Source: Paracoccaceae bacterium (GTDB taxonomy: Bacteria > Pseudomonadota > Alphaproteobacteria > Rhodobacterales > Rhodobacteraceae). From it: a stretch of DNA of 46,538 nucleotides. The stretch lies in contig SKYA01000011.1 of the NCBI GenBank assembly GCA_007128135.1, positions 1 to 46,538 on the forward strand. The letters run 5' to 3'. Positions 1 to 46,538 of this stretch are shown one piece after another. Position numbers and translations under genes: made by a program. The notes under the pieces are model-generated. The model saw only the letters and a list, made by a program, of their open reading frames with translations. It did not search any database and was not told the DNA's origin. Position 1 is the first letter of the stretch. Each line of letters begins with the position of its first letter.

Positions 1-683
1 CAGGCACCCTGCAGGGCGCGCAAGCTGTGTTCGAGACTGTAATGTGCATGCAACAGCTCGAAATCGCTCTGTGTATGCGTGATGATCTGCTCTTGCGCGG
101 CGCGTGACAGGTCGCTGAACCTCAGCGTCTGCGCAGAGCGTTGCTTGTCGTCCAGCGCGAAGGGCTGACTCACATGTTCAGACAGGACAAGGCGCAACCT
201 CGCCACATCCTCGACATGAAAGACCTCGTCATAGCGGCCCATGTCAGGGCCAAGAAAGGTCGCGAACGGGTCCGTATGATGGCGTATCGAGGGAACGAGC
301 GCGCGGTAGCTGTCAAGATCGCGAAAGAACGCATCCGGCGTGGGCATCCTGTCCAGCCCCTCTGCCCCGCACTGCGCAAGCGCCTTTTCAATATCGCGAT
401 GCCCCAGAACCCGGTTGGTATAGACCGACAACAGCCGCTTTATCGGGTTGCGCACGATGGCAAAGCACCAGAACGCACCCAACCCGCCCAGATCAGGCGG
501 CTCATGGGCCGAAACATAGGTTTCGGCAATTTGCCGGTAGAAGCGGTGGATATTGCCGCCAAACGCCTCACGATCGAACTCTGCCCCGTGTTCCAGCCGG
601 TAGAAACTGCGCAGAACCGATGTCGTCATGCATTTTGGCACGCCGACAAAGGCCATGTCATAGGTTTCAAATACTGCGATCAC
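1..683 (-). CDS. Sulfotransferase family 2-like protein, partial (C-terminus beyond the left edge)
   Basis: An open frame of 227 codons starts at a GTG at 683, preceded by GAGAGG seven bases upstream, and runs off the window edge without a stop. Residues 12-22 read FVGVPKCMTTS, which fits the PAPS 5'-phosphosulfate loop of sulfotransferases (P-K-C/T-x-x-T/S). Residues 76-88 read IVRNPIKRLLSVY, which fits the 3'-phosphate motif (RNPxxRxxSxY). Family members transfer sulfuryl groups from PAPS to carbohydrate or other hydroxyl acceptors; the acceptor here is unknown. The gene follows the sucC stop by 31 bases on the same strand, so it is probably co-transcribed with sucC, in the place where sucD would usually follow. 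That sucD lies further left is inference. I am confident of the fold and less so of the function. Confidence 0.8.
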   Translation of the reverse strand, partial: MIAVFETYDMAFVGVPKCMTTSVLRSFYRLEHGAEFDREAFGGNIHRFYRQIAETYVSAHEPPDLGGLGAFWCFAIVRNPIKRLLSVYTNRVLGHRDIEKALAQCGAEGLDRMPTPDAFFRDLDSYRALVPSIRHHTDPFATFLGPDMGRYDEVFHVEDVARLRLVLSEHVSQPFALDDKQRSAQTLRFSDLSRAAQEQIITHTQSDFELLHAHYSLEHSLRALQGA

Positions 684-714
684 GGCAGGCCCTCTCGTGC
701 TTGCGTCCGCGCTC

Positions 715-1908
<1,194 letters not shown>

Positions 1909-2013
1909 GAACCTGTCCCATCTTGTGCCATCTCTGTCTCGTGAATGGCAGATTTGACGCGGAAAACAATGACAATCTGTCGCATGTGGGTGCATTCGGC
2001 AGAAAATCGGAAT

Positions 2014-2048
2014 TTTGTGATCACAGTTTTTGATGCAGTGATCACAAA
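2014..2048. promoter_or_regulatory. Double GTGATCAC palindrome, probable operator upstream of sucC
   Basis: Two copies of the perfect palindrome GTGATCAC (2017-2024 and 2038-2045) have centres 21 bp apart, about two helical turns. They also form an 11-base inverted repeat (TTTGTGATCAC / GTGATCACAAA) around a 13-base spacer. The element lies about 105-140 bp upstream of the sucC start and downstream of the mdh terminator. Same-face spacing suggests two cooperatively bound dimers. I do not recognise the regulator. Confidence 0.6.
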
Positions 2049-2092
2049 TCGGCGCTGATACCGCAGACAGACTGCATATCGGGTTTTCAACC

Positions 2093-2124
2093 AAAAAAAC
2101 GGGCCGCGCCCGAGGCGCGACCCG
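2093..2124 (-). terminator. Rho-independent terminator after mdh
   Basis: Read on the minus strand, a hairpin (CGGG..GCGCC, loop of three, GGCGC..CCCG, with a small internal loop; 2100-2124) is followed directly by seven T residues (2093-2099). It begins 37 bases after the mdh stop and separates mdh from sucC. Confidence 0.85.
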
Positions 2125-2160
2125 CTGTCATCCGGTTCCGGGAAAGCGATCCGGCCTGCT

Positions 2161-4005
<1,845 letters not shown>

Positions 4006-4106
4006 GGCGCACTGTCACTGCACGACCCGGGGCCGCTGTCGCCGGGACGCTGCGGCGCCGCGGGTCAGTGCGGCCTGATATGCGCGCGGGCCGCTTGTGC
4101 AGGCAT

Positions 4107-6197
4107 TTACCTTTCCGTCAGTTTCAGCTCGATCCGTCGGTTGCGCGAACGGGCCTCGGCCGTGTTGCGCGGGTCCACCGGCCTGTACTCGCCGAAACCT
4201 GCCGCGGAAAGCCGGAAAGCCGGAAAGCCCCGCTCCTCGGTCAGGTAGCGCACCACCGAGAGCGCGCGGGCCTGCGAGAGCGCCCAGTTATCCTCGAAAC
4301 GCCCGCCCGGCGCGATGGGCAGATTGTCGGTATGCCCCTCGACCTGCAGGATCCAGTCGATCTCGGGCGGGATGCGGTCGGCGACCTCGTTCAGGATCGC
4401 GACCACATTGCCGATCTGCGCGCGCCCCTCGGGGGCCAGATCGGCCGCGCCAAGCTCGAAAAGCACCTCGGAGGAAAACACGAAACGGTCGCCCACGATC
4501 TCGACGCCCTGGCGCCCTTCCAGCACCTGCCGCAACTGCCCGAAGAACTCGGACCGGAACTGCTCCAGCCGCTCGCGCTCGGCGGCTTCCAGATCGGCGC
4601 GGGCACGTTGTTCGACTGCCAGCTGTGCCAGCGCGATGTTCAGATCCGCGCCAAGGCTCTCGATCTGGACCTGCGCCGCCTGTTCACGCGCACGGATTTC
4701 GCCCAGAAGCTCCTGCAAGCCCCCGACCTGGCCGCGCAGGGCCGCAACCTGCTGGTTCAGCAATTCCAGCGCGCGCTGGTCTTCCAGCGCCTGTGCATCA
4801 GCCTCGGCAAGGCTCTGCTCGGCCACCGCGCGCAGGGCCGCAAGCCGCTCGCGTTCCGAAATCTCGCGCTCGAGCAATTCCTGAATGCCGGCCTGTTCCA
4901 TGCGCGCCGCCGCAAGCAGCGTCAGCGCCTCTTCGGCGCGGCGGCGCTCTTCCTCCAGCGCAAGCGTCATCGCCGTCAATTCGGTATCGGCCCCTTCAAG
5001 CCTTGCGCGCAACGCTTCGGCAGCGGCAGCATCGGCCAGACGCCGGCGTTCCTCTTCGCTCAGCGCGGCCTCGGCATCGGCGAGCCGGGCGCGCAAGGCT
5101 TCGGCGGCGGCGCGCTCGGCCAACGCCTGCGCCTCGGCCGCATCAAGGGCGGTGTCCTGCCCGGCAAAGCGGGCGCGCAACTCCTCCAGCCTTGCCAGCG
5201 CCTCCAGACGCGCGGCCTCCTCGGCGTCAAAACGGCTCTGCGCCTCCTCGAGATCGGCGCGCAGGCTCTCGGCGCGCGCGATAGCGGCAAGCCGTGCGGC
5301 CTCTTCCAGTGACAGACGTTCTTGCGCTGCCTGAAGATCGGCGCGCAGGCTCTCGGCAATGGCGAGCGCCGCGGACTGGGCCTGCTCGGCATCAAGCGCG
5401 CCGGCAAGCGCAGCATCGCGTTCATCTTCCAGCTGCGACAAGGATGCAAGCGCCGCCAGAAGCTGCGCCTCCATCCCCGCCTGCTCTTGCTGGACATTTG
5501 CAAGTGCTGCCTCGGAGCTTTCCAGCTGGGCGGCAAGTTGCGCGAGCGAGGCCTCCTGCGCCGCGGCATCGGCCCGGGCCTGCGCCAGCGCCGCTTCCAC
5601 GGCCTCGGCCCGCGCTGCGGCCAGTCGCGCGGCCTCCGCCTCGGCATCCAGTTCATCGCGCAACGAGGCCAGCGCTAGTTGCAGCGCTTCCTGTTCCGAC
5701 AGCAGCACCGCCTGCGCGGCCTCGAGATCGGCCAGATCGGCGCCGAGTTCCTCGCCCCTTGCAAGGGCCGCATCGCGTGCCCCGATCAGGGCCGCAACCT
5801 GCGCCTCGAAATCGGTGATCTGTGACTGTGCGGCGGCCAGTGCGCCCTCGCGCTCGTCAAGTTCGCGGGTGAGCGATGTGATCTGCGCCAGTTGCGCGGC
5901 GGCCAGCGCGCGGGCCTGATCGAGATCGCCCTCCAGTGCGCCAACCTGCCCTTCCAGCGCGCTGACGCGCGCACGCGACAGGCCAAGTGCGCTGGCAAGC
6001 GAGGCCACTTCGGCGGCCAGCCCCTCAAGCTGGGTGTCCTGCGCGCTGATCGTGTCGCGCAACACGAATTGTACGATCATGAAGATCGACAGCACGAACA
6101 TCAACACCAGCAGCAGCGCGGTCATCGCGTCGACGAAACCGGGCCAGATGGCCTGACTGACATCGCGCCGTTGCCCGGATCTGCGCGCGAGCGCCAT
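4107..6197 (-). CDS. MotB-like protein with giant periplasmic coiled coil and C-terminal OmpA domain
   Basis: The product has 696 residues. Residues 18-48 form a single membrane helix beginning WPGFVDAMTALLLVLMF; Asp23 corresponds to the proton-carrying Asp of MotB. Residues about 50-555 are almost entirely Ala/Glu/Arg/Leu-rich heptads, including five exact-length 28-residue repeats (281-420). Residues 565-696 are an OmpA/MotB peptidoglycan-binding domain with VEGHTDN, NWALSQARA and a terminal SRNRRIELKL. It should sit in the inner membrane and bind peptidoglycan. The start lies three bases after the stop of the MotA-like gene, so the two are translationally coupled. Normal MotB is near 300 residues, so the coil is the unusual part. 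A role in envelope or cell-division mechanics is inference; annotation as generic peptidoglycan-binding protein would be the cautious alternative. Confidence 0.88.
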   Translation of the reverse strand: MALARRSGQRRDVSQAIWPGFVDAMTALLLVLMFVLSIFMIVQFVLRDTISAQDTQLEGLAAEVASLASALGLSRARVSALEGQVGALEGDLDQARALAAAQLAQITSLTRELDEREGALAAAQSQITDFEAQVAALIGARDAALARGEELGADLADLEAAQAVLLSEQEALQLALASLRDELDAEAEAARLAAARAEAVEAALAQARADAAAQEASLAQLAAQLESSEAALANVQQEQAGMEAQLLAALASLSQLEDERDAALAGALDAEQAQSAALAIAESLRADLQAAQERLSLEEAARLAAIARAESLRADLEEAQSRFDAEEAARLEALARLEELRARFAGQDTALDAAEAQALAERAAAEALRARLADAEAALSEEERRRLADAAAAEALRARLEGADTELTAMTLALEEERRRAEEALTLLAAARMEQAGIQELLEREISERERLAALRAVAEQSLAEADAQALEDQRALELLNQQVAALRGQVGGLQELLGEIRAREQAAQVQIESLGADLNIALAQLAVEQRARADLEAAERERLEQFRSEFFGQLRQVLEGRQGVEIVGDRFVFSSEVLFELGAADLAPEGRAQIGNVVAILNEVADRIPPEIDWILQVEGHTDNLPIAPGGRFEDNWALSQARALSVVRYLTEERGFPAFRLSAAGFGEYRPVDPRNTAEARSRNRRIELKLTER
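4938..5357 (-). repeat. Five tandem 84-bp repeats encoding 28-residue (four-heptad) coiled-coil units
   Basis: Residues 281-308, 309-336, 337-364, 365-392 and 393-420 of the MotB-like protein align end to end without gaps. Four begin AE(S/A)LRA(D/R)L and the third begins LEELRARF. A weaker sixth unit may precede them at 253-280. Period 28 keeps heptad register. Confidence 0.85.
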
Positions 6198-6200
6198 GGC

Positions 6201-7400
6201 CTAGCCCTCGTCCCGGCGCGCGCTGAACCCGGCGCGCGACAATTGCCGCACGGCTTGTGTAAGGCGTTCCAGATCGGCGCGCAGATCGGTGGTGGTCTCG
6301 ATCCGCCCGGCAGAAAGCTCTTCGGCGATACGCAACAGCTGCGCATCCATGTTGCGCAGGCGCAGACGCATCTCTGCCTGACCGAAGGGGCCACCCTCTT
6401 CCGCATGGACGCGGTAATGATGCAGCAGTTCCTCCTGCCCGCTGGCAATGCGCTCAAGCGCAGGTGTCAGCCCGGCCGGAGCCTCGGCACCCTGATGTCC
6501 CGCCGCCAGCCGGTCGATCGCCTCGACCAGATAGCCCAGCGCCTGGTCAAGCTGCGCGCGCTCGTGGTCGGCTTGCACCTGCTGGCGGTGCAGCGCCTCC
6601 ATCTGCTCGGCCATGGCATCAAGCACCTGCACCATCGCGCCCATCTCGGTGCCGGGTTCCAGATCGCCTGCGACGCCGAGCCGTGTGATGGAACTCATCC
6701 ATTCCTCTAGCTGGCGGTAAAAGCGGTTCTGGCCGTGGCCTGCAAACAACTCCAGCATCCCCACCACCAGCGACCCTGCCAGCCCCAGCAGCGACGACGA
6801 AAACGCCGTCCCCATGCCGCCAAGCTGCGCTTCCAGCCCGGTCATCAGGTTCTCGAAAACCTGGATCCCGGTCTGGTTGTCCTCGGGTGCGAGCGAGCGG
6901 ATCGTGTCCACAACGGCAGGAACCGTGGTCGCCAGCCCATAGAATGTGCCCAGCAGGCCAAGAAAGATCAGCAGGCTGATGATGTAGCGCGTGATGTCGC
7001 GCAACTCGTCCAGACGTGTCGCGACCGAGTCGAGAATGGACGAGGCCGAGGAGGAGGAAATCTTCGATCCGCGCCCGCGCCCGCGCAGCAGCGCGGCCAG
7101 CGGCATCAGCAGCGAGGGCGGAATGGTCGCCTCGTGGCCGGGCGTGTCGGCAGCAAACCCCTCGATCCAGATGATCGAGCGGTTGAGCTGGATCACCTGC
7201 CAGAAGGTTGCCAGCACACCCACCACGAAGACGAGAAAGATCACGCCATTGAGCCAGATATTCGCCAGGAAGATCCCCGCCACGCGCGGCAACGCGAAAT
7301 AGGTGCCGACACTGACCAGAACGATGACGACAAGCATCATGACGATCTGTCGCACCGGCCGGGAAAACTGCGTCTGGGCCCCAAACTGGGATCTTGCCAT
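6201..7400 (-). CDS. MotA/TolQ/ExbB-like proton-channel subunit
   Basis: The 399-residue inner-membrane protein pairs with the MotB-like protein immediately downstream (three-base gap). Two hydrophobic segments lie near residues 18-37 and 43-72. Two more contain LLIFLGLLGTFYGLATTV (about 140-158) and FSSSLLGLAGSLVVGMLE (about 200-217), the latter pair matching the conserved MotA/TolQ channel helices. The C-terminal third (about 230-399) is helical and charged, predicted cytoplasmic, with coiled-coil character. Related stator-type complexes couple proton flow to rotation or force. I chose ATG 7400 over GTG 7433 because a good promoter has its -10 box overlapping the GTG. TolQ- or ExbB-type naming is possible, but the OmpA-domain partner makes MotA-like the better description. 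Confidence 0.85.
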   Translation of the reverse strand: MARSQFGAQTQFSRPVRQIVMMLVVIVLVSVGTYFALPRVAGIFLANIWLNGVIFLVFVVGVLATFWQVIQLNRSIIWIEGFAADTPGHEATIPPSLLMPLAALLRGRGRGSKISSSSASSILDSVATRLDELRDITRYIISLLIFLGLLGTFYGLATTVPAVVDTIRSLAPEDNQTGIQVFENLMTGLEAQLGGMGTAFSSSLLGLAGSLVVGMLELFAGHGQNRFYRQLEEWMSSITRLGVAGDLEPGTEMGAMVQVLDAMAEQMEALHRQQVQADHERAQLDQALGYLVEAIDRLAAGHQGAEAPAGLTPALERIASGQEELLHHYRVHAEEGGPFGQAEMRLRLRNMDAQLLRIAEELSAGRIETTTDLRADLERLTQAVRQLSRAGFSARRDEG

Positions 7401-7431
7401 AGCGGGCGTCCTGATCCTCTTTTTCAAGGAC

Positions 7432-7460
7432 ACACTAGGTCAGACGCGGGCCTGTGCCAA
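7432..7460 (-). promoter_or_regulatory. Sigma-70-type promoter of the MotA/MotB-like pair
   Basis: On the minus strand, TTGGCA (7455-7460), a 17-base spacer and TAGTGT (7432-7437) predict a transcript start near 7425, giving a leader of about 25 bases to ATG 7400. Confidence 0.6.
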
Positions 7461-7521
7461 CCGGGATTTTCGTGATCGGCCCAAATATTGTGGGCCTTGC
7501 GTGGCGATGCACAAAGACAGA

Positions 7522-7547
7522 CCCCCCGGAGCGGGTGCTCTGGGGGG
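7522..7547 (-). terminator. Stem-loop terminator after the DUF2852 gene
   Basis: CCCCCCGGAGC (7522-7532) pairs with GCTCTGGGGGG (7537-7547) around a four-base loop, 11 pairs with one G-T. On the minus strand it follows the DUF2852 stop by six bases and leads into a pyrimidine-rich but interrupted T stretch. Confidence 0.65.
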
Positions 7548-7553
7548 CAAGGG

Positions 7554-7961
7554 TCAGCCCTGTTGCGGCGCAACGGGGGTCTGCGTTTCACGTTTGCGGC
7601 GGTTCTCGTCCATGAACTGGTCGAACTCGGCCTTGTCCTTGGCCTCGCGCAGCCGCTCCAGAAAGGCATCGAAGGCGGCCTGCTCGTCTTCCAGGCGGCG
7701 CAGCATGTCGGCCTTGTAGGCGTCGAAGGCACTGTTGCCGGAGGAGCGGGTGGCGATCCCCCGGTGCGAGGCTGCCCCGCGGCAGGATTTTCCGAACATT
7801 TTCTTCCCCCAGATCATGTATGCCAGAACTGCCAGCCCGACGGGCCAGAACAGGATGAAGCCGAGGACCATCGCCGCGATCCATCCGCCCTTGCCGAACC
7901 CGTCGAGCCAGGCTTCTGCCCGCTGCGGCCAGGTGGCGCTTGAAGTTGCTGTCGTCATCAT
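7554..7961 (-). CDS. DUF2852 domain-containing membrane protein
   Basis: The 135-residue protein has one predicted membrane segment or helical hairpin at about residues 27-50 (GWIAAMVLGFILFWPVGLAV), a short basic linker (KKMFGK), and an amphipathic, charged C-terminal helix (about 75-125, DAYKADMLRRLEDEQAAFDAFLERL). This architecture is that of DUF2852, a family I know from alphaproteobacteria with no assigned function. Two adjacent ATGs exist. The second (7958) has the better spacing from AGGAG (seven bases), so the protein may be 134 residues. It is on the same strand as the MotA/MotB-like pair, but a terminator and a separate promoter lie between them. Confidence 0.8.
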   Translation of the reverse strand: MMTTATSSATWPQRAEAWLDGFGKGGWIAAMVLGFILFWPVGLAVLAYMIWGKKMFGKSCRGAASHRGIATRSSGNSAFDAYKADMLRRLEDEQAAFDAFLERLREAKDKAEFDQFMDENRRKRETQTPVAPQQG

Positions 7962-8155
7962 TCGCTCCTCTCGGTGTTAATGTTATTTACATTTACATAA
8001 ATGGGAGGAGAGGTCCAGCCTTCAAGGGGGTGGCAAGACGATTTTCACGAATTTTTTCCAGACCACTTCCCGAGACGCCCTGCCCCCATGCAGGGTGGCA
8101 GGTGCGGCGGTTTCTTGTAGGGTCGGACAAGGGCAGAATCAGGAGGTCGGAGGCG

Positions 8156-8516
8156 ATGACCAACCATCTCGATTACGGCGACAACCCGCGCGTGCTGCGC
8201 GAGAGTATCGCGTCCGAGATCGTGGACCTGATCTACCTCGATCCGCAACCTGCGCGGCTCGATTGAACGCGAGCGCGCCGATATCGGCATCTTCCTGACC
8301 CTCACACCCCCCACCAAGCCCATGATTACCGAAGCCGCGGCGGCGGGCCAGTTCGAGATGGACGGATTTTCACCCGTGCCACGCATTCAGATCGTCTCGA
8401 TAGAGGAGGCTCTCCAGTTGCGCGACCGCGCCGTGCGCCTGCCCGCCCGGCGCGACGACACCTTCAAGAAAGCCAGGCGCGAGAGCAGCAGCGGCCAAGG
8501 CGCGCTCGACCTCTGA
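8156..8516 (+). pseudogene. Remnant of a site-specific DNA methyltransferase (Mod-type), internally deleted and frameshifted
   Basis: The first 30 codons (MTNHLDYGDN, then EIVDLIYLDP) match the N-terminus of N4/N6 DNA methyltransferases up to the catalytic DPP(F/Y) box, which breaks off after its first Pro. The frame then ends at 8266. In the +1 frame, from about 8241 to the stop at 8514-8516, the text NLRGSIERERADIGIF, LTLTPPTKPM and PRIQIVSIEEAL matches the far C-terminus of the same family. The whole middle, including the SAM-binding FxGxG region and target recognition part, is missing. The break is at about 8241-8246. No activity is expected. It lies between DUF2852 and a TetR gene, with no restriction gene beside it. 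Confidence 0.8.
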
Positions 8517-8522
8517 CCCGCC

Positions 8523-9140
8523 TCAGCGGTCCGGCTCCAGAAAACCCAGTCCGCGCAGGTAGATCCCGATGCCGGTTTCCAGCAGTTCCTCGGGCGAATA
8601 GGGCCCGCGACTGCCCGGGGCGCTGCGGGCATAGAGTTCCACGATTCCGTGGCTCATGGCGCTCACATGCGCGGCGAACATCTCGGTCGGCGGGCGACGG
8701 TCGGCGGGAAGGCGCTGCGAGAGGTCATGCGCGGCCCGCACCAGCACCTGATTGGCCCGCGCACATGCCGCCGACAGCCCGCGCGAGGCATTGGGTGCCA
8801 CGCCGGATTCGAACATCGCCACATAATGGCCCGGATGCTTGCGCGCAAAGGCCAGATAGGCCCGGCCCACGGCCTCGAACGCGGTAAGCGGCGAGGGCTG
8901 GCCATCGCGATAGGCATATTCCAGCAGATCGGCAAAGAGTTCGAACCCCTGCCGGGCCAGTTCCACGATCAGTTCCTCGCGCCCGGTGAAATGACGATAT
9001 GGTGCGGCCGCAGAGACATCGGCGGCCTTTGCTGCCTCGGCCATGGTAAAGCCATGCGGGCCCTTCTCGGCAATCAGGTCGAGCGCTGCCTCGACCAGTG
9101 CCTGCCGCAAATTGCCGTGGTGATAGCCGCGCTTGCCCAT
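8523..9140 (-). CDS. TetR/AcrR-family transcriptional regulator
   Basis: The 205-residue protein has an N-terminal TetR helix-turn-helix (about residues 7-55; GFTMAEAAKAADVSAAAPYRHF is cut by the recognition helix AAPYRHF) after the typical YHHGNLRQAL lead-in. The C-terminal ligand-binding part (about 80-200) resembles the WHG-type TetR C-domain, with a Pro-rich surface loop (RLPADRRPPTEM). TetR proteins usually repress a neighbouring gene and release DNA on ligand binding. Here the neighbours are a dead methyltransferase and the SRP RNA, so the target is not obvious and may be itself. There is no strong ribosome-binding site before ATG 9140; the position is chosen because MGKRGYHHGNLR is the usual start of the family. 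Confidence 0.88.
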   Translation of the reverse strand: MGKRGYHHGNLRQALVEAALDLIAEKGPHGFTMAEAAKAADVSAAAPYRHFTGREELIVELARQGFELFADLLEYAYRDGQPSPLTAFEAVGRAYLAFARKHPGHYVAMFESGVAPNASRGLSAACARANQVLVRAAHDLSQRLPADRRPPTEMFAAHVSAMSHGIVELYARSAPGSRGPYSPEELLETGIGIYLRGLGFLEPDR

Positions 9141-9226
9141 GTATGGCGTCTGTCCTGTGCGTTTGGTTCCTGCCCTACCTAGTCCGAAAGCGCAGCCATG
9201 GGAAAGCGGTTCTGGCGCAGGGTGGC

Positions 9227-9255
9227 TTGCAAAAGGCGCGCAAAGGACCTAGATC
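9227..9255 (+). promoter_or_regulatory. Sigma-70 promoter of the SRP RNA gene
   Basis: TTGCAA (9227-9232), a 17-base spacer and TAGATC (9250-9255) place the start at about 9261-9262, exactly where the paired end of the RNA begins. Confidence 0.7.
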
Positions 9256-9260
9256 GCGTC

Positions 9261-9357
9261 ATGAGAGGCTGGCGCGGGCAGACGCCTTGCCAACCCGGTC
9301 AGGTCCGGAAGGAAGCAGCCGCAGCATTTTCCGTCTGGGTCGCTGTCCAGTCTCTCA
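9261..9357 (+). ncRNA. ffs: Signal recognition particle 4.5S RNA
   Basis: The invariant SRP core GGTCAGGTCCGGAAGGAAGC begins at 9297 and includes the GGAA apical tetraloop and the asymmetric internal loop that binds Ffh. The outer helix is visible: GAGAGGCTGG at 9263-9272 pairs with CCAGTCTCTC at 9347-9356, with one G-U. The resulting length, about 97 bases, fits bacterial small SRP RNA. A well-placed promoter precedes it. The 3' end lies only 18 bases from the end of the convergent cytochrome gene, and no T-tract terminator is visible; ends are therefore approximate. The RNA guides Ffh in co-translational membrane targeting. Confidence 0.95.
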
Positions 9358-9374
9358 CCGCTCTCCCGCCCGGG

Positions 9375-9773
9375 TCACTGCGACAGATCGCGCAGAAATG
9401 CGTAGATTTCGCGCGCGCCGCTGCGCAATTCGACATGCATGCCGCTTTCTGCCTGCGGGTTGCCCGTGACGGCGCGCAGGAACCGGTCGGGACTGGTCAG
9501 GTAGGCGATGAAGTTCTCCTCGCTCCAGCGCGCGCCGGTTGCGCCAGCCGCACGCAGGTCGGCGCTGTAGAAACGAAACCCGCTGTCGGCCGCCAGCGCG
9601 CGGTTCGAAATGCCATAGAGGTTCGGCCCGCTGCGCCCGCCACGTGCCAGCACGGTGCCGTCCGGAGCCTCGACCGCATGACAGGTGCGGCAATCGCGCC
9701 AGCGCGGGTCTTCGGCCAGAAGCGGGGTTGCGGCAGTCAGACCCGCGAGGGTCAGGGCGAGAAAGGGTTTCAT
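9375..9773 (-). CDS. Secreted c-type cytochrome, single haem
   Basis: The 132-residue precursor has a cleavable signal peptide (MKPFLALTLAGLTAATPLLA) and one haem site CRTCH at residues 28-32. The body resembles cytochrome c2-type class I domains: GPNLYGISNRALA follows the haem site, and RWSEENFIAYLTSPDRFL occupies the central helix. The likely axial methionine is in ESGMHVELRSGA near residue 111, before the terminal helix REIYAFLRDL. It would act in the periplasm as an electron carrier; its partners cannot be inferred from its neighbours, the SRP RNA and an ABC permease. It is a single-haem protein with no fused enzyme domain. Confidence 0.88.
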   Translation of the reverse strand: MKPFLALTLAGLTAATPLLAEDPRWRDCRTCHAVEAPDGTVLARGGRSGPNLYGISNRALAADSGFRFYSADLRAAGATGARWSEENFIAYLTSPDRFLRAVTGNPQAESGMHVELRSGAREIYAFLRDLSQ

Positions 9774-9894
9774 CGGAACTGTGCTCTGGTGCTGTTATCT
9801 ATGTTTTTGTTGTCCGGCTCTGGTAGCGCGAGCATAGCACGGGCACAAGCAGGAGGCTGCTCACATCTGCGGCACGGCATTCCGGAGCCGGTGC

Positions 9895-10710
9895 TCAGGG
9901 TTTCAGGCGGTAGCCGGAGCGGAACCAGTGCCAGCACACTCCCGAGACCAGCAGGCAGCTGCTCGCCACGACGACAAGCCCCGTCAGCGGCGACGAGTCA
10001 GATGCCCCGATCATCCCGTAGCGCGCCCCGTCAATGAGGTAGAACACCGGGTTGAGCCGGCTCAGCGTCTCGAGCAGGGGTGGCAGGGTCGAGATCGAGT
10101 AGAAGGTGCCCGACAGGAATGACAGCGGCACCACGATGAAATTGGTGATCGCCGCAATCTGGTCGAACTTGTTCGAGATGATGCCGGCAGCAATCCCCAG
10201 CGCGCCCAGCAGCGCGGCCCCGAGCGTCAGGAATGCCAGCAGCCAGATCGGATGCGCCACCCCCTGCCCCAGCAGCAGCACCATGGCCGAGATGATCACC
10301 GTGCCCACCACCAGCCCGCGTATGAGACCCCCCGCCAGATAGCCCAGCACCAGTTCCAGCGCCGAAAGCGGCGGCATCAGCGTATCAACGATATTTCCCT
10401 GCACCTTCGAGATCACGATGGAGGAGGATGTATTCGCAAAGCTGTTCTGGATCACGGTCATCATCAGGATGCCCGGTGCCAGAAACGCCAGGAACGGCAC
10501 GCCCAGGACCTCGCCCCGTGTCGGTCCGATAGCAAGCGAGAAAACGGCCAGAAACAGCCCTGCCGTGACCAGGGGGGCCAGCAGGGTCTGTGTCCAGACG
10601 ACCAGAAAGCGGCGGATTTCACGATCGGCCAGCGCGGCAAGGCCCAGCCAGTTCACCCGCCCGAAACGCCGCGCTCCCATGCCGAATTTCGGGAGTCTGC
10701 TTTCTGTCAT
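9895..10710 (-). CDS. ABC-2 type transporter permease
   Basis: The 271-residue inner-membrane protein has a cytoplasmic N-terminus and about six hydrophobic segments: residues 35-60, 70-90, 115-140, 145-170, 180-205 and 240-260. It belongs to the ABC-2 permease group that includes NodJ, CcmB-like and YadH proteins; LSFLSGTFYSISTLPP in the fifth loop is characteristic. Such permeases export polysaccharides, lipids or drugs with an ATPase. No ATPase gene lies beside it: downstream is the cytochrome, and upstream is gcrA on the other strand. The substrate and partner are therefore unknown. The start at 10710 opens MTESRLPKFGMGARRF; a downstream ATG at about 10680 would shorten the N-terminus by ten residues. 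Confidence 0.85.
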   Translation of the reverse strand: MTESRLPKFGMGARRFGRVNWLGLAALADREIRRFLVVWTQTLLAPLVTAGLFLAVFSLAIGPTRGEVLGVPFLAFLAPGILMMTVIQNSFANTSSSIVISKVQGNIVDTLMPPLSALELVLGYLAGGLIRGLVVGTVIISAMVLLLGQGVAHPIWLLAFLTLGAALLGALGIAAGIISNKFDQIAAITNFIVVPLSFLSGTFYSISTLPPLLETLSRLNPVFYLIDGARYGMIGASDSSPLTGLVVVASSCLLVSGVCWHWFRSGYRLKP

Positions 10711-10780
10711 GACATCTGTCCTCGCTGGCGCAATCCGGGCGCGCTGTTGCCGACGGCGCGCAAAGCGGATGCGCGCCCCG

Positions 10781-10809
10781 TTGTCTTTCTGTCCCGGTCG
10801 ATGTATTTC
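10781..10809 (+). promoter_or_regulatory. Sigma-70-type promoter upstream of gcrA
   Basis: TTGTCT (10781-10786), a 17-base spacer and TATTTC (10804-10809) predict a start near 10816 and a leader of about 65 bases to the gcrA ATG. Confidence 0.5.
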
Positions 10810-10881
10810 AACGCTTGTCCCACAACAATGGGGGTCCGCGAAAAGCGCGTGTCAAGCCCCCGATACCTGCCGGAGAACATG

Positions 10882-11514
10882 ATGTCCTGGACCGACGAGC
10901 GCGTCGAATTGCTCAAGAAGTTGTGGAATGAGGGGCATTCGGCCTCGCAGATCGCAAAGGAACTGGGCGGGGTAACACGCAACGCCGTCATCGGCAAGGT
11001 GCATCGCCTGGGCCTGTCGAACCGCAACGGCCCCGAGCCCGAGCCTGCACCCGCGGCCGCGGCAAAGCCAGAGCCAGCACCCGCGCCGTCGCGCCCGGCA
11101 TCCCCGGTCGTCGATCTGGCGCAGGCCAAGGCCGAGCGCGCGGCCGGCCGCCCCCAGCCCGAAGCGGCGCCCCAAGCGGCGCCGGAACCCGAGCAGCACA
11201 ACGAACCCGAGTCCGAAACGCCCGCCTATAACCCCAGGCCGATCATTCCGGCCGGTCAGCCGCTGCCGCCACAACCCTCGATGAACGAGATCGACCCCGA
11301 GGCGCTGGCCACGGTGCGCGAGGTCGAGAAGACCGCGCGCAGGCTCTCGCTGCTGGAACTGACCGAAAGGACCTGCAAATGGCCCATCGGCGACCCGGCG
11401 ACCGAGGAATTCTGGTTTTGTGGACTGCCGGTCAAACCCGGCAAGCCCTATTGCGAGGCGCATGTCGCCGTGGCCTTCCAGCCCATGAGCACGCGACGCG
11501 ACCGCAGGCGCTGA
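10882..11514 (+). CDS. gcrA: GcrA cell-cycle regulator
   Basis: The 210-residue protein begins MSWTDERVELLKKLW, the invariant GcrA N-terminus, followed by a helix-turn-helix (SASQIAKELG, TRNAVIGKVHRLGLS; residues 20-45). Residues about 48-135 are a Pro/Ala/Glu-rich linker. The C-terminal domain (about 150-210) carries RTCKWPIGDP, FWFCGLP and PYCEAH with conserved cysteines; in Caulobacter this domain binds sigma-70 region 2. GcrA activates promoters that contain methylated GANTC sites and partners with the CcrM methylase. I chose the second of two adjacent ATGs because GGAG lies six bases upstream and the family starts MSW. The linker is longer than in Caulobacter as I remember it. Confidence 0.96.
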   Translation: MSWTDERVELLKKLWNEGHSASQIAKELGGVTRNAVIGKVHRLGLSNRNGPEPEPAPAAAAKPEPAPAPSRPASPVVDLAQAKAERAAGRPQPEAAPQAAPEPEQHNEPESETPAYNPRPIIPAGQPLPPQPSMNEIDPEALATVREVEKTARRLSLLELTERTCKWPIGDPATEEFWFCGLPVKPGKPYCEAHVAVAFQPMSTRRDRRR

Positions 11515-11592
11515 CCGGCAACGCCGCGCGCCATTGACCCGGCCTGCGCGTGGCCCTACCACTGAGGCAGTTGCCGCGCCGCAGGTTTGCCC

Positions 11593-13404
11593 ATGCTCCA
11601 GTCCTACATCGCCACCACGCGCCCCGAGGATGGCCCGCCGCGACTGCGCGCCCTGCGCGAGGCGCTGGTCGCGCTTGGCGTGCAGGGTTTCATCGTGCCA
11701 CGCAGCGATGCCCATCAGGGCGAATATGTCGCCCCCTGCGACGAGCGGCTGGCATGGCTCACGGGGTTCACCGGCTCGGCAGGGTTCTGCATCGTGCTGC
11801 CCGAGCGCGCAGGGCTGTTCGTCGATGGCCGCTACCGGGTGCAGGCCCGGATGCAATGCGCCCCGGAGTTCACCATCGTTCCCTGGCCCGAGACCAAACC
11901 CGCCGACTGGCTGCGCGAGACCTGCCCCAACGGCGCCGTGATCGGATTCGACCCCTGGCTGCACACGCCAGACGAGATCGGGACACTGGAGAAGGGGCTC
12001 ACCGGAAGCGGCATCACGCTCAGGCGCATGGACAACCAGATAGACCCGCTCTGGACCGACCGTCCCAGCCCGCCCATGGGACACGTCTTCGCCCATCCCG
12101 AGGCGCTGGCAGGCGCATCCAGCGCGGACAAACGTGCGCGTATCGCAAAGGCGCTGGCCGATACCGGACAGGCTGCCGCCGTGCTTACCCAGCCTGACAG
12201 CCTGTGCTGGCTTCTCAACATCCGCGGCGCCGACCTGCCGCGCGTGCCGGTCGTGCAGGCCTTCGGCATCATGCACGCGGCAGGACGGCTGGATCTGTTC
12301 GCCCATGAAGCCAAATTCGAGGGGCTCGTCCTGGACGAGGGCGTACATCTGCGCCCGCCCGAAGCCTTCGAGCCGGCACTGCGCACGCAGACGGGGCCGG
12401 TGCGGCTGGACAAGGCAAGCATCCCCCTGCGCGTGCCGGATCTGCTGCGCGAGGCCGGGGTCGAGATTCAGTTCATGCGCGACCCCTGCCTGCTGCCCAA
12501 GGCACGCAAGACCGAAGCCGAACTGGCCGGCGCGCGCGCGGCCCATCTGCGCGACGGGGCTGCGATGGTCGAATTCCTCTGCTGGCTTGATGCGCAGGCC
12601 GACTCGCTGATCGCCGACCCGGATCATGAACTCACCGAAATCGACATCGCCCGCCATCTGGAAGCCTGCCGCGCGCGCAGCGATGAACTGGTCGATCTGA
12701 GTTTCGACACCATCGCGGGCTCGGGCCCAAATGGCGCAATCGTGCATTACCGGGTCAGCGAACAGAGCAACCGCCGCCTGCTTCCGGGTGACCTGATGCT
12801 GGTCGATTCAGGCGGACAATATCGCGACGGCACCACCGACATCACCCGCACTGTCGCGATCGGCCCGGCCGGCGGGCGCGAGGCCGAGTGCTTCACCCGC
12901 GTGCTTCAGGGCATGATCGCCATCTCGCGCGTGCGCTTTCCGCGCGGCGTGGCCGGAAGCCATCTTGATGCGCTGGCGCGCTATCCGCTCTGGCTGGCAG
13001 GTAGCGACTACGACCACGGCACCGGGCACGGGGTCGGCGCGTTCCTCTCGGTGCATGAAGGACCACAGCGCCTGTCGCGTATCTCGACCGTGCCGCTGGT
13101 CGAGGGCATGATCCTGTCGAACGAGCCCGGCTATTATCTGGAGGGCGCCTTCGGCATCCGGATCGAGAACCTGATCACGGTTCGCAAGGGCGAGGCGCCC
13201 GAGGGAGGCGATGCCCGCGACTGGCTGGAGTTCGAGACGCTGACCCTCGCGCCCATCGACCGCCGACTGGTCCTGCCCGAGCTACTGACTGCGGGCGAAC
13301 GCGCCTGGCTCGACGCCTATCACGCCCGAGTGGTAATCCTGCTGCGCCCGCTGGTCTCGGACGAGGCAGGCCGATGGCTCGAGGCGGCCTGCGCGCCGCT
13401 GTGA
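11593..13404 (+). CDS. Xaa-Pro aminopeptidase, M24B family
   Basis: The 603-residue protein has the three-part layout of the long cytosolic aminopeptidase P group: two creatinase N-like domains (about 10-150 and 165-310) and a C-terminal pita-bread catalytic domain (about 320-545), then a short C-terminal extension. Expected metal ligands are visible: the two Asp of LVDSGGQYRDGTTDIT, the His of GTGHGVG, the Glu of SNEPGYY and the Glu of IRIENLITV. These enzymes remove an N-terminal residue before proline, using two divalent metals. ATG 11593 is preferred over a TTG six bases earlier; neither has a strong ribosome-binding site. The gene follows gcrA by 78 bases and may be read from it. Confidence 0.93.
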   Translation: MLQSYIATTRPEDGPPRLRALREALVALGVQGFIVPRSDAHQGEYVAPCDERLAWLTGFTGSAGFCIVLPERAGLFVDGRYRVQARMQCAPEFTIVPWPETKPADWLRETCPNGAVIGFDPWLHTPDEIGTLEKGLTGSGITLRRMDNQIDPLWTDRPSPPMGHVFAHPEALAGASSADKRARIAKALADTGQAAAVLTQPDSLCWLLNIRGADLPRVPVVQAFGIMHAAGRLDLFAHEAKFEGLVLDEGVHLRPPEAFEPALRTQTGPVRLDKASIPLRVPDLLREAGVEIQFMRDPCLLPKARKTEAELAGARAAHLRDGAAMVEFLCWLDAQADSLIADPDHELTEIDIARHLEACRARSDELVDLSFDTIAGSGPNGAIVHYRVSEQSNRRLLPGDLMLVDSGGQYRDGTTDITRTVAIGPAGGREAECFTRVLQGMIAISRVRFPRGVAGSHLDALARYPLWLAGSDYDHGTGHGVGAFLSVHEGPQRLSRISTVPLVEGMILSNEPGYYLEGAFGIRIENLITVRKGEAPEGGDARDWLEFETLTLAPIDRRLVLPELLTAGERAWLDAYHARVVILLRPLVSDEAGRWLEAACAPL

Positions 13405-13570
13405 CGGTCGCGGATGCCGGGAATCCGGGCCGATACGGCTTGGGGCACCGACGCATCCGGGCCTGATCGCTGCCCCGCCATTCCAGGACGCCTTCTTCGG
13501 GCCGGGGACACTTCGCCCCGGCCAACAGGGCGATGGGGCCGTCACACCGCGCCGCTGGCCCATCAGCGAA

Positions 13571-13599
13571 CGAGGCCCCGGGCAGTGCCCGGGGCCTCG
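13571..13599 (-). terminator. Perfect 13-bp hairpin after the ten-helix membrane protein gene
   Basis: CGAGGCCCCGGGC (13571-13583) pairs perfectly with GCCCGGGGCCTCG (13587-13599) around a three-base loop. It lies 25 bases beyond the stop of the minus-strand gene and 166 bases after the aminopeptidase stop. It lacks a T tract on either strand, so it may serve both genes as a weak terminator or protect the 3' end. Confidence 0.6.
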
Positions 13600-13624
13600 C
13601 TGCAGACCGACGCGTGTGTCGTGC

Positions 13625-14836
13625 TTATTCTGCCGGAACCGCCATTGCCGATTTCGGCGCGCCGAAATGGCGACGGTTCAGATGCACAACCAGTGCAATC
13701 ATCAATGCCTGCGACACCAGCGCCACGGCGGTCAGCACCCAGTAGGCGGTCCCGAACTTCATGATCAGCCCGGCATCGACCAGCCCCTTGTTGACGAAGA
13801 ACTGCACCAGCACGGCAAAGCCCACACCCGGACAGACCAGCGCATAGGAACCCGGCGAGGTCTCACGCCCGAAGATGAAGCGTCTCGCATAGCCCTGACG
13901 GATGAGGATCAGCCCGGCAAAGAGCAGGAACAGCACCTGCACCGAGAGATATTGCGCAAGCTGCACCATCCGCTCGCCAGCCAGGTCGGCAGCGCCGAAA
14001 TGCTCATGCAGACCATGGCTCTGGCGCAGGCTGAGGATGCCCAGCACGGCCAGGAGCGGCACGATGATAGAGAGCGTCGGTGCGGTCTCGGCATTGGCGC
14101 CATTCTCCATCATCGAGCGCATGCCAAGCACCACGGCCACGATCGCGATCAGCGCCGAGGTCATGAAGAAGAAGGACGACAGCACCAGCCCGGTGGCAGC
14201 CAGTGCGGGGGTCGTGCTCATCGCGGCAGGAGCGGCAAGACCGACCCCGACCATGGCAAAGGCGAAGGCAGGCAGGACCTGGCCGAAATTGTTGTTGGCG
14301 GCACAGTTGAACCCCCCGTCGACCAGCACCCGGCCGAGAAACGCACCATACAGGCGGAAAGCATGGATGCCGATCCCGATGAAGGTCAGCATGGCCAGCG
14401 GGAACAGGTATTCCACGACCGACCACAGGCCGGGGACAAAGACCATGCCGAAGATGAAAAGCACATTCACCGACATCGCGAGCGCCAGCGGCATCGCCAT
14501 GACCTGGGTCTGGGCATTGGTCTTCATGAACTTGGCATGACCTTCGGTTTTCGACCATTCCGCGAAACGGCGCAGGTTCCAGACCAGTAGCTTGAGGTTC
14601 AGAAAGCCGAAGACGGCGATGGCAAGGGCCGCAACCAGGATCATGCCTTGCACGAGCATCGTGCCACTGGTGAAGGCGGCGGCGATATCCTCGAAGACGG
14701 GCACAGGCTGGCCCGGATGCGGTAGCCAGTGCAGCAGCCACATGAAGAAGGTGACTGCCAGCCCCCCTGCCCCGAGCGAGGCAAGGAAGTAGAGCGGTGA
14801 ATAAGTATCGGACGGGCGGGATGTATGCGCAGTCAT
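13625..14836 (-). CDS. Polytopic membrane protein of about ten helices (TsoY/SLAC1-TDT-like)
   Basis: The 403-residue protein is hydrophobic throughout, with about ten predicted membrane helices evenly spaced from residue 17 to 395. It opens SPLYFLASLGAGGLAVTFFM. Short, mostly basic loops (NLRRFAEWSKTEGHAKFMKT near residue 85) alternate with helices. The pattern recalls the ten-helix SLAC1/tellurite-resistance-dicarboxylate transporter fold, and I associate this N-terminus loosely with the family named TsoY; I have not confirmed that. Function and substrate are unknown. The start at 14836 follows GGAGG by five bases; a longer frame from 14902 has no supporting signal. It is divergent from smc. 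Confidence 0.75.
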   Translation of the reverse strand: MTAHTSRPSDTYSPLYFLASLGAGGLAVTFFMWLLHWLPHPGQPVPVFEDIAAAFTSGTMLVQGMILVAALAIAVFGFLNLKLLVWNLRRFAEWSKTEGHAKFMKTNAQTQVMAMPLALAMSVNVLFIFGMVFVPGLWSVVEYLFPLAMLTFIGIGIHAFRLYGAFLGRVLVDGGFNCAANNNFGQVLPAFAFAMVGVGLAAPAAMSTTPALAATGLVLSSFFFMTSALIAIVAVVLGMRSMMENGANAETAPTLSIIVPLLAVLGILSLRQSHGLHEHFGAADLAGERMVQLAQYLSVQVLFLLFAGLILIRQGYARRFIFGRETSPGSYALVCPGVGFAVLVQFFVNKGLVDAGLIMKFGTAYWVLTAVALVSQALMIALVVHLNRRHFGAPKSAMAVPAE

Positions 14837-14981
14837 ACTGACCTCCATTAAGCATTCTTGAAATCGAATATGACGATTTGTTTGCTGGGCGCAGCATGGC
14901 AAATTGTCGCAGCCATGCCACGGGAAACCTCAATATGTTGTGGATAACTTGCATCTACGTCCCAGATGCAGATGCAATGGC

Positions 14982-15010
14982 TTGACATGTTCGGCACGCT
15001 CGCGGACATT
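14982..15010 (+). promoter_or_regulatory. Sigma-70 promoter of smc
   Basis: A perfect -35 TTGACA (14982-14987), a 17-base spacer and GACATT (15005-15010) predict a start near 15017, 25 bases before the smc GTG. This supports the 15042 start over longer frames. Confidence 0.65.
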
Positions 15011-15041
15011 CTTCCTCAATCCTGATCACGACAGGCCCCAA

Positions 15042-18000
15042 GTGCAATTCACCCGGCTCCGCCTCAACGGCTTCAAGAGCTTCACCGACCAGACGGATCT
15101 GCTGATCCATGCGGGCCTGACCGGCGTGGTCGGGCCGAATGGCTGCGGCAAGTCCAACCTGCTGGAGGCACTGCGCTGGGTGATGGGCGAGAACCGTCCG
15201 ACGGCGATGCGCGGCGGGGGCATGGAAGACGTGATCTTCGCTGGCAGCGACACGCGCGGCGCGCGCCATTTCGCGGAAGTGAGTCTGCATCTGGACAACT
15301 CCGACAGGCTGGCGCCTGCGGGCTTCAACGATGCCGACCAGCTTGACATCGTGCGCCGGATCACCCGCGACGCGGGCAGCGCCTACAAGATCAACGGCAA
15401 GGAGGCGCGTGCACGTGACGTGCAGATGCTCTTTGCCGATGCCTCGACCGGCGCGCACAGCCCGGCGCTGGTCCGGCAGGGCCAGATTGCGGAACTGATC
15501 AATGCAAGGCCCAAGGCACGGCGGCGGATCCTTGAAGAGGCTGCCGGCATTTCCGGTCTCTACCAGCGCCGCCACGAGGCCGAGTTGCGCCTGCATGCGA
15601 CCGAGACCAATCTCGAACGCATCAGCGATGTCATCGACCAGTTGGCGCAGCAGATGGCGCAGCTTGCGCGGCAGGCGCGGCAGGCCGAACGCTACCGCCA
15701 GATCGGCGCGCGGTTGCGCCAGGTCGAGGGGATGCTGCTCTATCGCCGCTGGCGCGAGGCCGATCATGCGCGACTGGATGCCGAGCGCGCCTTGCAGGAG
15801 GCACTGCGTGCCAGCGCCGAGGCCGAAAGCGCAGCGCGCGCAGCCGCGACAGCGCGCGCCGATGCCGAATCGCGCCTGCCCCCCCTGCGCGAGGAAGAGA
15901 CCGTTGTCGGCGCCATCCTGCAACGGCTGGAGGTCCAGCGCGACACGCTAGCGCAGGACGCGCGCCGCGCCGCCGAAGCCGTCGAGACGCTGACCGCCCG
16001 CGTCACGCAACTGTCCCGAGACATCGAGCGCGAGACCGGACTGAACCGCGATGCGCAGGACATGATCGCACAGCTCGACTGGGAGCAGGCCGAGATCCTG
16101 AAGGCCAGCGCGGGGCAGGAGGACCGCCTTTCCGAGGCCATCCAGCGCGCCAGCGACTCCGCCGCCATCGTGCAGGAACGCGAGGCCGCGCTGGACCAGG
16201 TCAGCGAGGATGTCGCGCGGCTGGCAGCGCGCCATCAGTCGGCGGAACGCCTCGTGGCCGATCTGAAGACCAGACTCGCCAGGGTGGACGCAGCCCATGC
16301 CGGGGCGCAGAGGATGTGCAGCACCTCCGAGGCTGGCCTTGGAGACATCACCGCCGGGTTGCAGACCGCCGAGGCCGAGTGCGCCGCTACGCGCGCGCTG
16401 CTCGAAGAGGCCGAGGCAACGCTCAATAGCACCGAAGACGCCCGCGCCGCAGCGCAGACGCTGGAGGCCGAGTCGCGCGGTGCCCTGGCCGAGGCCGACG
16501 GCGCGGCAGGCACCCTGCGCGCCGAACTGGCCGCGCTGGCCCGCGTGCTCGAGCGCGATCAGGGGGATGGCACGCGGCTGCTCGATCAGGTCCGCGTCAC
16601 ACCGGGGCATGAACAGGCGCTCGGGGCAGCACTTGGCGATGACCTGCGCGCACCGCTGGCCGAAGGTGGCTCGGGCTGGGTCAGGCTTGCTCCCTATGCC
16701 GATCCCCCGGCCCTGCCCGACGGCACGACACCGCTTGCAACCCATGTCAGCGGCCCGGCCGCGCTGGTGCGGCGGCTGTCTCAGACCGGAATCGTCGCCC
16801 CCGATCAGGGCACGCACCTGCAACCGGAACTGCGACCCGGCCAGCGTCTCGTGTCGCTGGCCGGGGATGTCTGGCGCTGGGACGGGCTTTTCGTCGCGGC
16901 GTCGGACGCGCCCAGCACCACGGCGCTGCGGCTGCAACAGGTCAACCGGCTGGAGGCGCAGCGCACCGAACTGGCGCGTGCCGAGGCACATCGCGACGAC
17001 GCCCGGACCACCCATGCCGGGCACAAGCTGCGGCTCGATGCATTGGCGCGGGCCGAGCAGGATGCACGCCAGGCCCGCCGCGCAGCCGACCTGCGCCTGA
17101 CCGAAGCCCAGCGCGCGCTGTCAAAGTCCGAGACTGCGCGCGACGCGGCCCGCTCGCGGCTCGAAACCGCGCGCGCGCAGGTCGAGCGGCTGGCCGCCGA
17201 GAGCACCGAGCTTGCCGCGCAACTCGCCGAGGCCGAGGCACAGACCGCTGCACTGCCCGAGATCGCCGCAGCCCGCGCCGAGGCCGAGACATTGCGAGAG
17301 TCGGTCGAGGCCGCGCGCAACGCGATGCTGACCCATCGCGCGAAGGCTGACGAAACCCGCCGCGAGGCCACGGCCCGCACTGCCCGGCGGCAGGAGATCG
17401 CCAAATCGCTCAGCGGCTGGCGCCACCGGCTGGAGAGCGCTGACCAGCGCATTGCCGATCTGGAGGCACGCAAGGCAGCAGCCGAGGCGGAACTGGCGCA
17501 GGCCCGGGCCACCCCGGAGGAGGTACAGACCAGACGCGCTGCGCTGGATCTGGAAATCACCCGCAGCACGTCGCGCCTGACCGCGGCGCGCGATGCCCTT
17601 GCAGGGGCCGAGGCCGCGCTGCGGACGGCCTCGGATGCCGAGCGTCTGGCCGAACGGGCGGCCTCGGACGCGCGCGAAGCGCGCGCCCGGCTGGAAGTGC
17701 AGCGTGATGCGGCACGCGAGACCGTTGCGGTCGCCGCCGGGCGGATCGCCGAAGACATGGACTGCAGCTCCGAGGCGCTGCTGTCCCAACTCGACGCCGA
17801 CCCCGAGACCATGCCCGATTCCCGGGCGCTCGACGAGGAACTCGTCCGCCTGCGACGCGCCCGCGATGCGCTGGGCGCAGTCAACCTGCGCGCCGAGGAA
17901 GATACCCGCAAGGTCACGACCGAGCATGACACGCTGGTGCAGGAAAGGGCGGATCTCGAGGCCGCGATCACCAAGCTGCGCAGCGGCATCAATGCGCTCA

Positions 18001-18491
18001 ACCGCGAGGGGCGGGAAAGGCTGCTGGTAGCCTTCGACAAGGTCAACGCCAGTTTCGCGACCCTGTTCACACATCTTTTCGCAGGCGGCGAGGCGCGGCT
18101 GGTGCTGGTGGAAAGCGATGACCCGCTTGATGCTGGGCTCGAGATTCTCTGCCAGCCGCCGGGCAAGAAGCTTGCGGTGCTCTCGCTTCTGTCGGGGGGC
18201 GAGCAGACGCTCACGGCGCTGGCGCTCATCTTCGCGGTATTCCTGGCCAATCCTGCGCCAATCTGCGTACTCGACGAGGTGGACGCGCCGCTTGATGATG
18301 CCAATGTCGCCCGCTTCTGCGACCTTCTGGACGAGATGACACGCCGCACCGAGACGCGCTACCTGATCATCACGCATAATGCCATCACAATGGCGCGCAT
18401 GGACCGGCTCTTCGGGGTGACCATGGCCGAGCGCGGGGTCAGCCAGCTGGTGAGCGTGGACCTGAAACAGGCCGAGACAATGGTCGCCTGA
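15042..18491 (+). CDS. smc: Chromosome segregation protein SMC
   Basis: The 1149-residue protein is the condensin ATPase that, with ScpA and ScpB encoded elsewhere, compacts and separates chromosomes. The N-terminal head has the Walker A GPNGCGKSN (about residues 33-41) and the QGQI Q-loop. Long coiled coils (about 165-495 and 635-975) flank a hinge (about 500-630, including PDQGTHLQPELRPGQ). The C-terminal head carries the signature LLSGGEQTLTALAL and Walker B ICVLDEVDAPLD. The GTG at 15042 begins the family sequence QFTRLRLNGFKSF and lies just after a good promoter; the longer open frame upstream starts before that promoter. Length is typical for alphaproteobacterial SMC. Confidence 0.97.
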   Translation: MQFTRLRLNGFKSFTDQTDLLIHAGLTGVVGPNGCGKSNLLEALRWVMGENRPTAMRGGGMEDVIFAGSDTRGARHFAEVSLHLDNSDRLAPAGFNDADQLDIVRRITRDAGSAYKINGKEARARDVQMLFADASTGAHSPALVRQGQIAELINARPKARRRILEEAAGISGLYQRRHEAELRLHATETNLERISDVIDQLAQQMAQLARQARQAERYRQIGARLRQVEGMLLYRRWREADHARLDAERALQEALRASAEAESAARAAATARADAESRLPPLREEETVVGAILQRLEVQRDTLAQDARRAAEAVETLTARVTQLSRDIERETGLNRDAQDMIAQLDWEQAEILKASAGQEDRLSEAIQRASDSAAIVQEREAALDQVSEDVARLAARHQSAERLVADLKTRLARVDAAHAGAQRMCSTSEAGLGDITAGLQTAEAECAATRALLEEAEATLNSTEDARAAAQTLEAESRGALAEADGAAGTLRAELAALARVLERDQGDGTRLLDQVRVTPGHEQALGAALGDDLRAPLAEGGSGWVRLAPYADPPALPDGTTPLATHVSGPAALVRRLSQTGIVAPDQGTHLQPELRPGQRLVSLAGDVWRWDGLFVAASDAPSTTALRLQQVNRLEAQRTELARAEAHRDDARTTHAGHKLRLDALARAEQDARQARRAADLRLTEAQRALSKSETARDAARSRLETARAQVERLAAESTELAAQLAEAEAQTAALPEIAAARAEAETLRESVEAARNAMLTHRAKADETRREATARTARRQEIAKSLSGWRHRLESADQRIADLEARKAAAEAELAQARATPEEVQTRRAALDLEITRSTSRLTAARDALAGAEAALRTASDAERLAERAASDAREARARLEVQRDAARETVAVAAGRIAEDMDCSSEALLSQLDADPETMPDSRALDEELVRLRRARDALGAVNLRAEEDTRKVTTEHDTLVQERADLEAAITKLRSGINALNREGRERLLVAFDKVNASFATLFTHLFAGGEARLVLVESDDPLDAGLEILCQPPGKKLAVLSLLSGGEQTLTALALIFAVFLANPAPICVLDEVDAPLDDANVARFCDLLDEMTRRTETRYLIITHNAITMARMDRLFGVTMAERGVSQLVSVDLKQAETMVA

Positions 18492-18517
18492 ACCTGAAAA
18501 CTGCCCGACAGCAAAAG

Positions 18518-18541
18518 CGCCCCTGCCAAACGGCAGGGGCG
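18518..18541. terminator. Bidirectional stem-loop between smc and the LuxR-hydrolase gene
   Basis: CGCCCCTGCC (18518-18527) pairs with GGCAGGGGCG (18532-18541) around AAAC. It lies 27 bases after the smc stop. On the minus strand it is followed by CTTTTGC, so it may also stop transcripts from the convergent gene. Confidence 0.65.
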
Positions 18542-18753
18542 ACGTTCACTTGAAAATTTTCAGGTGATGAAACACGCTGTCATGACGATATGCAGGTCGC
18601 TCGCAGCCTCACCCATCCCGGCGCAACGCAAGGGAATGCCACTGCGCCTCGCTGCCCGCACTGGCCCTGATGGCTCTGATGGCTCTGTGAGTCCGCTGTT
18701 TTTCTTAATCCCCCACGTATCTTTCCCAACCATAGCTTGCAGTTCAGGGGGCG

Positions 18754-20571
18754 TCATAACCCATTTGGGCTATGCCGGGAGGTTTGCCGCAGAATTTTGG
18801 ATACCTGGTCCAGAACATCGCGCCATCGGGCAAACAGTACCAACTGGCCGCAATCGGGAAAGATGCGGAAGTCGATCCAGTCATGCTCGTGCTGGAATTC
18901 GCGCAGCGTGGCCGGTGGCACCTGCGGGTCCTGCAGACCATTGAAAAAGATCACCGGCAGCTTGCCACGCACCTGCGCCACATCCTCTGACCAGTCGCTG
19001 TTCTGGCGCCCCAGAATCATCCGGGTAAAGGCCTCATGCGCCGAGAAACTCTCGGTCAGTGCAGCCTCCGACCCGATCACCATGGCATCGAAGACATCTT
19101 CCTGCTCGAAGACGTGCAGATCGACCGCGCAGTTGCCGTAGATGGCATGAATGAAGCCGCGCTTGCCGATCCGGCGCGCAAGCGCAAATCCGGCCTTGAC
19201 CATGAACGGCAGCAGATGCGGTGTGTAGCGCGCGCTTGCGATGATGAAGCGATACCATTTCTCCATCCGCTCGATCTGTTCGCGCCGTGTCATCGGCAGC
19301 ACGCCCGCACAGGCGATGAGGGCCGAGAACCGCTCGGGCCTGGCACGCCCAAGCTGGAAGGCGAAGAAACTGTCGCTGCCGAAACTGACAACAGGGCATT
19401 GCGTGACACATTGCGCATCGAGGATCTGCAGCACATCCTGCACCACGGCCAGGTCATAATCCTGCCCTTCCGGCAGCGGGTCGGAAAAGCCGTAGCCCGC
19501 GCGCACCGGCACGATCACGCGCATTCCGCGGGCCTCGGCCTCGGCCTCCATCCGCGCGGGCCAGCGCAGCAGCGCGTAATCTGCAGGCAGATAGAGCACG
19601 GGAGACCCGGCCGGGTCTCCCAGGAGCAGGTAATCGAGCCTGCGCCCGTCCACGGTGGTCAGCGAATGATAAGGCCGTTCATACAACCCCCCCGCGCCGC
19701 GCGAAACCTGCCGCGGTCCCGGATCGGCGCGCAGGGTCAGATCGACCATGTCCATCATCGACAGCACCAGCCGCACGAGTTCGACCTGCGAATGGGTCTC
19801 GGTCTTCATCAGGATCGCGCGCAACTGTGCCCGCACCGTGTTGAGCGACCGCGCGCGGCTTTGCGCGATCTCGGCCAGCGACAGCCCCCGGACAAGGGCC
19901 GCGATGATATCGGTCTCGGCCGAGGTCAGGTCGAACGCCTCGCGCAGGAGCGCATCGAACCCGCAAGGCCAGTGCAGCAGACTGGTGGCGGCGAGGACAA
20001 GCGCGCTGCCATCGCCCCCCGTGCAGCGTTGCAGACGCAGCACGAGTATCTGTCCCAGGCGCGACGCTTCAAGCCGCAGCATCGCAGTCTCGGGCCCGGC
20101 AGGGGCAAGCAACGCGGCAACGCGATCATGCAGCTCATGGCGATCCTCGGTCGCGATCGGAAGGTCCTGAAGATACCCCCCCTCGGACAGGCCGAGCCCG
20201 TCCTGCGCCGCCGGATTGACCGCCAGCACCTGCCCCCTGGCGCCGATCACGAAGCCGGCTGTCCGGCCCAGAGGAGCAAGAAGCGTCGCAAGGGTCTCGG
20301 TCCGGTTGGTGGTCCGCTGCGCAAGACGGTCGAGAAAGACGCTGGCGCGCGCAAAATGCGCCTCGATCTCGGGGTCGTCCAGCAATGGCGGGGTGTCCAG
20401 CCCGGCCTGACCGCGCAGCGGCGCCAGTACGCTTTCCCACTGATCGAGCAGTTGTTCGAGCCGTGTCGGGTCGAGCGCCACATCATAGATCCGGCTGATT
20501 GTTCCCCGAAGATCGGGTGCGGCATCGTGCACGGGTCCTGGGCGCAGCCGCGCGAAGGGAGTCGCCATCAT
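18754..20571 (-). CDS. LuxR-type HTH regulator fused to a catalytically dead alpha/beta-hydrolase domain
   Basis: The 605-residue protein has three parts. Residues about 20-200 are a PAS-like sensor region (GFVIGARGQVLAVNPAAQ at 106-123). Residues 212-275 are a LuxR-type HTH (DLTSAETDIIAALVRGLSLA, then the recognition helix SLNTVRAQLRAIL). Residues about 300-600 have the alpha/beta-hydrolase fold (VLYLPADY, RVIVPVRAGYGFSDP, CPVVSFGSD, FFNGLQDP). Gapless alignment of the nucleophile elbow puts Gly398 where the catalytic Ser should be, and Gln576 replaces the catalytic His; the acid Asp548 remains. The domain is therefore probably a ligand sensor, not an enzyme. Two ATGs adjoin; the second (20568) has better spacing from GGAGG. 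It is divergent from an MFS transporter, a plausible target gene. Confidence 0.9.
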   Translation of the reverse strand: MMATPFARLRPGPVHDAAPDLRGTISRIYDVALDPTRLEQLLDQWESVLAPLRGQAGLDTPPLLDDPEIEAHFARASVFLDRLAQRTTNRTETLATLLAPLGRTAGFVIGARGQVLAVNPAAQDGLGLSEGGYLQDLPIATEDRHELHDRVAALLAPAGPETAMLRLEASRLGQILVLRLQRCTGGDGSALVLAATSLLHWPCGFDALLREAFDLTSAETDIIAALVRGLSLAEIAQSRARSLNTVRAQLRAILMKTETHSQVELVRLVLSMMDMVDLTLRADPGPRQVSRGAGGLYERPYHSLTTVDGRRLDYLLLGDPAGSPVLYLPADYALLRWPARMEAEAEARGMRVIVPVRAGYGFSDPLPEGQDYDLAVVQDVLQILDAQCVTQCPVVSFGSDSFFAFQLGRARPERFSALIACAGVLPMTRREQIERMEKWYRFIIASARYTPHLLPFMVKAGFALARRIGKRGFIHAIYGNCAVDLHVFEQEDVFDAMVIGSEAALTESFSAHEAFTRMILGRQNSDWSEDVAQVRGKLPVIFFNGLQDPQVPPATLREFQHEHDWIDFRIFPDCGQLVLFARWRDVLDQVSKILRQTSRHSPNGL

Positions 20572-20865
20572 GCTGCCTCCTGGCAGGGGAGGTGCATCTT
20601 GTCACCTGTGCTCATCGGCAAGGCAGTGCCATTCATGACGCTGCGGGTCGCCAGCCTCTGCCAGCGCCCAAGGTGGAACGTCGCCGCCCTCGTTGCCTTC
20701 CGTCCCTGCATCCCCGACCTTCCGGCGTTTCGGCTGGACTGCACTGCCGACCCGCGTGATTCGCGCCGCATGTGATTTTTCCGACCTACAAGATATTTCG
20801 CTTCCCAGCGGTTGCCACCTCGACATTGCAAAAAAGCTGCGCCATAGCCAAGGGCTGTCCCGTCA

Positions 20866-22125
20866 ATGACCGCTCATGCCATGCCGCAGCCACCCCGCGC
20901 CCCGCTGATGACGCCTGTCCTGATCGGAGGCTGCGTCATCATCCTGACCAGCTTCGCCATCCGTGCAAGTTTCGGGGTGTTCCAGATCCCGATCGCGGAG
21001 GAGTTTGGCTGGCTGCGCGCCGAATTCTCGCTGGCCATCGCAATCCAGAACCTGGCCTGGGGAATAGGCCAGCCGATCTTCGGTGCCCTTGCCGAGCGCT
21101 TCGGCGACCGGCGGGCCATCGTGCTCGGGGCGCTGATCTATGTGCTGGGCCTCGTGCTTTCGGCCTTCGCGGTGACCCCCGGGGCGCACCAGATGCTCGA
21201 GATCCTCGTGGGATTCGGGATCGCCGGAACCGGTTTCGGGCTGATCCTTGCAGTGGTGGGGCGCGCTGCTTCGGACGAGAATCGCAGCCTTGCGCTCGGG
21301 GTCGCAACCGCCGCCGGGAGTGCGGGTCAGGTGGTCGGCCCGCCTCTGGCAGAGATCCTTCTGGGCTTCCATTCATGGCAGACGGTCTTCATTCTGTTTG
21401 CGGGCGCGGTGCTGCTGTCGCTGATGGTGCTGCCTATGATGCGCGCCCCGACGCCTGCACACGCGGGCGCGCACGAGCAGAGCATGGGCACGGCGCTGAC
21501 CCAGGCCTTCCGTGACCCGAGCTTCACGCTGATCTTCCTGGGCTTCTTTTCATGCGGCTATCAGCTTGCCTTCATCACTGCGCATTTCCCGGCCATGGTG
21601 ACCGAAATGTGCGGCCCGATCGCGCCGGACGGCATGCTGGCGGGTTTCGGGATCACCACCACCTCTGCGCTAGGCGCAGTGGCGATCTCGCTGATCGGAC
21701 TGGCCAATATCGCAGGGACGCTGGCCGCGGCCTGGGCAGGCAAACGCTATTCGAAGAAGAAACTGCTCGCCTCGATCTACATGGCGCGCACGGTCGTGGC
21801 GGCGGCCTTCATCCTGGCACCGATCACACCCGGATCAGTGCTCCTCTTCTCGCTCCTGATGGGCGCGCTCTGGCTGGCAACCGTGCCGCTGACCTCGGGG
21901 CTGATCGCACATATCTATGGGCTGCGCTACATGGGAACGCTGTTCGGGCTGGTGTTCTTCAGCCATCAGCTGGGCAGTTTCCTGGGCGTCTGGCTGGGCG
22001 GCAGGCTGTATGACCTGCATGGCGACTATACCCTTGTATGGTGGGTCGGCGTCGGCGTCGGGCTGTTCTCTGCACTTGTGCATCTGCCGGTGCAGGAGCG
22101 CGCGCTCAACCTGCGCCCTGCGTGA
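20866..22125 (+). CDS. MFS transporter (monocarboxylate/oxalate-formate antiporter-like)
   Basis: The 419-residue protein has twelve predicted membrane helices in two six-helix halves with a cytoplasmic loop at about residues 195-215. The loop after helix 2 reads GALAERFGDRRAIV, matching the MFS signature GxxxDRxGRR. The N-terminal half (SFGVFQIPIAEEFGWLRAEFS) resembles the oxalate/formate-antiporter and monocarboxylate groups, so the substrate is probably a small carboxylate, but this is inference. It is transcribed away from the LuxR-hydrolase regulator, with 294 bases between, so regulation by that protein is plausible. No strong ribosome-binding site is seen at ATG 20866; an in-frame ATG five codons later is an alternative. 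Confidence 0.88.
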   Translation: MTAHAMPQPPRAPLMTPVLIGGCVIILTSFAIRASFGVFQIPIAEEFGWLRAEFSLAIAIQNLAWGIGQPIFGALAERFGDRRAIVLGALIYVLGLVLSAFAVTPGAHQMLEILVGFGIAGTGFGLILAVVGRAASDENRSLALGVATAAGSAGQVVGPPLAEILLGFHSWQTVFILFAGAVLLSLMVLPMMRAPTPAHAGAHEQSMGTALTQAFRDPSFTLIFLGFFSCGYQLAFITAHFPAMVTEMCGPIAPDGMLAGFGITTTSALGAVAISLIGLANIAGTLAAAWAGKRYSKKKLLASIYMARTVVAAAFILAPITPGSVLLFSLLMGALWLATVPLTSGLIAHIYGLRYMGTLFGLVFFSHQLGSFLGVWLGGRLYDLHGDYTLVWWVGVGVGLFSALVHLPVQERALNLRPA

Positions 22126-22163
22126 CCGGCACGTCGCGTTTGAGTATTTCTGGCAAGATGAAG

Positions 22164-23339
22164 TCAGAACCGGGCAGCATGAGCGCCGGCCCAATGCCCG
22201 GTCGCAAGGCAGGCAGTGAGCAGATAACCGCCAGTCGGCGCTTCCCAGTCGAGCATCTCTCCTGCTGCGAAGACACCTGGCCAGTCGCGCAGCATGAGCG
22301 TGTCGGTCAGTGCCGCACGACAGATGCCGCCCGCTGTCGAGATCGCCTCGTCCAGCGGACGCGGGCCCGAAAGCGGGACAGGCAGCGCCTTGAGGCATTC
22401 GGCCAGCGCCATCGGCTCGGCGGGGAGCGGACGGGCGCATTCCAGCAGAAGTGCCAGTCGCGCCCCGCCAAGCCCGAGCGCGCGGCGCAGCCGGTTCTTC
22501 TGCGAGAGTTTCGCAGGCTGGCGGGCAAGGCTGCGGGCAATGGCATCGCGGGAGCGATCAGGGAAGAGGTCGATCACCAGCGGCGCCCCCTCGCGCAGCG
22601 CCCGAGAGAGTGCGTAGATCCCGCCGCCCTCGACCCCCCCCGCGGAAAGGCTGAATTCGGCGCGGATCGAGTGCGTGCCCGCCGCAAGACAGACCCCCTT
22701 GACGGGGGCGCCGAAATGCGGGGCCATATGGGCAGACCATGCGACCCGAAACCCCATATTGGCAGGCTGGAAGGGCGCAAGCGCAATGCCTCGCGCGGAC
22801 AGATGCGTGCTCCATGCGCCATCCGAGCCCAGCCGTGCCCAGCTTGCCCCTCCGAGTGCCAGCACGGTTGCGCGCGGGGCAATCAGACGCGGACCGTCAG
22901 GGGTTGCGAAACCGAAGGCGCTGCCCTGCCAGCGCCAGTTGCGGCGCAACTCGACCCCCAGCCGGTCCAGCCGCTCGAGCCAGGCCCGCAGCAGCGGCGA
23001 GGCTTTCATCACCTGCGGAAAGACCCGTCCCGAGGACCCGGTGAAGAGCGGTTGACCCAGCCCTTCGGCCCAGGCGCGGATCTGGTCCGGGCCAAAGGCG
23101 CGCAGCATCGGCGCCAGCCAGTCTGCCGCCTCGGTATAACTGGCGATCTGGTCCGCGAGCGGCGCGGCGTTCAGCAGGTTCAGACCTGATTTTCCTGCCA
23201 TCAGGAACTTGCGCGCGGGCGAGGGCCTGCCCTCGCAGATCACCACCTGCCGCCCGGCTCGTGCCATCACCTCGGCGGCCATCAGCCCGGCAGGACCCGC
23301 CCCGATCACCAGCGCGTCAAGAGATTCTCTCTGTGGCAT
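22164..23339 (-). CDS. BaiN/HI0933-type NAD(P)/FAD-dependent oxidoreductase (TIGR03862-like)
   Basis: The 391-residue flavoprotein begins with a Rossmann FAD motif (DALVIGAGPAGLMAAEVMARAG, with GAGPAG at about residues 13-18). GRPSPARKFLMAGKSGLNLLN is characteristic of the HI0933/BaiN group. The C-terminal FAD closure reads GVFAAGEMLDWEAPTGGYLL. The substrate is unknown; related proteins include bile-acid reductases and many uncharacterised enzymes. The start at 23339 follows AGGGGATGGA; a longer frame from 23426 crosses the promoter of the divergent gene. It is convergent with the MFS gene, 38 bases apart. Confidence 0.88.
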   Translation of the reverse strand: MPQRESLDALVIGAGPAGLMAAEVMARAGRQVVICEGRPSPARKFLMAGKSGLNLLNAAPLADQIASYTEAADWLAPMLRAFGPDQIRAWAEGLGQPLFTGSSGRVFPQVMKASPLLRAWLERLDRLGVELRRNWRWQGSAFGFATPDGPRLIAPRATVLALGGASWARLGSDGAWSTHLSARGIALAPFQPANMGFRVAWSAHMAPHFGAPVKGVCLAAGTHSIRAEFSLSAGGVEGGGIYALSRALREGAPLVIDLFPDRSRDAIARSLARQPAKLSQKNRLRRALGLGGARLALLLECARPLPAEPMALAECLKALPVPLSGPRPLDEAISTAGGICRAALTDTLMLRDWPGVFAAGEMLDWEAPTGGYLLTACLATGHWAGAHAARF

Positions 23340-23377
23340 TCCATCCCCTTTGACGGTTTCGTGAGAGGCGCCACTTA

Positions 23378-23406
23378 TTGTGAAACCCCGACGCCTGGTA
23401 CATATT
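23378..23406 (+). promoter_or_regulatory. Possible sigma-70 promoter for the EEP-family gene
   Basis: TTGTGA (23378-23383), a 17-base spacer and CATATT (23401-23406) end 28 bases before ATG 23435. Confidence 0.45.
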
Positions 23407-23434
23407 GGGTGCAGGTGCGCAAACACGAAGGCCC

Positions 23435-24172
23435 ATGTCCGATCTGATCGTCAGTTCCTACAACATCCACAAGGCAGTCGGAACCGACATGCGGCGTGAC
23501 CCCGAGCGCACGGTCCGGGTGATCGGCGAACTGGGGGCCGACATTGTCGCGCTTCAGGAAGTGGACCGACGCTTCGGCGACCGGCGTGGCGTGCTCGACC
23601 CCGACATTCTGCGCGCCACCACGGGCCTGTCGCCCGTCATGCTGACCGACCGTCTCGGGGAGCGGGCGCATGGCTGGCACGGCAACCTCTTGCTGTTGCG
23701 TGGGGCCGAGGTCGAAGCTGCGCGCGCGGTCACCCTGCCGGGGCTGGAGCCGCGCGGCGCGATTGTCGCGGATATCCGCATTGCAGGGCAGCCGCTGCGG
23801 GTGATCGCGGCGCATCTGGGGCTGCTGCACCAGTCGCGCCTGTTGCAGGCGCGGTTTCTTTCGAGAGAGATCGAGGGAGGCGACGGGCGGCCCACGATGG
23901 TCATGGGCGATTTCAACGAATGGCGGCTGGGCGCGGGGTGCTCGCTGATGCCGCTCAGACGCGAATTGCGCGCGGTCAAGCGTTCTGCCCGGACCATTGC
24001 AAGTTTTCCCGCGCAGATGCCGGTTCTGCCGCTTGACCGGATCATCGGCTGCCGCAAGGCCGAGATCGGCGACCTGCGCGCCCATGACAGCGCACTTGCG
24101 CGCAAGGCCTCTGACCATCTGCCCATCCGCGCGGCCCTGCGCTTGCCCCAGACCCAAAGCGCGGTTATGTGA
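23435..24172 (+). CDS. Endonuclease/exonuclease/phosphatase-family protein
   Basis: The 245-residue protein carries the ordered EEP motifs: SSYNIHKAVG (residues 6-15), the metal-binding Glu in IVALQEVDRRF (about 38-48), MGDFNEWRLG (about 158-167, Asp and Asn of the active site) and the final KASDHLPI (about 229-236). EEP enzymes cleave phosphodiesters or phosphomonoesters of nucleic acids or lipids in a Mg2+-dependent manner; the substrate is open. No signal peptide or membrane helix is visible, so it is cytosolic. The start at 23435 follows GAAGG; a frame from 23405 starts within the predicted promoter. miaB follows by 30 bases and may be co-transcribed. Confidence 0.9.
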   Translation: MSDLIVSSYNIHKAVGTDMRRDPERTVRVIGELGADIVALQEVDRRFGDRRGVLDPDILRATTGLSPVMLTDRLGERAHGWHGNLLLLRGAEVEAARAVTLPGLEPRGAIVADIRIAGQPLRVIAAHLGLLHQSRLLQARFLSREIEGGDGRPTMVMGDFNEWRLGAGCSLMPLRRELRAVKRSARTIASFPAQMPVLPLDRIIGCRKAEIGDLRAHDSALARKASDHLPIRAALRLPQTQSAVM

Positions 24173-24202
24173 GCGCCAGTTCCCAACACAGGCGACCTGC
24201 TC

Positions 24203-25525
24203 ATGGCCGAGGCCAGGAAACTCTACATCAAGACCTATGGCTGTCAGATGAACGTCTATGACAGCGAGCGGATGGCCGAGGCGCTGGGCGCCTCGGGCTA
24301 TGAGGTGACCGACGCACCCGAGCAGGCCGACATGATCCTGCTCAACACCTGCCATATCCGCGAGAAGGCCGCCGAGAAGGTCTATTCCGAACTTGGACGG
24401 CTCAAGCCGCTGAAGGCTGCCAATCCCGATCTCAGGATCGGGGTGGCGGGTTGCGTCGCACAGGCCGAGGGCGAGGAAATCATGCGCCGTCAGCCGCTGG
24501 TCGATCTGGTGGTGGGCCCGCAGACCTATCACCGCCTGCCCGCGATGGAGGCTGCCGTGCGCGCGGGTGAACGCGCCGTGGACACCGAGTTTCCCCAAGA
24601 GGACAAGTTCGAGCACCTGCCGCGGACACCGCGCACGCGCCGTGCGCCGGTGGCGTTCCTGACCGTGCAGGAAGGCTGCGACAAGTTCTGCGCCTTCTGC
24701 GTCGTGCCCTATACGCGCGGGGCCGAGGTCTCGCGGCCGGTCGAACGCGTGCTGCGCGAGGCCCGCGATCTGGTCGAACGCGGCGTGCGCGAAATCACGC
24801 TGCTGGGGCAGAACGTCAATGCCTATCATGGTGCAGGCGCGGGCGGCACATGGGGGCTGGCGCGGCTCATTCGAGAGATGGCACGCATCGACGGGCTGGA
24901 GCGCATCCGGTTTACCACCTCGCATCCCAATGACATGGAGGATGAGCTGATCGCCGCGCATGGCGACGAGCCCAAGCTGATGCCCTATCTGCATCTGCCG
25001 GTGCAGTCCGGCAGTGACCGTATCCTCAAGGCCATGAACCGCAAGCACACCGCCGAGCAGTATCTGCGGCTGGTCGAGCGGCTGCGCGCGGCGCGGCCCG
25101 ATCTGCTGCTGTCGGGTGATTTCATCGTGGGCTTTCCGGGCGAGGCCGAGGCCGATTTCGAGGCCACGATGGCACTTGTGCGCGAAGTCGGCTACGGGCA
25201 GGCGTTCAGCTTCAAGTATTCTGCCCGTCCCGGCACACCCGCCGCCGAGCGGGCGGGCGTGCCTGACGAGGTCGCCGCGGAGCGGCTGCAACGCCTGCAG
25301 GCGTTGCTGACCGAACAGCAGCGCGCCGTGCAGCAGGGCATGGTGGGGCGCGAGGTCTCGGTCCTGTTCGAGAAACCGGGGCGGCTTCCGGGCCAGATGG
25401 TGGGCAAGTCCGAGTATCTGCACGCAGTCCACGTGGCCGACCCGCTTGCCGTTCCGGGCCGGATCGCGCGGGTACGCATCACCCAAAGCGGGCCGAATTC
25501 GCTGGGCGGGGTGATGGCCACGTGA
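24203..25525 (+). CDS. miaB: tRNA-2-methylthio-N6-dimethylallyladenosine synthase MiaB
   Basis: The 440-residue radical-SAM methylthiotransferase converts i6A37 to ms2i6A37 in tRNAs reading UNN codons. The N-terminal UPF0004 domain has three cluster cysteines (TYGCQMN at 11-17, LNTCHIRE and [10 protein letters not shown]). The radical-SAM CxxxCxxC is in [17 protein letters not shown] (about 157-173). The C-terminal TRAM domain (about 370-440) is thought to bind RNA. Length is typical. It begins the conserved block miaB-phoH-ybeY-corC-lnt. The start ATG has only a weak ribosome-binding site. Confidence 0.97.
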
Positions 25526-25560
25526 ACGGACTGTGCCATATATTGTGGCCAGCACGCAAT

Positions 25561-25582
25561 AAACCGCTGGCCATGGCGGTTT
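25561..25582. other. Stem-loop between miaB and phoH
   Basis: AAACCGC (25561-25567) pairs with GCGGTTT (25576-25582) around an eight-base loop, 36 bases after the miaB stop. With only three T residues it could be a weak terminator or an mRNA-processing element rather than a full stop. Confidence 0.4.
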
Positions 25583-25685
25583 CGGACCGCTGCTGCGGAA
25601 AACAGTGCTTGCGCCCGCACAAGACGCTTGGCAGCATGAAGCCATCGACTCGCGGCTCTTTACACGGCCTCAATGGGAGACATGC

Positions 25686-26699
25686 TTGGGCATCAGCGCC
25701 TTGACCCCCCCGACCCCCGATACCGGACATGCGCCCGCGCATCTGGAGTTTTCGGACAATCGTCTGCTGGTCGATCTGTGTGGTGAATATGACCGCAACC
25801 TGACCCATCTGGAAAGCCAGCTAGGCGTGCAGATCATCCGGCGCGGCAACCTGCTCGACATCATGGGGCCACAGGAGGCACGCGCGCAGGCGCAGCGCAT
25901 TCTCGAGACGCTCTATCAGTCACTCGAAGAGGGCCGCAGCATCGAGCAGGGCGACATTGCTGCGCTGATCCGCATGGGCACGCCGGCAGCGACCGAGGGC
26001 CCCGAGGGCCAGCTCGAGATGTTCCGCACCGGCCAACTCGAAATCCGGACCCGCAAGAAGATGATCGCGCCCCGCACCCGGGCACAGCAGGCCTATACGC
26101 GCGCGCTGCTCGACACCGAGCTGAATTTCGGCATCGGCCCCGCCGGAACCGGCAAGACCTATATCGCAGTGGCCGTGGCTGTGCAGATGTTCTCCGACGG
26201 GCTGGTGGACAAGATCATCCTGTCGCGCCCGGCGGTCGAGGCGGGAGAGCGGCTGGGCTTCCTGCCTGGCGACATGAAGGAAAAGGTCGATCCCTACATG
26301 CAGCCGCTCTATGACGCGCTGAACGATTTCCTGCCTGGCAAGCAGTTGCAAAAGCTGATGGAGGAACGCCGCATCGAGATTGCACCGCTGGCCTTCATGC
26401 GCGGGCGGACACTCTCCAATGCCTTCATCGTGCTCGACGAGGCGCAGAACGCGACCGAGATGCAGATGAAGATGTTCCTCACCCGCCTGGGCGAAGGCTC
26501 GCGCATGGTCATCACCGGCGACCGGTCGCAGGTGGACCTGCCGCGCGGTGTGCAGTCGGGCCTGCGCGCGGCCGAGCGCATCCTGGACGGGGTCGCGGGG
26601 ATCAGCTTCAGCTATTTCACCTCGGATGACGTGGTGCGCCACCCGCTGGTCGCGCGGATCATCAAGGCCTACGAGCAGGACGAAGCCGGCAGTGCCTGA
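25686..26699 (+). CDS. ybeZ: PhoH-family ATPase (PhoH-like protein YbeZ)
   Basis: The 337-residue P-loop protein has an N-terminal RNA-binding-like segment (about residues 20-90, VDLCGEYDRNLTHLESQLGVQIIRR) and an ATPase domain. Walker A is FGIGPAGTGKTY (about 149-160), Walker B is FIVLDEAQNA and sensor motifs VITGDRSQVDLP follow. YbeZ works with the endoribonuclease YbeY in rRNA maturation and ribosome quality control. I chose TTG 25686 because GGGAG lies six bases upstream and the conserved sequence begins shortly after; a GTG at 25605 would give 364 residues, and the nearer ATG is out of frame. Its stop overlaps the ybeY start by eight bases, showing coupling. Confidence 0.93.
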   Translation: MGISALTPPTPDTGHAPAHLEFSDNRLLVDLCGEYDRNLTHLESQLGVQIIRRGNLLDIMGPQEARAQAQRILETLYQSLEEGRSIEQGDIAALIRMGTPAATEGPEGQLEMFRTGQLEIRTRKKMIAPRTRAQQAYTRALLDTELNFGIGPAGTGKTYIAVAVAVQMFSDGLVDKIILSRPAVEAGERLGFLPGDMKEKVDPYMQPLYDALNDFLPGKQLQKLMEERRIEIAPLAFMRGRTLSNAFIVLDEAQNATEMQMKMFLTRLGEGSRMVITGDRSQVDLPRGVQSGLRAAERILDGVAGISFSYFTSDDVVRHPLVARIIKAYEQDEAGSA

Positions 26700-27222
26700 A
26701 CCTCTGGTCGCGCTGGTAATGGAGGATCCGCGCTGGAACGCGGATATGCTCGCACCCATGGCAGAGCGCGCGGCAGGCGCGACGCTGGCGCATCTGGGCC
26801 ATGCGACCTGCGGCTACGAGATTGCCCTGCTGGCCTGCGAGGATGCGCGCATCGCCGTGCTCAATGCCGATTTCCGGGGCAAAGCCCAACCGACCAATGT
26901 GCTGAGCTGGCCGGAATGGGACCTCGGTGCCGAAATGGACGGCGCCTTGCCCGATCCGCCTCCACCCGCAGACGTTGACGACCCTGAACCGCTGGGCAAT
27001 ATCGCGATGGCCCATGAGACCTGCACGCGCGAGGCCGCCGAACAGGGCAAGAGTCTCGAGGCACATCTGACCCATCTTGTCGTTCACTCCGTGTTGCATT
27101 TGCTGGGCTATGATCACATCCGTGACAAAGATGCCGCGCTGATGGAAGAAACCGAACGTCAGATACTTGCGCAACTAGGGGTCGCTGACCCATATGACGA
27201 TGCGGCCTCCGAGCCAGAGTAA
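26692..27222 (+). CDS. ybeY: Endoribonuclease YbeY (rRNA maturation factor)
   Basis: The 176-residue metalloprotein carries the UPF0054 signature HLVVHSVLHLLGYDH (about residues 127-141), in which three His bind zinc: HxxxHxxGYDH. Upstream, RIAVLNADFRGKAQPTNVLSWP is the conserved central strand region. YbeY matures 16S rRNA 3' ends and helps degrade defective ribosomes with PNPase or RNase R. The start is the GTG at 26692 overlapping the end of phoH; its product then begins MPEPLVALVMEDPRW. A Pro/Asp-rich insert (about 80-100) is more extended than in E. coli YbeY. Confidence 0.95.
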   Translation: MPEPLVALVMEDPRWNADMLAPMAERAAGATLAHLGHATCGYEIALLACEDARIAVLNADFRGKAQPTNVLSWPEWDLGAEMDGALPDPPPPADVDDPEPLGNIAMAHETCTREAAEQGKSLEAHLTHLVVHSVLHLLGYDHIRDKDAALMEETERQILAQLGVADPYDDAASEPE

Positions 27223-27237
27223 CGCCGGAAAGGAAAG

Positions 27238-28110
27238 ATGGGCGACACCACCGACGGATCTAGTGCGGCGCAGCGCGCGCAGGAAGATCCCAGAGAAACC
27301 GAGACGCGTGGCCTGTTTGGCCGCCTCTTCGATGCCTTGACCCCCGATGAAGACGAAGGTTCCGCCAGGGCCCGCGCACTGGGCGAGACCCTGCCCGGTC
27401 TGGCACGGCTGCAATACATGCGGGTTGAGGATGTCGCCATCCCCAAGGCCGAGATCGTCGCCATCGAGAAATCCGCCGAACTTGGCGATATCGTAGCGAC
27501 CTTCCGCGACTCGGGCTATTCGCGCATCCCGGTCTATGAGGAAACACTTGACCAGCCGCTGGGCCTGCTGCTGCTAAAGGATCTGGCGCTGCGCTACGGC
27601 TTCAATGGCCATCATGCGATCGACCTGCCGGACCTTCTGCGCCCGATCCTCTATGTGCCGCCTTCGATGACGCTTGCGGTGCTCTTGCGAAAGATGCAGG
27701 CGGAGCGGACGCATTTCGCGCTGGTGATCGACGAATATGGCGGGGTGGACGGGCTGGTCACGATCGAGGACCTGCTCGAGCAGGTCGTCGGCGAGATCGA
27801 GGACGAGCATGACACCGAAGAAGAGACCCAGATCCAGCATGAAGGCCCGGGTACGCTTCTGGTTGATGCGCGCACCCCCCTTGAAGATGTCGAGCGGATT
27901 CTGGGCATCAGCCTGACCGAAGGCGCGGAAGACGAAGAGATCGACTCGCTGGGCGGGCTGGTCTTCGTGCTCTCGGGCCGGGTGCCGGTGCGCGGTGAAG
28001 TGATCGCGCATCCGACAGGGCTCGAATTTGAAGTGGTCGAGGCCGATCCACGCCGCATCCAGCGCCTGCGCATCCATCTGCCCAAGGCCCTGCGCGACGC
28101 CGCGCAATGA
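27238..28110 (+). CDS. corC: CorC/HlyC-type CBS-domain protein
   Basis: The 290-residue cytosolic protein has two CBS domains (about residues 60-190, including VEDVAIPKAEI, GYSRIPVYEETLDQ and VIDEYGGVDGLVTIEDLLEQVVGEI) and a C-terminal CorC_HlyC transport-associated domain (about 205-285, ending GEVIAHPTGLEFEVVEADPRRIQRLRI). It lacks the DUF21 membrane domain found in larger relatives. In E. coli, CorC is linked to magnesium and cobalt resistance and is encoded between ybeY and lnt, the same order as here. Start ATG follows GGAAAGGAAAG. It is 15 bases after ybeY and about 20 bases before lnt. Confidence 0.93.
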   Translation: MGDTTDGSSAAQRAQEDPRETETRGLFGRLFDALTPDEDEGSARARALGETLPGLARLQYMRVEDVAIPKAEIVAIEKSAELGDIVATFRDSGYSRIPVYEETLDQPLGLLLLKDLALRYGFNGHHAIDLPDLLRPILYVPPSMTLAVLLRKMQAERTHFALVIDEYGGVDGLVTIEDLLEQVVGEIEDEHDTEEETQIQHEGPGTLLVDARTPLEDVERILGISLTEGAEDEEIDSLGGLVFVLSGRVPVRGEVIAHPTGLEFEVVEADPRRIQRLRIHLPKALRDAAQ

Positions 28111-28129
28111 GCCTTTCTTGCCTCGCATC

Positions 28130-29653
28130 GTGACACAATCGCGCACGGCGCTCTGGCGCAACCGTCTGCAACTGGCCGGTGGCTATGGTGTGCTGGGGGT
28201 TCTGGCAGCGGCCGGGCAGGCACCCCTTGGCTGGTGGCCGCTATCGCTTGTGGCGCTGGTGCTGATGTTCCAGACCCTGCCGGGCGCGGGCGATGCCCGC
28301 GCCTGGGGCGTGCGGCTTTGGCTGGCGGGGACCGGCTTTTTCGGTGCATCGCTCTTCTGGATCGTCGAGCCGTTCCTGGTCGAACCCGAGAGTCACGCCT
28401 GGATGGCGCCCTTCGCCCTTGTGGGGATGGCGGCCGGTATGGCGCTGTTCTGGGCGCTTGCAGGCTGGCTGGCAGCGCGCGCGGCCAGTGGCCGCGCACG
28501 GCTGGTCGCACTGGTCGCGGCGCTGGTGCTGCTGGAACTTGCCCGCGGCTGGGTGCTGACCGGCTTTCCCTGGGCAATGCTGGGCCACGGGCTGATCGGA
28601 ACGCCCTTCATGCAGCTTGCCGCCTTCACGGGCGCAGGCGGGCTGAGTCTGGTGCTGCTGCTGTTGGCACTGTTTGCGGTTCTGGGCAAGGCTCCGGGCC
28701 AGCGCGCCGCAGGCGCGCTGGCCGCGCTGGCCCTTCTGGGCGGTCTCTGGCTCTGGGGCGGCGCGCATGCCACCCTGCCCCCCGACCGCGAGGGCGTCGT
28801 GCGGCTGGTCCAGCCCAATGCCCCCCAGGCGGAGAAATGGCGCGAAGAGAATATCTACATGTTCTTCTCGCGCCTGCTCGATCTGACCTCAGCTCCTGCC
28901 AGCCCTGCGCCCGATCTCGTTCTCTGGCCTGAAACGGCTGTGCCGTTCCTGCTGGAACATGCCGGCGATGGGCTGATGATGATGGCCGATGCGATGGCAG
29001 GTCACGGCCCGCGGACACGACTCGGTTTCGGGGTGCAGCGCATCGAGGAGGGGCGATTCTTCAACAGCCTTGCACTGATCGATACGCAGGCCGAAGTGCT
29101 TGAACTCTATGACAAGCATCATCTTGTCCCTTTCGGCGAATATGTGCCCCTGGTCGAGAGACTCCTCGGCCCCGGCTATGCCGGTTTCGCTGCGCGGCAG
29201 TTGCAGGGCTACAGCCCCGGCCCCGGCCCGAGGGTGCTTGATCTCGGCCCGCTGGGCCTCGCCCTGCCTCTGATCTGTTACGAGGCCATCTTCCCGCGCC
29301 ACCTGCGCACCCCAACCCGCCCCGATTGGGTGATGCAGATCACCAATGATGCCTGGTTCGGCGATCTTTCCGGCCCCTACCAGCATCTTGCGCAGGCGCG
29401 GCTGCGCGCGGTCGAGCAGGGTCTGCCGGTGTTGCGCGTGGCCAATACCGGCGTCTCGGCCGTGATCGATGCGCGAGGCGGCGTGGTCGCCGCGCTGGAA
29501 CTCGGCGCGACAGGCTATCTGGACATGCCCCTGCCCGGCGCTCTGCCACCGACCTTCTATGCCCGGCTTGGCGACTGGCCGGTACTCCTGTTGCTGCTGA
29601 CGCTTCTCGGCGGCGCGGCCCTTGCGGGCCGCGCGAGCACTCCAATGCGCTGA
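28130..29653 (+). CDS. lnt: Apolipoprotein N-acyltransferase
   Basis: The 507-residue inner-membrane enzyme adds the third acyl chain to the N-terminal cysteine of lipoproteins, using phospholipid. About seven hydrophobic segments occupy residues 12-210 and one closes the protein (LLLLLTLLGGAALAG). The nitrilase domain (about 215-470) has its Glu in VLWPETAVPF, Lys in YDKHHLVPFGEY and catalytic Cys in LICYEAIFP. The start is uncertain: GTG 28130 and TTG 28118 are both possible and neither has a clear ribosome-binding site; an ATG at 28028 would overlap most of the corC end and is unlikely. Last gene of the block, followed by a stem-loop repeat. Confidence 0.95.
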   Translation: MTQSRTALWRNRLQLAGGYGVLGVLAAAGQAPLGWWPLSLVALVLMFQTLPGAGDARAWGVRLWLAGTGFFGASLFWIVEPFLVEPESHAWMAPFALVGMAAGMALFWALAGWLAARAASGRARLVALVAALVLLELARGWVLTGFPWAMLGHGLIGTPFMQLAAFTGAGGLSLVLLLLALFAVLGKAPGQRAAGALAALALLGGLWLWGGAHATLPPDREGVVRLVQPNAPQAEKWREENIYMFFSRLLDLTSAPASPAPDLVLWPETAVPFLLEHAGDGLMMMADAMAGHGPRTRLGFGVQRIEEGRFFNSLALIDTQAEVLELYDKHHLVPFGEYVPLVERLLGPGYAGFAARQLQGYSPGPGPRVLDLGPLGLALPLICYEAIFPRHLRTPTRPDWVMQITNDAWFGDLSGPYQHLAQARLRAVEQGLPVLRVANTGVSAVIDARGGVVAALELGATGYLDMPLPGALPPTFYARLGDWPVLLLLLTLLGGAALAGRASTPMR

Positions 29654-29670
29654 AAAGCGGATGATTTCCC

Positions 29671-29697
29671 GTAGGGTGGGTGCTTCGCACCCACCGC
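29671..29697. repeat. REP-like palindrome and likely bidirectional terminator
   Basis: GGTGGGTGC (29675-29683) pairs with GCACCCACC (29687-29695) around TTC, preceded by GTAG. It lies between the convergent ends of lnt and deoA. Sequences of the GTAGGGTGGGTGC type recur in intergenic regions of many Rhodobacteraceae genomes, from memory. Confidence 0.65.
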
Positions 29698-29719
29698 ATT
29701 TCAGCGAAACGTCGCCCCG

Positions 29720-31021
29720 CTATCCGACCCGCCGCAGCACAAGCGGTCCCGTTGGGGCCTCCTCCCCGATCCGGCAGGCCGCCCGGACCGCCGCGACCGC
29801 CTCTGCCGCCGCGGCCCCATCAGCGGCATGGACCAGCGCCAGCGGGTCCCCGTCGTCCACAGCCGTGCCGAGAGGCGCAATCTCGGACAGGCCCACGCGG
29901 GGATCGATTTCGTCCGTGACCTGCCGCCGCCCGCCCCCGAGCCCGATCACCGCAAGTCCGAGCGCGCGCGTGTGATAGCCCGTCACAACTCCGCCCTGCG
30001 GCGCAGGCACGGGCACCACCACCGGCGCCGGCGCGAGATAGCTGTTCGCGCGCTCCACGAAATCGACAGGTCCGCCGAGTCCGGCTACCATTCGCGCGAA
30101 CCATTCCGCAGCCCGGCCGGACCGGAACGCCTCCTGCATCATGACGCTGCCCTGCTCGACATCTTGCGACAAGCCAGCCAGAACAAGCGCCTCGGCTCCC
30201 AGGGCGCAGGTCACCTCCCACAGGCGCGGATCGACCGCCCTCCCGGTCAGGAAATCCACCGCGACCGCCACTTCCAGCGCATTGCCCGCTGCCGGGGCCA
30301 GCGGCGCGTTCATGTCGGTGATCAGCGCCCGGGTCCGGCAGCCCGCGCCATTGGCGACCTCGACCAGCGCCTGCGCCAGCGCCTCAGCCTCGGGCAGGGT
30401 CTCCATGAAGGCCCCGTTGCCGCATTTCACATCCAGAATCAGCGCGTCCAGCCCTGCCGCGAGCTTCTTCGACAGGATCGAGGCCGTTATCAGGTCACGC
30501 GACTCGACCGTCGCGGTCACATCGCGTACGGCGTAGAAGCGCCGGTCGGCTGGGGCAAGGGCACCGGTCTGTCCGATGACCGCGCAGCCCACATCCTCGA
30601 CCACGCGCCGCAGGCGCGTGGCCTCGGGCATGACATCATAGCCCGGAATCGCCGAAAGCTTGTCGAGCGTGCCGCCAGTATGACCAAGGCCGCGTCCCGA
30701 AATCATGGGCACCACCGCCCCGCAGGCCGCCAGCGCAGGAGCGAGCATCAGCGACACCGTATCCCCGATCCCGCCCGTCGAGTGCTTGTCCACCACCGGT
30801 CCGCGCGCCCAGGCCAGCACCTCTCCCGAATCGCGCATGGCTTCGGTCAGGGCCACGCGCTCGGGCAACGACATGCCCTTGAGCAGCACGGCCATCGCAA
30901 AGGCACCCAGCTGCGCATCGCCCAGATCGCCCGAAGTGATCCCCGCGACAATCGCGCCGATCTCGGCCCCGTCGAGTTCGCCGCCATCGCGCTTGCGCCG
31001 GATGAGTTCCTGATAGAGCAT
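29720..31021 (-). CDS. deoA: Thymidine phosphorylase
   Basis: The 433-residue enzyme splits thymidine (and deoxyuridine) with phosphate to base and deoxyribose-1-phosphate. The sequence shows the DeoA N-terminal helical domain, the phosphate-binding VDKHSTGGIGDTVSLMLAP (about residues 79-97), GLGHTGGTLDKLSAIPGY, SILSKKLAAGLDALILDVK and a C-terminal domain with VTGYHTRALG. The start at 31021 follows GAGAGGCAGGGG; a longer frame from 31165 has no homologous sequence. The other salvage genes (cdd, deoB, add, upp) sit 3-6 kb away on the same strand, with four unrelated genes in between, so deoA has separated from its usual cluster. Confidence 0.96.
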   Translation of the reverse strand: MLYQELIRRKRDGGELDGAEIGAIVAGITSGDLGDAQLGAFAMAVLLKGMSLPERVALTEAMRDSGEVLAWARGPVVDKHSTGGIGDTVSLMLAPALAACGAVVPMISGRGLGHTGGTLDKLSAIPGYDVMPEATRLRRVVEDVGCAVIGQTGALAPADRRFYAVRDVTATVESRDLITASILSKKLAAGLDALILDVKCGNGAFMETLPEAEALAQALVEVANGAGCRTRALITDMNAPLAPAAGNALEVAVAVDFLTGRAVDPRLWEVTCALGAEALVLAGLSQDVEQGSVMMQEAFRSGRAAEWFARMVAGLGGPVDFVERANSYLAPAPVVVPVPAPQGGVVTGYHTRALGLAVIGLGGGRRQVTDEIDPRVGLSEIAPLGTAVDDGDPLALVHAADGAAAAEAVAAVRAACRIGEEAPTGPLVLRRVG

Positions 31022-31101
31022 CCCCTGCCTCTCCCTGATTGCCGGATTACCCTTGCCTTTCGCACGGCACTTGGCAAGCATCAGCACCAGAGGAGTCCGG
31101 A

Positions 31102-31506
31102 ATGATCGACCAGCGCATCGCCGGGAGTTTCGCCCGCCAGAGCATGATGACCAGTCTCGAGGCACGGCTGGTCGAAGCGACTCGCGGGCGCTGCGTCATT
31201 TCCGCCCCGATACTTCCGGCCTTCCGGCAACAGCATGGCGCGGCGCATGCCGCAGTCGCCTTTGCCCTTGGCGATTCGGCAGCGGGCTATGCGGCGCTGA
31301 CCCTGTTGCCGCAGGGGCAGGAAGTGATGACGGCCGAGATGAAGATCAACCTCCTCTCGCCCGCCATCGGAGAGGCACTGGAGGCGGTCGGAGAGGTGAT
31401 ACGCGCGGGCCGTCGTCTGACAGTGGTACGCGCCGAGGTCTTCGCCCTGAACGGCGTCTCGCGCAAATCCGTGGCGCTGCTGCAGGGCACGATGATCGGG
31501 GTCTGA
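31102..31506 (+). CDS. PaaI-type hotdog thioesterase
   Basis: The 134-residue protein has a single hotdog domain. HGAAHAAVAFALGDSAAGYAAL (about residues 44-65, the central helix) followed by VMTAEMKINLLSPAIG (about 76-91) is typical of PaaI-like acyl-CoA thioesterases, in which the helix bears the catalytic acid or Asn; here an Asp lies in FALGDSA. The substrate is not determinable. Start ATG is preceded by AGAGGAG. It is divergent from deoA and followed by the EamA gene 80 bases later. Confidence 0.85.
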   Translation: MIDQRIAGSFARQSMMTSLEARLVEATRGRCVISAPILPAFRQQHGAAHAAVAFALGDSAAGYAALTLLPQGQEVMTAEMKINLLSPAIGEALEAVGEVIRAGRRLTVVRAEVFALNGVSRKSVALLQGTMIGV

Positions 31507-31586
31507 GCGCGCGCCCTCTGGACAAGCGACTGCCGGAGCGATACTTCACACGTTCACAACCAGACACCTCGCCCGAAGCCCCCGCC

Positions 31587-32489
31587 ATGCCAACCACCCC
31601 AACGCTCGGAAACTGGATTGCCCTGATCACGCTCGGCCTGATCTGGGGCGCATCCTTCCTTGGCATTGCCGTCGCACTGGAAGGGTTCGCGCCGGTCTGG
31701 GTCGCGGCGGGGCGGATCGTGATCGGGGCGCTGACACTCTCGGGTATTGCCCTTGCCTTGCGCGTACCGGTGCCGCGCGCGCCGCGCGTGCTGGCCTTCG
31801 CGCTTGGCATGGGCGTATTCTCGAATGCGCTTCCGTTCTTCCTGCTGGGTTGGTCGCAGCAGCATGTCACCTCGGGCTTTGCCGGAATCACCATGGCCGC
31901 AATCCCGCTGTTCGTGATCGGCTTCGCACATTTCCTTGTCCCCGGCGAAGGGCTGACCCGATCCAAGGCGACAGGCTTTCTGCTGGGCCTGTTCGGCGTG
32001 GGGGTGCTGATCGGGCCTGGCGTGCTGGTGGCCTCGGGTTCGGAACTGGAAGAACTCGCGCGGCTGGGCTGCCTGGGCGCCTCGCTCAGTTATGCCGTCG
32101 GCGCGATCCTGACCCGGCGCTGCCCGGATGTGCACCCGCTGGGGTTCGGCCTGGTCGCGCTGTGGTCGGCAAGCGCCATCATGCTGCCGTTGGCGGTTCT
32201 GACCGAGGGCCTGCCCGCCATGCCCGGGACGCGCCCGCTGATTGCGTTGCTCTATCTGGGCCTCTTGCCGACGGGCTTTGCCACGCTGCTGCTGGTGGGC
32301 GTGATCCGCAGCGCGGGGCCAAGTTTTCTCTCGCAGGTCAATTATCATGTGCCGGTCTGGTCGGTGCTGCTGGGCGTTCTGGTGCTGAATGAGGACCTGC
32401 CGGGCCGGTTCGTACTCGCGCTGGCCATCATCATCGGCGGGCTGATGCTGGCACGCCGCAGCAGCCTTCGCGCGCGGCCTGCACTCTGA
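31587..32489 (+). CDS. EamA-family (DMT) transporter
   Basis: The 300-residue protein has ten predicted membrane helices in two five-helix EamA repeats (about 10-135 and 150-290); LGLIWGASFLGIAVALEG is the signature of the first repeat, and GLLPTGFATLLLVGVIRSAG and LLGVLVLNEDLP of the second. DMT proteins export or import metabolites such as amino acids or purines; the substrate here is unknown. No ribosome-binding site is obvious before ATG 31587. It lies between the thioesterase and the SRAP gene, all on the plus strand. Confidence 0.9.
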   Translation: MPTTPTLGNWIALITLGLIWGASFLGIAVALEGFAPVWVAAGRIVIGALTLSGIALALRVPVPRAPRVLAFALGMGVFSNALPFFLLGWSQQHVTSGFAGITMAAIPLFVIGFAHFLVPGEGLTRSKATGFLLGLFGVGVLIGPGVLVASGSELEELARLGCLGASLSYAVGAILTRRCPDVHPLGFGLVALWSASAIMLPLAVLTEGLPAMPGTRPLIALLYLGLLPTGFATLLLVGVIRSAGPSFLSQVNYHVPVWSVLLGVLVLNEDLPGRFVLALAIIIGGLMLARRSSLRARPAL

Positions 32490-32502
32490 TAGGCTGTCGC
32501 GC

Positions 32503-33162
32503 ATGTGCGGACGCTTTGCCATCACCCTGCCCGATGATGCAATGGCGCGCGCCTTCGGCGCGCGCCCGGCCAATGACCTGCCGCCAACACCACGCTACAA
32601 TATCTGCCCGACACATCCTGTGGCCACTGTCATAGCCCGCAACGGCACGCGCCATCTGGGACCGATGCGCTGGGGATTCCTGCCGCATTGGTACAGGCGC
32701 GAGAACGATGGCCCGCTCCTGATCAATGCCCGCGCCGAGACCATTGCCGAAAAGCCTGCCTTCCGCGAGGCGGCGCGTGTGCGGCGCTGCCTCATCCCGG
32801 CATCGGGTTTCTATGAATGGACAAGGGACCCGGAGGACAATCGCCTGCCCTGGTATATCTGGCCGAAAGCGGGCGGGGTGCTGGCCCTTGCCGGGATCTG
32901 GCAGGTCTGGGAACGAGACGACCGCCGCTTCGTGACCTGCGCGATCGTGACCTGCATTGCCAGCCCCGAGCTGGAGCATATTCACCACCGCATGCCGGTA
33001 ATCCTGTCCGAAGCAGACTGGCCACTCTGGCTGGGAGAGGCCGGGCACGGGGCCGCAGGCCTCATGCGTCCCGCTCCCGAGGGCACGCTGCGCTGGCACC
33101 GGGTGGGCGTGCAGGTGAACTCGAATCGCACCGAGGGGCCCGAACTGATTGCACCGCTCTGA
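32503..33162 (+). CDS. SOS response-associated peptidase (SRAP, YedK/HMCES-type)
   Basis: The 219-residue protein starts MCGRFA; after Met removal Cys2 becomes the N-terminal catalytic residue that crosslinks abasic sites in single-stranded DNA. Other SRAP residues are visible: the Asn in LLINARAET (about 74), the Glu in PASGFYEW (about 104) and the His in HHRMPVIL (about 164-171). PRYNICPT and RWGFLPHW are typical structural motifs. It shields abasic sites during replication. The start is fixed by the need for Cys2. It starts 13 bases after the EamA stop. An LexA box is not apparent in front. Confidence 0.95.
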   Translation: MCGRFAITLPDDAMARAFGARPANDLPPTPRYNICPTHPVATVIARNGTRHLGPMRWGFLPHWYRRENDGPLLINARAETIAEKPAFREAARVRRCLIPASGFYEWTRDPEDNRLPWYIWPKAGGVLALAGIWQVWERDDRRFVTCAIVTCIASPELEHIHHRMPVILSEADWPLWLGEAGHGAAGLMRPAPEGTLRWHRVGVQVNSNRTEGPELIAPL

Positions 33163-33319
33163 AGCAAGAACAGCGAAAGGGGCCTGAGCATGGCAGAGGC
33201 ACGGGATCTGCGTCGCACCGGCGCGCAAGACTCACGCCGTCCGAGCGCGGCAATGAAAGCAGGCCGCACACGCAGGCGATCAGAAGCGTTTTTTCAGTGC
33301 TGCGCGCAAAGCCAGGGGG

Positions 33320-34165
33320 CTAGCGCATGAAGGCATCATGGAACCCCATGCGCCGTACCTGCGCCAAGGCTGACTGAGTCTGCCCGCCATTTGAAAAAGG
33401 CCCCACCGAAACGACGGTCAGCCCGCGGGACTGGTACAACCGCACTGGCATTCCCGCCGATTGCAGCCGCGCACGCAGCCGGGTTGCATTGCTCTGAACG
33501 GCAAAGCTGCCCACCTGCACCATACGGCCGGTGCCAGTTGCACGAGGCTGGGAGCGGGGCGCTGCCTGTGTCTGGTAGCCTTGCGGCAGCGCGATGGGGC
33601 CATGTCCCGCGACATGGGCGGCGCCATTGACATACTGGTCCAGAAACAGCGCCGGACTGGTCACGCAGCGCACCAGCGGCCGTCCGAGTTCCGTATCGAC
33701 CAGTTGCCCATAGGGCGAGGAGGCCGGGCAGGCCGGATGACGGCCCGTAGCATCGGCCTGCGGCAAGGCGCGGCGCTGTGGCGCGCGCGCGGTGCGCTGC
33801 GGCGTTGTCCGTGCCGGGGCGGGCACGGCGCGCACCGGTTGAGGCACAGGCTCCACACGCGCCGACGCGGGTGCCGGAGCCGCCGGGCCGGCGACGTCCC
33901 GCTCCTGGGCCGGATCGGTATCGGCCGCCTGCAGGCTGGTCGGGGACTGGTCGCAGACGATCTGGCGGTCCGGTCCGTAGCGCGGGACCCATGTCACCTC
34001 GCCGCCGAAGGTCGACCGCATGAAGACGCAGCCGCGGCTATCCACATACTCGCGCCCCTCGTACCCGGCCGGTGGCAATTCTGCCGGTCCCGGTCCGTTC
34101 ACTTGCGCCCAGACACCGGAACCCAGCAGCATCGACATGCCCAACACGGCACAGAATCGTTTCAT
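33320..34165 (-). CDS. SPOR-domain periplasmic protein
   Basis: The 281-residue precursor has a signal peptide (MKRFCAVLGMSMLLGSGVWA), a domain of about residues 30-75 with two conserved-looking Cys (RGCVFMR, RQIVCDQSP), a Pro/Ala/Arg-rich linker (about 80-140), a second Cys-containing segment (HPACPASSPYG, PLVRCVTSP; 143-168) and a C-terminal SPOR domain (about 212-281; GRMVQVGSFAVQSNATRLRARL). SPOR domains bind denuded peptidoglycan at division sites. The four Cys might form disulfides in the periplasm. It is convergent with SRAP and lies downstream of upp on the same strand. Confidence 0.88.
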   Translation of the reverse strand: MKRFCAVLGMSMLLGSGVWAQVNGPGPAELPPAGYEGREYVDSRGCVFMRSTFGGEVTWVPRYGPDRQIVCDQSPTSLQAADTDPAQERDVAGPAAPAPASARVEPVPQPVRAVPAPARTTPQRTARAPQRRALPQADATGRHPACPASSPYGQLVDTELGRPLVRCVTSPALFLDQYVNGAAHVAGHGPIALPQGYQTQAAPRSQPRATGTGRMVQVGSFAVQSNATRLRARLQSAGMPVRLYQSRGLTVVSVGPFSNGGQTQSALAQVRRMGFHDAFMR

Positions 34166-34244
34166 GGCACCCCCCCAGGTTCATGCGCCCCGACTTTGCC
34201 CGCCTCCCCCCGAGTATGTAAAGCGGAATCTCGCAATCGCTACA

Positions 34245-34880
34245 CTATACAGTGCCAAAGATGCGATCACCCGCATCCCCTAGTCCCGGGACGATATAAC
34301 CCTTTTCGTTGAGGTGACTGTCGAGCGCGGCTGTCACGATCCGCACATCCGGATGTGCGGCAGCCATCCAGGACAGCCCTTCGGGCGCGGCCAACAGGCA
34401 GATGAGGCAGATCTGCGTGGCCCCGGCCGACTTCAACAGATCGACGGCGGCGGCGGAGGAATTCCCCGTCGCGAGCATCGGGTCCACGGCGATGACAAGC
34501 CGTCCGGCGAGTTCGGTCGGCAGCTTGCAGTAGTACTGCACCGGGCGCAGCGTCTCTTCGTCGCGGTAAAGCCCGACAAACCCGACTTTCGCTGTCGGGA
34601 TCACGTCGAGAACCCCGTCCAGCAGCCCGTTCCCCGCCCGCAGGATCGAGACAACGACCGGGTCCGGCCCGTCCAGCATCGGGGCCTGCATCTCGGTCAG
34701 CGGCGTGGTGACAGGGCGCATCGCCACCGGCAGGCCGCGCGTGGCCTCATAGGTCAGAAGCAGGCTGATCTCGCGCAGCAGTCGCCGGAACTCCGGTCCC
34801 GGGGTGCGTTCGTCCCGCATCAGCGAGAGCTTGTGCTGCACCAGCGGGTGATTGACGATGGTCAGGTTGGGGTGGGTCAT
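34245..34880 (-). CDS. upp: Uracil phosphoribosyltransferase
   Basis: The 211-residue enzyme makes UMP from uracil and PRPP. It has the PRPP-binding [18 protein letters not shown] (about residues 124-141) and the uracil-binding C-terminus [28 protein letters not shown]-type text ([13 protein letters not shown]) marks the other part of the PRPP site. ATG 34880 overlaps the add stop by four bases (ATGA) and has GGAGG just upstream, so translation is coupled; a frame from 34928 is not needed. It is the last gene of the cdd-deoB-add-upp operon, and its TAG stop lies in a short palindrome (CACTATACAGTG). Confidence 0.97.
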
Positions 34881-35857
34881 CGGGCCTCCAGTCTCTTGGC
34901 AAGATCGCTTCGGGTCTCGGGGTCGCAAAAGGCCGCCTCGAGCGCGGTGCGGGCGAGCGTGTCGAATTCGGCCTCGTCCCAGCCGAACTGGTCGGCCAGC
35001 GCCTGATATTCGCGTGTCATCGTTGTATGGAAGAAGGGCGGGTCATCGGTCGAGACAGTGAGTTTCACCCCGCCGCGGCGCAGGCGCTCGACGGGATGCT
35101 GCGCAAGCGAGGGGTAGAGGCCCAGCGCCACGTTCGAGCCCGGACAGACCTCCAGCACGACCCCTTGATCGGCCAGATGATCGACCAGCGCCGGGTCCTC
35201 GATGGCGCGCACGCCGTGGCCTATGCGCGACACGCGCAGGTCGCGCAGGGCATCGCGCACCGAGTCCGGACCTCCCCATTCCCCGGCATGCGCGGTCAGG
35301 CCAAGACCGGCTTCGCGCGCTGCATCAAAAGCGTAGACGAAATCTTTGGTTTTCATGATATTTTCATCCCCGGCAATGCCAAACCCGGTAATGAATTTCC
35401 CTGCCGTCTCCTGAGCGCAGCGCGCGATCTGGCGGGCCTGCTCGGGGCCGAAATGCCGGATACAGGTGATGCACCCGCGCATGACGAGCCTGCTTTCCGC
35501 CCGAACCTGCACCGCAGCGGCCTCGATAGCGGCCAGATAGTCGCGCCATGCAGACAGATCGCCCCCACCGCAGAAATCGGGAGAAAGGAACGCCTCGGTA
35601 TAGATCACCCCTTCGGAGGCCGAGTGCTCCAGCACGGCACGCGTCAGATCATGGAAGTCCTGCGGACTGGTCAGCACTGTGCAGGCGGCTTCATAGACGC
35701 GCAGGAAATCAGTGAAATCACGATAGGCATATGCCCCGCGATCATCGAAAATCCGTGACAGGTCCACATGCTTCCGTTTCGCCTGCGCGCGGATGAAAGC
35801 GGGCGGCGCGGCCCCTTCCAGATGCAGGTGCAACTCCAGCTTGGGCATGTCCTTCAT
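34877..35857 (-). CDS. add: Adenosine deaminase
   Basis: The 326-residue metal-dependent enzyme converts adenosine to inosine. Zinc ligands are visible: HLHLEG at 10-15, TAHAGEWGG (about 188-196), and the Asp pair in STDDPPFF (about 272-279); [10 protein letters not shown] (about 209-218) holds the conserved His. The length is typical for bacterial ADA. The start overlaps the deoB stop by four bases (ATGA), and the stop overlaps upp by four, so the operon is tightly coupled. Adenine deaminase and AMP-like deaminases share this fold; the HLHLEG, HAGE and DDPPFF set favours ADA. Confidence 0.95.
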
Positions 35858-37056
35858 GGCAGGAAACTCCGTCCCGGACCCTGCGCGGGCACGCCAAGAT
35901 GCACGGCAATGCTGGCGGCAACATCGCTGAAAGCACAGAGCCCGATCTCGCCCGCGCCCTTGCCGGCAACCAGAACCGGCACCCGCTCGCGCGTGTGATC
36001 CGTGCCCGGCGCGGTCGGGTCATTGCCATGATCGGCCGTGATCAACAGCATGTCGCCAGGTCGCAGGCGCGCCAGCACATCACCGGCAAGTCGGTCGAAA
36101 CGCTCGAGCGCGCGGGCATAGCCCGCGACATCGCGGGTATGACCATAAAGCGAATCGAACTCGACAAGGTTGCAAAAGGTCAATGAGCCCTCCTCGGCGT
36201 CATCCATCAGACGCAGCAGGTGCTGTCCAAGCGCAGGATCGTCCTTGCCTTTGTGCACGACATCGATGCCCCGGCCGGAAAAGATATCGCTGATCTTGCC
36301 GACCGCATGCACCTGCCCCCCTGCTGCCTGCACCCAGTCGCACAAGGTCAGTGCGGGGGGGGCGATCGCATAATCGCGACGGTTGCCCGTACGCACAAAG
36401 CCGCTTTCCACATCGCCCGTGAAGGGCCGCGCGATTACCCGCCCAACGCGCATCGCGTGCAGGTCGGGCGCCAGATCGGCGCAGAGGCGTAACAGCCGCT
36501 CCAGGCCGAAACCCTCTTCATGCGCGGCGATCTGGAACACGGAATCGGCCGAAGTGTAGCAGATCGGCCAGCCCGTGCGCAGATGCTCGGTGCCAAGTTC
36601 GGCAATGATCGGGATACCGGCAGCATGGCAGTTGCCCAGTATCCCCTTGGTGCCCGCGAATGCGCAGACCCTCGCGACAAGATCGGGTGGGAAGGCCGGG
36701 ACTTCGCGCGGGAAATAGGTCCACTCCCAGGGTACGGGCACGCCCGCCAGTTCCCAGTGGCCCGACGGCGTGTCCTTGCCGCGCGAAACCTCCGTCGCAG
36801 CCCCCCATAGCCCCTGCGGCACGGCGTCGAGCCCGGGTGTGGCCGCGCCAGAGGCCAGCCGGATCGCGGCCCCCAGTCCCAGACCGTCCAGCACCGGCAG
36901 GCGCAGCGGGCCGCTGCGCCCCTGCTCGGCATGCCCGGCAGCACAGGCCTGCGCGACATGTGCAAGCGTATTCGCGCCCTCATCGCCGAATGCAGCCGCA
37001 TCGGGCGCGCCCCCGCAACCGACCGAATCGAGCACGACAAGAAAGGCCCGCGGCAT
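35854..37056 (-). CDS. deoB: Phosphopentomutase
   Basis: The 400-residue alkaline-phosphatase-superfamily enzyme interconverts (deoxy)ribose-1-phosphate and -5-phosphate, joining nucleoside breakdown to sugar metabolism. The N-terminal VVLDSVGCGGAPDA (residues 7-20) contributes the metal-binding Asp; the C-terminal ITADHGNDPTAPGTDHTRE carries the remaining Asp and His ligands. GKDTPSGHWE holds the phosphorylated threonine. Its start overlaps the cdd stop by one base (TGATG) and its stop overlaps add by four. The length fits bacterial DeoB. Confidence 0.97.
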   Translation of the reverse strand: MPRAFLVVLDSVGCGGAPDAAAFGDEGANTLAHVAQACAAGHAEQGRSGPLRLPVLDGLGLGAAIRLASGAATPGLDAVPQGLWGAATEVSRGKDTPSGHWELAGVPVPWEWTYFPREVPAFPPDLVARVCAFAGTKGILGNCHAAGIPIIAELGTEHLRTGWPICYTSADSVFQIAAHEEGFGLERLLRLCADLAPDLHAMRVGRVIARPFTGDVESGFVRTGNRRDYAIAPPALTLCDWVQAAGGQVHAVGKISDIFSGRGIDVVHKGKDDPALGQHLLRLMDDAEEGSLTFCNLVEFDSLYGHTRDVAGYARALERFDRLAGDVLARLRPGDMLLITADHGNDPTAPGTDHTRERVPVLVAGKGAGEIGLCAFSDVAASIAVHLGVPAQGPGRSFLP

Positions 37057-37448
37057 CAGCGACTGTCCATATGTCCGGGCCCGAATGCGCCGGGCAGAAG
37101 GTCGGCCACGCGCAGCACCTGCGTCGCCCCGTCAAGCGCCATCATCGTCACCTGAACCTCTGGCCCGGCGAATTCCGCGATCTTCTGGCGGCAGCCGCCA
37201 CAGGGGGGAACAGGCGTCGGGCTGTCGGCCACCACCACGAGTTCGGTGATTTCACGCTCGCCAGCCGCCACCATTGCGGCAATCGCGCCGGCTTCAGCGC
37301 AAGTGCCCTCGGGATAGGCGACATTCTCGACATTGCATCCGGTATAGACGTGCCCGGACGCTGCGCGCAGTGCCGCGCCCACCTTGAAACCCGAATAGGG
37401 CGCATAGGCATTCTCGCGGACATTGCAGGCAGCTTCAAACAGCGTCAT
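37056..37448 (-). CDS. cdd: Cytidine deaminase
   Basis: The 130-residue small tetrameric cytidine deaminase converts (deoxy)cytidine to (deoxy)uridine. Zinc ligands and the proton shuttle are in GTCAEAGAI (Cys-Ala-Glu) and PCGGCRQ (about residues 47-55 and 80-86); NVRENAYAPYSGFKVGAAL is the conserved N-terminus. The start at 37448 follows AAGGGG; a frame extending to 37637 reads into the maeB promoter region. It is the first gene of the operon. Confidence 0.96.
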   Translation of the reverse strand: MTLFEAACNVRENAYAPYSGFKVGAALRAASGHVYTGCNVENVAYPEGTCAEAGAIAAMVAAGEREITELVVVADSPTPVPPCGGCRQKIAEFAGPEVQVTMMALDGATQVLRVADLLPGAFGPGHMDSR

Positions 37449-37472
37449 TACAGACCCCTTCCGACTGGCTTC

Positions 37473-37501
37473 AGATTGCGCCCTGCGCGCGGGCTTTGCA
37501 A
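37473..37501 (-). promoter_or_regulatory. Possible promoter of the cdd-deoB-add-upp operon
   Basis: On the minus strand, TTGCAA (37496-37501), a 17-base spacer and CAATCT (37473-37478) precede the cdd start by 25 bases. The -10 match is weak. Confidence 0.35.
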
Positions 37502-37573
37502 GCGACACGGGTGATTTTCCGTTTCCCGCTGAAAGACCATGCTGTAAAACGGCATTGCAGCGGGGAACATATT

Positions 37574-37587
37574 GTTTAACCTTAAAC
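37574..37587. promoter_or_regulatory. Palindrome GTTTAA-CC-TTAAAC in the cdd/maeB divergent region
   Basis: A perfect six-base inverted repeat with a two-base centre lies 25 bases before the maeB ATG, in an AT-rich island within GC-rich DNA. It is a candidate operator over the maeB promoter; the regulator is unknown. Confidence 0.4.
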
Positions 37588-37611
37588 CAATTGCTGCACG
37601 GGGGAGAGCTG

Positions 37612-39891
37612 ATGCCAGAGACACCATCCGATGACAACCGCCATCCGGCGCTTCTGTATCATGAATTCCCCCGACCCGGTAAGCTCGAGGTGCGGCCCAC
37701 CAAGCCGCTTGCGAATGGCTATGACCTCTCGCGCGCCTATTCACCCGGCGTGGCCGAGGCCTGCAACGAGATCAGGGCCAATCCCGACAACGCCGCACGC
37801 TATACCACCCGAGGCAATCTGGTCGCGGTCATCTCGAACGGAACCGCAGTGCTGGGTCTGGGCAATATCGGGGCGCTGGCATCAAAACCGGTGATGGAGG
37901 GCAAGGCCCTCCTGTTCAAGAAATTCGCCAATATCGACTGTTTCGACATCGAGGTTGACGAACCCGACCCGGAAAAACTGGCCGAGATCGTCTGCGCGCT
38001 GGAACCGACTTTCGGCGCCATCAATCTGGAAGACATCAAGGCGCCCGACTGTTTCATCGTCGAGAAGATCTGCCGCGAGCGCATGGGGATCCCGGTCTTT
38101 CACGACGACCAGCACGGCACCGCCATCGTGGTGGGTGCGGCCGCGACCAATGCGCTGCGCGTTGCGGGCAAGCGGTTCGAGGATATCCGGATTGTCAGCA
38201 CTGGCGGTGGCGCAGCCGGAATCGCCTGTCTCAACATGCTGATGAAACTGGGGGTGAAGCGCGAGAATATCTGGCTGTGCGACATTCACGGGCTGGTCTA
38301 TCTGGGCCGCGATGTGGACATGAACCCGCAGAAGGCCGCCTTTGCACAGGACACGGACAAGCGCAGTCTGGACGATGTGATCGACGGTGCGGATCTGTTT
38401 CTGGGACTGTCCGGCCCGGGTGTCCTGAAACCTGAACAGGTGGCGCGGATGGCCGCGCGCCCGATCATCTTCGCGCTGGCCAATCCTATGCCCGAAATCA
38501 TGCCCGATGCCGTGCGCGCGGTCGCGCCGGATGCGCTGATTGCCACGGGCCGGTCGGATTTTCCCAATCAGGTCAATAATGTGTTGTGCTTTCCATTCAT
38601 CTTTCGCGGCGCGCTTGATGTCGGCGCGACCGAGATCAATGATGCGATGCAGATCGGCTGCGTCGAGGGGATTGCCGCGCTCGCCCGCGCCACCACCAGC
38701 GCCGAAGCCGCGGCGGCCTACAAGGGCGAGCAGCTCAGTTTCGGGCCCGATTACCTGATCCCGAAACCCTTTGATCCGCGCCTGATGGGGATTGTGGCCA
38801 GTGCCGTGGCCAAGGCCGCGATGGAATCGGGCGTGGCCAGGCGCCCGGTGGCAGACCTTGCGGCCTACAAGGCCGCGCTGGATGCCTCGGTCTTCCGCTC
38901 GGCCATGATCATGCGGCCGGTGTTCGAGGCGGCGCGTGTGGCCTCGCGCCGGATCGTCTTTGCCGAGGGCGAGGACGAGCGCGTGCTGCGTGCGGCCTCG
39001 GCCATGCTGGACGAGACAACCGAGGTGCCCATTCTGATCGGTCGCCCCGATGTGATCGAGATGCGGCTGGAACGGGCCGGACTCTCGATCCGGCCTGGGC
39101 GCGATTTCGAACTGGTCAACCCGCAGGATGACCCACGATATCGCGACTACTGGCAAAGCTATCATGCACTGATGGAGCGGCGCGGTGTCACGCCGGATCT
39201 GGCGCGGGCGATCCTGCGCACAAATACCACGGCGATCGGCGCGATCATGGTGCACCGGGGGGATGCCGACTGCCTCATCTGCGGCACGTTCGGCCAGTTC
39301 CTCTGGCACCTGCAATATGTGACGCAAATCCTCGGCACCGAGGGGCGGCACCCGGTCGGCGCACTGTCGCTGATGATCCAGCAAGAGGGCAACCTGTTCA
39401 TTGCCGACACGCAGGTTCACCCCAACCCCACGCCCGAGCAGGTGGTCGAGACGGCCATCGGCGCGGCCCGCCATGTGCGGCGCTTCGGGCTGAGCCCCAA
39501 GGTGGCGCTGTGTTCGCACAGCCAGTTCGGCAACCTCGACACGCCGTCAGGGCGGGTCATGCGCGAGGCAATGGCGATGCTCGATGCCGCGGGGGTGGAC
39601 TTCGACTATGAGGGCGAGATGCATGTCGATGCGGCCCTTGACCCGGAATTGCGCGCGCGCCTTTTCCCGAACGCGCGGTATGCCGAGCCTGCCAATGTGC
39701 TGATCTTTTCCAATACCGATGCCGCCAGCGGCGTGCGCAACATCCTCAAGACACGCGGTGGCGCGCTCGAGGTGGGGCCGATCCTGATGGGAATGGGCAA
39801 TACGGCGCATATCGTGACACCCTCTATCACGGCGCGGGGACTGTTGAACATGTCAGCCCTGGCCGGAACGCCGGTGGCACAATACGGCTGA
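37612..39891 (+). CDS. maeB: NADP-dependent malic enzyme, MaeB type with phosphotransacetylase-like domain
   Basis: The 759-residue protein has an N-terminal malic-enzyme half (about residues 1-430; [46 protein letters not shown]) and a C-terminal phosphotransacetylase-like half (about 440-759; [30 protein letters not shown]). MaeB oxidatively decarboxylates malate to pyruvate, yielding NADPH; the PTA half is regulatory and not known to make acetyl-phosphate. Start ATG follows GGGGGAGAG by three to six bases. A frame opening at 37423 enters the cdd promoter. It is divergent from the nucleoside-salvage operon. Confidence 0.95.
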
Positions 39892-39898
39892 GAGCAGC

Positions 39899-39919
39899 GC
39901 CGGAAGGGTGACCTTCGGC
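39899..39919 (+). terminator. Possible stem-loop after maeB
   Basis: GCC(G)GAAGG pairs with CCTTCGGC around GTGA with one bulged G, eight bases after the maeB stop. There is no T tract, so it is a weak candidate. Confidence 0.35.
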
Positions 39920-39983
39920 CGGGCGCCTTCGATGTTGCCGTCTTGCAACAGAAACACCGAAGGCAGCGGTGCTGGGGCAGCGT

Positions 39984-39997
39984 TTGATATAGATCAT
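39984..39997. promoter_or_regulatory. FNR/FnrL-type box upstream of the outer-membrane protein gene
   Basis: TTGAT-ATAG-ATCAT matches the FNR consensus TTGAT-N4-ATCAA at nine of ten positions. It lies about 120 bases before ATG 40117. The family (FnrL, Nnr, Crp-like) is known in Rhodobacter; which protein binds here is inference. Confidence 0.55.
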
Positions 39998-40116
39998 GAC
40001 ACTTTCATCCCAGCCTCGCTAGGGGATGGTCCGAGGGGTGAATTACGTTGCTACAAGTTGCGTCGAGTGATATCGGCCGCCGCCCCTTGTTTTTTGGGCA
40101 TGAAGAGGAGGCCAGA

Positions 40117-40884
40117 ATGACAATGACAATTAAGATTCTCGCCGTGGGTGCACTTGGCGTGGCCGCAACAACCGGAGCCGCAATTGCCACCGAGGCCAGC
40201 AAGGGGCAGGCTCAGCCAGTTGTAATCACGGCGCCCGCCGCGCCTGCACCGACGCACTGGAACGGATTCTATGGCGGTGGCTCGCTCGGAATGGGCAGCA
40301 CAAATTACAAGCTCGACGCAACGGCATCCATTCAGGGCAACCCGATTGCCGGTATCAGCCTGCCCGATCTGGGCGGCACCGGCGCGGTTTACGGGCTGCA
40401 GGCCGGTTATAACTGGCGTGCCACGGATCAGCTCGTGTTGGGCGTACAGATCGACGCCAACATGACTAACGTGACCAATACCACCACCGGCTTCATAACC
40501 GGGGTGGGATCACTGGATTACGAACTCAAGCCGCGCCATGAGATGGCGCTGACGCTGCGCCTGGGCTATGTACCAAGCGAGCGGACCATGATCTATGGTC
40601 TTGCAGGGGTTAGCCGTGCGCGGTTCCAGGGGACGCTGAACATCAATGATGGCGGCGGGGTAAATGTGTTCGCGACCAACTATTCGTTCGACCGCACGGG
40701 CTGGACCGTCGGGGCCGGGATCGCGACCATGGTGACCGACCAGATTTCGGTCGGGCTGGAGTATCGTTATACCGATTACCGTCGCCATACGCTGTTCAAT
40801 GGCACAGTCGGGCCGGCTCTGATCGATACTGGCTTCAACACGACAATGCAGTCGGTCCGGGGCACGGTGAACTTCCACTTCTGA
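40117..40884 (+). CDS. Outer-membrane beta-barrel protein (Omp25/OmpA-like barrel)
   Basis: The 255-residue precursor has a signal peptide (about residues 1-25; IKILAVGALGVAATTGAA) and a Pro/Ala-rich segment, then an eight-stranded barrel starting at WNGFYGGGSLGMG and ending in RGTVNFHF, whose C-terminal Phe is the outer-membrane insertion signal. Alternating strands such as VYGLQAGYNWRATDQLVLGVQID, ALTLRLGYVPSERTMIYGLAGV and WTVGAGIATMVTDQISVGLEYRYTDY match the Omp25/31-like PF13505 pattern. Start ATG follows GAGGAGG; a second in-frame ATG is two codons later. The upstream region carries an FNR-type box. Function is unknown; such barrels can be structural or surface-exposed antigens. Confidence 0.92.
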   Translation: MTMTIKILAVGALGVAATTGAAIATEASKGQAQPVVITAPAAPAPTHWNGFYGGGSLGMGSTNYKLDATASIQGNPIAGISLPDLGGTGAVYGLQAGYNWRATDQLVLGVQIDANMTNVTNTTTGFITGVGSLDYELKPRHEMALTLRLGYVPSERTMIYGLAGVSRARFQGTLNINDGGGVNVFATNYSFDRTGWTVGAGIATMVTDQISVGLEYRYTDYRRHTLFNGTVGPALIDTGFNTTMQSVRGTVNFHF

Positions 40885-40941
40885 TTGACGACCGGTATTC
40901 CGGCACACGATTCCGGGCGGCCGAGAGGCCGCCCGGATGTC

Positions 40942-41020
40942 TTTGCAAACAGGTTCCGCCAACGAGCCCTTCCTAGGCGGAGAAGTTCACTTTGCAAATT
41001 TAATTGGACAAGGTTGCAAA
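40942..41020. promoter_or_regulatory. TTTGCAAA boxes upstream of prpE (ScfR/PccR-type candidate operators)
   Basis: TTTGCAAA occurs at 40942-40949 and 40991-40998, with GTTGCAAA (7 of 8) at 41013-41020. The last two are 22 bp centre to centre. PccR, the Rhodobacter short-chain acyl-CoA regulator, binds TTTGCAAA pairs at a closer spacing, so the assignment is suggestive, not proven. Confidence 0.5.
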
Positions 41021-41118
41021 TTAATCGACGCAGCGCGCGTCTGTTTCCGGTAACGGATATTGCGCGCTTGCGGTTGCGGGGCTATCCCTGCCGCGGTCAT
41101 CACGAAGGAGGAGTCACG

Positions 41119-43011
41119 ATGCGCTATGCCGATCTGCACCAGAGATCACTGACAGACCCCGAAGGATTCTGGATGGAGCAGGCGCAGGCCATCGACTGGG
41201 ACAAGCCCCCTTCCAAAGCCCTGTTCGACGCCAATGCACCGCTCTATGAATGGTTTGCCGATGGCATGGTCAACATGTGCTGGAACGCGCTCGACCGGCA
41301 TGTGGAGGGCGGGCGCGGCGATCAGGTCGCGGTCATCCATGACAGCCCCATCACAGGCACCAAGACCAGCCTGACCTATGCCGCGATGCGCGAACGCGTG
41401 GCCCGTCTGGCCGGCGCGCTGAAGGCGCGCGGCGTTGAGAAGGGCGACCGCGTCATCATCTACATGCCGATGATCCCCGAAGCGCTGATGGCGATGCTGG
41501 CCTGCACAAGGCTGGGCGCGATCCATTCGGTGGTCTTCGGTGGCTTTGCCGCCAATGAACTTGCAGTCCGGATCGACGACGCGCAGCCGAAATGTGTCAT
41601 CGCTGCCTCCTGCGGGCTCGAACCGGGACGAGTAATCCATTACAAGCCGCTGCTGGACGGCGCCATCGAGACAGCCCGCCACAAGCCCGAATTCTGCGTG
41701 ATCTTCCAGCGTGAACAGGAAACCGCGGCACTGATCGACGGGCGCGATCTGGACTGGAGCGCATTCCAGGACGGTGTGGCGCCCGCCGACTGCGTTCCGG
41801 TCGAGGGGAATCATCCGGCCTATATCCTCTACACATCGGGCACGACCGGCCAGCCCAAGGGCGTGATCCGGCCTACCGGCGGGTATATGGTCGCGCTGCA
41901 ATGGACGATGAAAAACATCTACAACGTGGACCCCGGCGATGTGTTCTGGACCGCCTCGGATGTGGGCTGGGTCGTGGGGCATTCCTATATCTGCTACGCG
42001 CCGCTCATCACCGGCAACACAACCATCGTCTTCGAGGGCAAACCGGTCGGCACGCCCGATGCCGGCACCTTCTGGCGGGTGATCTCGGAACATCGGGTCA
42101 AGAGTTTCTTCACCGCTCCGACGGCGTTTCGTGCCGTCAAGCGCGAGGATCCGAAAGGCGAGTTCGTGCGGAAATACGACCTCTCCTGCCTGAAGACAGT
42201 CTATCTCGCCGGCGAACGTGCCGACCCCGACACCATCCTGTGGGCGCAGGACCAACTCAATGTGCCGGTAATCGACCACTGGTGGCAGACCGAGAGCGGC
42301 TGGCCCATGGCCGCGAATCCGGTGGGCTGCGAGATGCTGCCGGTCAAGCTCGGCTCGCCCGCCGTGGCCATGCCCGGCTATGATGTGCACGTGCTTGACG
42401 AGGGCGGCCATCCGGTTGGCCCCGGCACGCTCGGGGCCATCGCCGTCAAACTGCCCCTGCCCCCTGGCACATTGCCCAACCTATGGAATGCCGAGGCGCG
42501 TTTCCGCAAAAGCTACCTCGACCAGTTCCCCGGCTATTATGCCACGGGCGACGCGGGCTATCTGGACGAGGATGGCTATGTCTACATCATGGCACGCACC
42601 GATGACGTCATCAACGTCGCGGGCCACAGGCTCTCGACCGGAGGAATGGAAGAGGTGCTGGCCAGCCACCCTGATGTCGCCGAATGCGCGGTGATCGGGG
42701 TTGCGGACGACCTCAAGGGACAACTGCCGCTGGGTTTCCTGTGCCTCAACAAGGGCACTACGCGCGACAGCGCCGATATCGTGCGCGAATGCGTGACACT
42801 GGTGCGCGACCGCATCGGGCCGGTGGCGGCCTTCAAGCTGGCCGTGGTGGTGGACCGCCTGCCCAAGACACGTTCCGGAAAGATCCTGCGCGGCACGATG
42901 GTTTCGATCGCCGATGGCAAGGAATTCCGGATGCCCGCGACGATAGACGATCCGGCCATTCTGGACGAGATTGCCGCAGGCCTGAAAACGCTGGGGTATC
43001 CTCAGGGATAG
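41119..43011 (+). CDS. prpE: Propionyl-CoA synthetase (propionate--CoA ligase)
   Basis: The 630-residue AMP-forming ligase activates propionate to propionyl-CoA. Motifs: A3 YTSGTTGQPKGVIRPTGGY (about residues 236-254), A5 WWQTESGWPM, A7 YYATGDAGYLDEDGYVYIMAR, A10 PKTRSGKILRGT with the regulatory, acetylatable Lys. The overall sequence resembles PrpE more than acetyl-CoA synthetase (RPTGGYMVALQWTMKNIYNVDP), and PrpE is named on that basis. Start ATG follows GAAGGAGGAG. Propionyl-CoA then needs carboxylation and a B12-dependent mutase; a B12 adenosyltransferase gene lies 2.7 kb downstream. Confidence 0.93.
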   Translation: MRYADLHQRSLTDPEGFWMEQAQAIDWDKPPSKALFDANAPLYEWFADGMVNMCWNALDRHVEGGRGDQVAVIHDSPITGTKTSLTYAAMRERVARLAGALKARGVEKGDRVIIYMPMIPEALMAMLACTRLGAIHSVVFGGFAANELAVRIDDAQPKCVIAASCGLEPGRVIHYKPLLDGAIETARHKPEFCVIFQREQETAALIDGRDLDWSAFQDGVAPADCVPVEGNHPAYILYTSGTTGQPKGVIRPTGGYMVALQWTMKNIYNVDPGDVFWTASDVGWVVGHSYICYAPLITGNTTIVFEGKPVGTPDAGTFWRVISEHRVKSFFTAPTAFRAVKREDPKGEFVRKYDLSCLKTVYLAGERADPDTILWAQDQLNVPVIDHWWQTESGWPMAANPVGCEMLPVKLGSPAVAMPGYDVHVLDEGGHPVGPGTLGAIAVKLPLPPGTLPNLWNAEARFRKSYLDQFPGYYATGDAGYLDEDGYVYIMARTDDVINVAGHRLSTGGMEEVLASHPDVAECAVIGVADDLKGQLPLGFLCLNKGTTRDSADIVRECVTLVRDRIGPVAAFKLAVVVDRLPKTRSGKILRGTMVSIADGKEFRMPATIDDPAILDEIAAGLKTLGYPQG

Positions 43012-43218
43012 ACATCGGCATCTGATGACCATCTTTCGTGCAAGGATGTTGTGAAGCGCCCGACCTTCGGCTTAAGGTTGCGAACGAGGCCCCGTTGTCC
43101 GGTAGCGGGACTGCCAACGATGCGGGGGCTGTCGGATCGGGACGCACGATGGTGGCGTGATGGAGCATGACAGGATTGCTTGCAGGCGCGGGTACGCCCG
43201 TGTCCGGGACCAGGCCGC

Positions 43219-44589
43219 ATGACACGGCAGGATCAGCCTGTCAGACTGGGCGATGTGTTGCTCGTCGAGGACACTCCATCGCTGCAGATGCTTTATCGCA
43301 CCGTTCTGCGCAAGGCAGGTTTTCCGCCGCTTAGCGCCATGACCGGCGCGGAGGCGCTGGAACTCTTCGCGGAGAACCTGCCGCGCGTCGTGCTGCTGGA
43401 CCTGATGCTGCCAGACACTGACGGGCTGAGTGTAATGAACGAGATGCTGCGTCAGCAACCGGAGACGCGGGTGATCGTGATTTCCGCCAACGGGTCGATC
43501 AGCAACGCCGTTGAGGCGACGCGTGCCGGGGCGCATGATTTCCTCGTGAAGCCGCTGGGAGACCTGCGTCTGGTCAGTGCGGTTGCCAATGCCATGGGCG
43601 CGAGCAAACGCCGCGCAAGCCAGAAACCCGTCCTCAGCCGCGACTTGATGACCTTCGGCGACCGCGCGTTTCTGGGTCGCTCGCCTGCCATTCGCCGCGT
43701 GCGTGAGCAGACCAGCGCGATTGCCGGCTCGCTCGCCCCGGTCTTCATTCTGGGCGAAAGCGGGACCGGCAAATGCGCCTGTGCCGAAATGATCCATGCC
43801 CGCTCGCCCCGCGCCAGAGGCAAGATGGTCCTGATCAGTTGTCGTGGCCAGCCTCATGCAGTGCTGGAACAGACCCTTTTCGGCCCGGAGGTGGCCGCCA
43901 ACGGGATGGTCGGAGGGGCGCTGGCGCGGGCGCATGGCAGCAGCCTCTATCTGGAAAACCCCGAGGCCTTGCCCCTGCCGCTGCAGGACCGGCTGCTCGC
44001 CCTGCTGGACTCGGGCAGGATCACACCGGTCGGGGGCTCGGCGCCGCAGCCGCTCGACATCCGGCTGATCTGCTCGGCCCCGCGCGACCCGCGCGAGGAG
44101 AACCTGCGCGACGACCTGTTCTACCGGTTGTTCGTGATCGCCCTGCACATGCCGCCGTTGCGCGCACGCCGCGAGGATATCCCGTTTCTGGCGCAGAGCC
44201 TTCTGGGCGAGGTCGCGCAGCAGGAACGCAAGCGATTTACCCGGCTTTCACAGGACGCCCTTGACGCCCTTGCGCGCCAGCCCTGGCCGGGCAATCTGCG
44301 GGAACTGGCGAATGTGCTTCGACAGGCAGTGGTGCTGAATTCCGGGCCGATCCTCACGCGCGCCATGCTGGAGCCCCATCTGCGCGCCGCACCCGATACG
44401 GACCAGCCCGCCCCTGCCCCTCCCGAAGACGCCCTTGCAGGACTCACCATGGCCGAAATCGAGCGGCGCGTGATCGAGGCCGCGATCGAGCGTCATGGCG
44501 GCTCGGTTCCGCAGGCCGCGCGCGAACTGGACATTGCGCCCTCGACCATCTACCGCAAACGCGACTCCTGGGACTTGTCACAGGGCTAG
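43219..44589 (+). CDS. NtrC-like response regulator with degenerate sigma-54 motifs
   Basis: The 456-residue protein has a receiver domain (residues 10-125; phospho-acceptor Asp61 in VVLLDLMLPDTDG, Lys111 in VKPLGD), an AAA+ domain (about 150-375) and a C-terminal Fis-type HTH (about 415-455; GSVPQAARELDIAPSTIYRKR). Walker A GESGTGK is intact (179-185). The sigma-54 contact loop is absent: where GAFTGA is expected, after TLFGPE, residues 225-233 read VAANGMVGG. Walker B is LYLEN rather than LFLDE. By analogy with R. capsulatus NtrC it may act with sigma-70 or by binding alone. Start 43219 follows AGG. No histidine kinase lies beside it. NtrC-like or LuxO-like is the best name. Confidence 0.9.
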   Translation: MTRQDQPVRLGDVLLVEDTPSLQMLYRTVLRKAGFPPLSAMTGAEALELFAENLPRVVLLDLMLPDTDGLSVMNEMLRQQPETRVIVISANGSISNAVEATRAGAHDFLVKPLGDLRLVSAVANAMGASKRRASQKPVLSRDLMTFGDRAFLGRSPAIRRVREQTSAIAGSLAPVFILGESGTGKCACAEMIHARSPRARGKMVLISCRGQPHAVLEQTLFGPEVAANGMVGGALARAHGSSLYLENPEALPLPLQDRLLALLDSGRITPVGGSAPQPLDIRLICSAPRDPREENLRDDLFYRLFVIALHMPPLRARREDIPFLAQSLLGEVAQQERKRFTRLSQDALDALARQPWPGNLRELANVLRQAVVLNSGPILTRAMLEPHLRAAPDTDQPAPAPPEDALAGLTMAEIERRVIEAAIERHGGSVPQAARELDIAPSTIYRKRDSWDLSQG

Positions 44590-44605
44590 CGGCGACAGGG
44601 CCAGC

Positions 44606-45430
44606 ATGCGCGCCATTCTCATCACCGGCTGCTCGAGCGGCATCGGCCATCACGCAGCCCATGCGCTGGTGCGCCGGGGCTGGCGCGTCTTTGCGACCTG
44701 CCGCAAGCCCGAGGACGTCGCGCGGCTTCAGGGCGAAGGGCTGGAAAGCCTGCCTCTGGACCTGACCGACACGGACAGCATCACTGCTGCGCTGCAAGAG
44801 GTACTGGCCCGTACGGGCGGACAACTGGATGCGCTGTTCAACAATGGCGCCTATGCGATACCCGGCGCGACCGAGGATCTGCCCACCGATGCGCTGCGCG
44901 CCATCTTCGAGACCAATCTCTTCGGCTGGCACGAACTGACCCGTCAGGTACTGCCGGTGATGCGCGCGCAAGGCGGCGGGCGGATCGTGCAGAACTCTTC
45001 GGTGCTGGGGCTGGCGGCGCTGCGCTGGCGCGGGGCCTATGTTGCCACAAAATTCGCGCTCGAGGGGTTGACGGATGTGCTGCGGCTGGAAATGGCGGGC
45101 ACGGGGATCCATGTCTGCCTGATCGAGCCGGGGCCGATAACCTCGCGCATCCGCGAGAACTCGATCCCGCATTTCGAGTCCTGGATCGACTGGCAGGCCA
45201 GCCCCCGCGCCGATCATTACCACGCGGAACTGCTCTCCCGCCTCTACGAGGCAGGAGAGCCGGATTTCTTCGAACTGCCCCCGGATGCCGTCACCCGCCG
45301 CCTGATCCACGCCATCGAGGCGCGCCGCCCGCGCCCGCGGTATTTCGTCACCACGCCGGCCCTTCTGCTGGGCACAGCCCGGCGCCTGTTGCCAACCCGG
45401 CTTCTGGACATGATCTTGCGCAGGATCTGA
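44606..45430 (+). CDS. SDR-family oxidoreductase
   Basis: The 274-residue protein has the classical short-chain dehydrogenase layout: TGCSSGIG glycine motif (residues 7-14), NNGAY (usually NNAG, about 82-86), catalytic Ser in VQNSSVLGL and YxxxK in AYVATKFALEGLTDVLR, and PGPI after it. Such enzymes use NAD(P)H on alcohols or ketones; the substrate is not evident. The C-terminal part (about 215-274) is Arg-rich with a hydrophobic stretch (PALLLGTARRLLPTRLLDMIL) that could touch membrane. Its start is 16 bases after the response-regulator stop, with AGGG before it. Confidence 0.92.
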   Translation: MRAILITGCSSGIGHHAAHALVRRGWRVFATCRKPEDVARLQGEGLESLPLDLTDTDSITAALQEVLARTGGQLDALFNNGAYAIPGATEDLPTDALRAIFETNLFGWHELTRQVLPVMRAQGGGRIVQNSSVLGLAALRWRGAYVATKFALEGLTDVLRLEMAGTGIHVCLIEPGPITSRIRENSIPHFESWIDWQASPRADHYHAELLSRLYEAGEPDFFELPPDAVTRRLIHAIEARRPRPRYFVTTPALLLGTARRLLPTRLLDMILRRI

Positions 45431-45508
45431 TACAGGCGCAAATAGAGGGTCGCTTTCGCCTGCATGAGGATTAAGTAGGCAGTTGGCCGTCAATGAAAGG
45501 TGCGCATC

Positions 45509-45712
45509 ATGCTTTCGGATCCGTTGTTCATCATCGCAGCGATTGCAGCACTTGTGGTGCTTGGCATCCTTGCTGTGGGCATTGGCGGTTTCGCCCAGGG
45601 CGGCGCCTTCAACCGCAAGCATGGCAACCGGATGATGCGCTGGCGCATCTATGCGCAATTCGCGGCCGTGGCGCTCATCATGGTCTTTGTCTATTTCCGC
45701 AAGGGAGCCTAA
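45509..45712 (+). CDS. Twin-transmembrane (HIG1-like) small membrane protein
   Basis: The 67-residue protein has two predicted membrane helices (about 7-28 and 48-63) joined by GGFAQGGAFNRKHGNRMMRWR. This is the HIG1/DUF (PF04588) pattern found in mitochondria and alphaproteobacteria, linked in mitochondria to respiratory-complex assembly. The start at 45509 follows AAAGG at eight bases; a GTG at 45500 is an alternative. It starts a short plus-strand group with the adenosyltransferase, three bases after its stop. Confidence 0.85.
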   Translation: MLSDPLFIIAAIAALVVLGILAVGIGGFAQGGAFNRKHGNRMMRWRIYAQFAAVALIMVFVYFRKGA

Positions 45713-45715
45713 GCA

Positions 45716-46288
45716 ATGGTCGTTCTGAACAGGATCTATACCCGCACCGGTGATGCCGGTGAAACAGCACTTGGCAACGGGACGCGCGTGGCCAAGCACG
45801 CCCAGCGCGTAACGGCCTATGGAACGGTGGACGAACTCAACGCGACCATCGGTCTTGCCCGGTTGCATGCCACGGGCGAGATGGCGACGGCCTTTTCCCG
45901 TATCCAGAATGACCTCTTCGACCTCGGGGCAGATCTGTGTCGCCCTGACATGGAGCGTGACCAGGAAGCCGAATATCCGCCGCTGCGCATGATCGCGGCA
46001 CAGGTGGACCGCCTTGAATCCGAGATCGACGCCATGAACGCGAAATTGCAGCCCCTGCGCAGCTTCATCCTGCCCGGAGGCTCGGCACTCGCTGCACATC
46101 TGCATCTGTGCCGCACGGTCGCACGCCGGGCCGAGCGCGAGACCGTGGCGCTGGCCACCACCGAGAGTGTCAACGAATCGGCCGTGAAATACCTCAACCG
46201 CCTGTCGGACTGGTTCTTTGTCGCAGGGCGGATCGCCAATAATGACGGCGCGGATGACATTCTCTGGGTGCCCGGCGCCAATCGATAG
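45716..46288 (+). CDS. Cob(I)yrinic acid a,c-diamide adenosyltransferase, PduO type
   Basis: The 190-residue enzyme transfers the adenosyl group of ATP to cob(I)alamin, making adenosylcobalamin. PduO-type motifs are TRTGDAGETALGNG (ATP-binding N-terminus, residues 9-22), DELNATIG (about 39-46), RRAERE (about 136-141) and LNRLSDWFFVAGR (about 161-173). The protein is a single-domain member of ordinary length. Its start follows AAGGGAGCC. It is three bases after the HIG1-like gene. Adenosylcobalamin would serve methylmalonyl-CoA mutase, matching the nearby prpE. Confidence 0.93.
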   Translation: MVVLNRIYTRTGDAGETALGNGTRVAKHAQRVTAYGTVDELNATIGLARLHATGEMATAFSRIQNDLFDLGADLCRPDMERDQEAEYPPLRMIAAQVDRLESEIDAMNAKLQPLRSFILPGGSALAAHLHLCRTVARRAERETVALATTESVNESAVKYLNRLSDWFFVAGRIANNDGADDILWVPGANR

Positions 46289-46405
46289 CGCCAACACACC
46301 CGAAAACGCGGCGTCGCCTGCCCGACATGTGTCGTTTTTTCCCTGTTGTCGCGGGGACAAGACCAGTAAAACCACCGCAGTGAATGCAACAGGAGATCCA
46401 CGCCC

Positions 46406-46538
46406 ATGAAGGTGCTCGTGCCCGTCAAGCGCGTGATCGACTACAACGTGAAAGTCCGTGTGAAGGCGGATGGGAGCGGTGTCGATCTGGCGAATGTGAA
46501 GATGTCGATGAACCCCTTTGACGAGATTGCGGTGGAAG
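46406..46538 (+). CDS. etfB: Electron transfer flavoprotein beta subunit, partial (continues past the right edge)
   Basis: The first 44 residues are visible: [20 protein letters not shown], then [12 protein letters not shown]. This is the EtfB N-terminus, which binds AMP and forms the dimer with EtfA; EtfAB takes electrons from acyl-CoA dehydrogenases to ETF-quinone oxidoreductase. AGGAG lies ten bases before ATG 46406. etfA presumably follows outside the window. Confidence 0.93.

Follow-up and report, generated by a model that had tools for sequence, protein, structure and literature searches.

A widespread alphaproteobacterial channel-type gene pair whose OmpA-bearing B subunit carries a coiled coil of variable length, mostly in one heptad register

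INTRODUCTION

The B subunit of flagellar MotAB has an Asp-bearing membrane helix and an OmpA domain. The phage defence system Zorya has the same two elements in its B subunit, and zorC, zorD or zorE genes adjoin zorAB. TolR and ExbD, found in the TolQR and ExbBD systems, end in a small domain. The linkers of PadC phytochrome cyclases and LOV histidine kinases, which offer a comparison of another kind, are short. Natural linkers of these proteins are reported to differ by multiples of seven (PMC9587094, PMC6798134). A 2025 survey of stator relatives describes non-flagellar B subunits as being without an OmpA-type domain (PMC12505986).

Here we describe an A/B gene pair in the window, by which we mean the whole stretch of 46,538 nucleotides that was analysed (contig SKYA01000011.1 of a Paracoccaceae bacterium). 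The B family was already known as PRK09039.1-1; what is new is a rule for the length between the Asp of B and its OmpA module.

RESULTS

Organization of the locus

ORF analysis confirmed the gene pair at its previously annotated place on the minus strand (Table 1). A starts with an ATG at 7400 and its stop codon occupies 6201–6203, giving a product of 399 aa; B starts with an ATG at 6197 and extends to 4107 (696 aa). The first-pass annotation had called the two genes translationally coupled. What stands of this is the tight spacing, a gap of 3 bp, and not coupling itself. The DUF2852 gene next to A is present in only 6 of the 80 nearest named loci and is probably a neighbour rather than a partner. 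No TolA/TonB-like third protein was seen adjoining the window pair.

Table 1. Features of the A/B locus, in window coordinates
Feature	Position	Strand	Basis
DUF2852 gene, directly upstream of A	7554..7961	-	PF11014, E 2.9e-43
A subunit, TolQ/ExbB/ZorA/MotA-type channel protein, 399 aa	6201..7400	-	ORF, PADLOC, structural match of model
GLLGTFYGL, pore-lining helix, A residues 148-156, invariant Thr152	6933..6959	-	alignment of 81
MGTAFSSSLLG, last membrane helix, A residues 196-206	6783..6815	-	alignment of 81
A helical tail, residues 245-399, expected cytoplasmic	6204..6668	-	predicted model
B subunit, 696 aa, NCBIfam PRK09039.1-1 'peptidoglycan -binding protein'	4107..6197	-	657 bits vs cut-off 388
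B N-terminus, Arg-rich, expected cytoplasmic	6147..6197	-	sequence; positive-inside rule
B membrane helix, residues 18-45	6063..6146	-	sequence; helix from residue 22 in model
Asp23, putative proton-site Asp within W-P-G-F-V-D	6129..6131	-	conservation in complete B proteins
Coiled coil, 501 residues (48-548), proline-free, one heptad register	4554..6056	-	sequence periodicity
OmpA-type peptidoglycan-binding domain, B residues 579-687	4137..4463	-	PF00691, E 2.1e-17

Fold, pore and tail of the A subunit

A scored 13.7 bits against Pfam MotA_ExbB, under the cut-off of 22.9, which its S. meliloti orthologue passes (23.9 bits). Only two NCBIfam models matched A at E 0.1 or better, tolQ (TIGR02796) being neither of them, and the best PADLOC match was ZorA1 (E 4.2e-15). 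Structural comparison of the A model gave Z 11.7 for TolQ (188 residues aligned, rmsd 3.8), 11.3 for ExbB (195, 4.3), 10.0 for ZorA (183, 3.8) and 9.3 for MotA (192, 4.0). Scores for the TolQ/ExbB/MotA superfamily ran from 11.7 down to 7.7, a range that unrelated helical proteins enter with values up to 8.7. Rows 1–48 of a Foldseek search were all TolQ, ExbB or ZorA entries, at E values (0.009–0.2) that are weak singly. Judged by the predicted model, A has the TolQ/ExbB/MotA fold, with the highest scores to TolQ and ExbB, and with ZorA and MotA lower and tied with each other. The earlier label 'MotA-like' therefore holds as regards a channel-type subunit, but MotA is not the nearest fold.

Residues G148, L149, L150, G151, T152, F153, G155 and L156 of the pore-lining helix and F200, S203 and G206 of the last membrane helix are identical in 81/81 A sequences. 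In flagellar stators the loop joining the second and third membrane helices of A holds the rotor-contact domain; in this region the model contains one short helix (96–107) between long helices 16–83 and 116–169, and the cytoplasmic loop of A may be shorter than that of MotA. Beyond the last membrane helix A carries a helical tail of about 155 residues (helices 252–301, 311–335, 338–363 and 369–390; block pLDDT 41–72). Tail length is nearly constant among relatives (medians 160 and 166.5), and motif distances within the tail, the motif being present in 54 of 161 sequences, followed no clear heptad rule. Outside the class, the A frames of two relatives span 252 and 268 residues and almost lack the tail, which from these sequences appears expendable in some relatives.

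Membrane helix and OmpA domain of the B subunit

B is a member of NCBIfam PRK09039.1-1 (NF006542; 657.3 bits against a curated cut-off of 388). Models PRK09039.1-2 to -5 match B below their cut-offs and, since they are 342–350 positions long, represent short-coil forms. The best PADLOC match was ZorB3 (E 8.9e-26). The N-terminus of B is Arg-rich and is therefore expected in the cytoplasm by the positive-inside rule; the sequence then reads WPGFVDAMTALLL..., Asp23 included. Homologues comprised 77 + 74 B proteins, of which one (L195), cut by a contig end, was excluded to leave 150 complete sequences. The first-pass annotation had named Asp23 as the proton site and would have taken its absence from orthologues as evidence against a motor; an equivalent was found in 150/150 complete B proteins. 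The annotated OmpA domain was likewise recovered (Table 1), and its two expected ligand-binding residues, Asp624 and Arg644, are invariant in 148 aligned B sequences.

A heptad rule for the length of the coil

Fourier analysis of the LIVMF residues over the 501 residues of the window coil gave a peak at 3.50 residues with a power of 40.7, indicating that the coiled coil is more than a matter of composition. A single heptad phase runs from the Asp to the end of the coil. These data bear out the roughly 500 residues of coiled coil annotated earlier, which should be periplasmic. Two B proteins read WAGFVDAL instead of WPGFVDAL and were excluded from the length counts only, leaving 148 including the window. 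The peak period was 3.49–3.51 in 139 of these 148 coils, and 144 contain no proline.

The distance from the Asp to the SxFFG motif of the OmpA module ranged from 138 to 977 residues in 147 homologues, up to a sevenfold range. It equalled 1 mod 7 in 92/147, and in a further 42 it was 4 or 5 mod 7, one stammer or stutter away; the remaining 13 lengths agreed with neither pattern. Control moduli of 5, 6 and 8 applied to the same distances were flat. Counting each length once, 49 of 98 distinct lengths equalled 1 mod 7. Thirty loci were available from the window's own genus, one of which (L029) gave no distance; 26 of the remaining 29, window counted, were at 1 mod 7, as were 12 of 14 distinct lengths. 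Eight of the 29 share an identical coil start with a named locus and a further one is the window, making the genus set in part dependent on the named one. With the shared loci and the window removed, 18 of 20 were at 1 mod 7.

Repeats in the DNA were rejected as the source of the sevens: Tandem Repeats Finder returned just two tiny overlapping arrays (4201–4229), outside the coil. Older repeat-driven growth may nevertheless lie behind them. Taken as a negative control in the heptad test, the Pro-rich linker encoded by the third gene described below gave p = 0.06 with only 14 usable sequences. Joint growth of the A tail and the B coil was also considered; their lengths correlate at 0.48 overall, 0.32 class-wide and 0.25 in the named set, values that ignore kinship, and the idea was dropped for that reason. 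The heptad rule would be the outcome of any selection that keeps a coil packed, and torque is not implied by the rule alone.

Geometry of the coil

As a straight rod the coil would measure about 74 nm in the window B and about 20 to 145 nm in relatives. The periplasm is narrower than 74 nm, and on such grounds the first-pass annotation regarded bending or folding back of the coil as unavoidable. Each B chain would then reverse once or more, and the resulting bundle would be thick and short, roughly matching the periplasm in height. An AlphaFold model of the B monomer, of modest confidence (mean pLDDT 69.4, pTM 0.29), breaks the helix at 267–269, 343–354 and 511–519, and the heptad signal dips near these breaks, so that folding finds some support and hinges are possible on the model. 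However, the register runs through all three breaks, nearly all coils are proline-free, and their lengths show no convergence on a fixed height. A symmetric hairpin should step by 14, but the 93 in-register lengths are split evenly between odd and even heptad numbers (47 at 1 mod 14 and 46 at 8 mod 14). Ile and Val together account for 22.7% of residues at core position a versus 3.8% at d; Leu is as frequent at a (36.8%) as at d (37.8%). At the level of sequence, the unbroken heptads and the preference of Ile/Val for a favour a coil of the parallel dimeric type.

The unbroken register, the excess at a over d and the odd/even parity argue against folding back and for a continuous two-stranded rod. 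Folding is also not required by the width of the periplasm because an oblique rod meets that argument; with 74 nm exceeding the periplasm, the rod would most likely lie obliquely along the wall. An obligatory bend or fold is therefore not supported, and we regard a folded-back coil as unlikely.

Distribution of the pair

Of the 142 alphaproteobacterial genomes sampled, 97 (about two thirds) gave a match to A, and 95 of these gave just one. B lies directly downstream of A in 77/81 class-wide loci and in 74/80 nearest named loci, the other six of which hit a contig end within 1.9 kb. The pair is thus a class-wide family and no local oddity. No match was found in 50,697 phage records, and 72,556 plasmid records yielded only two, both multi-megabase replicons.

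The comparisons with FliG and tolQ omitted the four genomes of the 97 with a weak A match (E 8e-11 or worse) and used 92 genomes plus the window's own; wide loci came from 80 of the 92 and none from the other 12. FliG was missing from 37 of the 93 A-positive genomes and present in 30 genomes without A (odds ratio 0.96, p = 1). This independence speaks against an accessory flagellar stator, an idea for which the distant resemblance to MotA/MotB could be cited. The window's genome also has a separate MotA-type gene (L003, named by eye), and the loop of A may be shorter than that of MotA; we consider such a role highly improbable.

MreB matches occurred in 142/142 genomes, in several just weak and Hsp70-like by eye, so that growth mode read from MreB presence was discarded as uninformative. 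Five A-positive genomes (G078, G089, G105, G109 and G134, two of them incomplete) seem to be without MreB.

Gene neighbourhood

A/B neighbourhoods are stable among relatives. Where A and tolQ share a contig (41 genomes), they lie within 35 kb of each other in 35; six of the 92 A-positive genomes had no tolQ among the matches listed. Neither of the two genomes examined from the window's family showed this linkage: tolQ, above cut-off in the window's genome, is on another contig (C177), and in G060 the genes are 563 kb apart. Proximity in other families may represent retained gene order. Since TolQ is almost universal in the class, dependence on Tol-Pal cannot be read from its presence. The S. 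meliloti pair, of 368 and 342 aa and with a short coil, is about 39 kb from tolQ. It is flanked by tolQ and zapA on one side and by probable rgsF, rgsB and rgsC on the other (PMC7327166). The proximity of tolQ and the adjoining probable rgs genes suggest a wall-growth motor, at least in pole-growing organisms.

A third gene codes for a secreted, Pro-rich protein whose end is of the OmpA type. In 52/80 class-wide loci this gene precedes A on the same strand, in 51 of them directly; its profile matches in 62/80 wherever placed. It was found in 0/80 named loci, a number of which stop close to A; the window's genome gave only weak OmpA-level matches (best E 2.3e-8). Coil length did not depend on its presence (medians: 232, n = 50, where the gene occurs; 278, n = 13, where it does not; p = 0.21). 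The third gene was therefore rejected as a universal partner.

DISCUSSION

A model for the A/B complex

We propose that five A subunits surround two B helices to form a 5:2 ion motor driven by protons passing Asp23. The two B chains would run in parallel as a single two-stranded coil, unbroken from the membrane helix to a pair of OmpA domains bound to peptidoglycan. The coil would serve as tether and torsion shaft, not as a ruler: its length is almost free and its register is held, and a held register would keep membrane site and wall anchor in a constant angular relation. With the rod most likely oblique along the wall, the motor would act on the cell wall and envelope in growth or division, probably alongside Tol-Pal. 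A non-flagellar 5:2 motor with a continuous parallel coil shaft acting on the cell wall is, in our judgement, fairly probable. A bolder version is that the class-wide proton motor winds or drives a rigid periplasmic shaft, tens to over 100 nm in length, along the wall and delivers rotation or torsion to distant peptidoglycan; phase would be kept while length drifts by heptads, as befits torsional transmission or a spring but not a spacer. We put this forward only tentatively.

Alternatively, B might anchor the A complex or sense wall tension through its coil, with ion flow doing little work. Signalling coils also need a continuous register, with steps of seven in phytochrome cyclases and light-regulated histidine kinases (PMC9587094, PMC6798134), and the A tail appears expendable in some relatives. 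A passive tether would not, however, need the Asp conserved in every complete B protein (150/150) or the pore motif conserved in every A (81/81), and we think a passive or regulatory tether rather unlikely.

If the proposed motor is correct, a probably ancient 5:2 machine present in 97/142 sampled genomes has a database name and no described function in the literature searched. No description of the pair and no experiment on A or B was found among the matches listed, in searches that covered few subscription papers and not bioRxiv. PRK09039 occurred there in a phage genome and in a table on blue-light sensors, the latter about another protein; for RSP_1880, a CenKR target of Rhodobacter sphaeroides (PMC9275681), no link to B was established.

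Comparison with known systems

B is structurally no different from PRK09039.1-1 to -5, a family whose name carries no mechanism. Among motors, the A folds of TolQR and ExbBD score highest, and the OmpA domain of B takes the place of the small domain of TolR and ExbD; the window's genome has separate tolQR- and exbBD-type genes (named by eye). Flagellar MotAB shares the Asp-bearing helix and the OmpA domain. As the first-pass annotation noted, the layout differs from that of MotB, with a 501-residue coil between helix and OmpA domain, and the pair occurs without FliG.

Zorya shares the A-subunit fold with a tail as well as the Asp and OmpA domain of B, and a Zorya-like role in phage defence would have the motor sense envelope damage by phage and turn its cytoplasmic tail on a partner nuclease. 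The best PADLOC matches (ZorA1, ZorB3) and the expected cytoplasmic tail of A are compatible with this, and the shortest ZorA models (413 and 420 positions) are hardly longer than A. However, none of seven neighbouring proteins had a PADLOC match at E 0.01, a single match per genome in stable neighbourhoods resembles housekeeping, the phage and plasmid records gave almost no matches, and the two outside-class relatives nearly lack the tail. Seven matched ZorB models span 215–293 positions versus the 696 aa of B, and the Asp–OmpA distance is 68 residues in 9/9 ZorAB-type loci, which represent a single kind (type III in the five scanned), versus 554 in the window B. The earlier contrast with Zorya thus stands for the far longer B linker. 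On the A side it is a matter of degree because A itself has a tail of about 155 residues, A frames being 698–1117 aa in the ZorAB-type loci versus 399 aa here. We judge phage defence very unlikely.

The A/B family is a widespread exception to the survey claim on non-flagellar B subunits without OmpA (PMC12505986). With PadC and LOV histidine kinases B shares linker lengths stepped by heptads (PMC9587094, PMC6798134); it differs in its range of 138–977 residues and in being, as predicted, periplasmic and placed between motor and wall. The B coil is a rare natural experiment, with dozens of lengths mostly in one register, and it makes a requirement for length testable against one for phase.

The A/B gene pair and its distribution

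The MotA-like/MotB-like pair proposed in the first-pass annotation was recovered at its place in the window, with 3 bp separating the stop codon of the channel subunit gene (A) from the start of its partner (B). A scored 13.7 bits against Pfam MotA_ExbB, below the 22.9-bit cut-off, and B scored 657 bits against NCBIfam PRK09039.1-1 ('peptidoglycan -binding protein'; cut-off 388), a family already known by name whose entry gives no function. No paper on the pair was found among those listed in the literature searches. The genome also carries its own tolQR-, exbBD- and flagellar MotA-type genes apart from A/B, labelled by eye from their sequences.

Location of the genes and domains discussed
Feature	Location	Strand	Remarks
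A	6201-7400	minus	399 aa
B	4107-6197	minus	696 aa
OmpA domain of B	residues 579-687	minus	PF00691
Secreted Pro/Ala-rich OmpA-ended gene, example	L079:6661-7470	minus	5' of A; set L064-L143 (class-wide loci)
tolQR, zapA, A/B, probable rgsF/rgsB/rgsC	L258/L259 (S. meliloti), CP090106.1 ~3046000-3101000		within ~55 kb

Matches to A were present in 97 of 142 genomes drawn from the window's class (Alphaproteobacteria, to judge by its named relatives) and in 101 of 299 phylum-wide genomes, the latter figure counting weak matches, some to ZorA-sized frames. Strong matches outside the class came from five genomes of the 299 (G237, G305, G339, G320 and G445), and the loci fetched from four of these (L254-L257) all contained the pair. 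Of the 81 class-wide loci examined (window + 80), 77 had B directly 3' of A; among the four exceptions, L113 and L136 stop soon after A, the other two being L125 and L139. The proposed pairing extended to relatives of the window: B followed A directly in 74 of the 80 named loci closest to it, most of which are Rhodobacteraceae (e.g. Roseinatronobacter, Natronohydrobacter, Roseibaca), and the remaining six reach a contig end within 1.9 kb. The presence of A was unlinked to that of FliG (56 genomes with both, 37 with A only, 30 with FliG only, 19 with neither; p = 1). Nine listed genomes of family f13 (e.g. G047, G254, G294) had no A match and G432 of the same family had one, a pattern of A loss; G047 has FliG and TolQ. 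Two genomes appear to carry an extra gene of the pair, either B-like (a 1276-residue frame) or A-like, at G050:C23:684-1973 and G158:C5:36528-37232 (genome:contig:positions).

The B coil varies in length mostly by heptads

Coil length was measured as the distance between the proton-site Asp and the Ser in the SxFFG module ahead of the OmpA domain. It was 526 for the window B and ranged over 138-977 among 147 other B proteins, 74 from class-wide loci (one per genome, L064 being from the window's family; median 239) and 73 from named loci (median 464). Modulo 7, 92 of the 147 distances fell at 1, 21 at 4, 21 at 5 and 13 elsewhere; 4 and 5 are one stammer or stutter away, steps of +3 and +4 in coiled coils (PMC6798134). 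Control moduli of 5, 6 and 8 gave flat distributions (p = 0.70, 0.30 and 0.21). Kinship was reduced in three ways. Distinct lengths (n = 98) gave 49 at 1, 18 at 4 and 19 at 5. Half of 42 disjoint nearest pairs of unequal length (21) differed by an exact multiple of 7 (p = 4.5e-8 versus 1 in 7), and 13 further pairs by 3 or 4 modulo 7. Within the window's genus, 26 of 29 loci, window counted, were at 1, as were 12 of 14 distinct lengths (372-533); this set overlaps the named set, eight of its loci being the same genes. The distance in S. meliloti, 176, is also at 1, and those of the four outside-class relatives (197, 222, 190 and 190) are at 1, 5, 1 and 1.

The first-pass annotation had held that the coil must be bent or folded back. 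A symmetric hairpin would grow in steps of 14, whereas in-register lengths were equally common at 1 and 8 modulo 14 (47 and 46). The hydrophobic period was 3.49-3.51 in 139 of 148 coils, 144 of 148 were without proline, and the phase of the window coil drifted within ~80 degrees between the Asp and the OmpA module. Ile+Val made up 22.7% of position a versus 3.8% of position d in 93 in-register B proteins (pooled), with Leu at 37-38% of each; beta-branched residues at a and Leu at d are the mark of parallel dimers, as known from work on GCN4. Steady period and phase, rare proline, the a-position bias and the lack of a 14-residue step thus make a continuous parallel rod the better reading. At a rise of 0.1485 nm per residue, the 501-residue coil is calculated to span 74.4 nm. 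The predicted B structure, weaker than that of A (mean pLDDT 69.4, pTM 0.29), contained helices at 22-266, 270-342, 355-510 and 520-559 followed by an OmpA fold; hinges are possible at three weak points (267-269, 343-354 and 511-519).

Predicted fold, topology and conserved residues

A model of A built from the window and 60 sequences from named loci had a mean pLDDT of 77.9; long helices extended as far as residue 244, and a helical tail (252-390) was predicted with lower confidence. The first 48 Foldseek rows were all TolQ, ExbB or ZorA entries, at E values (0.009-0.2) that are weak singly. In a second structural aligner, TolQ (Z 11.7, 188 residues, rmsd 3.8) tied with ExbB (Z 11.3, 195 residues, rmsd 4.3), and ZorA (Z 10.0, 183 residues, rmsd 3.8) with MotA (Z 9.3, 192 residues, rmsd 4.0); unrelated helical proteins appeared from Z 8.7 down. 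These scores are suggestive of a TolQ/ExbB/ZorA/MotA fold, short of proof; a match to ZorA profiles (E 4.2e-15) and the pore motif agree with this placing. In the motif, GLLGTF(W/Y/F)GL, eight of nine positions were identical in 81/81 proteins, including Thr152, the counterpart of the TolQ/ExbB pore Thr.

B begins with an Arg-rich segment followed by the Asp-bearing membrane helix, so its coil and OmpA domain should lie in the periplasm. The Asp, whose presence in orthologues had been named beforehand as a check, was kept in 150/150 complete B proteins. The Asp and the Arg equivalent to those that contact peptidoglycan in OmpA domains were invariant in the 148 aligned proteins.

Unlike the B coil, the A tail is nearly constant in length (medians 160 and 166.5). 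In two outside-class loci (L256 and L257) the A frames have only 252-268 residues and the tail is nearly absent, while B retains the Asp, the OmpA domain and a coil that reaches the SxFFG module in 190 residues; the A tail is therefore expendable.

Gene neighbourhood

Clustering of genes 5' of A identified an inositol-monophosphatase-like gene in 63 and an elongation-factor-P-like gene in 55 of 80 class-wide loci, and a ChaC-like gene in 68/80 named loci; the phosphatase label comes from an annotated S. meliloti record and the others were assigned by eye. A gene whose secreted, Pro/Ala-rich product ends in an OmpA-type domain lay 5' of A in 52 of the 80 class-wide loci (directly in 51), the clustering likewise giving 51; no copy was detected in any of the 80 named loci. 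Its product is a possible third component. In the window, a frame that we take by eye to be a GcrA-like cell-cycle regulator (MSWTDERVELLKKLW; ~10880-11514, plus strand, within a 10252-11514 ORF) lies ~3.5 kb 5' of A.

A and the best tolQ shared a contig in 41 genomes and were ≤35 kb apart in 35, 30 of which had tolQ 5' of A on the opposite strand; on contigs >300 kb, tolQ was ≤35 kb away in 14/19. In the 35 genomes, A/B lay 8-31 kb from tolQ, mostly divergently, in a stereotyped order spanning many families. This order was absent in both genomes checked from the window's family.

S. meliloti Ak57 has the order tolQ, zapA, B, A, phosphatase and a secreted Sel1-repeat protein gene, then, at a greater distance, one gene encoding a secreted protein with DUF1036 and one encoding an M15 peptidase (DUF882), with tolQ ~39 kb from A. 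PMC7327166 describes RgsF (SMc03995; Sel1 repeats) and RgsB (SMc04006) as periplasmic and RgsC (SMc04010) as having an N-terminal M15 domain. It reports that all three form foci at the pole and septum, that no knockout of any new rgs gene succeeded, and that RgsA and RgsB pull-downs were enriched for TolQ and TolR. Counted from the Sel1 gene, the DUF1036 gene lies 11 genes away and the M15 gene 15, in exact agreement with the SMc tag differences; the count includes one unlisted tag and omits an insertion element. Pfam at its own thresholds gave four Sel1 stretches versus the six counted in that paper. From these domains and matching counts, the three genes are very probably rgsF, rgsB and rgsC, and hence A would be SMc03993 and B SMc03992, tags reached by counting.

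Proposed mechanism and comparison with known systems

Of the accounts considered, a 5:2 motor with an in-register wall tether has the best support: a long two-stranded coil, keeping register with the membrane site, would tether a B dimer to the wall. A might rotate against tied-down B, swinging the A tails, or B might rotate, its coil passing load to the wall. With length free and register fixed, a torsional link fits better than a spacer, but coil packing on its own would also produce the heptad rule. A cell-wall role is inferred from the gene neighbourhood and the OmpA domain.

Linkers differing by sevens occur naturally in phytochrome cyclases and light-regulated kinases (PMC9587094, PMC6798134), so phase can be a target of selection. 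In the synaptonemal complex, another system with long coils, coil length itself is conserved, by contrast with the variable B coils, and coils are depleted of indels (PMC8598163). According to a 2025 stator survey (PMC12505986), non-flagellar B subunits lack an OmpA-type domain and the extended plug and linker, whereas the B family has an OmpA-type domain, as does ZorB. In ZorAB-type loci, unlike the B family, the Asp-to-OmpA distance was exactly 68 residues in 9/9, the five of these that were scanned being ZorA3/ZorB3, so that this comparison covers one Zorya type. The A/B pair belongs to a named family, yet is a distinct form among 5:2 motors through the coil of B.
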